Assembly: GCA_024640085.1 (NCBI GenBank)
Contig: JAHEFR010000002.1
Location: 62,001 to 126,000 of the forward strand
DNA: 64,000 bases
Origin: Gammaproteobacteria bacterium
GTDB taxonomy: Bacteria > Pseudomonadota > Gammaproteobacteria > Steroidobacterales > XN24
Reading direction: 5' to 3'
In this document: positions 1 to 64,000 of the stretch, one piece after another
Layout: each line of letters opens with the position of its first letter
How positions within the stretch are numbered: position 1 is the stretch's first letter
Notes under the pieces: model-generated
What the model saw: only the letters and a program-made list of their open reading frames with translations
Databases searched by the model: none
Told to the model about the DNA's origin: nothing
Program-made: the position numbers and the translations under genes

Positions 1-690
1 CGCTGGGCCGGGATCTCTCCCCACCAGTATCTGCGGACCCTGAGGCTGGATGAGGCCAAACGGGCCTTGCGCGAGACCCCCGATCTCCTCAGTGCCTCGA
101 TGGATGCTGGGCTCTCCGGTTCGGGACGGCTGCACGACCTGTTCGTTCAGTTGGAAGCCATGACCCCGGCGGAATACCGGGAATCCGGCCGCGGAGTGAC
201 CATCCGGTACGGCGAGACCGATTCCCCCTTCGGCCGTGTGGGCATCGCGACCACGACAAGAGGTGTCTGCGCCGTTGAGTTCAGGGACGACGAGGCTGGT
301 GAGCTCAGGGATTCCCTGGCATCGCAATGGCCGTCGGCGCGGCTTGAACGCGATGATGCTGGGGCCCGGGGATGGTCGCGACGGATCTTCGACCGCAGCG
401 ACCACAGCGTCCCGATCCATGTCCGCGGGACAAATTTCCAGATACAGGTCTGGCGGGCATTACTCGGCGTCCCGGCCGGACGAACGATCAGTTACGGCAC
501 CCTGGCGCGGGACGCGGGCCACCCCGGGTCCGCCCGCGCCGTCGGCGGGGCCGTGGGCGCCAATCCTGTCGCCTTCCTGATCCCGTGTCACCGTGTCCTC
601 AGGGGCGACGGGGGCGTTGGTGGCTACCGCTGGCGGCCCGAGCGCAAGGCGGCCATCCTCGCCTGGGAGAGCGCCGGTCTCGCAGGCTGA
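1..690 (+). CDS. Ada-like AraC-HTH / O6-methylguanine-DNA methyltransferase, 5' truncated
   Basis: The reading frame is open from base 1, so the gene starts before the window. The visible N-terminal part, including WAGISPHQYLRTLRLDEAKR, is the second half of an AraC-type helix-turn-helix. The C-terminal 150 residues are a methylated-DNA-protein cysteine methyltransferase domain, with the acceptor motif IPCHRV (Cys codon at 586-588) followed by GGYRWRPERK. The enzyme class transfers the alkyl group from O6-alkylguanine irreversibly to that cysteine. HTH plus methyltransferase is the Ada architecture; whether the N-terminal Zn/phosphotriester domain exists cannot be seen. A GC-rich inverted repeat (GCCCGG/CCGGGC, 699-719) follows the stop but lacks a T run. 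Confidence 0.9.
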   Translation, partial: RWAGISPHQYLRTLRLDEAKRALRETPDLLSASMDAGLSGSGRLHDLFVQLEAMTPAEYRESGRGVTIRYGETDSPFGRVGIATTTRGVCAVEFRDDEAGELRDSLASQWPSARLERDDAGARGWSRRIFDRSDHSVPIHVRGTNFQIQVWRALLGVPAGRTISYGTLARDAGHPGSARAVGGAVGANPVAFLIPCHRVLRGDGGVGGYRWRPERKAAILAWESAGLAG

Positions 691-809
691 GGACCGTCGC
701 CCGGTCCCCGTGCCCGGGCTTCGCCGTGGGCATATCTCCGACGTAGCAGGTATCATTGGCAGTTCCGATGCCGCTTCGCAGAAGCACATACAACAGGAGC
801 GAAAGGGAT

Positions 810-2108
810 ATGGCTGACGTAAAACTCGTCGTCCCGGAAGGGGGGGACCGAATCAGTATCGAGAACGGTAAGCTGAACGTGCCCGACAACCCGATCATCC
901 CGTTCATCGAGGGTGACGGAACGGGACCGGACATCTGGCGCGCCACCGTGCGGGTGCTGGATGCAGCCGTCGAGAAATCCTATGGCGGCAAGCGCAAGAT
1001 CCACTGGATGGAGATCTTCGCGGGACAGAAGTCCAACGATCTGTTTCATACCTGGCTGCCGGACGAGACCGTCCAGGCCTGCCGGGACTTCCTGGTGTCC
1101 ATAAAGGGCCCGCTGACCACACCAATCGGCGGCGGCATCCGATCCCTGAACGTGGCGCTGAGACAACTGCTGGATCTCTACGTCTGCCTGCGGCCGGTAC
1201 GCTGGTTCGTGGGCGTGCCGTCGCCGGTGAAGAACCCGAAGGATGTCGATATGGTGATCTTCCGGGAGAACACCGAGGACATCTACGCCGGCATCGAGTT
1301 CGAGCGCGGCTCCGAGGACAATCGTCGGTTCCTGGACCTGTTCAAGGAGAATTTCCCGGCGGAGTACCACAAGATCCGTTTCCCGGATTCCTGCGGAATC
1401 GGCATCAAGGCGGTGTCCCAGGAAGGCACGGAGCGCCTCGTGCGGGCTGCTATCGAGTATGCCATCGCCAACGATCGCAAGAGCGTCACCTTCGTGCACA
1501 AGGGCAACATCATGAAGTACACGGAAGGCGCGTTCCGCAACTGGGGCTATGCCCTGGCCGAGCGCGATTTCGCAGAGTACACGTACACGTGGGGCCAGTG
1601 GGAAAGGACTCGCGCCGAGGACGGGGAGACGGCGGCCAACGAGGAGCAGCAGGCTGCCCTCGAGGGCGGCAAGATCCTGATCAAGGACGCCATCGCCGAC
1701 ATCACCCTGCAACAGGTGCTGACCCGGCCGAAGGAATTCGACGTCATCGCCACGCTGAATCTCAACGGCGACTATCTGTCCGATGCCCTGGCCGCCCAGG
1801 TCGGCGGCATCGGCATCGCGCCGGGAGGGAATGTCAATTACGCGACCGGCCACGCGGTGTTCGAGGCGACCCACGGCACGGCGCCCAAGTACGCGAACCT
1901 GGACAAGGTCAACCCGGGCTCGCTGATTCTCTCCGGCGAAATGATGTTGCGCTATCTGGGCTGGACAGAGGCGGCCGATGCCCTGATTTCGGCCATGGAC
2001 GCCACCATCGGCGACAAGACGGTTACCTACGACTTCGCCCGCCAGATGGAAGGCGCCACACTGCTCAAGTGCAGTGAGTTCGGCGACGCCCTGATCGGCA
2101 ATCTCTAG
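810..2108 (+). CDS. icd: NADP-dependent isocitrate dehydrogenase
   Basis: Encodes 432 residues, close to the usual 415-420, and converts isocitrate to 2-oxoglutarate in the TCA cycle. The substrate loop [20 protein letters not shown] is present. Its serine (about residue 112) corresponds to E. coli Ser113, the site phosphorylated by AceK. HGTAPKYA and the later TYDFARQ carry the Lys, Tyr, Tyr and Arg that contact the 2'-phosphate of NADP, so NADP rather than NAD is expected. I chose ATG 810 because AGGAG lies 10 bases upstream; the frame is open further upstream but without homology. aceK follows after 26 bases on the same strand, so substrate and regulator are probably cotranscribed. Confidence 0.97.
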
Positions 2109-2134
2109 CGCATCGGGATATCGGGGCAAGGCCC

Positions 2135-3904
2135 TTGGCGGATGCGCAGGCAGTCGATGACCTGGCGGAGGAATGCGCCAGGGCCATTTGCGATGGATTC
2201 ACGGGCTACAACGATGAGTTCCGGGCCATCACCCGGCGCGCAAGGAGACGGTTTGAGGCCCGCGACTGGGCCCGGAGCCATCTGGATCAGGTCGAGCGCA
2301 TCGAACTCTACGACCGCTGGGTTACCCGGCTGGTGGACTGGGTCGCGGAGCGGTTGGGCCACCGCCGGCACGACCGGATTCTCTGGCGCAGCATCAAGCA
2401 GGATTTTTCCCGGCTGATCCGTGAAAAGGTCGACCGGGAGTTCACCAAGACCTATTTTAGTTCCATCACACGGCGCATCTTCATGACCGTCGGCGTGGAC
2501 CCCGACGTCGAATTCGTGGACGTCGAAGACCGCCCCATCGACGCGATCACCAAGGAGGCGGCGCTGCGGAGCTATCCCGTGGGCGAAGACCCCGCGGACG
2601 GCGTGCGTGCCCTGCTGTCGGATTACGCCTTTGACATCGGCTGGGAGAACTTCGAATACAGCGTGCGCTTCGTGCTGGGCCAACTCCGTGTCCACTGGCG
2701 TCCCATCGGCGGCCTGGACACCATCGACCGGGTGGAGTTCCTCGAGGCGGTATTCTATCAGAACACGCGAGCCTATCTCGTCGGCAGGGCGGTCGGCAAG
2801 GACGGCCGCAACGAACCGCTGGTGATCGCCCTGCGCAGCACCAGCGAAGGGGTCGCCGTCGATGCGGTACTGACCAGACGGAGCGACGTCAGCATCCTGT
2901 TTGGATTCACCCGCTCCTACATCCATGCGGACCTGGAGACGGTCGCCGACGTGGTCGTCTTCCTGCGCAGCATCATCCCAGGGAAACCCGTGGCCGAGAT
3001 TTTCACCGTGCTCGGCCGCGCCAAACAGGGCAAGACGGAAAGATATCGGAGTTTTGCCCGTCACCTGGACCACTCCACGGACAGGTTCATCAACGCCCCT
3101 GGCGACAAGGGCATGGTCATGGCGGTGTTTACGTTGCCGTCCTACGACATCGTGTTCAAGGTGATCCGGGATCACTTCGCGTTTCCCAAGACGGTGGTTC
3201 GCCGGGACGTGCTCGACAAATATCAGCTGGTGTTCAAACGCGACCGGGCCGGGCGCCTGGTGGACGCCCAGGAGTTCCGCCTGCTCCGCTTTCCCTCGGA
3301 CCGGTTCGAATCGTCCCTTAGAGCGGAACTGCTTGAGGAGGCTGCTGAGACGGTCAGGCTCGAGGAAGGCACCCTGGTGATAGAGCACCTGTACATCGAA
3401 CGCCGGCTGACGCCGCTGAACCTTTTCCTCAGGGAAGCCCCGGCGGAGGACGCACGCATGGCGGTGATCGATTACGGGCAGGCGATCCGGGACCTCGCCT
3501 CCTCGAATATCTTCCCCGGCGATCTGCTGCTCAAGAATTTCGGCGTGACCCGCAACGGCAGGGTGATCTTCTACGATTACGACGAGTTATGCCTGGTGAC
3601 GGACTGCAATTTCCGCGACATGCCGCGCGCCTCGACACTCGAGGAGGAGATGGAGGCCGACGCCTGGTTCTTCGTCGGCGACAACGACGTCTTCCCGGAG
3701 CAGTTCGTGTCATTCCTGGGACTGGAGCCCCAGCACCTGGAGGTCTTCCTCGAAGCCCACGGCGACCTTTTGACCGCAGCCTTCTGGCGCAAGATGAAGA
3801 AACGGCACAAAGCCGGAGAGGTGCTGGAAGTTCTTCCCTACCGGCGCAGCCTGATGGCACCCCCGCCGCCGAAAAGCCAACGGCGACTCACCGGGCGGGA
3901 CTGA
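2135..3904 (+). CDS. aceK: Isocitrate dehydrogenase kinase/phosphatase
   Basis: 589 residues against about 578 for E. coli AceK. The bifunctional enzyme phosphorylates Icd to inactivate it and dephosphorylates it again, controlling flux between the TCA cycle and the glyoxylate shunt. Recognisable blocks are ALRSTSEGVAVDAVL, the nucleotide-proximal MVMAVFTLPSYDIVFKVI, and the catalytic segment NIFPGDLLLKNFGV...FYDYDE around residues 455-480, which supplies the Asp/Asn/Asp set. The start is TTG at 2135; the nearby ATG at 2142 is out of frame. It sits directly behind icd rather than in an aceBAK operon, and no aceA or aceB is in the window. Confidence 0.96.
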   Translation: MADAQAVDDLAEECARAICDGFTGYNDEFRAITRRARRRFEARDWARSHLDQVERIELYDRWVTRLVDWVAERLGHRRHDRILWRSIKQDFSRLIREKVDREFTKTYFSSITRRIFMTVGVDPDVEFVDVEDRPIDAITKEAALRSYPVGEDPADGVRALLSDYAFDIGWENFEYSVRFVLGQLRVHWRPIGGLDTIDRVEFLEAVFYQNTRAYLVGRAVGKDGRNEPLVIALRSTSEGVAVDAVLTRRSDVSILFGFTRSYIHADLETVADVVVFLRSIIPGKPVAEIFTVLGRAKQGKTERYRSFARHLDHSTDRFINAPGDKGMVMAVFTLPSYDIVFKVIRDHFAFPKTVVRRDVLDKYQLVFKRDRAGRLVDAQEFRLLRFPSDRFESSLRAELLEEAAETVRLEEGTLVIEHLYIERRLTPLNLFLREAPAEDARMAVIDYGQAIRDLASSNIFPGDLLLKNFGVTRNGRVIFYDYDELCLVTDCNFRDMPRASTLEEEMEADAWFFVGDNDVFPEQFVSFLGLEPQHLEVFLEAHGDLLTAAFWRKMKKRHKAGEVLEVLPYRRSLMAPPPPKSQRRLTGRD

Positions 3905-3931
3905 GCCTGGCCAGATGGGCCGGGGCCGTGC

Positions 3932-4327
3932 TCAGAGGTCCTCCTCCTTCCACACGACCGGCTCCCAGTTGCCCTTGTTGTCGGTGGTCATGGCAGCGAT
4001 CTTGTAGCGCTTGCCGGCAACGACCTCGATCGTGGTCTTGCCCGGATCGTCACCGGCCGCTCGGCGCGGCGTAGATCCCACTTTCATAGGATTATTGATG
4101 GCGGCAGCGACGACGATCTCGTGAACTCCGGGCTCGACCCAGAAACTGGTCTTGGTAATCGGCGCGTTGACATTCTTGCCGTCCAGAGAAACAAGTCTCG
4201 CCGAGTACAGCTGATTTGGCGGCTTGCTGAAATCCAGCACGGCCTGATCCGACGCACCCTCTTGCGCTGAGCCCGACGCTGCGACGAGCATCAGCGTCAG
4301 CCCCGCAATCAATCCTTTACTGAACAC
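3932..4327 (-). CDS. Small exported protein of unknown function
   Basis: 131 residues. GTG 4327 is chosen because a perfect AGGAGG lies 8 bases upstream on the minus strand; the longer open frame is a GC-driven extension. Residues 1-22 form a signal peptide (VFSKGLIAGLTLMLVAASGSAQ). The mature part, with YSARLVSLDGKNV, SFWVEPGVHEIVVAA and KTTIEVVAGKRYKIAAM, looks like a small beta-rich periplasmic domain; the V(x)PGxHxI...AGKRYKI pattern recalls PEGA-like or DUF2846-like sheets. I do not recognise the family. It is convergent with aceK, with 27 bases between the two stops. Confidence 0.75.
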   Translation of the reverse strand: MFSKGLIAGLTLMLVAASGSAQEGASDQAVLDFSKPPNQLYSARLVSLDGKNVNAPITKTSFWVEPGVHEIVVAAAINNPMKVGSTPRRAAGDDPGKTTIEVVAGKRYKIAAMTTDNKGNWEPVVWKEEDL

Positions 4328-4638
4328 GTTTACAACCTCCTGTGGGGTCCCTCCGGCGACATGCCTTGTCAGCGCACCGGCGGGACATCGCCATCTCACA
4401 TTCCAAGGATAGCTTCCGCTCCGACGCCCGTGCTGACAGCGTGGCGATGCCGTCCCGCGGCCAGGCCACGGCAGGGCAACGGCCTCTCCTCGATCGGACC
4501 CGCTTCGGCGTGCCGGGTTCCTTGGCGCGTCGCCGTCTTCCCCGCGGGCCCCGGTCGCCGGCGCCGCGGCCGACCGATCCTCGCGAGCCCGTCCGCCACG
4601 TCGTCCATGCCCTTCCAGCCTCATGGTAATCTGCCCCG
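4328..4638. other. 311-base divergent intergenic region
   Basis: No convincing gene: the open frames here have shadow-like compositions rich in Arg and Pro. It must hold the promoters of the exported protein (leftward) and the DUF1461 gene (rightward). On the plus strand an extended -10-like TGGTAATCT ends at 4632, seven bases before the GTG at 4639. No clear -35 box is visible. Confidence 0.5.
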
Positions 4639-5375
4639 GTGGAACGTCCAACCGACCGCTCGGGACGAGCCGGACCGGGGCATGTCGCCCTGCTGGTCGT
4701 CGCAGGCCTACTGGCTTCGCTCTACCTGTCCTGGCGGACTCTGGCTGCCGTGGACTTCCTCTATCCCTGGCTGTACGAGGCGGCCGGGATCGGTGCCCAT
4801 ATCGATCTCTATGGCCCGCAGAATCGGTACAAGTCAGGCTTCGCCTCCACCACACGCGAGGAGCGGCAGGCTCTCTTCGGCGCGATCGCCGCTGCGGTCA
4901 GGGACCATGGTCGCGGACTGGAGTCTCTCGTCTACCACGACGCCGGCGGCGAGCAACTCGGCGTGCTGCTCAGGCCGGCGGAGATCGTCCACCTGCGGGA
5001 CGTGGCGAAGCTGGTCCACTGGCTGGAGATCGCCGGCCTGCTGGGTCTGGCCATCGTCGTATTCCACCTGGTCGCAATGCGCAGGATGAGGATCGCGACT
5101 CCCGCTGCAGGCGGGCTGCTGCTGCGGAGCCTGGGTCTGGTCCTTGCGTTGGCAGCGGTGGTCATGACGATCGGACCCGTCGACGCGTTCTACGGCCTTC
5201 ACCGGTGGATCTTCCCCGAAGAGCACCAGTGGTTCTTCTTCTACCAGGACTCGTTGATGTCCACGATGATGAAGGCCCCGGATCTGTTTGGGTACATCGC
5301 CGTGGCCCTGGTCGGGCTGGCGCTGAGCTACCTCTGGGCCCTGTTCTGGCTGGTCGCCCGGGCTACCCGGGCGGT

Positions 5376-5391
<16 letters not shown>
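4639..5391 (+). CDS. DUF1461/TIGR01906-family membrane protein (Lit-like)
   Basis: 250 residues with about four hydrophobic helices (near residues 14-32, 128-148, 156-177 and 216-240). The DUF1461 hallmark is clear: a DAFYGLHRWIFPEEHQWFFF segment preceding PDLF, plus HLRDVAKLVHWLEI in the middle; the conserved His residues are those expected of the family. The family includes Lit, a lipoprotein intramolecular acyltransferase of Firmicutes, so a lipid acyl-transfer role in the inner membrane is possible but not shown for Gram-negative members. GTG 4639 has no Shine-Dalgarno. The 3' end overlaps the convergent aminopeptidase gene by 16 bases. Confidence 0.8.
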
Positions 5392-6776
<1,385 letters not shown>

Positions 6777-6826
6777 TTGCGGTACGGCGATCGAAGCTCT
6801 GGATTATGCCAGTGCGGCATGGCGGC

Positions 6827-7489
6827 TCACACCTGCCGCCGGACCCGATACGCGGCGTCGTAACCCGCCAGATGGTCGGGGTGCTGCACCACCAGCAGAG
6901 TCACAATGGCCCCGTTGATAAAAGCCTCCGGGAATGCCACCAGCAGGAAGAAGCCCCCCCAGGACGGCACCGCACCCTGGCCGAAGGCCGCCGGTGGTCC
7001 GAACAGCAACGTGGCCAGAGAGGCGGCCGATACGGCCAGGGCGGAACCGAAAAAGGCGCTGCCGAAAATGAACGCGAAGGGATCCGCAGGGAGGAGCTTC
7101 AATACCAGCCTGCGCCATGCCTCGGTGACGACGATGGGGATCACGGAGGACGCCAGCCAGTTGATTGGTATCCCGGCGATGTCACCGCCGAGGACACCGG
7201 TGACGGCCTGGGCGAGTAGCGTGACCATGACGGCGGGCCACAAACCCAGGACCAGGGTCACCGCGGTCACCCCCAGGATGTGGAGCCCCGGGGCTCCCGG
7301 AACGTCGGTGCGGATCGACCACAACACCATCAGGCTGATGGCGCAGACCGCCCAGCGATGGAATTCCGGCTGTTGACTCGCCAGCGTCCGCCACCGAACA
7401 CGGCGGGCTGCCGCGACGGCCACGGCCAGGGCGGCTACGCAGGTGCCCGTCGTGGCGAAAAGAGAGAGGCTGTCGGAATCGAGCTGCAT
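6827..7489 (-). CDS. CbiM-like energy-coupling-factor permease (COG3235 type)
   Basis: 220 residues with six or so membrane helices. The segment PGLHILGVTAVTLVLG resembles the conserved N-terminal region of CbiM/NikM substrate-binding permeases, but here it lies internally. GGFFLLVAFPEAFINGAIVT near the C terminus also fits COG3235-type proteins of Proteobacteria. Such permeases are thought to bring in Ni or Co (or related ligands) with an ATPase module, yet no ECF ATPase, T component or cobalamin gene is nearby, so the substrate is unknown. The start is ATG 7489. Confidence 0.72.
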   Translation of the reverse strand: MQLDSDSLSLFATTGTCVAALAVAVAAARRVRWRTLASQQPEFHRWAVCAISLMVLWSIRTDVPGAPGLHILGVTAVTLVLGLWPAVMVTLLAQAVTGVLGGDIAGIPINWLASSVIPIVVTEAWRRLVLKLLPADPFAFIFGSAFFGSALAVSAASLATLLFGPPAAFGQGAVPSWGGFFLLVAFPEAFINGAIVTLLVVQHPDHLAGYDAAYRVRRQV

Positions 7490-7546
7490 CCGGGGTCGTT
7501 GTCCTGGCTGCTCCAGGGCGGGGATGATCTCACAACGGCCCGGGTT

Positions 7547-7571
7547 AAAAAAACGGGCGCCGAAGCGCCCG
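7547..7571 (-). terminator. Rho-independent terminator of the ompA-like gene
   Basis: Read on the minus strand: perfect stem CGGGCGC / GCGCCCG closed by a TTCG tetraloop and followed by seven T residues. It lies 22 bases past the stop of the OmpA-family gene and separates it from the downstream permease gene. Confidence 0.93.
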
Positions 7572-7593
7572 AAAGCTCGCGGAGAGCAGGGAG

Positions 7594-8325
7594 TCAGGGG
7601 CCCCTGGCGACCTTGGCCTCGGGATCCTCGCCCTCGAGGCGCACCCGTACGCGCCGGTCGAGGGCGTAGGCGTCCAGGTCACCATTGGCGGCCGTGGTTT
7701 CTGTATCACCGTGGGCGTAGACCTGGATGCGATCCGGGTCGATGCCGCGGGCCGTCAGCGCGTCCCTGACCGCCATGGCCCTATCCCGCGACAGATCGAT
7801 GTTGAATGCCTCGGCCCCCCGGGGATCGGCGTACCCGTCAAGCCGGATGCTCAGGTCCGGATTCTCGACCAGCACGGTCGCCAGGCTGTCCAGCCGCGGA
7901 TCGGCAACAGGCTCAAGCCCGCTGCTCCCGGTCCGGAAGAGGACGTCGGTCTCGATCTCCGTGGTGCTTCGGCGCGCCCGCTGTAGTTGGGCGATCCGCT
8001 GGTCGCGGTCCGCCAGATCCCCGCGGACCAGTTCCAGTTCCCGTCGGGTACTGTCCAGGGACGCGCGCAGCACATCAAGATCAGAAGTGGCGATGGTGAG
8101 ATCCGTCTCCAGATCGTCAGCCGTACGGGCGCGGCCGAGGCGCTCGGCGATGAATCCGCCGATGCCCGCTCCCAGCATCAGACCCGGCGGCCCGGCGATC
8201 ACCGCGCCCGCGGCTGCGCCTGCGCCCACTCCGCCCATGCCCCAGCGATCGGCCCGATCGTCCGCCATGGCGTTGCCCGCCAGCAGGACCAGGCAGGCGG
8301 CGGTCAAAACAAGTGTCCTGTACAT
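7594..8325 (-). CDS. OmpA-family protein with glycine-zipper segment
   Basis: 243 residues. A signal peptide (MYRTLVLTAACLVLLAGNAMA) precedes a glycine-zipper hydrophobic stretch (GGVGAGAAAGAVIAGPPGLM), a coiled coil (about residues 70-115) and a C-terminal OmpA/MotB peptidoglycan-binding domain. The last is seen in IRLDGYADPRGAEAFNIDLS followed by SRDRAMAVRDALTARGI and LDRRVRVRLEG. It should anchor the envelope to peptidoglycan. The layout resembles PdsO, the OmpA protein of proteobacterial sortase systems, but no sortase is visible. ATG 8325 is chosen over the longer frame because it starts the signal peptide and AAGGAG lies 7 bases upstream. It ends in a strong terminator. Confidence 0.88.
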   Translation of the reverse strand: MYRTLVLTAACLVLLAGNAMADDRADRWGMGGVGAGAAAGAVIAGPPGLMLGAGIGGFIAERLGRARTADDLETDLTIATSDLDVLRASLDSTRRELELVRGDLADRDQRIAQLQRARRSTTEIETDVLFRTGSSGLEPVADPRLDSLATVLVENPDLSIRLDGYADPRGAEAFNIDLSRDRAMAVRDALTARGIDPDRIQVYAHGDTETTAANGDLDAYALDRRVRVRLEGEDPEAKVARGP

Positions 8326-8530
8326 AGTGTTTCTCCTTGCGGGTTCCGGCAACGGGCTACCAGGCCCGTCGTCAACAAGGATTTGGCCATCACGCAGGGT
8401 CGCCGGACGGGCGGAACGGGGACCGTGCCCCGACGAAATGTGGCGAACTATGGCAGCCCTCCCCCGCATCTGGTTGCTCGTTCTAGAATGAAAGGGGTCT
8501 CGCCGGGACATGGAAAGGGGTGTGATTCAG

Positions 8531-9403
8531 ATGTCGATATTGATCTGGTCGATCGAAGGCAATCGGCAGGCGCTGGACGGCGGTGCCATGTTCGGCAACG
8601 TTCCGAAGGCCCTGTGGCGCCGCTGGCTGGATCCGGACGAGCAGAACCGGGTGCCACTCGCGTGCCGGGCCCTGCTGGCCCGGCTGGCAGACGGCAGGCA
8701 AATCCTGTTCGAGACCGGCATCGGGAGCTTTTTCGAGCCCAGGTACCGCGAGCGCTACGGTGTGGTGGAGTCGGAACACGTGCTGCTGCGTTCGCTGGAG
8801 GATGCCGGGACGTCCCACGAGGAGATAGACGGAGTTGTCCTCAGCCACCTCCACTTCGACCACGCGGGCGGCCTGCTGGCGCCCTGGGCGGACGATCAGC
8901 CGCCCCACCTGCTTTTTCCACGTGCGCGATTCCTGGTCGCGAGGGCAAGCTGGGACCGTGCCAGGCGCCCCCACCCCAGGGACCGGGCGTCTTTCGTACC
9001 GGAGTTGCCCGTTCTGCTAGAGGCTTCCGGCCGACTGGAAATCGTCGAGGGGCGACGGTCAGCGTGGCTGGGGCACGAGGTGGGGTTCGAATACAGCGAC
9101 GGGCACACCCCCGGCCTGATGCTGTCGGAGATTGGCGGAGACGGCGGCGTGGCCGTCTGCGCCGACCTGATCCCCGGAGCGCCCTGGGTGCACCTGCCGG
9201 TCACAATGGGATACGACCGCTTCCCGGAACTCCTGATCGACGAGAAACGCCGCTTCCTGGAAGACAAGCTGGAACGCGGCGTCCGGCTTTTCTTCACTCA
9301 CGACCCGGCCGTGGCTATCGCGCGACCGGCCCGGGACAGTCACGGGAAATTTGCCGCCGTCGACGGCGTGGAGCGTGTGGAAGGGCTCGAACTGGACGCC
9401 TGA
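8531..9403 (+). CDS. Metallo-beta-lactamase-fold hydrolase
   Basis: 290 residues. The metal-binding signature [10 protein letters not shown] lies at about residues 104-113, with a second-ligand region at [10 protein letters not shown], an Asp in CADLIPG and a late His in FFTHDPAV. This is the binuclear Zn MBL-fold layout of the lactonase/glyoxalase-II-like group. The substrate is unknown; a quorum-lactone or thioester hydrolase role would be a guess. The start ATG 8531 has AAAGGGG 10 bases upstream; the alternative ATG at 8510 lacks a ribosome site. The gene is monocistronic, divergent from the ompA-like gene, with only 16 bases to the convergent DUF1232 gene. Confidence 0.9.
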
Positions 9404-9419
9404 CAAGCGCCAGAGGTCG

Positions 9420-9992
9420 TCAATCGAGGAACGATTTGCTCTTGCGTTTCCAGGGTAACCAGCTGCGGCTTTCCTTGCGTTCCACATCCGCTTTCTTGCG
9501 TTTCTCCGCAAGCCAGTCGAGCCGCGTAACAGGCCGTTGGTCACCGGCCGCCGCCCGTTTCTGGACCTCGACCTCCCGGTAGCTGCAGAAATCCCGGAAC
9601 GACTTGATTTCGCCGGACAGCTCCCGGACCACCAGGTCGACCATGACAGCGTCGTCCAGATAGCCGAGACCCGGGACGTCGTCCGGGATCAGGTCATTGG
9701 CATTGGCGAAGTACGCCAGGGCGTTGATCACCCTAGAGACATCCTCCGGGGGCAACTGCCAGTCGGTATCCTCGACCATGTTCACCAGCTCCTCGAGCTT
9801 CCCCAGGCGGCCGATCACGAAGTTAGGCGCGCCGGCCTGCTGCGCCTTGACCAGCAGCTGCCGGCACGCAGTGATGATGTCCCCCTGGCGAAGCTCATCA
9901 CCCACCTCGGCGCGGCTGGCCCGGAAAATCTCGACAAGCTGCTTCAGGTCATGAGCGTCAAACTCGATGACGAGGCGTTCTTCCTTGGCCAT
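9420..9992 (-). CDS. DUF1232 (YkvA-like) domain protein
   Basis: 190 residues. The DUF1232 core lies at about residues 88-130: INALAYFANANDLIPDDVPG followed by LGYLDDAVMVDLV, matching the family pattern of a helix ending in DLIPD then GYLDD. The N-terminal 80 residues are helical and charged; the C terminus is strongly basic. The domain is usually membrane-associated and its function is unknown. The start ATG 9992 (MAKEERLVIEF) is preferred to a longer frame. It is 52 bases downstream of the second vWA gene on the same strand, so it may be the last gene of the kinase/motor block or an independent unit. Confidence 0.8.
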   Translation of the reverse strand: MAKEERLVIEFDAHDLKQLVEIFRASRAEVGDELRQGDIITACRQLLVKAQQAGAPNFVIGRLGKLEELVNMVEDTDWQLPPEDVSRVINALAYFANANDLIPDDVPGLGYLDDAVMVDLVVRELSGEIKSFRDFCSYREVEVQKRAAAGDQRPVTRLDWLAEKRKKADVERKESRSWLPWKRKSKSFLD

Positions 9993-10044
9993 GGATCGGG
10001 CTCCCGTAACGGGGTGGCAAGTTGACCAGTATAGATTCAGCGGC

Positions 10045-11058
10045 TCAGCCGCGGAAGTCGCTGAGACCGACGAAGGTGCCGCCGTTACGGTAGCACAGCG
10101 CCCGCATGAGAGTGGCGAAGCGGACCCCGGTAGATTGCATGTTCTGCGGCTGGGTGAATACGTAGGGGAAACCGATGGCATGTATGCGCACACGGCGATT
10201 GCCGCTGGCGTCGGCCTGGTTGATGCCATCCACGGCCCGGATCACGGCCTCGATGCTCTTACCGGTAAACTCGTCGCCAAAGACGTACAGGCTGATCCTC
10301 TTGTCCGGGGCATAAAACGTCTGGATAGCCGTGGTAATGCCCTCGACGGGACTCGAGTTGCTGAACGGCCTCCAGCTGGCGAGCGAATTGATGATGCCGC
10401 GGCGACGGGCCGGCGTGTCCGGAATCCACTTGTTCCGATAGCGCGAGAACAGGTACGCCCCCATGTCGTTCATTACCTGGATGCCTTTTACCTCGGGATA
10501 GACATCCAGCACCTCCTCGACCTTCCGCAGCAACAACGGCCAGCTGTAGTTCTGCATGCTGCCGGAGGTATCGATGATGAAGATGATGTATTCGCTGTCT
10601 ACGGGAATCCCGGCCACTGCCTCCTGTTCCAGGGATTGCCGACGGACGTCCCCCTGCAGCCGCTTCATCTCCTCGGTCAAGCGCTGCCGCGCGCGGGCGA
10701 GTTGTCCTTCGATGGTGCTCGACACGGAAGCGTCCTGGTCGGTTGCGGAATACTCGCCCCGGATCCTCGATAGCTCCCCCTGGAGTCGGGCCACCCTCTT
10801 CTCTTCATCTGAAAGCTGTTCCTTTCGGGACACCAGTTCCTGGTTCACGATCCTGGTCTCGCCGCGGATCTCCTCGAGTTCCTCCTCCAGGGAGAGGATG
10901 ATGGCCTCCAGGCTCTCGGTAGTCTGTTCGAGCAGCACCGGCTCGGCGAACTTCGTCAGTACCAGCAGCAGGATGACGCCGCCGAAGCCGCAGCATATGA
11001 CGTCAAGGAACGACAGTCCGGTGAGCTCGATCTCCCTGCGCCGTTCCCGTTTTCTCAT
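10045..11058 (-). CDS. Membrane-anchored coiled-coil vWA protein, ExbD-like helix (copy 2)
   Basis: 337 residues. A basic N terminus is followed by one membrane helix (about residues 15-37, LSFLDVICCGFGGVILLLVL), a long coiled coil (about 44-148) and a von Willebrand factor A domain. The vWA MIDAS motif DTSGSM starts at residue 163, so metal-dependent binding is likely retained. The FLDV segment at the head of the helix resembles the FIDVM segment of ExbD/TolR, whose Asp carries protons; here it is Asp19. The large domain should be periplasmic. ATG 11058 overlaps the stop of the preceding vWA gene (ATGA), indicating translational coupling. No exact family name is recognised. Confidence 0.85.
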   Translation of the reverse strand: MRKRERRREIELTGLSFLDVICCGFGGVILLLVLTKFAEPVLLEQTTESLEAIILSLEEELEEIRGETRIVNQELVSRKEQLSDEEKRVARLQGELSRIRGEYSATDQDASVSSTIEGQLARARQRLTEEMKRLQGDVRRQSLEQEAVAGIPVDSEYIIFIIDTSGSMQNYSWPLLLRKVEEVLDVYPEVKGIQVMNDMGAYLFSRYRNKWIPDTPARRRGIINSLASWRPFSNSSPVEGITTAIQTFYAPDKRISLYVFGDEFTGKSIEAVIRAVDGINQADASGNRRVRIHAIGFPYVFTQPQNMQSTGVRFATLMRALCYRNGGTFVGLSDFRG

Positions 11059-12146
11059 GGCCAGTCCCTCGCCGGGCTGATGAACGAGCCCTGCGTCGCC
11101 TGGGCCAGCCGCCAGAACTCGGTGGCCGCCTGGGCATCACCCTCGATGGGCATCAGTACCACGTTGACCGGGATACCGGCAGGCAGTTCCTCCAGGGCGT
11201 TGCCGAAATGGCGCAACCTGGCGCGGCCGCTGACCGTCTGACCACGCGGTGGATCCTTGCCCTGGGTCGGCAGGCCGTCGGTGATCAGGAATATGTTGTC
11301 CGGGCGCGGAGTAAGGGACTTCACCGCGGTAAAGGCGTTGTACAGGCTGGTCCCCCCGCCGGGCACGAGATGGTGGGAACCCCTGATGGCCGCGTCGACG
11401 ACGTCCGGTTTCTCTGCCTCCAGCCACTGCCCCCCGGAGTCAGCCACCACCGGTGAGGCCGTTTCCGAAAAGGCGATGATCTGGAACCGGGTCTGGGGCG
11501 AGAGCTGGGCGACGAGCCACTCCACCGTGCGCAGGGCACGTTGCCATTTCGGCGACCGGATCTTCTGGGCGTCGTCCATGTTGCGGCGGCGGATGATGTT
11601 GACGATGGTCTCGTCGAGCATGCTGGCCGATGCGTCCAGCAACACCAGAACGCGCTGCCCGCCTACCTTGACGCCGGTCAGGTACTGCCGGTCTCCGTCG
11701 CCCTGGATCCTGCGCAGCCTGTCCCCCTGGTCATCGGGCTGGCTGCTGGCCGCGGACAGACGCTTGGCGTCCTCCTCCATGGCCTTGAGATCCGCCTTGA
11801 GCTTGTTGATGTGTTCCTGTCGGGCCAGCGTGTCCGCCTCCATCTCCGATAGCTCGACCTTCTTGTCCTCCATCAGTTCGATAATGCGCCGGGCGAGGCC
11901 GCGGGCCTCCACAGTCTTGCGTTCCGTCTCCTCCATGGTGTTGCGGAGTTCCACCAGGTTCTTCTCGCCTTCGGACGTCTCCACCTTCAGCCGATCCGCC
12001 CGCTCGCTGAGATTCTTGTTCAGCTCCTCCGAACGCATGGACACAGTGGCATTGATGATCATGAAGAACAGGACGACCGCACCGAACCCGCAACTCATGA
12101 TGTCGAGGAAGGAAAGGCTGAAGGTATCGATGCGACGCCGGGCCAT
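11055..12146 (-). CDS. Membrane-anchored coiled-coil vWA protein, ExbD-like helix (copy 1)
   Basis: 363 residues. Layout parallels the next gene: basic N terminus, a membrane helix (about 11-33, LSFLDIMSCGFGAVVLFFMI) with Asp15 in the FLDI motif, a coiled coil (about 38-135) and a vWA domain (about 165-350). MIDAS residues are visible as DASAS (171-175), a Thr in GGGTS (near 266) and Asp in LITDG (290). The two vWA proteins share architecture and the LSFLD...CGFG helix motif but are otherwise divergent, suggesting an old duplication with specialisation. The start ATG lies one base after the FHA gene's stop; a longer frame overlapping that gene is rejected. The vWA domain probably binds a protein partner in the periplasm. 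Confidence 0.86.
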   Translation of the reverse strand: MARRRIDTFSLSFLDIMSCGFGAVVLFFMIINATVSMRSEELNKNLSERADRLKVETSEGEKNLVELRNTMEETERKTVEARGLARRIIELMEDKKVELSEMEADTLARQEHINKLKADLKAMEEDAKRLSAASSQPDDQGDRLRRIQGDGDRQYLTGVKVGGQRVLVLLDASASMLDETIVNIIRRRNMDDAQKIRSPKWQRALRTVEWLVAQLSPQTRFQIIAFSETASPVVADSGGQWLEAEKPDVVDAAIRGSHHLVPGGGTSLYNAFTAVKSLTPRPDNIFLITDGLPTQGKDPPRGQTVSGRARLRHFGNALEELPAGIPVNVVLMPIEGDAQAATEFWRLAQATQGSFISPARDWP

Positions 12147-12147
12147 G

Positions 12148-13500
12148 TCAGTCCCTCGCAGCGACCAGCAGCATGCGACTGCCCGGGGTGCCGATCCGCA
12201 GCACGTCGCCCGCCCGCAATTCCGCTGTCCCCTCGACCCGGCGATCGTTGATCCAGGTCCCGTATCGACTGGCATCCTCGACCAGGACGGCATCCGCCTT
12301 CCGTAACACCCGGCAGTGGCTGCGGGAAACGCCCTCTGTCTGGTCGCGGACGATGACCGGACGATGGTCGGCCGAGGGGGCGGTGCCGATCTCAAGCGGT
12401 ATTTCGGCGATCTTCCAGGCGACGCTGCCCTGGAGAAGGTGTGTCGGCGGCGGCCGGCCGTCGGTTCCTGACGTTGCCGGGGGCGCCGTCGTCTGGCCGG
12501 ACCCGCCGACGCGAGGCAGTGCCGTCACGAACCGCACCGACCCGTCCTCCGAGAGGATGTGCTCGCTGCGGCTGGCAGCCCCGCGGAGAGCTGCCTCGGG
12601 CTCCAGTGGCTGAACGTCGACACCGGTCTCGAGCAAGCCCTTGCCAAACCCGGGCAGGGCGGCAACTCGATGACTCAGGAGGACTGCCTCCAGTCCGCGG
12701 GCGGCGCGGATGCTCTCAATCATCCGCAGGATTCTCTCGTAATGAGGCTCCACGGCACGGACCAGCTGGGTCCGTGACACGGAGGCGGTCAGGCGCCGCC
12801 CGTCCGCCTCGATCTCCATCTCGATCTCGCGATCCTCGCCCAGCGCACGGATCCATTGCCAGAGACGTTCGAACAGTATCTGTTCAGTGGCGGCCGTGTG
12901 GAGCGGGTCGAATCGGGTCTGGCTGACGAACGCCTCCGCGATCGTCGACAACCATGCCTGCTCGAGGCTCGCCAGACCGGAGCCCTCGGCAAACTGGACC
13001 TCTCCGCGCCGGAATGCGTCGGCGGCGGCGATCTCCGTAAGTACGCCAACGTGAAGATGCATGTCCACATGGAGCAGGCTGTGCCGCTCCGAGTGCGCGC
13101 TGGCCGCCACCGCCACGTCGACCAGACCCCTCACCGGGAGACCGGCCTCACCGGCCACCCCGAGAAGCACCCCGAGGGACTCCCGGCCAAAATATCCCGG
13201 TACCGCGAGGATGACGGGATCATCGTCGTCCCTGTGGAGCTCCTCACGGATCCCGGCGAGCTGGACACATGCCAGGTCCGCGGGCGCCGGCCCGCCAGGA
13301 CTCGTGGCACCGGCAGCAAGATCCCGCCAGAACCGGTTGGTGACTTCCCGGGGCCGCAGCCGCGACTGCCCGAGGGCCGCATCTCCGATCAGGATTCGGC
13401 CGGTCTCGACCAGCGCGTAGCCGGCGCCGACTTCGCTGCACTCGTCGACATTGCCGGCCAGGAAACCGCTGTCGTTGATCTCGATGACAAGCACGCTCAC
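12148..13500 (-). CDS. Actin/Hsp70-like protein with C-terminal FHA domain
   Basis: 450 residues, GTG start. The N-terminal 320 residues have a weak actin-like ATPase look (MSVLVIEINDSGFLAGN start, DPVILAVPGYFGRESLGVLL, LHVDMHLHVGVLTEI, AVLLSHRVAALPGFG), in the order expected of phosphate- and nucleotide-binding loops. The C terminus is a clear FHA domain (about residues 365-447) with VSRSHCRVLRK and YGTWINDRRV, the usual Ser/His and Asn positions for phosphothreonine recognition. With a Ser/Thr kinase in the same block, it probably reads kinase-dependent phosphorylation in the cytoplasm. It lies 19 bases downstream of the ExbB-like gene and 1 base upstream of the first vWA gene. The ATPase assignment is tentative; the FHA assignment is strong. 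Confidence 0.8.
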   Translation of the reverse strand: MSVLVIEINDSGFLAGNVDECSEVGAGYALVETGRILIGDAALGQSRLRPREVTNRFWRDLAAGATSPGGPAPADLACVQLAGIREELHRDDDDPVILAVPGYFGRESLGVLLGVAGEAGLPVRGLVDVAVAASAHSERHSLLHVDMHLHVGVLTEIAAADAFRRGEVQFAEGSGLASLEQAWLSTIAEAFVSQTRFDPLHTAATEQILFERLWQWIRALGEDREIEMEIEADGRRLTASVSRTQLVRAVEPHYERILRMIESIRAARGLEAVLLSHRVAALPGFGKGLLETGVDVQPLEPEAALRGAASRSEHILSEDGSVRFVTALPRVGGSGQTTAPPATSGTDGRPPPTHLLQGSVAWKIAEIPLEIGTAPSADHRPVIVRDQTEGVSRSHCRVLRKADAVLVEDASRYGTWINDRRVEGTAELRAGDVLRIGTPGSRMLLVAARD

Positions 13501-13519
13501 GTCGGTTCCCCGCCAGGGC

Positions 13520-14317
13520 CTACCGTACCTTCATGTGGCGGATCAGCCGCCGATCGCAATAGGTCTTGGATTCGAGCACCAGTCGCTCCTGGAGAAGCTG
13601 AAGCTGGTGGACCGCGAACATCAGCACGATCGACAGGAGCAATGCAATGAAGGTGGAGTTGAACGCCACGCCCAGGGACTGGGTCACGCCGGCGATGTCA
13701 CCCTCCACGGCCTTGTGCGCCTGGGCCAGAGCAGCGCCGATGCCCCGCACCGTGCCGATAAACCCGATAGAAGGAATCGCCCAGGCGATGTAGCGGATCA
13801 TCGCAAGTTCCGAATCGAGCCGGTCGGCCTCCGCGTCGCATTCCTCGAAGGCCGCCTGGGACACATCCTGCACGTTCCTGGTGGAGTCGAATCGGTGCAG
13901 CGCCGTCAGCAGGGCCCGGGGCAGGAGATACTCCTGGACCTGGGCGGGCAGCGCCTGGATCTGGCGCGCGTATTCCCGAGTGTCCTCCGGCAGAATTTTC
14001 ATGCCCTCGGCGACGGGCACCAGGTCCTGCTGCAACAACGAACGCTGTCGAAACGCGCCCCAGCCCTTGTAGCTCATGATGGTGAGGGCCCAGAAGAACA
14101 GGATGAAGCAGGACTCCTGCTCGAAATCCCTGATAATCACGTAGACGGACCGCTCAGAGACGTAGTCGGGATCCTCGCGCATCTCGATCTGCTCCCGCCG
14201 GAGTTCCTCGTCGGCGTTGGGTCTCACCACTGAGACATAGAACCCGTGTACGAGGATGATCACGACGATCAGCGAGAACACCTGGTAGATGAACTCGATT
14301 GGGATGTTCTTTCTCAT
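13520..14317 (-). CDS. MotA/TolQ/ExbB-type proton channel protein
   Basis: 265 residues with predicted membrane helices near 9-30, 67-83, 176-198 and 215-238. The family core is AIPSIGFIGTVRGIGAAL, matching the GLLGTVxGM motif, followed by LGVAFNSTFIALLLSIVLMF with the Thr of the last pore helix. TolQ, ExbB and MotA form pentamers around a dimer of an Asp-bearing partner helix and convert proton-motive force to mechanical work. No separate TolR/ExbD/MotB gene follows; the two vWA proteins downstream supply candidate partner helices. The first helix and a long cytoplasmic insertion (about 85-170) differ from ordinary ExbB. Spacing to neighbours is under 20 bases. Confidence 0.87.
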   Translation of the reverse strand: MRKNIPIEFIYQVFSLIVVIILVHGFYVSVVRPNADEELRREQIEMREDPDYVSERSVYVIIRDFEQESCFILFFWALTIMSYKGWGAFRQRSLLQQDLVPVAEGMKILPEDTREYARQIQALPAQVQEYLLPRALLTALHRFDSTRNVQDVSQAAFEECDAEADRLDSELAMIRYIAWAIPSIGFIGTVRGIGAALAQAHKAVEGDIAGVTQSLGVAFNSTFIALLLSIVLMFAVHQLQLLQERLVLESKTYCDRRLIRHMKVR

Positions 14318-14335
14318 AGGGGCGATCCCGCTCTT

Positions 14336-14584
14336 TCAGATATCGGAGGGAAATGCGATTGACGAGTCCGCCGAGATGGACTCCGACGGTATGAATACGT
14401 CGTCCCTGGTCTCCTGGGTCTCGTCCCAGACGTCGATCTCCGGCAGAGCCTCCTCGGCCGTTTCTTTGTTCCCGGGTGCGTTTTCCTCCGCTCCCTGGTC
14501 CTGGGCGGGCTGCGCCTCCTGGGCGGACACACCCGCCGAGGCCACAAGGGCCGTCAGCAGGGCTGCGAGTAGCATCCTGTTCAT
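14336..14584 (-). CDS. Small acidic exported protein
   Basis: 82 residues. Start ATG 14584 has GGAG about 8 bases upstream. Residues 1-22 (MNRMLLAALLTALVASAGVSAQ) are a signal peptide. The mature 60 residues are very acidic and probably disordered (EAQPAQDQGAEENAPGNKE, then LPEIDVWDETQETRDDVFIP), with no cysteine. It sits 34 bases after the SUMF1/PEGA gene and 18 bases before the ExbB-like gene, so it is inside the block and probably a periplasmic component. I recognise no family. Confidence 0.7.
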   Translation of the reverse strand: MNRMLLAALLTALVASAGVSAQEAQPAQDQGAEENAPGNKETAEEALPEIDVWDETQETRDDVFIPSESISADSSIAFPSDI

Positions 14585-14618
14585 ACCATGTCTCCGTCCC
14601 GATCCCTGTCCGTCATCA

Positions 14619-17060
14619 TCAGTTGATACTACGCGCAATCCGGAATCCCAAGTCCGGCCGCGCTTCGTCCGCCGAATCCCGCCATGTCCACCTGAGTTCG
14701 CTGATACTGCCTTGCCGCCAGCTCGAGCCGCGGATGACGTAGTATCGCCCCTCTTCGGCTCCGATCGGGTCCATCGCGACAGGCTCGTTGACCCCGGTAT
14801 ATGTCCGGTACAAGTCGTTGGTCCACTCCGAGACATTTCCCGCCGCGTCGAGCAGCCCCAGCGGACTGGGCCGGAAACGGCCGACCGGAGCGGTAACCGG
14901 GTAGTCGTCGTTGTAGCTCATCAGCACCTGCTGGAGTCCGGCGCGGGCGGACATGTCCGCAAAATTGCCGGAGCCCGGGGTTGGCGGCATGGCATCGCCC
15001 CAGGGGTATCGCTGCGGTGGCCTGTCCCTGCCGGCATAACGGGCCGCCCACGCCCATTCTGCCTCGGTCGGCAGGCGGTAGCCGTTGGTGGGTGGCCAGA
15101 TAGGCACGAGGCGTCCCGAATCTGTCTTGTAGGCGGCCTTGAGAGAATCCTGGTTACTGAGCCAGTTGCAGAACGCGGCTGCATCCTGCCAGTTTACGCG
15201 TACGGCGGGGTAGTCATCGCCATCCAACCCGTAGCCGATGGCTGTGCCCGAAGTGTGCCCGCCGCGGAACTCCCGGAACTCCCGGTTGGTAATCTCCCGC
15301 ACCCCGATATAGAACGGGTTGCTGATCTTGACTTCCCGCAGACCCTCGTTCGCCCGGCGCCCGGGCTCCCCGCGCGGCGACCCCAGGGTGAACTGGCCCC
15401 CGGGGACCAGGACCAGGGTCGATCCCAGGGCGGTGGTCACCGACTTCGGAATGGCGGCTAGGGCGGCCTCTTCCTGCGTCAACAGCCTGATCTCCAGCCG
15501 CTGGGGGATACCGGGGGTCGGCTTGACCGTGACGGTCTGGGTCACGTATCCGGCCTTGCGAAATTCCAGGCGGTGCGGAATGGCGACAAGCTCAAGCTGC
15601 GCCGGGGCGGCGCCCCTGGACTCGCCATCGAGGACGAGTTCCACTCCGTCCGGCGCCACCTGCAGGTTGACCTCCCCGGTCACCGCCTCGAGCCGGAAGC
15701 TCTCCGTGCGCGTCTGGCCGGATCGCAGACGGATCGAACCGGTCGCCGGCTTATAGCCGGCCTGGCTCACCTCGACCCGGTAGCTGCGTCCCGGATCCAG
15801 TTCCAGCCGCAGCGGAGACCGGCCGCGATACTCGCCGTCCACGAGTACCGTGGCGCCCGAGGGCTGGCTCTTTACCACCAGCGTCCCATCGGACGGGCGC
15901 ATGCTCACTTCGGGGAGCACCAGCGGCGTGGCTGGCTCCACTTCCACGTTCTGGCGCCATGTCTTGAATCCGGCCTTGCGGATCTCTAGTTCGTGGCGGC
16001 CTGAGTCCAGTTCGAATTCCGCCGGCGTCGTCCCCTGTTCTTCGCCGTCCGCCAGCACCAGGGCGCCGGGCGGCGCGCTGGTTACGGTCACCGGCGCCCA
16101 GTCCGGGACCAGGGACAGCTCCCGCTCGAGAATCGATCCGCCCCCGTTGACGTCCAGATCCTCGGCGTACCCGACGTACCGGTCCGCGTCGACTTCCAGC
16201 CGGTAGCTTCCCGGCTTCACCGGATAATCCTCCAGGGGTGTCTCGCCGATCTCCTCGCCGTCGAGGGAAACGCGGGCGCCAGTCACGTCTCCGCTACTGA
16301 TGAACAGACGGTCCGGTAATCGCACCATGAAAAGCTGGATGGTCTGGGACCGGCTGTCGTCGACCTCGACCGTCTCCTCCAGGAGATCGTATTCCGGCAG
16401 GCTGGCCCGGACACGGTATTGCCCCGGTAGCAGCAGGTACCGGGGTCCGAAGCGGATCGCCAGACCGCCCTCTACCGACAAGGCTTCGGGCGCGGGGCTC
16501 ACCAGGATCGCGACCGACCTGGCGCTGAACATGAACCATGCCGATACCGCCAGGATCGCCACGGCGCCTGCAAGGACCGCGCCCCTGACCGGAAACGGCC
16601 GGCGCCGGGTCCCGTCCGTCTGCATTCCGACGCGCTGGAACTCCACCGGCTTGATCACGTCATCCGGGTCCGGCTCCGCCTCCGGCGCGCCGGGTTCCGT
16701 CATCGTCACCACGGGCGGCACTGTGACGTTGTCGGCGTCGTCCGGCTCCACGGAGACCTGCAGACCATCGGCCCCGACGGCGAAGGTCACGATGCAACCC
16801 GGGACCCGCAGTACTTCACCACCTTCGAGCCAGCGGGACTCGGTCAGCGGTGCCCCCCCGACCGTAGCGCCCTGGGGCGTGGCGCCCGGCTGCAAAAAGA
16901 ACTTTCCGCCTGAGAAGCCGAGGAATGCGACCGGCGCCGGGTTCCCCGTTCCGGGGAGCCGGATGGGGCTGTCGCCGCCGACGCCGATAGCGACGGGGAG
17001 TTGCTCCGGAGTGAAGTCACGCGCGCCGGCGGCGTCCCTGACCGCGATATGCAAGCTCAA
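14619..17060 (-). CDS. FHA-like / PEGA-repeat / formylglycine-enzyme-fold membrane protein
   Basis: About 813 residues. Domains in order: an FHA-like sheet (1-100), a Pro/Glu-rich linker, one membrane helix (about 158-180), four PEGA-type repeats (roughly 262-305, 330-375, 400-445 and 465-515, each with a VxxDGExxGxxP core), and a sulfatase-modifying-factor (FGE) domain (about 545-813). The FGE fold is seen in GYRLPTEAEWAWAAR, YPWGD, NVSEWTND and VIRGSSW. I find only one cysteine (in AAFCNWLSNQ) in the FGE domain, so the paired catalytic cysteines of true FGE seem absent and a binding role is more likely. I chose TTG 17060 because it overlaps the kinase stop (TTGA) with AGGAG 5 bases upstream; a GTG at 17075 is the alternative. 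Confidence 0.85.
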   Translation of the reverse strand: MSLHIAVRDAAGARDFTPEQLPVAIGVGGDSPIRLPGTGNPAPVAFLGFSGGKFFLQPGATPQGATVGGAPLTESRWLEGGEVLRVPGCIVTFAVGADGLQVSVEPDDADNVTVPPVVTMTEPGAPEAEPDPDDVIKPVEFQRVGMQTDGTRRRPFPVRGAVLAGAVAILAVSAWFMFSARSVAILVSPAPEALSVEGGLAIRFGPRYLLLPGQYRVRASLPEYDLLEETVEVDDSRSQTIQLFMVRLPDRLFISSGDVTGARVSLDGEEIGETPLEDYPVKPGSYRLEVDADRYVGYAEDLDVNGGGSILERELSLVPDWAPVTVTSAPPGALVLADGEEQGTTPAEFELDSGRHELEIRKAGFKTWRQNVEVEPATPLVLPEVSMRPSDGTLVVKSQPSGATVLVDGEYRGRSPLRLELDPGRSYRVEVSQAGYKPATGSIRLRSGQTRTESFRLEAVTGEVNLQVAPDGVELVLDGESRGAAPAQLELVAIPHRLEFRKAGYVTQTVTVKPTPGIPQRLEIRLLTQEEAALAAIPKSVTTALGSTLVLVPGGQFTLGSPRGEPGRRANEGLREVKISNPFYIGVREITNREFREFRGGHTSGTAIGYGLDGDDYPAVRVNWQDAAAFCNWLSNQDSLKAAYKTDSGRLVPIWPPTNGYRLPTEAEWAWAARYAGRDRPPQRYPWGDAMPPTPGSGNFADMSARAGLQQVLMSYNDDYPVTAPVGRFRPSPLGLLDAAGNVSEWTNDLYRTYTGVNEPVAMDPIGAEEGRYYVIRGSSWRQGSISELRWTWRDSADEARPDLGFRIARSIN

Positions 17061-19366
17061 ATCCGCTCCTCGCACCGGATGGTGTATGGCCCGGCGGGCT
17101 CGCCCGGGTGTACCGTGAATTGTTGCCGCACGTCGCGGAATCCCTTCCTCGTCCCGACGGCCGTATAGGTGCCCGGACGCAACTCGAGCTGGAACTGGTC
17201 GAAGGTTCCCAGGCGGCCAACCTGGTAGAGCACGACCTCGGTGAGATTATCCGACTGGAGGGTGACGCGCACCGGTCTGACGGCCTCGGTGAGCAGGTTT
17301 TCCACCCGCGATATCTGGCCCTGGAGCCGCGGCCCGGGCTGCTGGATCGTCGCCGCCTGTGCGAGGGCAGAGCGTGCCGCCTCCTGCACCTGCGCCGAGT
17401 ACATGCGCTCCGGATCGTCGATCAAACCCTGCAGGCGGGCATCGAGAGCGGCTCGCGCTCCGGCCCTCCGGCTCCCGGACTGAGCGAAGACGACTGCCCC
17501 GTCCTCGGCCAGGATCGATCGATAGACCGTCAACGCCTCCTGCCATTTCTCCGCGGCCTCCAGCGCCTGGGCGCGACTGCGTCCATCCGCGATTTCGGCG
17601 ACGCGCTTCTCTTCCCGGGCACGGGTGATGCCTTCCGCCGGTTCGGCGGCAGAGGGGCGAATGCGGGAGGCGGTCTCGAACGCCCGGATGGCGTCCTCAA
17701 AGTGCTTGTCGGCAAGTGACGCGTAGGCCTCGGACATTGCCGAAGTGTAGCGACGCTCCACCATCGCCGCCTGTACCCGCGGAATCGCCTCTGACGGGCC
17801 AGCGAATTCCGGATCGAGTTCCATCACTTCGCGATAACGCGCCAGCGCCGCGACGAGATCACCCTCCTGCTCCAGGCGAACCCCGTCCGAGTACGCAGCG
17901 AACACACGTTCGATGTTCTCGGCCCGCCCGAGACCGGCGGAGGCCACCGGGTTGCCGGGATCGAGGACCAGGGCCATCCCGAATTCGCGCTCGGCGGCGT
18001 CGCGTCGTCCCTCGCGGAGCGCTTCGGCACCACGCTCGAGGGAGAGACGCAATAACTCCCCGCCCTTTTCCCGCAGACCTTCCAGGGCGGAGACGGCGCG
18101 TTGCCAGGCATCGCCGGCCGATTCGTACCGTCCGGACGTCAGGGCCTCGCCTGCAGTCGCCGCGATCGCCTGGGCATCCCGGTAGTCGACACCGCCCCAA
18201 TCCTGGACCCCGCGGGCGAGAAGCTCCTCGTCCATGGCCTGGAACTGTCCGGCGGCCTCCTCGGCGCGGGCCTTGAGCTCGGCCGCTTTCTCCAGTTCGT
18301 TGTCCTCCGGCATCGCGCGCCGGGGAGCCTCGGTCACGGTTGCCGGTTGCTGTTGAGCCACGAAGTCCGGCAGGAAGAAGACGACCCCGACGAGCAGGAC
18401 AGCCAGCAGCGCGAACGCGGTCCATACCAGAATGGGCAGGCGACGGGTCGGCGGCCGGACAGCCACGGCCACCGGCGCAGCCGGACTGGTGTGCCTCGGA
18501 GCGGCCGGAGCGATCTCCTCGCTCTCCGCCCCCGCCGGGATCACCTCGACCTCGGGCGGCCGGGTCCGGTTCCTGAGATCCTCGAGCACAGCCCCCAGTT
18601 CCTTTCCGACGGTCTCCATGTCGGACGGTCGCGCCGCGGCGTCAGCCACCAGCAACCTGGCGACCAGCGCCTGAAGTCTCCGGGGCACCGCGTAATTCGT
18701 GCGCGAACGCAACGGCTGCGGAGGCGGACCGTCGATCTCCACGCTCGGAGGGAAGCCGGCGATCAGTTCATAGATCATGATGCCCAGGGCGAACGCATCG
18801 TCCGCGGGCGATGGTGGCAGGCCAGCGCGCTGCTGGGGACTCATCGACAGGGGAGACCCGCCGCCAGAAACCTTCAAGGCGCGTCCGCCATGAATGACGC
18901 CTGCGATGCCGAAATCCACCAGCCGGGGCATCCCCTCCCGGTCGATCAGTACGTTGGACGGCTTGACGTCCCGGTGGACGATGCCCATCGCGTGAGCGTA
19001 AGCCAGGGCGGACGTCAGCGGCAGAATCCTGGCCACGATGTCCGCGGGGCTGCCGTCACGCAACTGTCCCAGTTCGCCGCCCTCGACGAACTCCATGGAG
19101 ATGAAGGCAAGGCCCTCGGCATTGTGGACGTCATAGATGCGGACGATGTTCCGATGCACGAGGCGCCGGGCCTGGCGGCACTCCTGCCGCAGAAGCTCCA
19201 GCATGGCGGCGTCCGCCGCCAGCGACGGCTCCAGGATCTTGACGGCGACCTGATCCTGGAGTTCGCTGTCCGCGGCCAGCCAGACCTGGCCCATCCCGCC
19301 CCTGCCCAGCAACCGGCGGAGCTCGAATCGGGACGCGAGGATTCGGCCCGGTACCAGCTCCGTCAT
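17057..19366 (-). CDS. Transmembrane Ser/Thr protein kinase (PknB/Hanks type)
   Basis: 769 residues. The kinase domain (about 14-265) has GRGGMG (21-26), the catalytic Lys in VAVKI (Lys43), HRDVKPSNVL (131-140) and DFG (151-153), so it should be active. A Pro-rich linker is followed by a membrane helix (about 311-332) and a 430-residue extracytoplasmic region. That region is helical and repeat-like, with TPR-type pairs such as AREAEREFGMAL-like segments and the GDLVAALARYREVMELDPEF stretch, and ends in a small beta domain (LRPGTYTAVGTRKGFRDVRQ) resembling PEGA. ATG 19366 overlaps the stop of the upstream lipoprotein (ATGA). It is the probable regulator of the block, with the FHA proteins as likely readers. 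Confidence 0.93.
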   Translation of the reverse strand: MTELVPGRILASRFELRRLLGRGGMGQVWLAADSELQDQVAVKILEPSLAADAAMLELLRQECRQARRLVHRNIVRIYDVHNAEGLAFISMEFVEGGELGQLRDGSPADIVARILPLTSALAYAHAMGIVHRDVKPSNVLIDREGMPRLVDFGIAGVIHGGRALKVSGGGSPLSMSPQQRAGLPPSPADDAFALGIMIYELIAGFPPSVEIDGPPPQPLRSRTNYAVPRRLQALVARLLVADAAARPSDMETVGKELGAVLEDLRNRTRPPEVEVIPAGAESEEIAPAAPRHTSPAAPVAVAVRPPTRRLPILVWTAFALLAVLLVGVVFFLPDFVAQQQPATVTEAPRRAMPEDNELEKAAELKARAEEAAGQFQAMDEELLARGVQDWGGVDYRDAQAIAATAGEALTSGRYESAGDAWQRAVSALEGLREKGGELLRLSLERGAEALREGRRDAAEREFGMALVLDPGNPVASAGLGRAENIERVFAAYSDGVRLEQEGDLVAALARYREVMELDPEFAGPSEAIPRVQAAMVERRYTSAMSEAYASLADKHFEDAIRAFETASRIRPSAAEPAEGITRAREEKRVAEIADGRSRAQALEAAEKWQEALTVYRSILAEDGAVVFAQSGSRRAGARAALDARLQGLIDDPERMYSAQVQEAARSALAQAATIQQPGPRLQGQISRVENLLTEAVRPVRVTLQSDNLTEVVLYQVGRLGTFDQFQLELRPGTYTAVGTRKGFRDVRQQFTVHPGEPAGPYTIRCEERI

Positions 19367-20607
19367 TGAGCCGAAGCAGTCTCGTGGTCGGCCAGCTCGA
19401 TCACGTCCGTCTGCGGAGCCGCGACAGAGACCCCTGTCTCGGCTTCATAGATGTCCCGGAGGAGCTTCCGCCACTCGGCGTACTGGGTTGCCGCCGAACC
19501 CTCGAGACGGCGGGTCTCGCCCGCCACTTCCACGACCGCAGGCTGGATCTCCTGCCCGAAGGAGGTGCCGAGTTCCGCCAACACCTCGGCCTGCATCTTG
19601 GCTTCCTTGCCCACCTGGATGCCCTGCCGGAACAGCTCCAGGCCACCGATCAGCATGACGTCGCTGGCCGCCTGGGTGGTCCGGCTGTCCTGATCGATCA
19701 TCACGGACCCGACCACCGCCGCGGCCCCGATCAGCTTCCGCCAGCGCGCGGCCGCCTTGAGTTCCCTCAGCGCCAGCGCCTCGTCATAGCTGTACTTGCG
19801 CCAGCTGTCGTAAGGCGGCTCCATCTCCCGATAGAACGATGCGTAGTACTCGTTAAGCGTATCGACGAACAGCAGATCCCGGTCCCGTATCGCCTCCATT
19901 CGCGTCACCATTGGATCGCCCTCGGCTGGCAGCCTAACGATTTCGTAGTCTCCCCTGCGATCCTCCTCCAGGTATCCGCCGAATGTCGTCGGCGCCAGGT
20001 CCTCCGCGAACCGCAACTCAGCGACCTGCCGGACCTGGACAAGCGCGGGCGTATCCATGCTGTCGCGGACAGCGAGGAGGTCGTTGGCCACGTCATTGTA
20101 GACATTCTGGAACGGGTCCCGGTCGAGCAGCTCGCCATCGGAGTAGGTGCCCGAATCCGCCCGCGACTCATATTTGTTGTCGAGCCACTCGCGCCCTGTC
20201 GCATCCTCGGCCCGCACGCTGATCTCCAGCTCCTCGCCATCCGATTTCAGGATCTTGCCTTTGACGACGAGCTCCGAACCGGGCCGATCGGCGGGCACCA
20301 TCCGGACGGCGCCCCACTGGCCAGTCTGCTCCAGGGTCCGCTTCAGGTGGTAAGCGATATAGCGCGACTCGGCCTTGCGAACCTCGGGAGGGACGCCCAG
20401 CTTGTCCGTGGCAGCCTCCTCGGACTCGGGCAACCCCGGGTCGAATTCGACGATGGTCACGGTCAGCCGCTCTGCGGCCGGTATCTCGACCTGGGCGCTG
20501 GTCGCCGGCTTGTACTCGACCGGGCGGGTTTCGCTGACGACGCAACCGCCCAGCAGTATCGCCAGGGGCACGGCCATCAAGGACAGGCAGTCGGATCGAG
20601 TACGCAT
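19363..20607 (-). CDS. Putative lipoprotein of the kinase/motor block
   Basis: 414 residues. A lipobox is present: LAILLGGC with the lipidated Cys near residue 22. The mature part contains LTVTIVEFDPGLPESEE, a segment typical of outer-membrane-associated proteins that compute a shared envelope scaffold (compare CsgG/LpoB-like openings), then VVKGKILKSDGEELEISVRA, a mostly helical middle, and a glycine/alanine-rich stretch around KLIGAAAVVGSVMIDQDSRT. I cannot assign a family. It is 9 bases downstream of the Ser/Gln-rich lipoprotein gene and overlaps the kinase start, so the three are surely cotranslated. Location is probably the outer membrane inner leaflet, as residue +2 is Val rather than Asp. 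Confidence 0.78.
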   Translation of the reverse strand: MRTRSDCLSLMAVPLAILLGGCVVSETRPVEYKPATSAQVEIPAAERLTVTIVEFDPGLPESEEAATDKLGVPPEVRKAESRYIAYHLKRTLEQTGQWGAVRMVPADRPGSELVVKGKILKSDGEELEISVRAEDATGREWLDNKYESRADSGTYSDGELLDRDPFQNVYNDVANDLLAVRDSMDTPALVQVRQVAELRFAEDLAPTTFGGYLEEDRRGDYEIVRLPAEGDPMVTRMEAIRDRDLLFVDTLNEYYASFYREMEPPYDSWRKYSYDEALALRELKAAARWRKLIGAAAVVGSVMIDQDSRTTQAASDVMLIGGLELFRQGIQVGKEAKMQAEVLAELGTSFGQEIQPAVVEVAGETRRLEGSAATQYAEWRKLLRDIYEAETGVSVAAPQTDVIELADHETASAQ

Positions 20608-20616
20608 AGGGAGCCC

Positions 20617-22077
20617 TTATTGGCCCGCGCTACTCTTGTACGCGCGGTATTCATCCCAGAGCTTCTCGCGCAGCTCCGGGTCGGGTTCCTTCTCGGCGGC
20701 TTCGCGGAGCTGGCGCGCCACGATGTCGTCGTCGCTGCCGTCGCCAACGTCGGGTGGTGCCGACCCGCCGACCCCGCCGGGCCCCGCGGTGTTGGAGCCG
20801 TCGTCGGACTGACCGGTCGCAGGGCCGGATTGCTGGCGCGGATACTGGCCGCCTCCGCCCGTCTCCGAAGGATAGCCGGTGTCGCCCGATCCCCCGCCCT
20901 GGGGCAGGTCGGCGCCTCCGCCGGCGCCGCTGTCCCGCTCATCGGCATTGCGTCCCGCCACACGGACCTGCTCGCCGGCCATCGCGACCTCGAAGCCCTC
21001 CAGGGACTCGGAAAGTTCGCGATCCAGGTCGCCTACGCGCTCCGAGTCGGTCTGCCCCAGGCCCCCACCAGGGGGCTGGCCATAAGGGCCACCCTGGACG
21101 CCGCCACCACCGCCACTGCCGGGGAGATCCGCACCCTGTCCGCCTGAAGACTGGCTTGCGCCCGTCCCCCCGGCCTGGGAAGCCGTGCCGGAAGCGCCCG
21201 ACTGCTGCCCGCCGGCGCCTGCCTGGGTGCCGCTCCCTGATTGGGTCGCGGCATCGCCAGAGGTACCGGCTGCGCCCGCCTGACTGGGCTGGCCACTCGC
21301 ACCAGCCGATCCGCCAGCGCCCATGGCACGAGCAATCGCGTCGGCGATCGCACCCGCTGCTCCGCTATCGCCAGTGCCAGCCTGAGCGCTGCCTGGCTGA
21401 CCTCCGCCAGCCGATCCGGCGCCGCCGGCAGCCGCCTGTTGGCCACCCTGCTGGCCCGACTCGCCTTGCTGGCCACCCTGCTGGCCACCCTGCTGACCGC
21501 CTTGCTGACCGGCTTGCTGGCCACCCTGCTGGCCGCCTTGCTGACCGCCTTCCTGGCCGCCCTGCTGACCGCCTTGGGCGCCGCTCTGGCCCTGCTGTCC
21601 TGCCGAGGCCTGCTGACCCGCGGCACCGCCCGCCTGGCCCTGGGTGCCGGAGCTTCCCTGCTGTCCCCCCTGCCCGTCCGCGCCCGAGGACGACTGTTGC
21701 GCTCCCTGCTGGCCCTGGGCCCCAGACTGGCCTTGCTGCCCCGCCTGGCTTCCCTCGGATGACGCGGACTGCTCCTGCCCGGACTGGGACTGGGACTGGG
21801 ATTGGGATTGGGCCTGTGACTGTGACTGCGACTGCGACTGTGACTGGGACTGGGACTGCGACTGGGACTGGGACTGGGACTGGGACTGCGACTGCGACTG
21901 CGACTGTTGGGACTGACTTGGCGGCGTCTGCGACTGCGACTGCGAACTGCTGCTCGGCGGCGGCGTGGGAATCTGGGGCGTCTGGGGCGGCTGCTTGGTA
22001 GGTGGAGTCTGGCAACCCAACACACCCACCAGCGTGACCGCGGCGAGGCCCGAAACGAAGAGCTGCAATCTTCTCAT
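20617..22077 (-). CDS. Ser/Gln/Gly-rich low-complexity lipoprotein
   Basis: 486 residues. A signal peptide with lipobox LVGVLGC (Cys22) is followed by a Pro/Thr stretch, a long alternating Ser-Gln run (about residues 45-103), a Gly-Gln-Gln run (about 160-215) and a Gly/Ala/Ser-rich region. A final charged helical segment carries DDDIVARQLREAAEKEPDPE and LREKLWDEYRAYK, the only part that looks folded. It should be lipid-anchored with a long flexible Ser/Gln/Gly tether. It is the first gene of the block; ATG 22077 has only a poor Shine-Dalgarno (AAGCGGA). The protein is not recognised. Reading the opposite strand gives a Trp-Asp/Cys-Asp repeat frame that is clearly a shadow. Confidence 0.85.
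   Translation of the reverse strand: MRRLQLFVSGLAAVTLVGVLGCQTPPTKQPPQTPQIPTPPPSSSSQSQSQTPPSQSQQSQSQSQSQSQSQSQSQSQSQSQSQSQSQSQAQSQSQSQSQSGQEQSASSEGSQAGQQGQSGAQGQQGAQQSSSGADGQGGQQGSSGTQGQAGGAAGQQASAGQQGQSGAQGGQQGGQEGGQQGGQQGGQQAGQQGGQQGGQQGGQQGESGQQGGQQAAAGGAGSAGGGQPGSAQAGTGDSGAAGAIADAIARAMGAGGSAGASGQPSQAGAAGTSGDAATQSGSGTQAGAGGQQSGASGTASQAGGTGASQSSGGQGADLPGSGGGGGVQGGPYGQPPGGGLGQTDSERVGDLDRELSESLEGFEVAMAGEQVRVAGRNADERDSGAGGGADLPQGGGSGDTGYPSETGGGGQYPRQQSGPATGQSDDGSNTAGPGGVGGSAPPDVGDGSDDDIVARQLREAAEKEPDPELREKLWDEYRAYKSSAGQ
21448..21590. repeat. Tandem 12-base coding repeat (Gly-Gly-Gln-Gln)
   Basis: About ten imperfect copies of CTGCTGGCCACC / CTGCTGACCGCC on the plus strand, encoding the GGQQ run of the lipoprotein on the minus strand. 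The unit is a multiple of three, so copy-number change would preserve the frame. Boundaries are approximate. Confidence 0.85.
21780..21935. repeat. Hexanucleotide coding repeat (Ser-Gln)
   Basis: A run of about 25 six-base units on the plus strand, mainly GACTGG and GACTGC, encoding alternating Ser and Gln on the minus strand. The third-base variation (TGG/TGC/TGT) shows the run is not freshly expanded. Boundaries are approximate. Confidence 0.88.
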
Positions 22078-22106
22078 GGCTTGCGAATCCGCTTTGGACG
22101 TCCCTG

Positions 22107-22128
22107 CGCGGCGCCTGGGGGCGCCGCG
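22107..22128. other. Perfect 9-bp inverted repeat between cusA and the lipoprotein gene
   Basis: CGCGGCGCC and GGCGCCGCG around a TGGG loop. It lies 29 bases upstream of the Ser/Gln lipoprotein start on its mRNA side and 40-60 bases after the cusA stop. No T run follows on either strand, so it is not a textbook terminator; it may be a leader hairpin or a weak terminator of the cus operon. The remaining 91-base gap also holds GGGAACCAGTTCCC, a small palindrome next to the cusA stop. Confidence 0.45.
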
Positions 22129-22168
22129 ACCCCTCTTAATTTCGACGGGGCTGCGGGGAACTGGTTCC

Positions 22169-25100
22169 CTAGACTACACGATTTTCTGCCTCCTCAGCGA
22201 CGGCCTCACCCGTTTCCGCGGGGATCTGCCGGCGGCAACACAGCAGGAACAGAGCCGGCACTACCAACAAGGATAGCGGCAACAGGCTGAGGACACCTCC
22301 CACCATAGGCGCGGCAATCCGCCGCGTGACCTCGGCGCCGGTACCTGAACCCAGCATCACGGGGAGCAGGCCGACCAGGGTGGCGAAAACCGTCATCAGC
22401 ACGGGTCGAAGCCGCATCAGAGCGCCGTCGGCGACCGCCTCACGGAGTGCGTCCCGCGTCAGAGCCTGCCGGGCTCGGGCCGCCTCCACCGCTTGCGTCA
22501 GATACGTCAGCATCACGACCCCGACTTCGACAGCCATACCGGCCAGGGCGATAAAACCGACGGCTACGGCCACCGAGACGCGGAAGTCGAGAAGGTACAA
22601 CAGCCAGACTCCGCCGACGACGGAAAGGGGGAGCGTGCCGAGCACGATGAGCACGTCGGACAATCGGCGCAGCTGGACATAGAGGAGCAGCACGATGATT
22701 GCGAGGGACACGGGAACCAGCAATCCCAGGCGCGCCTTGGCCCTTTGCAGATATTCGTACTGGCCGGACCAGTCCAGGGAATACCCCGGGGGAAGGTCGA
22801 CGGTCTCTCCCACACGCCGCCGCACCTCTTCCACATAGCCGCCAAGGTCGCGGCCCGCCACGTCGACGAAGATCCAGCCGGCCGGCCGCGCGTTTTCGCT
22901 GCGGATCATGGCCGGACCGTTCTCCACGCGCACCTCGGCGACGTCCCCCAATCCGATCCATCCCCCCGTTGGCGTACTCAGGGGCAGGTTACGGAGCTTC
23001 TCCGGGCTGTCGCGCCAGTCGCTGTAGAAACGGAGCCGGATGGGGTAACGCTCCAGGCGTTCCACGGACTCGCCGATGGCCATGCCACCGACGGCGAGCC
23101 CGATGACCCGTTGCAGGTCATCGACGCTCAGCCCGAAGCGGGCCGCGGCGATCCGGTCGATGTCGACGACGATGTAGCGCCCGCCCAGTACCCGCTCGGC
23201 GTAAGCCGAGCGCGTCCCGGGAACCTCGAGGACCACCTTTTCGATCTTTTTGCCGATGTCCTGTATTTCCTGCAGGTCGGGACCCGAGACCTTGATACCC
23301 AGGGGCGTGCGGATACCAGTGGCCAGCATGTCGATCCTGGTCTTGATCGGCATCACCCACGCGTTAGCCAGCCCCGGGAAACGGACCCGGGCGTCCAGTT
23401 CGTCCTTGAGTTTCTCCAGCGTCATCCCGTCGCGCCACTGGTCCCGCGGTCGAAGCTGTATGACCGTCTCGATCATGGTCAGGGGGGCCGGGTCCGTGGC
23501 CGTGTCGGCACGGCCGACCTTGCCGAACACGCTCTCGACCTCGGGCACCGTGGCGATCAGTCGGTCGGTCTGCTGCAGTAGCTGCCTGGCTTCGCCTACC
23601 GAGATTCCCGGCAGGGTCGTCGGCATGTACATCAGGTCGCCCTCATCCAGGTCCGGCATGAATTCCGACCCGAGCCGGGAAGCCGGCCATGCAGTGGCTA
23701 GCACCAGGGCAACAGCGCCGAGCACGACAATCACCGGGAACCGGAGTGCCAGTCCCAACAAGGGGCGGTACAGGAACGCAAAAAACCGGTTCACGGGGTT
23801 GGCACTCTCGGGTCGTATTCTGCCCCTGACGAAGTAGCCCATGAGCACGGGCACCAGGGTGATCGCCAGGACGGCCGCCGCAGCCATGGCGAAGGTCTTG
23901 GTGTACGCAAGCGGGGCGAACAGTCGGCCTTCCTGGGCCTGCAGGGCGAATACCGGCAGGAAGCTCACGGTAATCACCAGCAACGAGAAGAAGATCGCCG
24001 GGCCAACTTCCGCGGCCGAATCACAGACCCGTTCCCAGTGCGGGCGGTCCCCGCCCGCCTCCATGTGCTTGTGGAGATTCTCGACCATGACGATGGCGGC
24101 ATCCACCATCACGCCGATGGCGATGGCGATGCCACCCAGGGACATGATGTTGGCGTTGATCCCCATGTGGTACATGGCGACGAATGCGCCGAGCACACCG
24201 AGTGGAAGGCTGACCACCGCCACCAGGGTTGACCTGAAATGGAACAGGAAGACGGCGCAGACCAGGGCGACTAGGATCAGCTCCTCGATCAGCTTTCCCC
24301 GTAAGCTGTCCTGAGCGCGATTGATCAGCGACGACCGGTCGTAGACGGTGACCAGTTCCACGCCCTCGGGCAGACCGGCCGCCAGTTCGTCGAGGCGTTC
24401 CTTCACCCCGGCGATCACCCTGGTGGCGTTCTCTCCCCAGCGCATCACGATGATGCCACCCACTGCATCGCCCTCGCCGTCGAGATCAGCGACGCCGCGA
24501 CGGGACTGGGGTCCGAATCGGACGTCCGCCACGTCGCCGAGCAGCACTGGAACGCCGCCGCTCGTCACCTTCAGGGGAAGCTTGCGGAGCTTTTCGAGGT
24601 TGTCCACGTAACCGGTGGCCCGGACCATGTACTCTGCCTCGCCAAGTTCGATGACGGACCCGCCTACCTCCTGGTTGCCGCTGGCGACCGCCCGGCGCAC
24701 CTCCATGATGTCGACGCCCCATGCACGGAGCCGCTCCGGATCGAGGAGGATCTCGTACTGCCGGACCATTCCGCCAACGGTGGCGACCTCCGCCACACCG
24801 GGCAAGGACTGCAATTCGTACTTGAGGAACCAGTCCTGCAGACTGCGGAGTTCGGCCACGTCGTGACGTCCACTACGATCTACCAGCGCGTACTGGAAGA
24901 CCCAGCCCACCCCGGTCGCGTCGGGACCCAGGGCCGGTTTGACGCCTGTCGGCAGATCGCTGGCTGCCTGGCTGAGGTACTCGAGGACACGGGAACGCGC
25001 CCAGTAGATGTCGGTGCCGTCTTCGAACAGCACGTAGACGTATGAGTCTCCAAAGAACGAGTAGCCTCGCACGGTCACCGCGCCGGGCACGGCCAGCATG

Positions 25101-25315
25101 GACGTGGCCAGCGGATAGGTGACCTGGTCCTCGACGACCCTGGGCGCCTGTCCCGGATAATTCGTGCGGATGATGACCTGCACGTCGGACAGATCAGGTA
25201 TCGCGTCCACCGGCGTGTTCCTGAGCGCGAACAGCCCCCAGGCCGCAAGCATAGTCCCCAGCATCAGCACCACGGCTCGATTCGCCACCGACCACCGGAT
25301 GATGGAATTGATCAT
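22169..25315 (-). CDS. cusA: Copper/silver efflux RND permease (HME family)
   Basis: 1048 residues, the CusA/CzcA length. It is the inner-membrane proton-driven pump of a tripartite exporter. Diagnostic segments are GGIAIAIGVMVDAAIVMVEN (proton-relay Asp in helix 4), PDLDEGDLMYMPTTLPGIS, and RIDMLATGIRTPLGIKVSG. The Met residues in LMYMP, LTMIET and RIDML match the places of the metal-relay methionines of E. coli CusA, favouring monovalent Cu/Ag over Zn/Co. The start ATG 25315 (MINSIIRWSVANR) has GAGGGGG upstream; the longer frame overlaps cusB. It follows cusB by 10 bases. Transcription order is cusC-like, cusB, cusA. Confidence 0.94.
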   Translation of the reverse strand: MINSIIRWSVANRAVVLMLGTMLAAWGLFALRNTPVDAIPDLSDVQVIIRTNYPGQAPRVVEDQVTYPLATSMLAVPGAVTVRGYSFFGDSYVYVLFEDGTDIYWARSRVLEYLSQAASDLPTGVKPALGPDATGVGWVFQYALVDRSGRHDVAELRSLQDWFLKYELQSLPGVAEVATVGGMVRQYEILLDPERLRAWGVDIMEVRRAVASGNQEVGGSVIELGEAEYMVRATGYVDNLEKLRKLPLKVTSGGVPVLLGDVADVRFGPQSRRGVADLDGEGDAVGGIIVMRWGENATRVIAGVKERLDELAAGLPEGVELVTVYDRSSLINRAQDSLRGKLIEELILVALVCAVFLFHFRSTLVAVVSLPLGVLGAFVAMYHMGINANIMSLGGIAIAIGVMVDAAIVMVENLHKHMEAGGDRPHWERVCDSAAEVGPAIFFSLLVITVSFLPVFALQAQEGRLFAPLAYTKTFAMAAAAVLAITLVPVLMGYFVRGRIRPESANPVNRFFAFLYRPLLGLALRFPVIVVLGAVALVLATAWPASRLGSEFMPDLDEGDLMYMPTTLPGISVGEARQLLQQTDRLIATVPEVESVFGKVGRADTATDPAPLTMIETVIQLRPRDQWRDGMTLEKLKDELDARVRFPGLANAWVMPIKTRIDMLATGIRTPLGIKVSGPDLQEIQDIGKKIEKVVLEVPGTRSAYAERVLGGRYIVVDIDRIAAARFGLSVDDLQRVIGLAVGGMAIGESVERLERYPIRLRFYSDWRDSPEKLRNLPLSTPTGGWIGLGDVAEVRVENGPAMIRSENARPAGWIFVDVAGRDLGGYVEEVRRRVGETVDLPPGYSLDWSGQYEYLQRAKARLGLLVPVSLAIIVLLLYVQLRRLSDVLIVLGTLPLSVVGGVWLLYLLDFRVSVAVAVGFIALAGMAVEVGVVMLTYLTQAVEAARARQALTRDALREAVADGALMRLRPVLMTVFATLVGLLPVMLGSGTGAEVTRRIAAPMVGGVLSLLPLSLLVVPALFLLCCRRQIPAETGEAVAEEAENRVV

Positions 25316-25325
25316 GACGGCCCCC

Positions 25326-26681
25326 TCAATGCCCTTTGTCCTCACCGCCGCCTCGCTCGTTCTCCCCTGGCCTGGCAGTGATACGGTCAAGCTCGCCTCT
25401 GAGGTTGGCTTCCGAGTCCAGCATAAACTGCCCCGAGATCACGACCCGCTCCCCCTCCATCAGTCCCTGGTGGATCGCCGCCATCCCGTCGCTCTCGTAC
25501 GCCACGCCCACCAGGCGGGGCGCGAACCGGTTCGGGGCGATCTCCACGATCACCCGGGTCTGTTCGCTGGTCCGGATGAGGGCCGCTGAGGGCACCTGCA
25601 ATACGGGCGCCGAGTCAGGCTCCGAAATGGTCACCGTGGCGAAGCTGTTGGGCTTCAGCGTCCCGCCCGGATTGTCGAAGGCCAGACGCACCCGGACGGC
25701 CCGGGTCATGGGATCGGCTTCCGGGTAGACGTAGGTGAGGGTGCCGTCCAGTGTCTGGTCCGGGAGCTGGTCGAGCCTCACGCGCGCAGGGATGCCGGCT
25801 CGCAGCCACTCCGACTGGCGGGCGAGCACGTCGGCCTCGATCCAGACCTTCTCGAGGTTGGCCAGCACTACCATGTCGGTGTCCGGCTTCACGTACATGC
25901 CTTCCCTGATCTCGAGTCGGGTTACGACCCCACCTACGGGAGCGCGGTATACGATGCGGCCGTCACTATCGCCGGATTCCCGAAGCCGTCGGATATCGTC
26001 GCCGCCGATGCCGAGGGCCCGGAGGCGCGCCTCCGAAGCCGCGATCAGCGACGCGCCACCCATGCGCAACGCCTGCAGGTACTCTTCCTGGGCCGTGACC
26101 AACCTGGGTGAATAGAGCTCCAGAAGCGGATCCCCTCTGCCGACGCGGTCTCCGACAGAGGCGACGAAGAGCTTTTCTACCCAGCCCTCGGCCCTGGCGT
26201 GCAAATGCTGAACACGGCTCTCGTCGTAGTCCACCTGCCCGACGGCGCTGATGGTCCGCGGCAGGAGGCCACGGTCGACCTCCGCCACCCGAACGCCCAG
26301 GTTGTTCCGCACCTCCGGGCTGATAAGCACGCCGTCGCCTCTACCGCCCTCATCCGCATAGACGGGCACGTAGTCCATACCCATCTCGTCCACGGCAGGG
26401 ACACTGGAGGTGACCTTCGGATTGTGGGGATGCCTGTAATAGAGGATCTCGCGCTCCCCGTCCCCGTTGCCCGTCGATTCCCTGGGCACAAGGTCCATGC
26501 CGCAGATGGGGCAGCGTCCCGGGTCCTCGGAAGTCACCTGGGGGTGCATGGGACAGACATAACCGGGCTCGGTGTGCCGGAGAGCGTGCTCTCGAGCGGT
26601 CTCTTCGGCGCCCTGCCCGGAAGGTTCGCAGGCCGAAAGGAAGGCCAGCGCCGCAAACAGGAATGTAATTTGACGGTTCAT
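25326..26681 (-). CDS. cusB: RND efflux periplasmic adaptor with heavy-metal-binding motifs
   Basis: 451 residues. The lipobox LSAC places a lipidated Cys at 18. Two tandem heavy-metal-binding-type segments follow: YVCPMHPQV with CPICGMDLVP (about 41-66), and a second in which the cysteines are lost but Met and His remain (YYRHPHNPKV with DEMGMDYVPVY, about 81-108). The barrel-sandwich and helical hairpin region includes ARAEGWVEKLFVASVGDRV and LYSPRLVTAQEEYL, typical of CusB. It links the inner-membrane pump to the outer-membrane channel and hands over metal. ATG 26681 overlaps the stop of the upstream channel gene (ATGA). Confidence 0.94.
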   Translation of the reverse strand: MNRQITFLFAALAFLSACEPSGQGAEETAREHALRHTEPGYVCPMHPQVTSEDPGRCPICGMDLVPRESTGNGDGEREILYYRHPHNPKVTSSVPAVDEMGMDYVPVYADEGGRGDGVLISPEVRNNLGVRVAEVDRGLLPRTISAVGQVDYDESRVQHLHARAEGWVEKLFVASVGDRVGRGDPLLELYSPRLVTAQEEYLQALRMGGASLIAASEARLRALGIGGDDIRRLRESGDSDGRIVYRAPVGGVVTRLEIREGMYVKPDTDMVVLANLEKVWIEADVLARQSEWLRAGIPARVRLDQLPDQTLDGTLTYVYPEADPMTRAVRVRLAFDNPGGTLKPNSFATVTISEPDSAPVLQVPSAALIRTSEQTRVIVEIAPNRFAPRLVGVAYESDGMAAIHQGLMEGERVVISGQFMLDSEANLRGELDRITARPGENERGGGEDKGH

Positions 26682-27946
26682 CGAATGTCTCCCGTCAGGT
26701 AGAGCAGGTCGGCCACCGCGATAACCCGATCCGTCCTGAGCCTCAGCAGCCGCATGCGGACATCCAGGAGCGATTTCTCCGAACGGACCAGTTCGTCGAA
26801 CAGCACGACGTCGTTCTGGTAGGCCAGCCTGGTGGCCTCCACATTGGCTACGGCCGATGGCACAACCTGTCCGGCGAACAGCTCGGTGCGCCTTCCCAGA
26901 GACTGGTAGTCTGCCCAGGCGGCGTCGAAACGCCGCCGGATCTGGCGTCCCCGGTCCTCGAGCATGCTCTTCATCTCAAGCTCTCCGGCGACGGCCGCGG
27001 CCACGCGCCGGTCCTGCCTGTCCCGGGGGAAGATCGGCAGCTCGAAGCTGATCATGGCGGAGAAGAAATCGGGCCTGCTGTCCCCGGACGCGTCTTCCCC
27101 GTCACGTACCCCGTAGGAAAGATCCAGGGACCAGCTTGGGCGGTACTGCTGCTTCGCCAGCGCCACACCCAGCTTGCCGGCATCCACCCGATGCATGTCT
27201 GCGCCCAGGGCCGGATGCCCCGACAGCGCCTCAAGGGCGGCTTCCCTGGAGCGAGGCGTCGGCAGGTCGGGGACCTCGTCGATGACCGCGCGATCTGCGT
27301 CCGGGCCGAGCCAGCGGGCGAGTTCCGCATCCCATGTCAGGGCCATCTGGCGGAGCCGCACCGAATCCTCTTCCAGGAGTTCCCGCTCCATGGCTATCCG
27401 GAACAAGTCGTTCTGGCGGCGACCCCCGGCGGCATAGGCCGCCGTTGCGGCGTCCTCTAGCTGCCTGAACCAGGATTGCTGCTCCGCGACGATGGTCATG
27501 GCCCGGGACACGTAGCCGCGCTCCGCCCAGGCTTGCCGGAGGGAACGGGTCACCTGCCGTTTGCGCTCGAGGGCCAGGGCCGCCTCAGCGGCGGACATAG
27601 CCTCGACCTGCTCCCTGCGTAGGGTGCGTGTCTGGCCCCTGGGGAATCGCTGACGGACGCCGACGAGCAATTGGGTCATCGGTTCGTCGTCCAGGGCAAA
27701 ACTGTCGACCGGCAGGTTGATGGCGCCGAACCGCAGTTCCGGATCGGGTAGCTGACCCTCGGCGACGGCAGTTTCACCGAGACCGGCGCTGCGCTCCTCG
27801 AGCCCCGCCGCGCCCGCGTCCCTGGCCACGGCGAGAGTCTCGGCCTCAGCCAGGGTTAGGGGCGCGCACGGCACCGCAAACGGCAACAGCAGAGCCGTCA
27901 GAACAAGTATTGTCCGGCGCCCGGCGCCGGCGATTTGAAACTTCAT
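26678..27946 (-). CDS. TolC/CusC-family outer-membrane efflux protein
   Basis: 422 residues. A signal peptide (RRTILVLTALLLPFAVPCAP, about 10-29) precedes two repeated helical/coiled TolC-type halves rich in Ala, Glu and Arg, with TLAEAETLAVARD at the start and SWSLDLSYGV plus SFELPIFPRDRQDRR in the second half. No lipobox is seen, unlike E. coli CusC. It is the export duct of the metal pump and is the first gene of the cus operon, with AAGGAG upstream of ATG 27946. The next upstream gene is the small Cys/His protein, 51 bases away on the same strand. Confidence 0.9.
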   Translation of the reverse strand: MKFQIAGAGRRTILVLTALLLPFAVPCAPLTLAEAETLAVARDAGAAGLEERSAGLGETAVAEGQLPDPELRFGAINLPVDSFALDDEPMTQLLVGVRQRFPRGQTRTLRREQVEAMSAAEAALALERKRQVTRSLRQAWAERGYVSRAMTIVAEQQSWFRQLEDAATAAYAAGGRRQNDLFRIAMERELLEEDSVRLRQMALTWDAELARWLGPDADRAVIDEVPDLPTPRSREAALEALSGHPALGADMHRVDAGKLGVALAKQQYRPSWSLDLSYGVRDGEDASGDSRPDFFSAMISFELPIFPRDRQDRRVAAAVAGELEMKSMLEDRGRQIRRRFDAAWADYQSLGRRTELFAGQVVPSAVANVEATRLAYQNDVVLFDELVRSEKSLLDVRMRLLRLRTDRVIAVADLLYLTGDIR

Positions 27947-27997
27947 GGGACACTCCTTCCTCGAAACCGTGAGACGGGATTCGGCGGAATAGAGCGG

Positions 27998-28438
27998 CTA
28001 TTTCAGGAAGCTGCAGTTCCTGAGGTAGAGGGGTGGTCCCGTGGACGGAGGCGGCGATCGGTCCGGGACACCATCGCCATGACGGCTACCCGGGAGCGGG
28101 CATGCCGGCACAGGAGCCGGTGCCACCATCGCCAGGCTGACGTCCGCCACCTCCGGAGCCGATGCCTGTCGGCCGTCGAAATCGATGGCGTCGATATAGG
28201 TACAGCGCCCGCTGTCATGGTCCCCGCAATGTTGGTCTACCGGCGGACAATGGGGGCAACCGCTCTGGTGATGCTGCTCCGGCAGGATCGGCTCGGCCGC
28301 CATGAGGCAAGGCTGAATCGCCATGCCGAGCCATACCACGCTAAACAGGCTCAGCATGCCTGAAGCGAGCCGGCGCCTGCACGAGCGCAGACGGCGCAGG
28401 ACGCCGCCACCATTGAATCGAACGCTAGTCACGACCAA
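27998..28438 (-). CDS. Small exported Cys/His-rich protein of the cus locus
   Basis: About 146 residues from a TTG at 28438 (AAGGGG 8 bases upstream); GTG 28432 and ATG 28357 are alternatives. An Arg-rich n-region and hydrophobic helix (LSLFSVVWLGMAIQPCLMA) form a signal peptide. The mature protein has EQHHQSGCPHCPPVDQHCGD, a cluster of Cys and His suited to binding copper or silver, and ends PPLYLRNCSFLK, a terminal pattern I associate with small proteins beside copper resistance operons. Same strand as cusCBA and 51 bases upstream, so probably in the operon as a periplasmic metal sponge, chaperone or sensor. No firm family name. Confidence 0.68.
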   Translation of the reverse strand: MVVTSVRFNGGGVLRRLRSCRRRLASGMLSLFSVVWLGMAIQPCLMAAEPILPEQHHQSGCPHCPPVDQHCGDHDSGRCTYIDAIDFDGRQASAPEVADVSLAMVAPAPVPACPLPGSRHGDGVPDRSPPPSTGPPLYLRNCSFLK

Positions 28439-28514
28439 CAGGCTAACCCCTTGATCCCCCGTTTGACAATGACTTACGTCACGGCCGGGTGGACCGCGCT
28501 GGTAGAATTCGCCG

Positions 28515-29756
28515 ATGTTCAGACCATCGCTCCTGGCCGCGACGGCCCTATTCGCCCTCGTCGCCTGTTCAGAGAACCGCCCGCCGGCCATGACCGGTCT
28601 GACGGAGATCGTCCCCCCGGCCGGTCCGGGCAGCCAGGTCCCGCGGTTGACCCGGGCCGACGACGGCGGCGTCTGGTTGAGCTGGCTGGAGGCACAGGAC
28701 GGTGGTGTCCAGGCTTTCAAGGCAGCCGTGCTGCGGGACGACGGCTGGTCAGAGCCGATTACCATCGCCAGCGGCGACGACTGGTTCATCAACTGGGCCG
28801 ACTTCCCCTCTCTGCTGGTCGGGCCCGGGGGCACCATGGCCGCCCACTGGCTGGCGAAGACCCCCGGCAGCGTCTACGCCTACGATGTGGTCCTGTCGGT
28901 CAGCGGCGACGGCGGCGAAACCTGGACCGAGCCTCTCTCCCCCCACGACGACGGCACCGCCACCGAGCATGGATTTGTGAGCCTGTTCCCACGGGAGACG
29001 GGCTTTGGGGCACTGTGGCTGGACGGCCGCGAGATGGCACCCGGAGGCGCGGCCGACTCCGGCCATGGTCACGGGCCAGGCGGTATGACGCTCAGGGCGG
29101 CGCTCTTGGACACGGAGGGCCGGGTGCTGCGGGGGGACCTCGTGGACGACCTGACCTGCGACTGCTGCCAGACTGGCGCGGCCGTCACGGGCGCGGGTCC
29201 GCTGGTGGTCTACAGGGACCGGACGGAAGGCGAGATCCGCGACATCTCTTTCTCCGCGTTCCGGGACGGGCGCTGGACGGCGGGGCGACCTGTGGCGATC
29301 GACGGCTGGCAGATCACTGCCTGCCCCGTCAACGGGCCGGCCATCGACGCCCGGGGCCCGGATGCTGTCGTGGGCTGGTTCACGGGGGCCCCGCGACCGA
29401 TGATCCGTGCGGCATTCTGGTCCGACGAAGAGGACGGGTTCTTAGGGGTGATGGACGTGAGCGACGACCGGCCCCTGGGCCGGGTAGACGCCGTGCTGCT
29501 GGCGGACGGGTCGGCCGTGGTCAGCTGGCTTGCCGCCACCGAGACTGACGACGCGGAGATCCGTTTTCGCCAGGTCTGGCGCGACGGTCGGCAAGGGGCG
29601 GACACAGTGCTGGCGAGAACCGCTGCATCGCGGATGTCCGGCTTCCCCCAGATGACGACGTCGGGCGGGAGGCTCATCTTCGCCTGGACGGTACCGGGCG
29701 ATCCACCTGTCATCCGCAGCGCCACCGTGCCGGCGCCCGGTGGAGACGGCACCTGA
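28515..29756 (+). CDS. Sialidase-fold beta-propeller lipoprotein
   Basis: 413 residues. Lipobox LVAC (Cys18). The mature part has repeated Asp-box-like strands (LSVSGDGGETWTEPLSPHDD, then FSAFRDGRWTAG and RQVWRDGRQG), as in exo-alpha-sialidase/BNR propellers, but I do not see a full set of sialidase catalytic residues. Two potential metal sites stand out: DSGHGHGPGG (about 184-193) and TCDCCQTG (about 213-220). It is divergent from the cus operon and the small Cys/His protein, sharing a 76-base promoter region that contains TTGACA at 28463-28468. A metal-binding or metal-handling role is inferred from context. Confidence 0.75.
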   Translation: MFRPSLLAATALFALVACSENRPPAMTGLTEIVPPAGPGSQVPRLTRADDGGVWLSWLEAQDGGVQAFKAAVLRDDGWSEPITIASGDDWFINWADFPSLLVGPGGTMAAHWLAKTPGSVYAYDVVLSVSGDGGETWTEPLSPHDDGTATEHGFVSLFPRETGFGALWLDGREMAPGGAADSGHGHGPGGMTLRAALLDTEGRVLRGDLVDDLTCDCCQTGAAVTGAGPLVVYRDRTEGEIRDISFSAFRDGRWTAGRPVAIDGWQITACPVNGPAIDARGPDAVVGWFTGAPRPMIRAAFWSDEEDGFLGVMDVSDDRPLGRVDAVLLADGSAVVSWLAATETDDAEIRFRQVWRDGRQGADTVLARTAASRMSGFPQMTTSGGRLIFAWTVPGDPPVIRSATVPAPGGDGT

Positions 29757-29796
29757 TGCCCGGAGACCTCGGGGGCGCACCGGTGAAACATCCCTG

Positions 29797-30852
29797 CTAG
29801 TCCGGCAGGGCCTCGATCTGGCGACGTAGCTGCTCCATCTCCAGTTGGAGGGCTTCCAGGCGATTCATCAGGGCGGCCCTGGACGGTTCTGTGCCGGTGG
29901 CCGCCCCGGGGTCTCCGGGCTGCGACGGGACGCTGTCAGACCTGGACGGCCCCCGGGCCGGAAGGTCGTGGGCCAGGGGCGTTTCCACCCGGGCGCTGCT
30001 ATCCATCTCCTCGGGGAAGAACGGCCGGATCTGTCGCTCGGGCATGGACCCGGTGATCTCAGGCGTATTCCCCTCGGGCTCGAGATTGGCCAGCACCGGG
30101 CGATGACTGCTGGTCCTGCCGCTGTCGGGGCAGTAGTTGTTCTGGGGGAACATGACCTCCGAGCGGGCGCCCCAGGATACGGCCGGGCCGGCCAGGAAGA
30201 CGAAATCCTGGATCTCGTCACGGTCGCCGCAAGAGGTGCCCACCAGCTCGCCCGGACGCGCCCAGCGCCAGCCGGCGTCGAGCAGCGGGTCCATGGAAGC
30301 TTCGCGCTCGTCCCCCTGCGCCACGCCGAACCGGAAGGTGCCGGCGACCACGATCGGCAGACTCTGGCGACCGGCCCAGTCCGCCAGGGCCCGGGTCTGG
30401 CGAAGCCGCCGGTGGTCGGAGTCCGACAGGTTCACGACGACGAACCAGAACTCCACTTCGTCATCAAGACGTAACCGAGCGGCCAGGGGCGCGGCCTCGC
30501 GATCCGAGACCTGGGCGTCCCTGATCTCCTCTGTCTCCAGGGGCCGCAGGCGGTCCTGGCGGTAGAGCACTTGCAGCCGGCTGTCGCCGCCGGTCTCGCC
30601 GAGGATAGATCCGAAAGCGCTGCCTTCATCGAAAGCGGCCCCCTCCTTGAGCCGATCTGGCCACCCGCGCTCGTCCCAGACGTCGGCCAGACCCCACAGG
30701 TCCACCCCGACCGACTTCTCGAGCTGCAGGGAAATGACGTGGTCCGAGGCATCGCCGGATTCCACGTTGAAGGCGACCACCGTCACCGGCGCGCCGTTGG
30801 CGGCGCCGCTGACTCCGATCAACGCCAGGACGGTGGCGAGGAAACGACCCAT
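29797..30852 (-). CDS. Exported endonuclease/exonuclease/phosphatase-fold protein, probably inactive
   Basis: 351 residues; ATG 30852 (MGRFLATVLALIGVSGAANG) starts a signal peptide, preferred to a longer frame. The EEP fold is traceable: VTVVAFNVESGDAS at the first strand, LQVLYRQDRLRPL, WFVVVNLSDSDHRRLRQTRA, LPIVVAGTFRFG and SSHRPVLANLEP. At positions where active enzymes have a catalytic His, a GDFN motif and an SDH motif, this protein has NLSDS, GTFRF and SSH, so three key sites are changed. The C-terminal 100 residues are Pro-rich and end in a coiled coil (LMNRLEALQLEMEQLRRQIE). Convergent with the propeller gene; 100 bases upstream of it is htpX's stop. Confidence 0.72.
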   Translation of the reverse strand: MGRFLATVLALIGVSGAANGAPVTVVAFNVESGDASDHVISLQLEKSVGVDLWGLADVWDERGWPDRLKEGAAFDEGSAFGSILGETGGDSRLQVLYRQDRLRPLETEEIRDAQVSDREAAPLAARLRLDDEVEFWFVVVNLSDSDHRRLRQTRALADWAGRQSLPIVVAGTFRFGVAQGDEREASMDPLLDAGWRWARPGELVGTSCGDRDEIQDFVFLAGPAVSWGARSEVMFPQNNYCPDSGRTSSHRPVLANLEPEGNTPEITGSMPERQIRPFFPEEMDSSARVETPLAHDLPARGPSRSDSVPSQPGDPGAATGTEPSRAALMNRLEALQLEMEQLRRQIEALPD

Positions 30853-30952
30853 GTTGCAATCCCGTGACGCCGCGAGGGCAAAGAGAAGCCCCGGCAGCGT
30901 CCCGCGGCCGGGGCATCGCAACAGTCTAGGTGCGTTTTGTGACGAAAATGTG

Positions 30953-31843
30953 TCAGCCCGAGGCCGCTTGCCTCAGCGCCTCGATCCGCTCGGACAAGGG
31001 TGGATGGGACATGAACAGCCGGGCGAACCCGCCCTTGACGCCGCCGGAGATACCGAATCCACGCATCTGGTCCGGCAGTTCTGCGCCCGGGCCCGCCTGG
31101 CCCAGCCGCTCCAGTGCCGCGATCATGTTGGCGCGGCCCGCCAACTCGGCGCCGCCGGCGTCTGCCCTGAATTCGCGATGCCGCGAGAAGGCCATGACGA
31201 TCATGCTCGCCAGGATGCCGAGGAGGATCTGGGAAAGCAGGACGGTGATGAAATAGCCAGGCCCGTACCCGCGGTCGGTCTTGAATACCACGCGGTCCAC
31301 GGCAAAGCCGATCACCCGCGAGAGGAACACGACGAAGGTGTTCACCACGCCTTGCAAAAGCGTCAGGGTCACCATGTCGCCGTTGGCGACGTGGCTGATC
31401 TCGTGGCCGAGCACCGCGTCCACTTCCTCCCGCCGCATGCTCCGTAACAGCCCGGTGCTGACGGCTACCAATGCTGCGTTGCGCCGGGCGCCGGTAGCGA
31501 AGGCATTGGGCTCCGGGGCATCGTAGATCGCCACCTCCGGCATCTGAATGCCGGCCCGCTGAGCGTGCTGCCCGACGCGGCCGAGGAGCCAGCTCTCGAC
31601 TTCGTTGGAGGGCTGGCCGATTACGCGGGCGCCGGTGCTGCGCTTGGCGATCCATTTCGACATGGCCAGCGAGATCAGCGACCCCCCGAAGCCGATGACC
31701 GCCGACAGGATCAGCAGCGAGTTGTAGTCGATCCCGACTCCCTGCTCATCGAGGATGCTGTCCACTCCCAGCAGCCTCAGCACGATGCTGAGCAACAGCA
31801 GGACCGCAATGTTGGTGGCCAGGAAAAGCAGTATGCGCTTCAT
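30953..31843 (-). CDS. htpX: Membrane-bound zinc protease HtpX
   Basis: 296 residues, the usual length. Four membrane helices, two at the N terminus (about 5-23 and 42-60). The zinc motif HEISH is at 147-151 and the third ligand lies in [17 protein letters not shown] (about 217-233). The EPNAFATG and [10 protein letters not shown] motifs are typical. It degrades misfolded inner-membrane proteins with FtsH. It starts with ATG and is separated by 108 bases from nhaA upstream on the same strand, with no obvious terminator in the gap. Confidence 0.96.
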
Positions 31844-31951
31844 GCTCGGGTCTCCGGTTTTATCACAGTGGACAAGCGGTCCCGGGGGACCATGTCGGTC
31901 CAGTTATGGGGTCGCGGACGGGCCGAATCAAGGCTAGCGACCGGTCGCCTG

Positions 31952-33202
31952 TCAACCCCCGGACTTGTCGGGCGCCGCCGCGGTCAGAAAGCGCAGGACC
32001 AGGTATCCCAGGATCGCCGACAGGATCGATCCTCCCAATACGCCCAGGCGTACTTGGGCCGCGAAATTGAATTCGCCGTGCTCGAAAGCGAGCGTACCGA
32101 TGAACAGGCTCATGGTGAAACCGATTCCACACAGCACCGACGCTCCGTAGATCTGCATCCAGCTTGTCCCGGCGGGCCGCTTCGCCAGACCCAAGGCGAC
32201 CGTCAGCCAGGTCGCGAGGAAGACCCCGACCTGTTTCCCCACGAACAGCCCGATCATGATCCCGAGCGGGACCGGCGTGAGCAGGTCCGCGAACGACAGC
32301 CCGTCGAAAGGCACTCCTGCGTTGGCGAAGGCAAACAGGGGCAGGATGCCGAAAGCGACCCAGGGATGGAGACTGTGCTCGAGGTGGCGCGCCGGGGAAT
32401 GTCCGTCCTCATCCTTGGCCCGCAGGGGGATGCACAGGGCCATCAGTACGCCGGCCAGGGTGGCGTGGACGCCGGATTTCACCATGAACACCCACATCAG
32501 GATCCCGGGGACGGCGTAGGCGCCGATCCTCGTCACCCCGCGCTTGTTGAGGACAATCATCACCGTGAGACCGATCAGCGCCATGACCAGCGCGCTCGCC
32601 GACAGGTCGTCAGAGTAGAACACCGCGATGATCAGTATGGCCGCAATGTCGTCGATGATGGCGATCGCCGTCAGGAATACCTTCAACGCCAGTGGTACCC
32701 GCGAACCGAGCAGCGCGAGGACGCCAAGGGCAAAGGCGATATCGGTGGCCGTGGGTATCGCCCAACCATTGAGCGCATCGCCGTTGTCCTGGTTCAGCCA
32801 GAAGTAGAGCAGGGCCGGCACCGCGAGGCCGAAGCTCGCCGCCACCGCGGGCAACAGGATCTGGTCCCTGCTCGAGAGTTCACCCTCGAGCGCCTCACGC
32901 TTGATCTCAAGTCCCACGAGCAGGAAGAAAATCGCCATCAGGCCGTCGTTGATCCACAGCAACAGAGGCTTGCTCAACCCGAACTGCCCGATGGAAACCG
33001 TGACTGGCAGTTTCAGTATCCAGTCGTATGCCGTGACCAGCGGCGTGTTGGCGAAAACCAGCGCCAGGACGGCGGCGGCTACGAGCAGTATGCCGCCGGC
33101 ACTTTCGAGCCTCAGGAACTCGATCAGCGCCTTCCGCACCCGCCTGGCCGGCTCAACCGTGACAGTGTCCGTTTCCCGACTCTCGATGGGTTCGTCGCTC
33201 AT
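31952..33202 (-). CDS. nhaA: Na+/H+ antiporter NhaA
   Basis: 416 residues with about 11-12 helices. TDIAFALG (Asp154) and AIIDDIAAILI (Asp184-Asp185) match Asp133 and the Asp163-Asp164 ion site of E. coli NhaA. HPWVAFGILPLFAFANAGV and GIGFTMSLFIG are further family signatures. It expels Na+ in exchange for protons for pH and salt homeostasis. ATG 33202 overlaps the stop of the preceding QueD-like gene (ATGA), an unexpected coupling of an antiporter with a pterin synthase homologue. Confidence 0.96.
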   Translation of the reverse strand: MSDEPIESRETDTVTVEPARRVRKALIEFLRLESAGGILLVAAAVLALVFANTPLVTAYDWILKLPVTVSIGQFGLSKPLLLWINDGLMAIFFLLVGLEIKREALEGELSSRDQILLPAVAASFGLAVPALLYFWLNQDNGDALNGWAIPTATDIAFALGVLALLGSRVPLALKVFLTAIAIIDDIAAILIIAVFYSDDLSASALVMALIGLTVMIVLNKRGVTRIGAYAVPGILMWVFMVKSGVHATLAGVLMALCIPLRAKDEDGHSPARHLEHSLHPWVAFGILPLFAFANAGVPFDGLSFADLLTPVPLGIMIGLFVGKQVGVFLATWLTVALGLAKRPAGTSWMQIYGASVLCGIGFTMSLFIGTLAFEHGEFNFAAQVRLGVLGGSILSAILGYLVLRFLTAAAPDKSGG

Positions 33203-34119
33203 GCGGATGCTACCGCTCCCTTGTTGATTCCTTCGTAAGCCCGGACCTGGTAGTTGGCTCCCCCGTCCCGGGACTCAAGCAATCCGAGTATGTATTCCGC
33301 GATGCATTCCACGGTGGATTGAGCATCGAGCAATTCGCAGCGATCGGCGTCGATTTCCATTTCGAATTCTCCCTGTGGCGCCTGGTAACGGAACCGGTAG
33401 TAGCGTATCCCATCCCGTTCGGTTTCCTCTACGAGGTCCGCACGGCAGCCCAGATAGATGTCCCGCCAACGATCGGCGAGCCAGCGTTCCGTGGCCTCGC
33501 AGCGGCGGCCGTCCCGGAGGATCTCGATCCGGGACCGGTGGCCGTGAGCGATGTGCTGGCAGTTCCCCGGGTGAAGCCGAAGCCCGTGAGCATACCGGTA
33601 CCAGGGCCCGGATATGCGCTCCTCGCGAAGACCGAGGCTGAGCCCGGTCACGTTGTCCGGCAATACCGGCCTGATCAGGTCCTGCAGGTGTCGAGAGACT
33701 ACATCGGTCGAGATGGTTTCCGCCTCAAGTAGGCACACGGCGTCCGGCGGCGAGCGGTGATACAGCGTCCGGTCTCCCCATGGGAACCAGAGTCTCAGGC
33801 CATCCGCCCCTTCCTCGACACGGAGACCCGGATGCAAGCGCGGCACAAGCAGGCGGTGATCTACGGCGCGATCGACGACAGCCTTGATGGCCGGCTTTAC
33901 GTCCCCGAAATCAAACACCATGCCCTGATCGTCGAGGGTGCCCTCCAGTTCCACGTCCAGGAGCCACGTATCGCCCAGCAGCCCGCGCTCGCTGTCGAGA
34001 CGGGCGCAATCCAGGGCGCAGAGCTGTTCAACGAAAAGACGGACCATCGGCAACTTCGGGTCTGCGCGTTCGTGGTGAAGAGGACATTCTAGGGTAACCC
34101 TGCGCCCGGCGTCGGTCAT
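33199..34119 (-). CDS. Double-domain 6-pyruvoyl-tetrahydropterin synthase/QueD homologue
   Basis: 306 residues, about twice a single QueD/PTPS domain. The N-terminal half keeps the fold signature (WLLDVELEGTLDDQGMVFDF then GDVKPAIKAVVDRAVDHRLL) but has LDSERGLLGDTW where the zinc-ligand HGH is expected. The C-terminal half has the ligands: AHGLRLHPGNCQHIAHGHRS carries an early His, a Cys and the HGH motif, followed by RIEIL. Thus one domain seems structural and the other metal-binding. Related two-domain proteins are annotated as 6-carboxytetrahydropterin synthases in gammaproteobacteria, but queuosine synthesis is not proven and no queC/queE is near. Confidence 0.8.
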   Translation of the reverse strand: MTDAGRRVTLECPLHHERADPKLPMVRLFVEQLCALDCARLDSERGLLGDTWLLDVELEGTLDDQGMVFDFGDVKPAIKAVVDRAVDHRLLVPRLHPGLRVEEGADGLRLWFPWGDRTLYHRSPPDAVCLLEAETISTDVVSRHLQDLIRPVLPDNVTGLSLGLREERISGPWYRYAHGLRLHPGNCQHIAHGHRSRIEILRDGRRCEATERWLADRWRDIYLGCRADLVEETERDGIRYYRFRYQAPQGEFEMEIDADRCELLDAQSTVECIAEYILGLLESRDGGANYQVRAYEGINKGAVASA

Positions 34120-34195
34120 CGATCCGTTTTCGTTCTGTCACCGGCCCGCCATCAGCGCGGCGCAGCATCGGGACAGGATGTATGAGGATCCCATC

Positions 34196-34732
34196 ATGGA
34201 TTCCACCGCCAGGACCCAAGGCCTGGTCCGTCGGATCGACAGGCTCGAACTCGGACTGTGCCTCGCCGCAGGCCGCATCGCCGGTCCCCCTGCCGTTCTT
34301 TCCTGCTTCAGGGTGATCAGCCGCCTTGGCAACGGAGTGTTCTGGTATGTCTTGATCGGCATCCTTGCCATGTCCGGGCCTGACGGGCGGGCCGCCGTGA
34401 TCCGTATGGCGGCGACCGGGCTGGTCGGTCTCGCCATCTACCGGTTCCTCAAGAAGGGTTTCAGCCGGGAACGGCCGTACGTCGCCTGGGCCGGGGTCAG
34501 GTGCGCCGACCGGCCCCTGGACCGTTACAGCTTCCCCTCCGGCCATACACTCCATGCCGTCGCCTTTTCCACAGTTGCGCTCGCATACGTACCGGCCCTG
34601 GCTCCGCTGCTCATCCCATTCTCGGCCCTGGTGGCGCTCTCCCGGGTCGTGCTGGGGCTGCACTACCCCAGCGACGTGGCCGCCGGCGCCCTGATCGGTG
34701 CGATCCTCGCCAGCGGCGCCCTGGCATTCTGA
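34196..34732 (+). CDS. PAP2-family membrane phosphatase
   Basis: 178 residues from ATG 34196, chosen because GAGG lies 8 bases upstream; ATG 34178 is an alternative with no good site. All three phosphatase motifs are present: KKGFSRERP, SFPSGHTLH and SRVVLGLHYPSDV, with the catalytic His residues. About five membrane helices. It likely dephosphorylates undecaprenyl pyrophosphate or phosphatidic-acid-type lipids, and the neighbouring convergent dgkA fits lipid-phosphate turnover. The two stops abut at 34732/34733. Confidence 0.9.
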   Translation: MDSTARTQGLVRRIDRLELGLCLAAGRIAGPPAVLSCFRVISRLGNGVFWYVLIGILAMSGPDGRAAVIRMAATGLVGLAIYRFLKKGFSRERPYVAWAGVRCADRPLDRYSFPSGHTLHAVAFSTVALAYVPALAPLLIPFSALVALSRVVLGLHYPSDVAAGALIGAILASGALAF

Positions 34733-35101
34733 TCACGTCAACCGGTCCAGGATCACCGCCAGCCAGACTAGGCCTGCCATGCAAAGGCTGAGGAACACCG
34801 CGGCGGACCCCATGTCCTTGGCGATGCCCGAAAGGTCGTGGGCGTCGTGGCTGATCCGGTCGATGGCCGCTTCGATTGCCGAATTGAGGAGTTCTACCAC
34901 CAGTACCGCTATACCCACCGCGATCAACATCGCCTGTTCCGGGATCGTCCGCCCCGCCCACGGGGCGGCAAGGGCCATGAACGCCAGCAAGGCCGTCTCC
35001 TGACGGAACGCCGCCTCCTGGCGCCAGGCCGCCTTGATGCCGGCCCAGGTATAGCCCGTCGCCTTCCAGATTCGCGTCAGCCCCGTGTCTCTCGGCTTCA
35101 C
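34733..35101 (-). CDS. dgkA: Diacylglycerol kinase
   Basis: 122 residues, identical in length to E. coli DgkA. Three membrane helices, with the signature ELLNSAIEAAIDRIS followed by DLSGIAKDMGSAAVFLSL. It phosphorylates diacylglycerol left over from osmoregulated glucan or lipid A modification, returning it to phospholipid synthesis. GTG 35101 has GGGAGGG close upstream. Convergent with the PAP2 gene. Confidence 0.96.
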   Translation of the reverse strand: MKPRDTGLTRIWKATGYTWAGIKAAWRQEAAFRQETALLAFMALAAPWAGRTIPEQAMLIAVGIAVLVVELLNSAIEAAIDRISHDAHDLSGIAKDMGSAAVFLSLCMAGLVWLAVILDRLT

Positions 35102-35300
35102 ATGGTCCCTCCCTTTCCGTGGGCACGGCCCGGCAGCATGGCGCAGGCCCGTTACGGGGGCGTGACGCCGATCCGCTCTGACCGGGCAGTGGCCAACCGC
35201 CGGGCCCGGTCGGGGGCAACGCTGACCGGTAAAGCTTGAAGCCCCCGCGAGAGCAGGTTACTGTTCCGTCACCGCCCCGAACCCAACCAGGCAACCCCAA

Positions 35301-35861
35301 GTGAACCCCATCCAATTCAATAAGTTACATCGCTCTCTGTGTTTTTTCGCCGTTTTGGGGCTGCTGGCATCGGGCGTGGCGTCGGCCAAGTCGGCGGAAG
35401 AGATCAACACCGACGTCGACGCCGCGCTGACATCCTTCCGGGAAAAAGTCGGGGGCGCGGATGAGTTCCTCTCCAAAGCCGAGGGCGTGCTGGTGTTCCC
35501 TACTGTCGTCAAGGTCGGCATCGGCCTCGGTGGCGAGTACGGCGAAGGCGCCCTCCGGGTCGGCGGTGAGACCGTCGAGTACTACAGCACGGCCGGGGCC
35601 TCGATCGGGCTCCAGCTCGGAGGGCAGGCGCGCACCCAGCTTATCGTCTTCCTGTCCAAGGACGCACTCGACCACTTCCGTGACAGCAAGGGATGGGAGG
35701 CGGGCGTCGATGGCTCCATCGCCGTCGCCGAATGGGGGGCGGGCGAAGACCTGAGTACCGTCGAAATCAACGGCCCGATCGTTGCCTTCATCTTTGGAAA
35801 CAAGGGGCTGATGTTCAACCTCAGCCTGGAAGGATCGAAATTCACCAAGCTGGTGCGCTAG
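35301..35861 (+). CDS. SYLF (YSC84-type) lipid-binding exported protein, copy 1
   Basis: 186 residues; GTG 35301 follows AGG by about 9 bases. Signal peptide in residues 9-29 (LHRSLCFFAVLGLLASGVASA). The body is a SYLF domain: GVLVFPTVVKVGIGLGGEYG, YYSTAGASIGLQLGGQ, GWEAGVDGSIAV and FGNKGLMFNLSLEGSK. SYLF proteins bind membrane lipids; bacterial members are periplasmic and of uncertain role. A close paralogue follows 66 bases downstream. The 199-base region upstream, shared with dgkA, shows no RNA or gene. Confidence 0.92.
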   Translation: MNPIQFNKLHRSLCFFAVLGLLASGVASAKSAEEINTDVDAALTSFREKVGGADEFLSKAEGVLVFPTVVKVGIGLGGEYGEGALRVGGETVEYYSTAGASIGLQLGGQARTQLIVFLSKDALDHFRDSKGWEAGVDGSIAVAEWGAGEDLSTVEINGPIVAFIFGNKGLMFNLSLEGSKFTKLVR

Positions 35862-35927
35862 TCTTTGCGAGTCGGCGCCCCTGACCGCTTGCCCGGACAT
35901 CCACACGAACTACGGAGAACCATTCCC

Positions 35928-36497
35928 ATGCATCTCATCGGCCACCGTTTTCTGACCGGCTTCCTGTTGAGCGCCACCCTCGCCGTTGGCGTCCTGGCGA
36001 CCCCAAGGGCCTTCGCGGCATCGGCCGAGGAGATCGATGTCAAGGTTGACGCTGCGCTCCAGACATTCCGCCAGAAAGTCGGAGGCGCGGACGAATTTCT
36101 CGCCTCCGGCAAGGGCGTGCTGGTATTCCCCAGTGTCTTCAAGGCCGGAATCGGTATCGGCGGGGAATACGGTGAAGGGGCTCTGCGGATCGCGGGCAAG
36201 ACCGTCGATTACTACAGTACCGCGTCGGCTTCCATCGGTTTCCAGCTCGGCGCCCAGGCCAAGACGGTCATCATTGTATTCATGCAGGAAGACGCCCTGG
36301 ACAAGTTCAGGAACAGTTCCGGCTGGGAAGCTGGAGTGGACGGCTCTGTCGCATTGGTGGAACTCGGCGCCGGGGGCTCCATCGACACCACCAATATCAA
36401 GGATCCCATTGTCGGATTTGTCTTCGGCAACAAGGGCCTGATGTACAACCTGACGCTGGAAGGCACCAAGATCACCAAGCTGAAAGACAAGAAATAG
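35928..36497 (+). CDS. SYLF (YSC84-type) lipid-binding exported protein, copy 2
   Basis: 189 residues; ATG 35928 has GGAG 10 bases upstream. Signal peptide (HRFLTGFLLSATLAVGVLAT then PRAFA). The SYLF body aligns end to end with copy 1 (GVLVFPSVFKAGIGIGGEYG, YYSTASASIGFQLGAQ, GWEAGVDGSVALVELGAG, FGNKGLMYNLTLEG). Roughly two thirds of positions are conserved by eye, so this is a tandem duplication of some age. Copy 2 ends in a basic KITKLKDKK tail, copy 1 in FTKLVR. Confidence 0.92.
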   Translation: MHLIGHRFLTGFLLSATLAVGVLATPRAFAASAEEIDVKVDAALQTFRQKVGGADEFLASGKGVLVFPSVFKAGIGIGGEYGEGALRIAGKTVDYYSTASASIGFQLGAQAKTVIIVFMQEDALDKFRNSSGWEAGVDGSVALVELGAGGSIDTTNIKDPIVGFVFGNKGLMYNLTLEGTKITKLKDKK

Positions 36498-36759
36498 GCT
36501 TCCATCAGCGACCCGCCGCGGTCCCGGTCCGGTCATCCCGACGTCATCCAGGTCCGAATGGCAGCGGCCGCGACGGCGGGCGAGCATACCGGATGAACCG
36601 GCGTCAACACAGCGAAGTGCCGTTCGGCGCCGCGTCCGAGCCTGTCGGCGGCCAACACATCCAAGACCGGCGCGACCGAATCAGCGCCGACCCGAGGACG
36701 GATACATCAGGGCCTGTGAACTCTACCGGCGGGATCGCCGCGAGCAGGAATCCGGCGGG

Positions 36760-37902
36760 TCAATACCCCCGTTCGACATCCACGACCGACAGCATCCGGT
36801 CGCCCGCCGCATACCGGCGCAGATTCTCACGCATCACGATCCACAACCGTTCGCTGCGCAGGTCCGAGCCGGCCGCCACATGGGGCGTGATAATCACCCC
36901 GGGCGTCCTCCACAACGGGTGATCAGCCGGCAGCGGCTCCGGGTCGGTGACATCCAGCCCCGCTCCGGCGAGGCGACCCGCGCCAAGCGCCGCGACCAGG
37001 TCATCGGTCACCACGCTCCTGCCTCTTCCGACGTTGATGAAATATGCCGTGGGCTTCATGGAGGAGAAGAACTGCATGTCGAAGATGCCGGTCGTTGCGG
37101 GGGTCAGCGGAACGGCGTTGACGATCACATCGGCCTTCGGCACCAGCGACGGCAACTCGTCGGCGAGCCCCACGTAGCTCACGAATGGGGGCCCCTCCCT
37201 GCTGCTGTTCCGAGTGGCGAGCACGGTCATGCCCATGGCATGACCCAGTCTGGCGACTTCGGTCCCGATGCCTCCCAGTCCGACAACCAGGAGAGTCTTG
37301 CCCTCGAGTTCCCAGAGTCGGTCCTCGGGCACCAGTCCGCGATCCCACAGGCCTTCCTCCTGGGCGGGAATGTATCGATTCAATCCGCGTGTGAACGCCA
37401 GGATCATGGCCATCACGTGCTCGGCGATCTCGGGACCGTATATCCGTTGGGCATTGGTCACCAGGATGTTGCGTTCCCGGATCGCCGGCAGTCCCACACA
37501 GCGCTCGGCACCCGCGTAGGGCAGTTGCAGCCAGTGCAGGTCCGCGCCCGCCGCCAGGATCTCTCCGGAACAGAAGCCGATCATGCCCTGCGCGCCCGGT
37601 GCCGCCGCCACGGCTTGCTCTACGGTGCCCGCCGGGACCAGTTCCACTCCCGGGGCGGCCGGTTGCAGCCAGGCGATCCTCTCGGCATCGGCGCGGATCA
37701 CGATCCTCGCTGGCGGCACCCAGTCGCCGCTATCCTTCAGACTGACTGGCGCCTCCCGGAGTCCGAGACGCTCGATCACCGGTCTGGCCGACTCCGTCAG
37801 GTCATCGTCCGCGACAACCGGCATCACGGCGACGATCGCCAGCACCGACAGGAACAAACCGCCCGCCAGCGGGCGGATGCGCTTTTCAAAAACGGCTTTC
37901 AT
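36760..37902 (-). CDS. D-2-hydroxyacid dehydrogenase with N-terminal signal peptide
   Basis: 380 residues. The Rossmann motif VVGLGGIGTEVARLG (about 207-221) and the catalytic Arg/Glu/His set are visible in NVGRGRSVV, DPEPLPADHP and TPHVAAGS, so the dehydrogenase domain appears intact. The unusual feature is residues 1-31 (FEKRIRPLAGGLFLSVLAIV then AVMPVVA), a convincing Sec signal peptide before DDDLTES. Typical members are cytoplasmic NAD(P) enzymes. ATG 37902 is the only sensible start. Alternatives are a membrane anchor or a twin-Arg-independent export of a pre-folded enzyme; the substrate is unknown. Confidence 0.86.
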   Translation of the reverse strand: MKAVFEKRIRPLAGGLFLSVLAIVAVMPVVADDDLTESARPVIERLGLREAPVSLKDSGDWVPPARIVIRADAERIAWLQPAAPGVELVPAGTVEQAVAAAPGAQGMIGFCSGEILAAGADLHWLQLPYAGAERCVGLPAIRERNILVTNAQRIYGPEIAEHVMAMILAFTRGLNRYIPAQEEGLWDRGLVPEDRLWELEGKTLLVVGLGGIGTEVARLGHAMGMTVLATRNSSREGPPFVSYVGLADELPSLVPKADVIVNAVPLTPATTGIFDMQFFSSMKPTAYFINVGRGRSVVTDDLVAALGAGRLAGAGLDVTDPEPLPADHPLWRTPGVIITPHVAAGSDLRSERLWIVMRENLRRYAAGDRMLSVVDVERGY

Positions 37903-38058
37903 GAATCAATCTCCCTGCTCGGTTTCCGGCACTTGAAAGCAAACGCCGGCGGATTGCAAATGGATCCGGCAAGGAAAAGTCCCTCCCGGTAGGCTACAGG
38001 TAAGATAAGGATCCCCCTGGGAGCCACCACTCCCGGCAGCAGTACAGGAGACTCGATC

Positions 38059-38496
38059 ATGACAATCACCTGGGTCGTCACCGCGGATAGCGCAAAGGCG
38101 GACTTTTTCGAAGTCGACCGGATCGGGGGGGAATTCAAACCCGTTGCCTCCCTGACGCACCTGGAGGCGAAGAAGAAGGGCCAGGAGCTGATCTCGGATC
38201 GGCCCGGCAGATCCTTTGATAGCGCCGGACTCGGTCGGCATGCGATGTCATCCCAGGTGGATCCCAGGGAACACGAAGCAGAAGTTTTCGCACGGGAGAT
38301 CGGCGAGACCCTGGAAGTCGGCCGGACCCGGGGCAGCTTCGCGCGACTGGTCGTCGTGGCGCCCCCGGACTTCCTCGGCAAGCTGAGGAAAACCAATACT
38401 CCGGCCGCCAACAAGCTGGTGGTGGAGAGCGTCGCCAAGAGCGTCGTCGGGATGGGCCCCGAGGAGATCCGCAAACGGATCAAGACCCTGCTCTGA
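38059..38496 (+). CDS. Host-attachment-family protein
   Basis: 145 residues. The WVVTADSAKADFFEV start, the middle RSFDSAGLGRHAM and the end FARLVVVAPPDFLGKLRK with KSVVGMGPEEI fit the proteobacterial Host_attach family (AtsA-like, first linked to plant attachment). It resembles the eRF1/baeRF fold domain 2 family in layout, but a release-factor role is not shown. ATG 38059 has GGAG 8 bases upstream. It stands alone, with 156 bases upstream and 36 bases to the tRNA downstream. Confidence 0.87.
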   Translation: MTITWVVTADSAKADFFEVDRIGGEFKPVASLTHLEAKKKGQELISDRPGRSFDSAGLGRHAMSSQVDPREHEAEVFAREIGETLEVGRTRGSFARLVVVAPPDFLGKLRKTNTPAANKLVVESVAKSVVGMGPEEIRKRIKTLL

Positions 38497-38532
38497 GCGC
38501 CGGCTCGGGGCGCACGACGGGAAAGGGGGAGA

Positions 38533-38609
38533 TGGTGGCTATGGGTGGACTTGAACCACCGACCCCGAGATTATGAGTCCCGTGCTCTAACCAGCTGAGC
38601 TACATAGCC
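38533..38609 (-). tRNA. tRNA-Met (CAT), elongator
   Basis: A 77-base cloverleaf on the minus strand with encoded CCA. The acceptor arms GGCTATG/CATAGCC pair perfectly; D-loop AGCTCAGCTGGTTAGAGC, anticodon loop CTCATAA and T-arm GGTGGTTCAAGTCCACC are all in place. The sequence resembles E. coli metT (elongator) rather than initiator tRNA, which would have an unpaired first acceptor base and a CCTCGG T-stem region. It is the last element of the ychF-side block. Confidence 0.96.
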
Positions 38610-38784
38610 ACGGCGCAACCGGACGCCCGCCCGGCAGAGGGCCGGAGATTGTCTGCGGCTGACCCCCGGCTGTCAAGGGAGGCCCAGGCGGCGTCGCACG
38701 TCGATCACTGCGCCCCGGGCTGGTAAACGATTCGGTTCCAGCAGCAAGACAATAGGCGGATGGGGCCCCGAGGGCCGGAGGGCA

Positions 38785-39876
38785 TCAGACGTTGAATCGG
38801 AAGTGGATGACGTCGCCGTCGCGGACCACGTAGTCCTTGCCTTCCAGCCGCATCCTGCCAGCCTCGCGGGCACCCTGCTCGCCGTTGCAGCTGAGGTAAT
38901 CCTGGTAGGCGATGATCTCTGCCCGGATGAATCCCCGCTGGAAGTCCGTGTGGATTTCGGCGGCGGCTTCAGGCGCGGTGGCGCCGGTCCGGGTTGTCCA
39001 CGCCCGCACCTCTTTCGGTCCGGCGGTAAAGAAAGTCTGCAGGTTGAGAATCCTGTATCCGGCCCGGATGACACGATTGAGCCCCGGCTCGGACAGTCCC
39101 ATGGCATCAAGAAACTCGTCCTTCTCCCCTTCCGGCAAGGCCGCGATCTCCGCCTCGATAGCGGCGCACACCGGTACCACCTCCGCGCCCTCCTCCCCCG
39201 CCAGACTGCGGACGTCCTCGAGCAGAGGATTGGCGGCGAACCCGTCTTCCGCCACATTGGTGACGTATACCGTGGGCTTGACAGTCAGCAGGTGCAGCGG
39301 CTGCAGTTCCCGGCGTTCCCCTGCGCTGAGATCCAGGGCCCGGACCGGCAGGCCATGATCGAGCCCGTCGGCCACCCGCCCCAGCAGGTCTCGCCAGGCC
39401 ACGGCATCTTTGGCCCCGGTCTTGGCATTCTTTACTGCTTTGTCCAGGTGACGGGTCACCGTTTCGAAGTCAGCCAGGGCCAGCTCGAGATTGATTACCT
39501 CGATGTCCGAGACAGGATTGATTCTCCCCTCCACGTGGACCACGTCCTCGCTCTCGAAACATCTCACCACGTGAGCGATGGCGTCTGTCTCGCGAATGTT
39601 GGCCAGGAACTTGTTTCCCAGGCCCTCGCCCTTCGATGCGCCCTTTACCAGACCCGCGATGTCCACGAACTCGATGGTGGTGGGCACGACCCGCTCGGGT
39701 CGGGCGATCCGGGCGATCTCCTGCAGCCTGGGATCCGGCACAGGGACGACGCCAATATTGGGATCGATGGTGCAGAAGGGATAATTCTCTGCGGCAATGC
39801 CAGCCGCGGTCAGCGCATTGAAGAGCGTGGATTTGCCCACGTTGGGCAGCCCGACGATGCCGACCCTGATGCCCAT
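38785..39876 (-). CDS. ychF: Ribosome-binding ATPase YchF
   Basis: 363 residues, as in E. coli. Walker [13 protein letters not shown] (9-20), the variant NVAED-type specificity motif of the Obg family (VTNVAEDG, about 207), and a C-terminal TGS domain ([20 protein letters not shown]). YchF hydrolyses ATP, binds the 70S ribosome and affects stress translation. ATG 39876 shares one base with the pth stop (TGATG), so translation is coupled to pth. Confidence 0.97.
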
Positions 39877-40517
39877 CAGCCCCCTCCCTCGGCGTCAACG
39901 TCGCCGGAGTCCCCGTCCGGGGTGTCGACGTCCGGTGGACGGGTATGCAACCTGTTCATCGCTTTCTGCTGCCCCTCGCCCAACAGTATGGGCATGACGT
40001 CGGCCGCCTCTTCAATGGATGCGATGATCGACTCCTGCTCTTCCCGACCAGGTCGTGTGAGGACGTAATCGATCACCTCGTTGTGGTGACCGGGATGGCC
40101 GACACCGATCCGCAGCCGGACAAACTCGCGGCCCAGGTGCGCAATCACGTCCTTGAGGCCGTTATGGCCGCCGGCGCCGCCACCTCGCTTGAGGCGCACG
40201 GTGCCGATGGGCAGGTCAAGGTCGTCGTGGGCCACCATGACCGCCTCCGGCGGCACTTTCAGGTAGGTCGCCAGACTCCGGATCGAATTTCCGCTCCGGT
40301 TCATGAAGGTGGCCGGTTTCAACAGCCGGACTTCCCTGCCATCCATATGGAGACGGGCCAGCTCACCCTGAAAACGGCGTTCTTCCTTGAACACCGCACC
40401 GTACTGTCGCGCCAGGAGGTCCACGAACCAGAAGCCGGCGTTGTGCCGGGTATCTTCGTATCGGCTGCCGGGGTTACCCAGTCCGACGATGATCTGTATT
40501 GACTCGTTGTCTGTCAT
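39876..40517 (-). CDS. pth: Peptidyl-tRNA hydrolase
   Basis: 213 residues, with an acidic/Pro-rich C-terminal extension of about 20 residues beyond the usual 194. [19 protein letters not shown] carries the catalytic His; [29 protein letters not shown] and [10 protein letters not shown] are the family motifs. It releases peptides from stalled peptidyl-tRNA. The start ATG 40517 lacks a Shine-Dalgarno and lies in the 3' arm of a predicted hairpin (see the two hairpins upstream). No alternative in-frame start precedes the conserved region. Confidence 0.96.
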
Positions 40518-40530
40518 CGCAAATGACAGA
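40510..40530 (-). promoter_or_regulatory. Hairpin containing the pth start codon
   Basis: On the minus strand TCTGTCAT-TTGCG-ATGACAGA: a perfect 8-bp stem with a 5-base loop. The ATG that begins the 3' arm is the pth start codon, so the stem covers codons 1 and 2 and part of codon 3. It abuts a second hairpin (40531-40549). Confidence 0.7.
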
Positions 40531-40549
40531 GGCCGCCCGGCGGGCGGCC
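40531..40549 (-). terminator. GC-rich hairpin after rplY, before pth
   Basis: On the minus strand GGCCGCCC-GCC-GGGCGGCC: perfect 8-bp stem, 3-base loop, beginning about 21 bases after the rplY stop. The following sequence is TCTGTCATTT, not a T run, so termination would be partial at best. It may be an attenuator between rplY and pth or a pause/RNase processing hairpin. Confidence 0.55.
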
Positions 40550-40570
40550 CCTGCTCTCATGCCGGCATGC

Positions 40571-41254
40571 CTAGTCTTCCGAGGATTCCTCATCCTGATC
40601 GTCCTGCTTGACGGTCGGGACCTCGGCGGACTCCTCCACCTCTTCCTCGCCTTCCTCGGGTTCGATTTCGACGACCTTGATCCGGTGCACGGCCACGACC
40701 GGCTGGTCGAATTCCTCACCCTGGCCAAGCTGGGGGATGCTCACGCCTTCCGGAAGCGGGAGCTGCGATAGCGTGATGCTCTGATCCAGCTCAAGCGGAG
40801 CGACGTCCACCTCGATGTACTCAGGCAGGTCTCTCGGCAGACAGCTGACCTCAACGTCGGTCATGAGGTGCGAGATCACACCGCCCTGCTGCTTGACGCC
40901 CACGGTCATGGCCTCGCCGTTAAAGTGGATGGGCACGCGCACCTTGATCTCCTCGTCCTCCAGCACGCGCTGCAGGTCAACATGCATGACCCGAGGCTTG
41001 GCCGGATGCCGCTGGATATCCTTGACCACACACGGCTGGGACTTGTCCCCGACAGTCACCGTCAGGATGCTGCTGTAGAACGCCTCGTTCTCGAGGTGAC
41101 GCACCAGCGAGACGTGGTCCAGCATCAGGGCGCGAGGCTCACGATGGCCTCCATACATTACGGCAGGGACCTTTTCGTCCCGACGCAGGCGGCGGCTCGC
41201 ACCTTTCCCCATGTCGGTCCGGTCCTCTGCCAGGAGCTCGATTGTCTTGCTCAT
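40571..41254 (-). CDS. rplY: 50S ribosomal protein L25/general stress protein Ctc
   Basis: 227 residues: the long, CTC-type L25 with an N-terminal 5S-rRNA-binding domain (GASRRLRRDEKVPAVMYGG, then DKSQPCVVKDIQRHP and VMHVDLQRV), a C-terminal TL5-type beta domain (VDVAPLELDQSITLSQLPLP), and an acidic tail (IEPEEGEEEVEESAEVP). Binds 5S rRNA in the large subunit. ATG 41254 has GGAG 9 bases upstream. It lies between prs and pth, 90 bases downstream of prs, a gap that includes a CCCGGC/GCCGGG hairpin preceded rather than followed by six T residues. Confidence 0.97.
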   Translation of the reverse strand: MSKTIELLAEDRTDMGKGASRRLRRDEKVPAVMYGGHREPRALMLDHVSLVRHLENEAFYSSILTVTVGDKSQPCVVKDIQRHPAKPRVMHVDLQRVLEDEEIKVRVPIHFNGEAMTVGVKQQGGVISHLMTDVEVSCLPRDLPEYIEVDVAPLELDQSITLSQLPLPEGVSIPQLGQGEEFDQPVVAVHRIKVVEIEPEEGEEEVEESAEVPTVKQDDQDEESSED

Positions 41255-41344
41255 TTGCAGATCTCCGTTGTCGCATTTAACCCCGACCGGCCCGCGACCA
41301 GTCCGATTCGGGAACAATCCCGGCGGGTGCCGGGGCCAAAAAAC

Positions 41345-42298
41345 CTAGTCAACGTAAAGCGAACTCACCGACTCCTCGTCGCTGATTCGGCGCATAGTTT
41401 CGGCCAGCAGCTCGGCGGTGGTCAGCTGCCGGATCTTCTTGCAAGCCCTTGCCTCCTCGCTCAGCGGGATGGTGTCGGTCACCACCAGCTCGTCCAGCAG
41501 GGACTCGTCGATTCTGGACACCGCCGGGCCGGAGAGCACGGGGTGCGTGATGTAAGCCACGACTTTCAGGGCGCCCTCGTCTTTTAGCGCCTTCACCGCC
41601 TGGCAGAGAGTGCCGGCGGTGTCGATCATGTCGTCTACCAATACGCAGGTCCTTCCGGCCACGTCGCCGATGATGTGCATCACCTTCGCCTCGTTTGCGC
41701 GGGGACGTCGCTTGTCGATGATCGCCAGGTCCGCGTCATCCAGCCGCTTGGCCAGCGCTCTGGCGCGGACCACGCCGCCGACGTCCGGGGACACGACGAT
41801 CATGTTGTCGTATTTCTGCTTCCAGGCATCGTGCAACAGGACCGGAGACGCATAGACGTTGTCGACCGGAATATCGAAGAAACCCTGGATCTGGTCCGCG
41901 TGCAGGTCCACGGTGAGTACCCTGTCCACGCCCGACGTCACGATCATGCTGGCGGCAAGCTTGGAGCTGATCGCCACTCGCTGCGCCCGGGGCCGGCGGT
42001 CCTGGCGCGCGTAACCGAAGTACGGAATAACCGCCGTGATCCTCGCCGCCGAGGCCCGTCTCATGGCGTCAGCCATGATGAGCAATTCCATCAGATTGTC
42101 GTTAACCGGGGGGCAGGTGGGCTGGACTATGAACACGTCCCGGCCACGCACGTTCTCCATGATCTCGACAATGACCTCACCGTCGCTGAAGCGGCCCACG
42201 TGAGCCTTTCCCAGCGGGAATCCGAGATACCTGGTAATGGCCGCGGCAAGTTCCGGGTTGGCGTTCCCCGAAAAGACGGTCATCAAGCCCGTTTCCAC
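41345..42298 (-). CDS. prs: Ribose-phosphate pyrophosphokinase
   Basis: 317 residues from GTG 42298, preferred because AGGGGG lies 6 bases upstream; ATG 42283 also gives a full-length enzyme. Motifs: [49 protein letters not shown] (ATP/PRPP sites) and the PRPP-binding [14 protein letters not shown]. Makes PRPP from ribose 5-phosphate and ATP for purine, pyrimidine, NAD, His and Trp synthesis. Immediately downstream of tRNA-Gln, as in many gammaproteobacteria. Confidence 0.97.
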
Positions 42299-42363
42299 TG
42301 TATGCCCCCTGGCTTCACTATCTACATGGGCCCCCGCCGAATTCAGCGGGCGCGCCCGAAAAT

Positions 42364-42438
42364 TGGCTGGGGTGGCAGGATTCGAACCTGCGCATGGCGG
42401 GATCAAAACCCGCTGCCTTACCACTTGGCTACACCCCA
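42364..42438 (-). tRNA. tRNA-Gln (TTG)
   Basis: A 75-base cloverleaf on the minus strand with encoded CCA. Acceptor arms TGGGGTG/CACCCCA pair; anticodon loop TTTTGAT gives anticodon TTG (reads CAA/CAG). The T-arm GCAGGTTCGAATCCTGC is perfect. It lies between ispE and prs, its usual place in this conserved cluster. Confidence 0.97.
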
Positions 42439-42469
42439 ATCTGCCGGACTGAGCAAGAGCCGAAGGTAG

Positions 42470-43330
42470 TCACACCCTGTCGAGAAGCGGTGACCGGTTC
42501 AGGCCGCGGGCGACCACACCCCACCACTCTGGGGGCATGTCATCGAGCACCGCCCGCGCTCGTCTGCCGTCGTCGAAAGCCGCAAATATGCAGGCACCCG
42601 TGCCGGTCATCCTGGCTTCGCCGTATCGACCGAGCCAGTCAAGCGCTCGACCGACTTCCGCGTATCGGGTTCGCACCACCTCGGTACAGTCGTTCCTGCA
42701 ACCGCCGGAGAGAAAGCCCGATATTTTGATTGGGGGCGAATTGCGTGTCAATTCGGGGGCGGAGAAGATCTCGGCCGTCCGGACCGAGACCCCCGGGTGG
42801 ATCACCACATACCATAGCCTGGGCCACTCTGCCGGGGTCAGCCGATCTCCGATACCCTCGGCCCAGGCGGCTCGCCCGTGGACAAAGACAGGCACGTCCG
42901 CGCCCAGACGTGAACCCAGGCCGGCCAGGTCGGCGTCATCCAGCCCGCACCGCCACAGAAGGTTCAGGGCCACCAGCGTCGTGGCGGCGTCCGAACTGCC
43001 CCCGCCCAGACCGCCGCCCGCAGGGATCCGCTTGACCAGACCGACGTCGGCGCCGAGTCGGCCGCCGGTCTCGGATTGCAGCAGCGTGGCAGCCTTGACG
43101 ACCATATCCTCGGCTGCGGGCAGACCGGGGATCCCACCCGAACGATGGATTCGGCCGTCGGAGCGCAGGCGGAAGGTCAGCTGGTCACCGAAATCGAGGA
43201 ACTGGAACGCGGTCTGCAGATCGTGGTAGCCGTCCTGGCGACGACCGAGGACGTGCAGAAAGAGGTTGATCTTGGCGGGGGCCGGCCAGATCTCTCCTGG
43301 GTCGGTCACCGTCTGCCCGCGCGCGCTCAC
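42470..43330 (-). CDS. ispE: 4-diphosphocytidyl-2-C-methyl-D-erythritol kinase
   Basis: 286 residues. GHMP-kinase ATP loop PAGGGLGGGSSDAATTL (about 102-118), N-terminal PAPAKINLFLHVLGRRQDGYH with the substrate-site Lys and His, and a late MTGTGACIFA motif. Fourth step of the MEP isoprenoid pathway. GTG 43330 overlaps the lolB stop (GTGA), so the two are translationally coupled. Confidence 0.97.
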   Translation of the reverse strand: MSARGQTVTDPGEIWPAPAKINLFLHVLGRRQDGYHDLQTAFQFLDFGDQLTFRLRSDGRIHRSGGIPGLPAAEDMVVKAATLLQSETGGRLGADVGLVKRIPAGGGLGGGSSDAATTLVALNLLWRCGLDDADLAGLGSRLGADVPVFVHGRAAWAEGIGDRLTPAEWPRLWYVVIHPGVSVRTAEIFSAPELTRNSPPIKISGFLSGGCRNDCTEVVRTRYAEVGRALDWLGRYGEARMTGTGACIFAAFDDGRRARAVLDDMPPEWWGVVARGLNRSPLLDRV

Positions 43331-43941
43331 GTGAAGTCCGGGTCCGGCGTCGCAAGACTCCAGTGATCGGCGATCAGCCTTATCCTGACGTCGCCGTTTT
43401 CCATGACGATCTTCCCAGGTAGCAGGGTGCCGTTCGAGGTCTGGTAGCGGTCATACCGGATCGCCCAGCCGCTCTGGGTAAGCCTGACCAATCTGCCTTG
43501 CTCGTCGACGATCTCCTCTGCCACCGATGCCGGGTCGGAAACGCCCAGGATCCAGAACCGCATGCTGTGGACCGGCAGGCTCCAGCCGAGTTCATGGGCC
43601 ATCTCCGCCTCCGGATCGTCCAGAAGATACTCGTCGCCACGGGTCGTCTCGACACGGAGCCGCTCCCGATCACCGTGAATGCGGAATCCGCCCACACCGA
43701 AGGGTCCGCGGACACGAAAATCCACATCGTCTCTCATCTGCTCCCAGGTGAGACTGCCGTTGTAACCATCGTCCCCGGATCTGACTGCCAGCCGTCCTTC
43801 CAGACGCCAGTCGTCCAGTTGTCTCAGGAAATCCCGGCGTTCGGGCCAGTTGGCGTTTACCGCCACCCCTGCCCGGTCCGGTGGGGTAGCGCACCCTCCC
43901 AGGGCGACCAGGGCCAGGACGCCTGCGACAAGTAGCCTCAC
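43327..43941 (-). CDS. lolB: Outer-membrane lipoprotein receptor LolB
   Basis: 204 residues; lipobox VALGGC (Cys17). WRLEGRLAVRSGDDGYNGSL and the following ...WEQMRDDVDFRVRGPFGVG, then YLLDDPEAEMAHELGWSLPV are characteristic of LolB. It accepts lipoproteins from LolA and inserts them in the outer membrane. GTG 43941 overlaps the TPR-protein stop (GTGA). Relevant to the lipoproteins of the 19-22 kb block and the Cus proteins. Confidence 0.95.
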   Translation of the reverse strand: MRLLVAGVLALVALGGCATPPDRAGVAVNANWPERRDFLRQLDDWRLEGRLAVRSGDDGYNGSLTWEQMRDDVDFRVRGPFGVGGFRIHGDRERLRVETTRGDEYLLDDPEAEMAHELGWSLPVHSMRFWILGVSDPASVAEEIVDEQGRLVRLTQSGWAIRYDRYQTSNGTLLPGKIVMENGDVRIRLIADHWSLATPDPDFT

Positions 43942-45608
43942 TGCATTAGCCGGTCGATCACTCTCTGCAGAACAAGGCTATCCGGATTCTCGGCCAACGC
44001 CTCGAACCAGATCTCTTCCGCGCCTTCCCGGTCACCGCCATTCCAGAGCACCTCGCCCAGATGAGCGGCGATTTCCGGATCCCGGCTCATGCTCCAAGCG
44101 CGGCGCAGGTACTCGATGGCCGCGGCGTCGTCGCCCAGCCGGTACTCCACCCAGCCCATGCTGTCGACGATTGCCGGATTGTCGGGATCCAGGTCCAACG
44201 CCCGCTTGATATAGCCGTAGGCTTCCTCGTACCGGTCGGTCCGGTCGGCCAGCGTGTATCCGAGGGCATTGAGAGCCACCGGGTCATCCGGGTTCTCGCG
44301 CAGCAGCGCCTCCAGTTCCTCGATGGAGTCGTCTGTGCGGCCCATCCTGTCGTACAGGAACGCCCGGGAATAAAGCAGGCCTTCGTCCCCGGGGTAGCGC
44401 TGCAGTTCCCGCGTATAGATTTCGAGGGCCTCGTCGAAGCGATCCATACGCATGAGCAGTTCGCCGCGGGCGGCCGCAAGGTCCACGCTGGAGGCGGGAT
44501 CGGTCACGGCAACCTGCTCCAGGCTCCCCAGTGCCTCCTCGGTCTTGCCCAAGCGGTAGAGGATCAGGCTGAGTCGCACCCGAGCCGGAACCAGATTGTC
44601 CCCGCTGTTGATCTGCGAATAAAAATTGACGGCGCTGTCCAGGTCACCGTCCAGTTCCGCGATGCTGCCCAGGTAGAAGAGCGAGTCAGCCACGAACATG
44701 CCGGTCCCGATAAGTTCCACGAAATACCGGCCGGCAAGATCCATGTTGCCCTGTTGGAACTCCAGGAAGCCCAGGGTGCGCAGGGCGCCGGGGAGTCTCG
44801 GATACTCCGCCAGCAGGAGTTCCAGTTCCAGGCGGGCCTCTTCAGGCCTGTCGGCGGCAAGCAGCAGCAACGCATACTCCAACCTCATCCTGGGATCGTC
44901 GCGGAACTCCGGCCGCCCCTGCAACAGAGCCAGCCCCTCCTCGGTCCGGCCGTCCGCGATCAGGCAGCGGGCGTGCAGGACCGTAGCTTCGGTCCAATCC
45001 GGGCGCGCCTCCATGGCCCGGTCGGACTCGGACAGGGCGAGCGCCACATCGCCGGATATAAGGCTCATGTAGGCCAACGCATAAGATGCGGTCGGGTCGT
45101 CTGGATGGGCCTTGGCCAACCTGCGCATGGCGCCGAAGGCGGCTTCCTCGTCCCGGGCCTCCATCAACACGGGCAGGAGCGCGGCGTAACCATCGTCCGA
45201 GCTGGCCTCGACGACACCGTGCAGGTACTCCAGTTGAGGCAACGCGCGACGGACCGCCCCCTGCTGAAGATACAGCAACACCAGGTCGCGCCTGGCCTCC
45301 AGGGAATCCGGCACCAGGTCGACCCAGTGCTCTACCGCCTCGACAGCCTGCTCGTAGGTCCCGTACTCGTAGACGATGCGTCCCGCCCGGGCTGCCAGTT
45401 CGGGATCGTCGTTGCCTTTCAGGGCGCGGTGATACTCGGTGGCCGCCACATAATACTCGTGGCGCTGGAGGGCGATCTCAGCCATCAAGACGTGATAATC
45501 GGTACCCTCCGCAGTGCTTTCTTCCGCCCCGCCGCTTCGATCGCTGCCGTGAACGCAGGCGGAGGCGGAGACAATCGCCAGCAGAGCGGAAAAAACAAGG
45601 TATTTCAT
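43938..45608 (-). CDS. Exported TPR-repeat protein upstream of lolB
   Basis: 556 residues. ATG 45608 starts a signal peptide (MKYLVFSALLAIVSASAC), possibly a lipoprotein although ASAC is a weak lipobox. The rest is a continuous array of TPR pairs, clearest at the C terminus (NPDDPVALNALGYTLADRTD, then YGYIKRALDLDPDNPAIVDS and MGWVEYRLGDDAAAIEYLRR). Tetratricopeptide proteins in this position before lolB are common in gammaproteobacteria; their partner is uncertain, perhaps envelope assembly. It is divergent from hemA with a 128-base shared control region. Confidence 0.9.
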   Translation of the reverse strand: MKYLVFSALLAIVSASACVHGSDRSGGAEESTAEGTDYHVLMAEIALQRHEYYVAATEYHRALKGNDDPELAARAGRIVYEYGTYEQAVEAVEHWVDLVPDSLEARRDLVLLYLQQGAVRRALPQLEYLHGVVEASSDDGYAALLPVLMEARDEEAAFGAMRRLAKAHPDDPTASYALAYMSLISGDVALALSESDRAMEARPDWTEATVLHARCLIADGRTEEGLALLQGRPEFRDDPRMRLEYALLLLAADRPEEARLELELLLAEYPRLPGALRTLGFLEFQQGNMDLAGRYFVELIGTGMFVADSLFYLGSIAELDGDLDSAVNFYSQINSGDNLVPARVRLSLILYRLGKTEEALGSLEQVAVTDPASSVDLAAARGELLMRMDRFDEALEIYTRELQRYPGDEGLLYSRAFLYDRMGRTDDSIEELEALLRENPDDPVALNALGYTLADRTDRYEEAYGYIKRALDLDPDNPAIVDSMGWVEYRLGDDAAAIEYLRRAWSMSRDPEIAAHLGEVLWNGGDREGAEEIWFEALAENPDSLVLQRVIDRLMQ

Positions 45609-45736
45609 AGGGGTGCACGAAAGTATGGGTGGGCCAATATACCGTATCGGCGGTGGGGCCGATACGCCGCCGATCTTGTGCGCCCACGGTCGATGGCCGA
45701 CAATTGCGCACATATTGCACAGCCGACGTCCCCGGA

Positions 45737-46990
45737 ATGCCACTCAAGATACTCGGAGTCAATCATCGGACGGCCCCTGTCGAGCTTCGGGAGAAGGTGG
45801 CCTTCGATCCGACGCAGCTCAATGGCGCCCTGCACGAGCTCATGGCCCTTCCCGAGATCGAGGAAGTGGTCATCGTCTCCACGTGCAACCGTACCGAGCT
45901 TTACGGCGACTATCTCAATGGCGGGGTCAGGCAGACCCGGGACTGGCTGATGGAATATCACAGTCTCTCCGGCAGCATGGACGACTGCCTTTACACGTTC
46001 GACAAGCAGCGTGCCGTCTCCCACACATTCTCCGTAGCCTGCGGACTGGATTCGGCCATCCTGGGAGAACCCCAGATTCTCGGTCAGATGAAGGACGCCT
46101 ATCGGACCGCGAAGGAGGCCGGCTCCACCGGCCCGGTCCTCCACGGACTTTTCCAGCAGGCGTTCTCTGTGGCCAAGCAGGTCCGTACCGACACGGACAT
46201 TGGCGCGAGCGCCGTCTCCGTGGCCTTCGCGGCTGTCAGCATGGCCCGACAGGTGTTCGCGGACCTGGGCAACAACACGGCGCTTCTCATCGGCGCCGGC
46301 GAGACCATCGAGTTGACGGCCCGCCACCTGCACGCCCGGGGCCTGAATCGGATGATCATCGCCAACCGGAGCATCGCCCGGGCGCGTGCGCTGGCCCACC
46401 AGTTCAAGGGCTACGCCATCGAACTCGGGGAGATACCGGATCACCTGGCGGACGCGGACATCATCATCAGCGCCACAGCCAGTCCGGAGCCCCTGGTCCG
46501 GCGGCAGGTAATGGAAAAGGCCCTGGAGGCGCGCCGGCACAGGCCAGTGTTCATCGCCGATCTCGCCGTGCCTCGGGACGTGGAGGAAACCGTCGCCGAC
46601 CTGGAGGACGTGTATCTGTACACCGTCGACGACCTCCAGGGAGTCATCCGCGAGAACCTCAAGTCTCGTCGGCAGGCCGCCAGACAGGCTCAGCAGATCA
46701 TCGAGGCGGAAGTGGCCAGGTTCGTCATGGCCCAGCGTATCCGGGACGCCGCGCCGACAATCCGCGCCATGCGCGGGAAGGCCGAGGAAATTCGGGACGA
46801 CGTCTTCCGCAACGCCCGGCGACAGCTGGCGGGAGGCCGCGCCCCGGAGGAGGTCCTGGACTACCTGGCCCGGACCCTGACCAACAAGCTCATGCATATC
46901 CCGAGCAGCGAGTTGCGCAAGGCGAGCGAGCGTGGCGATGGCGATATCCTCCGGGCGGCCAAGAACCTGTTCGGCATCGACGACGACTAG
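45737..46990 (+). CDS. hemA: Glutamyl-tRNA reductase
   Basis: 417 residues. Catalytic Cys50 is in VSTCNRTELYG, preceded by GVNHRTAPVELREK; AILGEPQILGQMKDAY and the NADPH fold ALLIGAGETIELTARHL follow. It makes glutamate-1-semialdehyde from Glu-tRNA, the first committed step of tetrapyrrole synthesis. ATG 45737 is internal to a longer frame and matches the family N terminus (MPLKILGVNHR). prfA follows after 99 bases. Confidence 0.97.
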   Translation: MPLKILGVNHRTAPVELREKVAFDPTQLNGALHELMALPEIEEVVIVSTCNRTELYGDYLNGGVRQTRDWLMEYHSLSGSMDDCLYTFDKQRAVSHTFSVACGLDSAILGEPQILGQMKDAYRTAKEAGSTGPVLHGLFQQAFSVAKQVRTDTDIGASAVSVAFAAVSMARQVFADLGNNTALLIGAGETIELTARHLHARGLNRMIIANRSIARARALAHQFKGYAIELGEIPDHLADADIIISATASPEPLVRRQVMEKALEARRHRPVFIADLAVPRDVEETVADLEDVYLYTVDDLQGVIRENLKSRRQAARQAQQIIEAEVARFVMAQRIRDAAPTIRAMRGKAEEIRDDVFRNARRQLAGGRAPEEVLDYLARTLTNKLMHIPSSELRKASERGDGDILRAAKNLFGIDDD

Positions 46991-47089
46991 AGCCTTACCC
47001 ACCGCGTCGATCTGGAAGCGGCTGAGGGCGGACGCGGATTCGGCTAGAATTCGCGGTCCTGTTTCCGCCCCGGACTTTTCGCCACGACA

Positions 47090-48172
47090 GTGAAGGCATC
47101 CCTGCGAGACAAGCTGAGTTCCCTGGCCGATCGATTCGAGGAGGTCGGCGCTCTCCTGTCCGATCCAGAGACCATCGCCGACCAGCCGAAGTTCCGCAAT
47201 CTGTCCAGGGAATATTCGCGCCTGGGGCCGGTGGTGCGGGATTTCGTAGAGTGGCGGAGGGTGGAGGACGATCTGGAGACTGCATTGGAGATGCAATCGG
47301 ATCCGGATGCCGGGGTTCGCGCCATGGGCGAAGAAGAATCGTCTGGCCTGGAGGAGCGACGCGAGCGCCTGGAGGCCCGACTGAAGAAACACCTGATCCC
47401 CACCGACCCCAGGGATCACAGCAACATCTATCTCGAAATCCGGGCGGGCACGGGCGGCGACGAGGCCGCACTGTTTGCGGGCGATCTGTTCAGAATGTAC
47501 GGGCGCTACGCGGAATCCCTAGGCTGGAAAGTGGAGATCATGTCGGCCAGCGAGGGCGAGCACGGCGGCTACAAGGAGATCATCAGCCGGGTCGTCGGGG
47601 ACGGCGCATATTCCAGGCTCAAGTTCGAGTCAGGCGCCCATCGGGTCCAGCGGGTTCCCGAGACGGAATCCCAGGGCCGCATCCACACGTCGGCCTGCAC
47701 GGTCGCCGTGCTGCCGGAAGTGGAGGAGATCGAAGAGGTGGAGGTCAACGCAGGTGACCTGCGCGTGGACACCTACCGCGCATCGGGCGCCGGCGGCCAA
47801 CACGTCAACAAGACGGACTCGGCGGTCCGGCTCACCCACCTGCCGACAGGCATCGTGGTGGAATGCCAGGACGAGCGGTCCCAGCACAAAAACCGCGCCC
47901 GGGCCATGGCGCTTCTGAAAGCGCGACTGCTCGACGCCGAAGTGGAGAAACAGGTCACTGAACAGGCTCAGACCCGGCGATTGCTGGTCGGTTCCGGAGA
48001 CCGGTCGGAGCGCATCCGGACCTACAATTTCCCACAGGGTCGCGTCACCGATCACCGCATAAATCTGACGCTGTACAAGCTCGACGAGATCCTCGAGGGG
48101 AACCTCGACGCTGTCGTGGAGCCTCTAATCAACGAATACCACGCAGAACAGCTCGCCGCGATCACCGAATAG
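47090..48172 (+). CDS. prfA: Peptide chain release factor 1
   Basis: 360 residues, GTG start. The peptidyl-hydrolysis motif GAGGQHVN and the anticodon-mimicking tripeptide region [14 protein letters not shown] are present. RF1 reads UAG and UAA; its GGQ glutamine is methylated by PrmC, whose gene lies 3.7 kb downstream rather than adjacent. A cysteine synthase gene starts 8 bases after the stop. Confidence 0.97.
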
Positions 48173-48180
48173 GGAACAAG

Positions 48181-49200
48181 ATGGATGTGAAGGACAGCAC
48201 CCTCGGAGCCATCGGCCGTACGGCCCTGATCCGTCTGAGAGCGGCGTCGCAGGCCACCGGATGCGAAATCCTCGGCAAGGCCGAGTTCCTCAATCCCGGA
48301 GGATCGGTCAAGGACCGGGCGGCGCTGGGCATCGTCCGCGATGGAGAGCGTCGCGGCCTGATCCGGCCGGGGACCGCGATTGTGGAGGGCACGGCGGGCA
48401 ACACCGGCATCGGGCTCGCCCTTGTGGGCAATGCGCTCGGTTACCGCACCATCATCGTCATGCCCAACACTCAGAGCCAGGAGAAGGTGGACACGCTACG
48501 GGCCTACGGTGCTGAGGTCAGGCTGATCCCCGCCGTGCCTTACAAGAACCCGGCGCACTTTATCCATACCTCCAGGCGCCTGGCGGAGGAGATGAACGGC
48601 CGAGATCCGGGTTCCGCATTCTGGGCAAACCAGTTCGACAATATGGCCAATAGCGCCTTCCACGAGGAGACCACCGGGCCGGAGATCTGGGCCCAGACCG
48701 ACGGCAGGGTGGACGGGTTCGTCTGCTCGGTTGGCTCCGGCGGAACGCTGGCTGGCGTGGGCGTTTCTCTTAAGGCACACAACCCGGCGATCAGGATCGC
48801 TCTGTCGGATCCGGGGGGCTCGGGCCTGTTCGCCTGGTACGACCGCGGCGAGATCAAGGTGGAGGGCAGCTCCATCACCGAGGGCATCGGCAACAGCCGT
48901 ATCACCGCGAACCTGGAAAAGGCGCCAGTGGACGTCGCCTACAAGATCCCGGACGAGGAGGCGATCCCGCTGGTCTTCGACATGATCCGCGACGAGGGAC
49001 TTTGCCTGGGGGGCTCCAGCGGCATCAACGTGGCAGGGGCAATCCGACTGGCCCGGGAGCTGGGTCCCGGCCATACCATTGTCACCGTCCTGTGCGACTC
49101 GGGGCTGCGATACAAGGGCCGGTTGTTCAACCCGGAGTTTCTCGCCTCCAAGGGCCTGGAAGTTCCGGATTTCGTGGCCCGCATGGGCCAGGCCGAGTAA
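48181..49200 (+). CDS. Cysteine synthase-family PLP enzyme (CysK-like)
   Basis: 339 residues. Fold type II PLP enzyme: FLNPGGSVKDRAAL carries the PLP Lys, EGTAGNTGIGLAL and VGSGGTLAGVG the substrate and phosphate loops, and LGGSSGINVAGAIR a late motif. Makes cysteine from O-acetylserine and sulfide, or acts as a related beta-replacement enzyme. ATG 48181 is 8 bases after prfA, suggesting cotranscription. It is longer than standard CysK (about 320) through a C-terminal extension. Convergent with the cystathionine enzymes. Confidence 0.9.
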   Translation: MDVKDSTLGAIGRTALIRLRAASQATGCEILGKAEFLNPGGSVKDRAALGIVRDGERRGLIRPGTAIVEGTAGNTGIGLALVGNALGYRTIIVMPNTQSQEKVDTLRAYGAEVRLIPAVPYKNPAHFIHTSRRLAEEMNGRDPGSAFWANQFDNMANSAFHEETTGPEIWAQTDGRVDGFVCSVGSGGTLAGVGVSLKAHNPAIRIALSDPGGSGLFAWYDRGEIKVEGSSITEGIGNSRITANLEKAPVDVAYKIPDEEAIPLVFDMIRDEGLCLGGSSGINVAGAIRLARELGPGHTIVTVLCDSGLRYKGRLFNPEFLASKGLEVPDFVARMGQAE

Positions 49201-49237
49201 ACATCCCCCGCCAACCAGCGAGGATGCGGGACGGTAT

Positions 49238-50398
49238 CTACACGCCCGCCAGAGCCTGATGCAGGTCTGCCTGCAGGTCCGCCAGGTCCTCGACCCCTAC
49301 CGACAGGCGGATCAGGTTGTCGTCAATCCCCAGCGCCGCACGGCGATCCGGCGCGACGGACGCATGGGTCATGATGGCCGGGTGATCGATCAGGCTCTCG
49401 ACCCCGCCCAGGCTCTCGGCCAGGGCGAATACGCGGCAACGCTCCAATACTCGCGTGGCCCCCTCCAGGCCGCCCCGTACGAAGAAAGTGACGATGCCAC
49501 CGCCTCCCATCTGCCTCATGGCCAGCTCGCGCTGGGGGTGGGAGTCGAGCCCCGGGTAGATAACCCGCTCTACCGCCGGGTGGAGTTCCAGCCAGGCGGC
49601 GATTTCGGCAGCGTTCCCGGTATGGCGCTCCATCCTGAGGGCGAGAGTCTTCAGCCCCCTCAACGCCAGGAAACTGTCGAAGGGCCCGAGCACGGCGCCG
49701 ATCGAGTTCTGCAGAAAAGCGAGCTTCCCTGCCAGAGCTTCGTCGCGGACAACCACGGCGCCGCCCACCATGTCGGAGTGACCGTTTAGATATTTGGTGG
49801 CGGAGTGGACAACGATATCTGCGCCGTACTCCAGCGGCCGCTGGACCCAGGGCGTCGCAAAGGTGTTGTCCACGACAAGCAGCAGGCTCCGATCGGCGAC
49901 GGCTCGGGCCACGGCCTCCAGGTCCACGAGCTTGAGCAGGGGATTCGAAGGGGTCTCCACCCAGACCATGCGCGTCTCCGGTCGCAGCGCGGATTGCAGC
50001 GCCTCGGCATCGGACAGGTCCGCAAAGGTGAACTCATGTCCGGCCGAACGGTTCCTGACCTGCCCGAACAGCCTGGCGGTCCCGCCGTAAAGATCGTCCA
50101 TGGCGACGACGTGGCTGCCGGCATCCAGGAGTTCCAGCACGGTGGAGATCGCGGCCATCCCCGAGGCGAACGCGAACCCCCGGCTACCCGCCTCCAGGTC
50201 GGCGATGCATCGTTCAAACGCCATGCGTGTGGGATTCTGGGTGCGGGAATACTCGAATCCCTTGTGGCGACCCGGGCTCTCCTGCACGTAGGTGGAGGTG
50301 GCATAGATCGGCTGCATGATGGCGCCGGTGGAGGGATCGGGTGCCTGGCCAGCGTGGATGGCCCGGGTGGCGAATCCGGTCTTGGTGTCTTCGCTCAT
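49238..50398 (-). CDS. Cystathionine gamma-lyase/gamma-synthase family enzyme
   Basis: 386 residues. Cys/Met-metabolism PLP enzyme: FEYSRTQNPTRMAFERCIA, VDNTFATPWVQRPLEYGADI and the PLP lysine in HSATKYLNGHSD. ATG 50398 overlaps the stop of the cystathionine beta-synthase gene (ATGA). The pair suggests transsulfuration from homocysteine to cysteine, with this enzyme cleaving cystathionine. Gamma-synthase activity cannot be excluded from sequence alone. Confidence 0.92.
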   Translation of the reverse strand: MSEDTKTGFATRAIHAGQAPDPSTGAIMQPIYATSTYVQESPGRHKGFEYSRTQNPTRMAFERCIADLEAGSRGFAFASGMAAISTVLELLDAGSHVVAMDDLYGGTARLFGQVRNRSAGHEFTFADLSDAEALQSALRPETRMVWVETPSNPLLKLVDLEAVARAVADRSLLLVVDNTFATPWVQRPLEYGADIVVHSATKYLNGHSDMVGGAVVVRDEALAGKLAFLQNSIGAVLGPFDSFLALRGLKTLALRMERHTGNAAEIAAWLELHPAVERVIYPGLDSHPQRELAMRQMGGGGIVTFFVRGGLEGATRVLERCRVFALAESLGGVESLIDHPAIMTHASVAPDRRAALGIDDNLIRLSVGVEDLADLQADLHQALAGV

Positions 50399-51777
50399 AT
50401 CCCACCCCCCTGGTGCAGGCGTCTCAGGTAATTGAGCACATCGCTACGCGTGATGAGCCCGAGGAACGCCTGGCCTCCGGCTTCGGTCACCGCGGCGTAG
50501 GAGTCGCCATGGAGAAGCGCCACCAGATTGTCCATGCTGGTTTCCTTGTCCACCTTCAGGAACTGGGTCCGCATGGCCTGGCTCACTGGCTCCGTCATGA
50601 GGACCGGACGGCCGAAGACAAAGCGGATGATGTCGTCTTCGGTGATAACGCCGACCAATCGGTCCTCGTGCATCACCGGCAGCTGGGAGAATCCGGCGTT
50701 GCGCAGTCGATTGTGCGCAGTGATAAGGATGTCGTCAGGGCCCACGGTCACCGTTGCCCGTTCCCCATGCGGCCGTCCGATCAGGTCCCTGAGGTCGCCG
50801 GTCCGCTCGCGCTCGATGAAACCGTTATCCTCCATCCAGAAGTCGTTGTAGAGCTTGGACAGATACTTGTTGCCGGTGTCGCAGGCGAAGGTCACGACCC
50901 GCTGCGGCTCCGTCTGTTCCCGGCAGTATCGCAGTGCGGCCGCCAGCAGGGTGCCGGAGGAGGATCCGGCGAGGATGCCCTCCTTTAGCAGGAGGTCCCG
51001 GGCGGTTGAGAAAGACTCGGCGTCGCTGATGGTGTAGGCCTTGCTCACCAGGGAGAGATCGCAGATGTCGGGCACGAAATCCTCGCCGATGCCCTCCACC
51101 AGCCACGGGCCGCCCGGGCGAACCTCCCCTGTCTCGATGTATCGGGCAAGTATCGAGCCCTCGGGATCCGCCAGCACCATGCTTACCCCCGGCGCCTCGC
51201 GCCGAAAGAAGGCGCTCATACCGCTGATGGTGCCGCTGCTGCCGACCCCGACGACCACCGCGTCCAGATCGTGTTCCATCTGTTCCCAGATCTCGGGGGC
51301 CGTTGTGGTCTCGTGGGCGCTCGGATTGTCCGGATTACCGAACTGATTGATGTAGTAACCCCCCGATTCGGTGGCAATGCGGCGCGCCAGATCCTGATAA
51401 TACTCGGGGTGGCCCTTGCCGACGTCAGACCGCGTCAGGACGATCTCCGCACCCATGGCGCGGAGGTTGAATATCTTCTCCTGGCTCATCTTGTCGGGCA
51501 GAACCAGCACCAGTCGGTAACCCTTCTGGGCGGCCACCAGGGCCAGACCGATGCCGGTGTTTCCGGCAGTGGCCTCGACCAGTGTGTCGCCGGGCTGGAT
51601 GTCGCCCCTCTTTTCCGCCGCCTCGATCATGGAGACGCCGATCCGGTCCTTGATGGACCCGCCAGGATTCATCAGCTCTAGCTTGAGGAATAATCGGCAG
51701 GGACCGGTATCGATACGGGTCACTTCGAGCAAGGGCGTGCGCCCGACCATGTCGAGCACGTTACTGTATCGGATCAT
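50395..51777 (-). CDS. Cystathionine beta-synthase with C-terminal CBS domain pair
   Basis: 460 residues. Catalytic fold II domain (1-330): LMNPGGSIKDRIG with the PLP Lys, EATAGNTGIGLAL, VGVGSSGTISGM, and LAGSSSGTLLAAAL. Two CBS domains (about 340-455) follow, with FSQLPVMHEDRLVGVITEDD and FLGLITRSDVLNYL; in this family they bind S-adenosylmethionine or nucleotides and regulate. No heme-binding N terminus is visible. First gene of the two-gene transsulfuration operon. Confidence 0.94.
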   Translation of the reverse strand: MIRYSNVLDMVGRTPLLEVTRIDTGPCRLFLKLELMNPGGSIKDRIGVSMIEAAEKRGDIQPGDTLVEATAGNTGIGLALVAAQKGYRLVLVLPDKMSQEKIFNLRAMGAEIVLTRSDVGKGHPEYYQDLARRIATESGGYYINQFGNPDNPSAHETTTAPEIWEQMEHDLDAVVVGVGSSGTISGMSAFFRREAPGVSMVLADPEGSILARYIETGEVRPGGPWLVEGIGEDFVPDICDLSLVSKAYTISDAESFSTARDLLLKEGILAGSSSGTLLAAALRYCREQTEPQRVVTFACDTGNKYLSKLYNDFWMEDNGFIERERTGDLRDLIGRPHGERATVTVGPDDILITAHNRLRNAGFSQLPVMHEDRLVGVITEDDIIRFVFGRPVLMTEPVSQAMRTQFLKVDKETSMDNLVALLHGDSYAAVTEAGGQAFLGLITRSDVLNYLRRLHQGGGI

Positions 51778-51805
51778 CGCTCCTCCGCCAGATCCCGGTT
51801 GGGTC

Positions 51806-51835
51806 AGGGCCTGTTAACGCTCTCGGACAGGCCCT
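51806..51835. promoter_or_regulatory. Perfect 9-bp inverted repeat in the CBS/prmC divergent region
   Basis: AGGGCCTGT and ACAGGCCCT separated by 12 bases, in the 115-base region between two divergent genes. The 5' arm lies 29 bases from the CBS start and the 3' arm 58 bases from the prmC start, with TAGTAT/TATTAG just beyond as a possible prmC -10. No T run follows, so an operator is more likely than a terminator. Confidence 0.5.
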
Positions 51836-51892
51836 AGTATTAGAGTCCCGGACGGGGCGTATTCTACGCCAGGCCGTGGACAGGGACAGACG

Positions 51893-52750
51893 ATGCAGGA
51901 ACACCCCGAACACACAGTTGGCAGTTACCTGGACGACGCCGCGGCGATCCTGTCCATCGGCGCGGAGACGGCCCGACTGGACGCCGAGGTCCTCATGGGC
52001 ATGGTGCTCCGGCGGCCGCGCAGCTTTCTCCACGCCCACCCCGAGCGTCACCTGGATCCGGGCGAGGCGGCGGAATTCGAGATGCTGGTCCGGCGGCGGT
52101 TCTCGGGGGAACCGATCGCCTACATCTCTGGTGTCAGGGAGTTCTGGTCGATGCCCCTGAGGGTCAATCGTCACGTGCTCATCCCCCGCCCGGATACGGA
52201 ACTGCTGGTGGAGAAGGCCCTCGTAAGGACACCGGAGGATGAGGGCGTGCGGGTCCTCGATCTCGGCACCGGCAGCGGCGCGGTGGCCCTGGCCATCGCC
52301 CGGGAGCGGCCGCACGCCGAAGTCATCGGCGTTGACAATTCCCCCGAGGCCCTGCGCATCGCCCGGCTCAATGCCCAGGTCCTGAAGATCGACAACGTCA
52401 GCTTCCTCGAAAGCAACTGGTTCGACGCGGTGCGCGGGCAGAAATTCCACACCGTCGTGTCGAATCCGCCCTATGTCATCAATCGCGACGAATACCTGAT
52501 GGCGGGCGAACTCCGTTTCGAACCCCAGGACGCCCTCGCCGGCGGCGACGACGGGCTGGAATGCATCGGCGCCATCATCGACCGGGCCCACAATTACATC
52601 GTGCGACAAGGTTGGATGCTCCTCGAGCACGGTGCGGAACAGCAGCGGGCGGTGCACCGCCTGCTGGAGGCCCAGCGCTACTACGATATCTGCTGCTACC
52701 AGGACCTGGCGGGCCTGGACCGGGTGACCGAATGCAGGTTCGTGGAGTGA
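51893..52750 (+). CDS. prmC: Release-factor glutamine N5-methyltransferase
   Basis: 285 residues. Catalytic NPPY motif in VVSNPPYVINRDEY and SAM-binding VLDLGTGSGAVALAIA. RPDTELLVE, the acidic EPQDALAGG loop and the C-terminal LAGLDRVTECRF are typical of PrmC. It methylates the Gln of the GGQ motif in RF1 and RF2. It is separated from prfA by the three sulfur-metabolism genes. ATG 51893 is the family start. Its stop overlaps the next gene (GTGA). Confidence 0.94.
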   Translation: MQEHPEHTVGSYLDDAAAILSIGAETARLDAEVLMGMVLRRPRSFLHAHPERHLDPGEAAEFEMLVRRRFSGEPIAYISGVREFWSMPLRVNRHVLIPRPDTELLVEKALVRTPEDEGVRVLDLGTGSGAVALAIARERPHAEVIGVDNSPEALRIARLNAQVLKIDNVSFLESNWFDAVRGQKFHTVVSNPPYVINRDEYLMAGELRFEPQDALAGGDDGLECIGAIIDRAHNYIVRQGWMLLEHGAEQQRAVHRLLEAQRYYDICCYQDLAGLDRVTECRFVE

Positions 52751-53508
52751 CCGACGCCGGGATGAGATACGCCCGGCAACTGTCCCTGCCCGAGATCGGA
52801 GAAGCGGGCCAGGCACGGCTGGCCGCATCGGGCGTCCTGGTCGTCGGGCTCGGCGGGCTGGGGTGCCCGGCGGCAGTCTATCTCGCGGCGGCCGGGGTCG
52901 GCCGTCTGGTCCTCAACGATTTCGACCGCGTGGACATCTCCAACCTGCAGCGCCAGATCCTGTACCGGGAGGGCGATGCGGGCCGCGGCAAGGCAGAGAC
53001 AGCGGCCGAACGGCTGCTGGACATGAACCCGGCACTCGACGCCCGGCCCTTGCCCCGCCGCCTCGATCAGGCGGACCTGCGCGAGCAGGTGGCGGCCTGC
53101 GATGTGGTGCTGGACGGCAGCGACAACTACGGGACCCGTTTCGGCGTCAACGAGGCGTGCCTCGCCGCCAGGCGGCCCCTGGTTTCAGGCGCCGCGATCC
53201 GCTTCGAGGGACAACTTGCCGTGTTCCGCAACGACCTGCCCGATGCTCCCTGCTACCGGTGCCTGTACGACGAACAGGGCGACGACATGGAGACCTGCAG
53301 CGGCGGCGGCATCCTCGGTCCGGTGGCCGGCGTGGTGGGCGCGCACATGGCCGTGGAGACCATCAAGCTGATCCTGGGGATCGGCGAACCGGTCCAGAAC
53401 CGATTGCTGCTGTATGACGGTTTGCAGGGACGATGGCGGCAGGTCTCCCTGAAGCGGGACCCGACCTGCCCAGCCTGTGCCGGCGATCAGATCTCGCTGA
53501 CCCGGTAG
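52747..53508 (+). CDS. MoeB/ThiF-family adenylyltransferase
   Basis: 253 residues from GTG 52747, which overlaps the prmC stop. E1-like: VVGLGGLGCPAAVYLAAAGV, NDFDRVDISNLQRQILY, DGSDNYGTRFGVN, and the catalytic Cys in METCSGGGILGPVAG. Two Zn-type pairs, CYRC and CPAC, are present as in MoeB. It adenylates a small ubiquitin-like sulfur carrier (MoaD, ThiS or another); the partner is not in the window. A prmC-moeB pair is common in gammaproteobacteria. The 3' end overlaps alaA convergently by 22 bases. Confidence 0.94.
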   Translation: MTDAGMRYARQLSLPEIGEAGQARLAASGVLVVGLGGLGCPAAVYLAAAGVGRLVLNDFDRVDISNLQRQILYREGDAGRGKAETAAERLLDMNPALDARPLPRRLDQADLREQVAACDVVLDGSDNYGTRFGVNEACLAARRPLVSGAAIRFEGQLAVFRNDLPDAPCYRCLYDEQGDDMETCSGGGILGPVAGVVGAHMAVETIKLILGIGEPVQNRLLLYDGLQGRWRQVSLKRDPTCPACAGDQISLTR

Positions 53509-54716
53509 CTGTGGAGGAGTTCCTCGGCTCGCGCCAGTGCCTCGGTGATGACGACCGGGTCCGGCAGCGTCGTGAGACGGAAATGATCCCGGTACGGAAC
53601 ATTGAAGCTGACCCCGGGGGCCACCAGGACGTGCTTGTGTTCCAGCAGATCCAGCGCGAACTGGTGATCGTCGAAATCGGGCAGGTCGTCGGTACGCACC
53701 CGCGGGAACGCGTACATGGCGCCGGCCGGCGGAGTCAGTTCCAGGAACTGGCTCGCCTCACAGGACTCGATGACGGCCCGGCGTGATTCGTACAGCTTGC
53801 CGCCGGGTGCGACCAGTTCGCCGATACTCTGGAACCCGCCCAGTGCAGTCTGCACTGCCCACTGGCCCGGCACGTTGCTGCACAGCCGCAATGCAGCAAG
53901 CAACTCCAGGGCTTCCAGATAGCTTTCCGCGTTCTCCCGGTTGCCGCTGAATACGACCCAGCCGACGCGATAACCGCAGGCGCGGTAGACCTTCGAGAGC
54001 CCGCTGAAAGTGGCGCAGAGCGTGTCCGTGACCAGCGATGCCATCGGCACCAGCTCGGCACCATCGTAGACCATCTGGTCGTAGATCTCGTCACTGAAGA
54101 CCACAAGATGCCGGCGTTCGGCGATCTCCGCAATCCGCTCGAGCACGGCCCGCGGATAGACCGCCCCGGTGGGGTTGTTCGGATTGATTACGACAATGGC
54201 GCGGGTATTGTCCGTCACCAGGGATTCGATCTCGTCCGGGTCCGGAATCCAGCCCGCCTCCGGCCGGCACGGATAATGGACGGGCCGCCCGTCGTTCAGG
54301 ACGGTGGCAGCCGTCCAGAGCGGGTAGTCCGGGCTCGGCAGAAGGACTTCGTCACCCTCGTTCAACAGAGCGCGAAGAGCCAGGTCGATCAGCTCGCTAA
54401 CGCCGTTGCCGATGAACACTTCCTCGGCAGTGACGTCCAGTATGCCGCGGTTCTGCTGCTGCATGACCACCGCCTCCCGGGCAGGAAAAATTCCCTTCTG
54501 GTGGCAATAGGGCTCGGCTGCGCCCAGGTTTTCAATCATCGCCAGGCGCATGGTCTCGGGGGTTCGGTAGCCGTAAAGACCAGGATTGCCGATATTCAGC
54601 GCGATGATCTCGTAGCCCATGCGCTCGAGTTCGAGGGCGCGGTGCGCCAGCCTGCCACGGATCTCGTACCGCACGTCGGCCAGCCGGCGACTGCCCCGGA
54701 TGTTGAACTGGGTCAT
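53487..54716 (-). CDS. alaA: Alanine transaminase AlaA-type aminotransferase
   Basis: 409 residues (E. coli AlaA is 405). PLP Lys242 lies in FSGLSKVYRACGYRVGW; NIGNPGLYGYRTPE near the N terminus and VINPNNPTGAVYP are family motifs. Converts pyruvate plus glutamate to alanine. The start ATG 54716 (MTQFNIRGSRRLADVRYEIR) fits AlaA; the longer frame is an artefact overlapping metH. It is 70 bases downstream of metH on the same strand, so may be cotranscribed. Confidence 0.93.
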   Translation of the reverse strand: MTQFNIRGSRRLADVRYEIRGRLAHRALELERMGYEIIALNIGNPGLYGYRTPETMRLAMIENLGAAEPYCHQKGIFPAREAVVMQQQNRGILDVTAEEVFIGNGVSELIDLALRALLNEGDEVLLPSPDYPLWTAATVLNDGRPVHYPCRPEAGWIPDPDEIESLVTDNTRAIVVINPNNPTGAVYPRAVLERIAEIAERRHLVVFSDEIYDQMVYDGAELVPMASLVTDTLCATFSGLSKVYRACGYRVGWVVFSGNRENAESYLEALELLAALRLCSNVPGQWAVQTALGGFQSIGELVAPGGKLYESRRAVIESCEASQFLELTPPAGAMYAFPRVRTDDLPDFDDHQFALDLLEHKHVLVAPGVSFNVPYRDHFRLTTLPDPVVITEALARAEELLHSYRVSEI

Positions 54717-54786
54717 CTCGATGCCTCCCGGATCCCGTATAGACGCTCCGGCATCGCAATGCAACAAGGCACCGCGATCCCCCACG

Positions 54787-57700
54787 TCAGGCAGCGTCCC
54801 GAGGGTACCCCAGGTTCGGGCTGAGCCAGTACTCGGCCTGCGCCACGCCCGCGCCGCACCGCCGGGCGTAATCTTCCACCTGGTCGCGACCGATCTTGCC
54901 GACGGCGAAATACCGGGATTCCGGGTGAGAGAAGTAGAAGCCGCTGACCGAGGCGGCCGGCCACATGGCGTAGCTCTCCGTGAGACGCATGCCGGTGGCG
55001 GCTTCCACATCGAGCAATCGCCAGATCGTCTCCTTCTGGATGTGATCGGGACAGGCCGGATAGCCCGGAGCCGGCCGGATGCCCCGGTAGGCCTCGCGAA
55101 TCAGGGCATCATTCTCCAGGGACTCGTCCGGCGCGTAACCCCAAAGCTCACGCCGGACCCGCTGGTGCATCCTTTCGGCAAAGGCCTCCGCCAGCCGATC
55201 CGCCAGGGCCTTGAGGAGGATGGCGCGGTAGTCGTCATGCTCCGCTTCCATGCGGGAAACCCGCGACTGGATACCATGACCGGCGGTCACGGCAAACGCG
55301 CCGATCCAGTCCGGCCGACCACTGTCCACCGGGGCGATAAAATCCGCCAAACAGAGATTGGGCCTGCCGCCGGGCTTCTCTCGCTGCTCCCTGAGGAAGT
55401 GGAGCCGGCGGACTACGCGCTCCCGATCCTCGTCGGCGAAGATCAGGACATCGTCCCCCTCGGCGGCCGCCGGCAGGAGCCCGACGACCCCGCTGGCGCC
55501 CAGCCACTTCTCCGCCACGACCTGGTCGAGCATGGCCCGAGCGTCTCCGTAGAGGGATCGTGCGGCTTCGCCGCGCTTCGGGTCGTCGAGTATGTCGGGG
55601 AAGCGCCCGGAGAACTCCCACGCGTTGAAGAAGGGCATCCAGTCGATGTAGCCGGCCAGTTCCGCAAGGGGATAGTCGTCGAATCGGTGTATCCCCGGGC
55701 GGGCGGGCGCAGGCGGCAGGTATCGGTTCCAATCGCACTGGAACCTGTTCGTCCGGGCTGCCGAGATGCTTACTGACGGACCCTTGATCCGCGGCATCCG
55801 GTGGAGCTCCCGCTTGCGGGCATGCATCCCGGCAACCTCGGCCACGAACGCCGCTCCATCCAATTTGCTGACCAGCTTCTGTACCACGCCGACCGACCGG
55901 GATGCATCCTTGACGTAGACCACTGGTCCCGAATAGGCCGGGTCGATCTTCACCGCCGTGTGCGCCGGCGAAGTGGTCGCGCCACCGATGAGCAGCGGCA
56001 GATCGAAACCCAGGCGCTCCATCTCCCCGGCCACCCGGACCATCTCGTCCAGGGAGGGAGTGATCAGCCCGGACAAGCCGATGATGTCGACCTTTTCCCT
56101 CCTGGCTGTTTCCAGGATCTTGTCGGCGGGCACCATGACGCCCAGGTCGATGACGTGGAAATTATTGCACTGGAGAACTACGCCCACGATGTTCTTGCCG
56201 ATGTCGTGGACATCGCCTTTCACGGTCGCCAGGAGGACCTTTCCCTTCGCCCTGGCAGCGCCGGCCCGATCCGACTCCAGGTAGGGCACCAGATGGGCCA
56301 CTGCCTTTTTCATCACGCGCGCCGACTTCACGACCTGGGGCAGGAACATTTGCCCGGCCCCGAAGAGGTCGCCGACATGATTCATGCCGTCCATCAACGG
56401 GCCCTCGATGACGTGCAGGGGATCCGCCGACTGAAGCCGCGCCTCCTCGGTGTCGGCGACAATGAACTCATCGAGGCCTTTCACCAGCGCGTGGGTGAGG
56501 CGCTCGCCGACGGGGAGTTCCCGCCATGCCAGGTTCTCGGTGCGTGCGCCCTGCCCTCCCTGGCCGCGGAATCCGGCAGCGATCGTCAGCAGCCGCTCGG
56601 TGGCATCGGCACGCCGCGCCAGGATCACATCCTCCACGGCCTCCCGCAGCTGCGGCTCGATCTCCTCGTAGATCGCCAGCTGCCCGGCGTTGACGATCCC
56701 CATGTCCATCCCGGCGCGGATCGCGTGATAAAGGAATACCGAGTGCATCGCCTCACGAACGGCGTCGTTGCCACGGAACGAGAATGAAACGTTACTCACG
56801 CCCCCGCTGATCAACACGCCTGGCAGGCGCTCCTTGATGGCCGCGGTCGCCTCGACGAAATCGAGGGCGTAACGGTCGTGCTCCGGGATCCCGGTGGCAA
56901 CGGCGAAGATATTGGGATCGAAGATGATGTCCTCGGGCGGCATCCCCACCTCTTCGGTCAGGATGCGATAAGCCCGCTCGCAGACGGCGACCCGCCGTTC
57001 GAGCGTGTCGGCCTGCCCCTGCTCGTCGAAGGCCATCACGATCACCGCAGCCCCGTACCGCCGGATCAGGCGCGCCTGGCGTACGAACTCATCCTCCCCC
57101 TCCTTCAGGCTGATGGAGTTCACCACCGGTTTGCCCTGGATGCACTTCAGCCCCTCCTCCAGTACGTCCCATCGGGACGAGTCGATCATCAGGGGCACCC
57201 GTGCGATGTCCGGTTCCCCGGCGACGAGATCGAGGAAACGACGCATGGCCTTGACCGAGTCGAGCATGCCCTCGTCCATGTTCACGTCGATGATCTGAGC
57301 CCCGTTCTCGACCTGTTGCCTCGCCACGTCGAGGGCCGCGCCGAAATCGTCGGCCTCGATCAGCTTCCGGAACCTGGCCGAGCCGGTCACGTTGGTCCGC
57401 TCGCCCACGTTGACGAACAGGCTCTCCCGGCCGATGTTCAACGCCTCCAGCCCCGCCAGCCGGCATCTCGGTTCCGGAGCAGGGAGCGTCCTGGGCGCCA
57501 GCCCGCTGACCGTCTCCGCCAGGCGCCTGATGTGCTCCGGGGTGGTGCCGCAGCATCCGCCGACCACGTTGACGAGGCCTTCCCGGGCAAAATCTCCGAT
57601 CTGCGCGGCCATGGTCTCCGCGTCCTGCTCGTACTCGCCGAACGCGTTGGGGAGCCCGGCGTTGGGATGCACGCTGACATAGGTGTCAGCCACCCGGGAC

Positions 57701-58482
57701 AACTCTGCGACGTAGGGTCTGAGCTGCTCGGCGCCCAGGGCGCAGTTGAGCCCCGCCAACAGCGGCGAGGAGTGGCTGATCGAATTCCAGAACGCTTCCG
57801 TGGTCTGGCCGGACAAGGTCCTGCCGGAGGCGTCGGTGATGGTGCCGGAGACCATCACCGGGACATCCAGTCCCAGTTCACCGAGCACGCCCGAGACGGC
57901 GAACAACGCCGCCTTCGCGTTGAGGGTGTCGAACACCGTCTCGACCAGCAGCAGATCGCTGCCTCCTTCCAGCAACCCGCGGGCCGCCTCCCCATAAGCC
58001 TCCACCAGCGTACCGAAGCGGACGTTGCGGGCAGCAGGATCCTCCACGTCGGGCGAGATGGAAGCGGTGCGATTGGTAGGACCCAGGACGCCGGCGACGA
58101 ACCGCTGGCGCCCGCTCTCCCGGGCCGCTTCGTCGGCGGCCCGCCGTGCGATAGCCGCGGCCGCCTGATTCAGCTCCCGGACGATGGACTGGAGGCCGTA
58201 ATCCGACTGGCTCACGGCGGTGGCGTTGAACGTGTTAGTCTCGATGATGTCCGCGCCCGCGGCAAGATACTGGCGATGGATGCCCTCGATCGCGTCCGGC
58301 CGCGTGAGGCACAGCAGATCGTTGTTCCCCGTCAGGTCCTGTCCCCAGTCGGCGAACCGCCGGCCGCGGAAATCATCCTCGTCGAGCTTCAGCGACTGGA
58401 TCATCGTGCCCATGGCCCCGTCGAGCACGAGGATGCGCTGGGACAGGAGTTCCTTGAGCCGTGATCGGACGTTCCGGGTCAT
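54787..58482 (-). CDS. metH: Cobalamin-dependent methionine synthase
   Basis: 1231 residues, the full four-module length. N-terminal homocysteine module with zinc ligands in [13 protein letters not shown] and [11 protein letters not shown]; folate module ([26 protein letters not shown]); cobalamin module with the cap and the B12 His in DVHDIGKN; and a C-terminal SAM reactivation domain ([30 protein letters not shown]). It methylates homocysteine with methyl-tetrahydrofolate. The start is ATG 58482, 15 bases after metF. No cobalamin riboswitch is visible; regulation probably comes from the SahR-type regulator at the operon head. Confidence 0.97.
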
Positions 58483-58497
58483 CTGTTGCGTCCCGAC

Positions 58498-60335
<1,838 letters not shown>

Positions 60336-60635
60336 GACGCAAGACCCTGCTCGAAAAAAGGGTTATAAAGATATATTTATATTCTGAATAAGTCTACCCC
60401 CGAGCCGCAGGATCCGTCCGGTGAGTCCAGGCGCAGGGTCGGATCAGCGCGCGTCGGGAGGCACCTCGAGGGCCCCGGTCGCATCGGACAGCTTCACCGC
60501 CTCTTCGGCAACGGAGACCTTATCGGTCGTTGCAGAATTTCCAGCGGACCTCGATGTAGCGTCGCTCGGAAAGCGACTGCCCGATTTCCTGCTACTCCGG
60601 GATCTTCGGAGTGCCGCTTCGACGCAAGCGGGGCC
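60336..60635. other. 300-base region between gatB and the methionine operon
   Basis: The left end (60336-60391) holds the methionine-operon promoter and palindrome. From about 60400 to 60635 I see no gene with a start and ribosome site. A 23-codon stop-to-stop stretch on the minus strand ending at 60520 reads ...SERRYIEVRWKFCNDR and could be a chance frame or gene remnant. A CTCCG/CGGAG inverted repeat lies near 60595-60612, without a T run. No RNA gene is recognised. Confidence 0.5.
60362..60391 (-). promoter_or_regulatory. SahR-like palindrome overlapping the methionine-operon promoter
   Basis: On the minus strand TTATTC (-35-like), 18 bases, TATAAC (-10, 5 of 6 matching TATAAT). Overlapping it at 60364-60381 is TATAAAGATATATTTATA, an 18-bp palindrome with one mismatched pair, resembling the ATAAAGATATCTTTAT-type SahR operator. 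The stretch is almost all A/T in a genome otherwise near 65% GC. A repressor here would block RNA polymerase. Confidence 0.7.
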
Positions 60636-62069
60636 TTACTCCGACAGGGCCTTGCGGAGCAGATCGTTGACCTGGGCCGGATTCGCCTTGCCCCCCGTCG
60701 CCTTCATGACCTGGCCTACGAAGAAACCGAAAAGCTTGTCTTTGCCGGCGCGGAACTGCTCCAGCTGTCCCGGATTGTCCGCAAGCACCTGCCCGATCAC
60801 CTCCATGATGGCCGACGTATCGGTGATCTGCCTGAGACCCCGGTCTCCGATGACCTCGTCCGCCGACCCGTGGCCAGCCCACATGGCTTCGAACACTTCC
60901 TTGGCGATCTTGCCGGAGATCGTCCCATCCTCGATGCGGGCGAGCAGACCGGCAAGAGCGTCGGCGTCCACCGGGCTGTCCTCCACGTCCGCGCCGGCTT
61001 TGTTGAGCGCCCCGGCCAGGTCGCCCATCACCCAGTTGGCGGCGAGCTTCGGGTCCTGGACGCCGGAGGCCACGGACTCGTAGTAGGCGGCGACCGCGCG
61101 GCTGGCCGTGAGCACGCCGGCGTCGTAGTCCGCCAGCCCGTACTGCTCGCTGAACCTGGCCCGCTTTGCCCAGGGAAGTTCCGGAAGCTCGGCGCGCGCG
61201 GTCTCAACGACGGCCGCATCGATCATCAGAGGCAAGAGATCCGGGTCGGGGAAATACCGGTAATCGTTGGCCTCCTCCTTTGACCTCATAGGGCGCGTCT
61301 CGTCCTTGCCGGAATCATATAGACGGGTCTCCTGCACCACGCTGCCGCCGGATTCCAGTATGTCGATCTGCCGCTCGGCCTCGTAGTTGATAGCCCGCTC
61401 GATAAAACGGAAGGAGTTGAGATTCTTGATTTCGGCGCGCGTGCCGAACTCGTGGCGGCCGACCGGGCGCACCGAGATGTTCGCATCACAGCGCAGGGAG
61501 CCTTCCTGCATATTGCCGTCACAGATGTCGAGATATCGAACCAGCTGGTGGATCAGCTTCATGTAGGCGACCGCCTCGCGCGCTGAACGCAGATCAGGCT
61601 CGGACACGATTTCCAGAAGCGGTGTGCCGGCCCGGTTCAGATCGATGCCCGAAAGGCCATGGAAGTCCTCGTGCAACGACTTGCCGGCATCCTCCTCCAG
61701 GTGGGCGCGGGTGATCCCGACCCGCTTCCTTTCCCCGTCGTCCAGGACCACGTCGATCCAGCCGTCGTGGACCACTGGCAGCTCGTACTGGCTGATCTGG
61801 TACCCCTTCGGCAGGTCCGGGTAGAAGTAGTTCTTGCGCGCGAAGACCGACCGCTCCGCGATCTCGGAATGGGTCGCGACACCGAACCGGATAGCCATGT
61901 TCACAGCCTCCCGGTTGAGCACCGGCAGCACTCCCGGATAACCCAGATCCACCAGGCAGGCCTGGGTATTCGGCTCCGCCCCGAAGGCGGTGGATGCACC
62001 CGAGAAGATCTTGCTGGCGGTCTTGAGCTGCGCGTGGATCTCCAGGCCGATGACGATTTCCCATTTCAT
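60636..62069 (-). CDS. gatB: Asp/Glu-tRNA amidotransferase subunit B
   Basis: 477 residues. [15 protein letters not shown] start, [20 protein letters not shown]-type block ([20 protein letters not shown]), [14 protein letters not shown], and [12 protein letters not shown]. The C-terminal YqeY-like tail ends [15 protein letters not shown] 62069 is preferred because GAGGA lies 7 bases upstream; ATG 62087 has no site. GatB converts Asp-tRNA(Asn) or Glu-tRNA(Gln) to the amide with ammonia from GatA. Order gatC-gatA-gatB on the minus strand. Confidence 0.97.
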
Positions 62070-62099
62070 TCGATTTTCCTCGGTCATCCGGGCGCCGGT

Positions 62100-63557
62100 T
62101 CAGGCGAACTCGCCGCCGGGCATGCGGAGGTGCCACTCCGTCTCCTGCTGGAACATGTGGGCCACGTTCAAGAGCCGCCCCTCCTCGAAGTGGTTGGCGA
62201 TGAGCTGGAGCCCAACGGGGAGATCGTCGGCGAATCCGCAGGGCACCGAGACCCCGGGCAATCCGGCCAGATTGACCCCGATGGTGTAGATGTCGTTGAG
62301 GTACATGGTGACGGGGTCGTCCGTTTTCGCGCCGATGTCGAACGCCGGGGTCGGCGCGGTGGGGCCAGCGATCAGGTCGACTTCCGCGAACGCAGCGCGA
62401 AAATCCTCGGCGATGAGCTGACGGACGCGCTGGGCCTTGAGGTAATAGGCATCGTAGTAACCGGCGGAGAGGACGTAGGTGCCCGTCATGATCCTGCGCT
62501 TGACCTCGGCCCCGAACCCCTCGCCCCGGCTGCGCTTGTACAGGTCCGCCAGATCGCGGGGATTCTCTGCCCGGTAACCGAAGCGGATGCCGTCGAAACG
62601 GGACAGGTTGGATGAGCACTCCGCCGGTGCGACGACGTAATAGGCCGGCACGGACAGCGCCAGGTTGGGCAGGCTCACCCGCTTGACCGAGGCACCGAGA
62701 CTGCGGAGCACGTCGAGAGCTGTTTCGATGGCGGCGGCGCTGGCCGGATAGAGTCCCTCGTCGAAGAATTCCTCCACGACCCCCACGCGGAAACCCTCCA
62801 GGGAACGATCGAGGCCGTCCGCGTACCGCTCCACCGGTGCGTCCACGCTGGTGGAGTCACGGGGATCGTGCCCGGCCATGGCCTCCAGCAGCAGGGCTGC
62901 ATCGCAGGCGCTGGCGGTAATGGTGCCGGCCTGATCGAGGCTGGAGGCGAAGGCGATCATGCCGTACCTCGATACCCGCCCATAGGTGGGCTTGAGCCCG
63001 GTGGTGCCGGTCAGGGCCGCCGGCTGACGGATGGAGCCACCGGTGTCGGTGCCGGTTGCAGCCGGAGTCAGCCTCGCCGCAACGGCCGCCGCGGACCCAC
63101 CGGACGAGCCGCCCGGTACCTTGTCCAGATCCCACGGATTGCGGACCGGTCCGTAGAAACTGGTCTCGTTGGAGGAGCCCATGGCGAACTCGTCCATATT
63201 GGTCTTGCCGAGCATGACCATGCCGGCGGACTTCAGCCGCCGCACCACCGTCGCATCGTAGGGGGAGATGAAGTTGTCCAGCATCCTCGAGCCGCAGCTG
63301 GTCCTGAACCCGTCAGTGCAAAAGATGTCCTTGTGGGCGATGGGCAGCCCGGTCAACGGGCCTGCCCGACCGGCTGCCCGTTCGCGATCAGCCGCCCGGG
63401 CCGCCTCGAGGGCCGCCTCGCCCGTCACGGTGATGAACGCATTCAGACGCGGGTCGAGAGCCTCGATGCGGGTGAGGAAATGGCGGGTCAGCTCTTCGCT
63501 GCTCATTTCACCAGCGGCCAGCGCATCGCCAAGTTCTGCGAGGGTTCGGGTGTGCAT
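62100..63557 (-). CDS. gatA: Asp/Glu-tRNA amidotransferase subunit A
   Basis: 485 residues. Amidase-signature triad: Lys76 in IAHKD, Ser151 in [10 protein letters not shown] and Ser175 in TGGSIRQPA. Releases ammonia from glutamine for the GatB reaction. ATG 63557 follows gatC by 78 bases; gatB begins 30 bases after its stop. Presence of GatCAB together with tRNA-Gln implies at least part of Asn- or Gln-tRNA is made by transamidation. Confidence 0.97.
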
Positions 63558-63635
63558 CTGGGAGTCCTGTTCTGCTGAAAGCTCCCGGGGACCTTCGGGC
63601 CGACCACGGGGCCTGGGAGTTACGGCGTGGAGCGA

Positions 63636-63923
63636 CTATTCGATGACTTTCGGCACCAGATAGAGCCCGGCCTCGACCGCTGCGGCATTCGCCTGGAAAC
63701 GTGCACGATCGTCCGACTCCGTGACCTCGTCCGCCCGGAGTGGCTGGCTCATGTTGAGGGGATGGGCCATCGGATGGACATGTTCCGTGCCGGCGCCTTC
63801 CAGCTGATCGACAAAATCGATGATCCTGGACAGATTCCTGACGTAGGCGGGAATCTCGTCCTCGTTGATCTGCAGGCGGGCGAGATTCGCGATGCTCTCC
63901 ACCTGGCGTCGGGTCAGGGCCAT
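63636..63923 (-). CDS. gatC: Asp/Glu-tRNA amidotransferase subunit C
   Basis: 95 residues, the standard length. VESIANLARLQINEDEIPAY, LSRIIDFVDQLEGAGTEHVH and MAHPLNMSQPLRADEVTES are the GatC pattern; the C terminus RARFQANAAAVEAGLYLVPK wraps the GatA-GatB interface. ATG 63923 (MALTRRQVESIANLARL) is preferred to the longer frame and has AGGAGAA about 8 bases upstream. First gene of the gatCAB operon. Confidence 0.96.
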   Translation of the reverse strand: MALTRRQVESIANLARLQINEDEIPAYVRNLSRIIDFVDQLEGAGTEHVHPMAHPLNMSQPLRADEVTESDDRARFQANAAAVEAGLYLVPKVIE

Positions 63924-63950
63924 CCCGTTCTCCTGGGCATCACCACGATT

Positions 63951-63986
63951 CGGGCAAGCATTCAATAATACATCGCTGCTTGCCCG
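63951..63986. promoter_or_regulatory. 10-bp inverted repeat flanking an AT-rich box upstream of gatC
   Basis: CGGGCAAGCA (63951-63960) and TGCTTGCCCG (63977-63986) are perfect complements around a 16-base AT-rich spacer containing ATAATA, with TATTAT on the minus strand as a -10-like box for gatC. The spacer sits 28-53 bases upstream of the gatC start. The plus-strand neighbour beyond the window is unknown. Confidence 0.6.
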
Positions 63987-64000
63987 CAGTCGCCCCCATT

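Follow-up and report, generated by a model that had tools for sequence, protein, structure and literature searches.

The two vWA proteins encoded side by side in the window, that is, in the whole stretch of 64,000 nucleotides that we analyzed, are very probably the rotor ("axle") subunits of a pmf-driven 5:2 motor of the MotAB/ExbBD/TolQR type, whose ring is made of the product of a neighboring gene, P0003. These proteins, hereafter vWA1 and vWA2, fit the slot of ExbD/TolR because ExbD is absent, the ring keeps two pore threonines, and the vWA pairing is near-invariant. The genes concerned are the following, starting with the first gene of the conserved block:

19363..20607, minus strand: probable lipoprotein of 414 aa, with an LLGGC lipobox recognized by eye; first gene of the conserved block
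17057..19366, minus strand: Ser/Thr protein kinase (HRDVKPSN and DFG motifs), with a transmembrane (TM) segment at 312–330 and a TPR region beyond it
14619..17075, minus strand: membrane protein of 818 aa, with a TM segment at 165–183, four PEGA repeats, and an FGE-sulfatase/GldK-like domain
14336..14584, minus strand: small secreted acidic protein of 82 aa with a signal peptide, detected in several relatives only
13520..14317, minus strand: P0003, ring subunit of the ExbB/TolQ/MotA family, 265 aa, with the invariant residues T189 (GTV) and T222 (NST)
12148..13500, minus strand: protein of 450 aa with a C-terminal FHA domain and no TM segment; in most loci its gene separates exbB from vWA1
11055..12146, minus strand: vWA1 (P0002), 363 aa; basic N-terminus, TM helix 13–31 with Asp15 and Cys19, predicted helix 21–133, vWA domain at about 165–360 with DxSxS at 171–175
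10045..11058, minus strand: vWA2 (P0001), 337 aa; basic N-terminus, TM helix 17–35 with Asp19 and Cys23, then a coiled coil, followed by the vWA domain (DxSxS at 163–167)
9420..9974, minus strand: DUF1232-containing protein, located after vWA2 in 5 of 120 loci, all from close relatives

The N-terminus of vWA1 reads MARRRIDTFSLSFLDIMSCGFGAVVLFFMII, with Asp15, and that of vWA2 reads MRKRERRREIELTGLSFLDVICCGFGGVILLLVL, with Asp19. Both contain the helix motif LSFLD[I/V]xxCGFG, and each protein has one hydrophobic segment (residues 13–31 and 17–35, respectively), at the start of which the Asp is located. According to the positive-inside rule, the basic segment would place the N-terminus inside. 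In Pfam, the vWA domain of vWA1 was matched significantly (PF13519, E-value 2.9e-7) and that of vWA2 below the threshold (E-value 0.016), and the same family was matched by 44 of 45 vWA1 and 38 of 41 vWA2 homologues at E-values of up to 10. The DxSxS metal-site motif is intact in both proteins and invariant, or nearly so, among their homologues. In the AlphaFold2 model of vWA1 (mean pLDDT 83.7), a single helix spanning residues 21–133 precedes a confident vWA fold; these 113 residues would measure about 17 nm in a straight helix, and the helix as modeled may be long enough to span much of the periplasm. Because residues 1–18 have a pLDDT below 50, Asp15 and the start of the helix are unreliably placed in this model. 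The N-terminal helices of vWA1 and vWA2 matched nothing in Pfam, NCBIfam, PHROGs, or PADLOC, generic coiled-coil matches being disregarded, and a tblastn search of plasmids with vWA1 gave no match. Searches of PDB sequences with the vWA profiles returned mostly coiled coils. Matches to the T3SS needle and to LmuB/JetC were dismissed as coiled-coil noise.

The helix Asp is invariant in all N-terminally complete homologues (54/54 for vWA1 and 56/56 for vWA2), which came from 59 genomes at the order level and 369 at the class level. A set of 120 longer loci was assembled from genome profile searches (40 loci) and from the species-collection matches listed (80 loci), some records being one genome entered twice. 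In this set, the Asp pattern fits 229 chains and, by eye, one more (L078); contig ends truncate the four chains that remain unmatched. The apparent lack of Asp15 from some chains of one alignment (A2) is regarded as an artifact of ATG-only starts. Re-reading of the ORFs bore out the coordinates, strand, motif, and Asp15/Asp19 numbering given in the initial annotation, which had also staked its reading on the conservation of this Asp; the residue is retained in the 54 and 56 homologues and in all complete chains of the 120 loci. The Cys found four residues after the Asp, which is followed by Gly-x-Gly-Ala, is invariant in vWA1 and present in 55 of 56 vWA2 sequences; as conserved as the Asp in both proteins, it would share the same helix face. 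In a remote relative, L087, the helix reads SALDLFASAMGAF, with the Cys and the first Gly lost and the Asp kept. This locus (L087:7516-10816 in genome G147, minus strand) apparently encodes a single vWA protein together with an ExbB-like gene, and its neighbors are FHA-like proteins, a protease-FHA-like fusion, and what looks by eye like a PP2C-like phosphatase; it may be a relative of the vWA motor that is homodimeric and linked to a phosphatase.

The initial annotation had likened the N-terminal helix to that of ExbD/TolR. In every comparison of helix profiles with ExbD and MotB (HHalign), Asp aligned on Asp, but the probabilities were low, ranging from 5 to 50% for ExbD N-termini and from 6 to 16% for MotB. 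The observed scores were reached by 0–11 of 200 column-permuted controls and thus exceeded 189–200 of them. The vWA1 and vWA2 helices matched each other in register with a probability of over 99%. At the Pfam level, PF02472 and PF13677 were unmatched by the vWA proteins of the window, and PF02472 was also missing from the family listings of 86 vWA homologues. In the vWA proteins, the coiled coil and the vWA domain take the place of a periplasmic ExbD domain, which was not found, and neither the MotB plug model nor an OmpA-like domain was matched. The helix has a signature of its own, DxxxCGxGA, which is unseen in the ExbD and MotB sets compared. Because of the low profile probabilities, the vWA helix is best described as compatible with those of ExbD and MotB, short of demonstrated homology.

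The assignment of P0003 to the ring family is supported by a match to PF01618 (E-value 5.2e-15; 55.8 bits for a cut-off of 22.9) and by its AlphaFold2 model (pLDDT 90.5), for which 49 of the best 50 PDB matches were ExbB, TolQ, MotA, or ZorA, the best E-value being a modest 1.6e-3. In a profile of 37 homologues, T189 and T222 align with the threonines of the TolQ motifs GTV and ALIAT, respectively, and both are invariant, as is N220, two residues before T222. The position of the pore Glu of Escherichia coli TolQ, in the last helix, is mostly occupied by Val or Ile in P0003-type rings. This Glu is not universal, because the other ExbB genes of the same genome encode Glu, Gln, or Lys at this position.

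The ring and vWA genes are distributed together. Among 59 genomes of the order, exbB and vWA2 are both found in 50 and both missing from 8, from which vWA1 is also absent; the one discordant genome (G054) is 85% complete, and 68 bases separate a contig end from the start of its vWA2. With 50 genomes having both genes, 8 having neither, and a single discordance at a contig edge, the association between exbB and vWA is beyond chance. Of the 120 loci, 99 contain exbB, and 18 of the 21 lacking it are cut by contig ends, as judged from the position of the match and the length of the contig; the other three correspond to G269, in which exbB lies on another contig, and to two isolated vWA2 genes of G030 that have relocated. 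The link is kept despite relocation, since vWA2 lies on a separate contig from exbB in G017, G030, G042, and G053. The two relocated copies of G030 are L086 and L107, and in all four genomes vWA1 stays beside exbB. Each of the genomes G014 and G027 contains a second ring gene and a second vWA pair; their second, divergent block copies (L084 and L085, respectively) are arranged as lipoprotein-kinase-FGE-ExbB-vWA1-vWA2, are about 30% identical, and have their own ring gene.

These distributions bear on whether the two vWA proteins work together. Known ExbD, TolR, and MotB rotors are homodimers, and this precedent would favor a variant of the motor explanation in which vWA1 and vWA2 each homodimerize, giving two alternative motors with one ring type. 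The two vWA2 copies of G030, away from vWA1, and the apparently single vWA gene of L087 point the same way, and the latter makes homodimers probable in the wider family. However, vWA1 and vWA2 are almost always found side by side in the set (in 115 and 119 of the 120 loci, respectively), each pair has a single ring gene, their helices match in register, and their ORFs overlap by 4 bases, which suggests coupled translation. We therefore regard separate homodimers as rather unlikely for the present proteins.

The initial annotation had noted an ExbB-like gene in the block and no separate ExbD, and had cast the vWA proteins as the missing motor partners. The ExbB-like gene was confirmed in the window, and the absence of ExbD held there and throughout the 120 loci, in which no ExbD-like ORF was detected with an HMM of our own, built from 45 ExbD proteins of the examined genomes; the role as motor partners is supported by the position of the helix, the invariant Asp, the basic N-terminus, and the co-occurrence with the ring gene. 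The genome of the window does contain eight ExbD matches elsewhere, as would suit an arrangement in which an unlinked ExbD fills the pore and the vWA proteins act as TonB/TolA-like force transducers on the exterior of the ring. Such side-binding is indeed attributed to a separate published vWA family, which partners with TolR and is marked by an SHLS motif (PMC12204202). Nevertheless, of the seven MotA_ExbB matches of this genome, the six besides P0003 each adjoin ExbD, and these six loci account for all eight ExbD matches; the MotB plug was unmatched in the same genome. Moreover, neither SHLS nor a conserved His is present in the vWA helix, according to the column composition of the 54 and 56 homologues, and an invariant Asp is found instead at its start. 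The TonB-like arrangement is thus very unlikely and was dropped, SHLS being absent. Two of the other ExbB loci of this genome, L004 (G000:C44, about 9–10.5 kb) and L005 (G000:C51, about 49–50 kb), comprise one ExbB and two ExbD genes each; one ExbD of each pair has Asn in place of the proton-carrying Asp (AFMNLM and TFLNLM) and the other keeps the Asp (LMDIF and LMDVF), which suggests heterodimeric rotors with one Asp.

The dominant gene order in the 120 loci is lipoprotein - Ser/Thr kinase - PEGA/FGE protein - ExbB - FHA protein - vWA1 - vWA2. It is found exactly in 57 loci and in shortened forms in many others, and the ExbB-vWA1-vWA2 core persists without a detected FHA protein. The DUF1232 protein is probably outside this core. 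The FHA protein keeps the SRSH and GTWIN motifs, and the region preceding its FHA domain looks, by eye, actin/Hsp70-like. The 414-aa probable lipoprotein had no family match in the libraries scanned, and the very acidic 82-aa protein sits between the FGE gene and exbB. That the vWA proteins are Bat-like membrane adhesins or chaperones, with a structural Asp and an operon merely shared with a motor, is hardly plausible. The vWA domain is indeed generic, BatB is among the top fold matches of the vWA1 model, and the helix is weakly similar to ExbD. However, no MoxR or DUF58 domain was found among the operon genes scanned, the vWA proteins strictly co-occur with one ring subfamily and no ExbD, and a structural role would be hard to square with an Asp that is invariant at the start of a TM helix over such divergence. 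Finally, a Zorya defense system was dropped, as ZorA models gave E-values of 0.009 or worse and ZorB had no match.

The ExbB-vWA1-vWA2 core is conserved across Gammaproteobacteria, including Parahaliea, Seongchinamella, Halioglobus, and Marinibactrum, and a scan of the species collection gave at least 569 confirmed stretches. Beyond this class, the core was also found in Desulfobacterota, Acidobacteria, Kiritimatiellia, and Myxococcota, and the named matches include Myxococcales and Phycisphaerales, although single taxon placements could be binning errors because many of the matches are metagenome bins.

If vWA1 and vWA2 are rotor subunits, their helices would insert as a heterodimer, one of each, into the lumen of a P0003 pentamer, where Asp15 and Asp19 would take up and release protons against the T189/T222 ring. 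The coiled coil may then transmit rotation or strain to the vWA domains, for which adhesion is a presumed role and which would use their metal sites to grip a partner, located most likely in the periplasm or at the outer membrane; the lipoprotein and the PEGA-FGE protein of the operon are candidates. The membrane kinase and the FHA protein may gate assembly or activity through phosphorylation. The fuller scheme, in which an obligately asymmetric two-vWA motor, switched by the kinase and the FHA protein, works as a trans-envelope machine on the PEGA-FGE protein and on an outer-membrane lipoprotein and occurs widely in uncultured Gammaproteobacteria as well as in several further phyla, is one that we can put forward only tentatively. 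Were the motor interpretation true, the 5:2 motors would include a branch with a metal-dependent binding domain at the end of the rotor, and a proton motor could directly pull or rotate envelope ligands without TonB, TolA, or peptidoglycan anchoring. The unlike rotor pair would also be a natural case in which to test whether both aspartates need to be equivalent, and the conserved cassette of kinase and FHA protein suggests that such motors are regulated.

Several known systems share features with this locus. The resemblance to GldK/L/M (type IX secretion and gliding), in which an FGE-fold protein is likewise encoded with a proton motor, is an analogy only: the rotor domains differ, and although GldK/PorK is the best NCBIfam model for the PEGA-FGE protein (14619–17075), its score of 112.5 bits is far below the cut-off of 350 bits. 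With the SHLS vWA force transducers, the present proteins share a membrane-tethered vWA domain encoded near a tolQ-like gene, but the former attach to the edge of the ring and are accompanied by TolR genes (PMC12204202), whereas the latter have the Asp and no SHLS. As in MotAB, an Asp-containing helix follows a short N-terminus (SYAD.. in MotB, SFLD.. in the vWA proteins) and is fused to an extracytoplasmic binding domain, but the plug and the OmpA domain of MotB are absent. ExbBD and TolQR are similar by their PF01618 ring with the GTV and xxT threonines and by a partner whose Asp lies at the start of the helix, after a short cytoplasmic N-terminus. They differ from the present system, in which two unlike partners lack the ExbD domain and have a long coiled coil, a vWA domain, and the DxxxCGxGA signature, the pore Glu is mostly replaced by Val, and the block contains no ExbD.

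The closest likeness is to the "TPH-vWA" family of Proteobacteria, described from an Idiomarina query (Mol Biol Evol 2025 msaf138; PMC12204202, section 8, Fig. 4c,d). TPH-vWA proteins have a TolR/ExbD-like transpore helix with a conserved Asp, which AF3 models place inside the Thr ring; they mostly form heterologous pairs, and their genes adjoin tolQ-like genes, with no tolR/exbD (PMC12204202). The proteins studied here are likewise single-pass vWA proteins with a helix Asp and no SHLS, encoded in pairs beside a tolQ-like gene and without tolR/exbD. The match is in these described features, and Idiomarina has no record among the 80 species-collection loci listed. Unlike in that description, kinase, FHA, PEGA-FGE, and lipoprotein genes are conserved at this locus; they go undescribed in the main text of the paper, where "kinase" is absent and the sole match to "FHA" is FhaC, and the signalling cassette therefore appears to be an addition to that work. 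No further description of the vWA-motor class was found in the literature covered, which included few subscription journals and preprints; in the literature found, no experimental test of the class was met with, and the class appears solely as a prediction with no known function. The idea of a vWA motor is thus already published, and to it this locus adds a conserved cassette, a phylogenetic profile, and the DxxxCGxGA signature.
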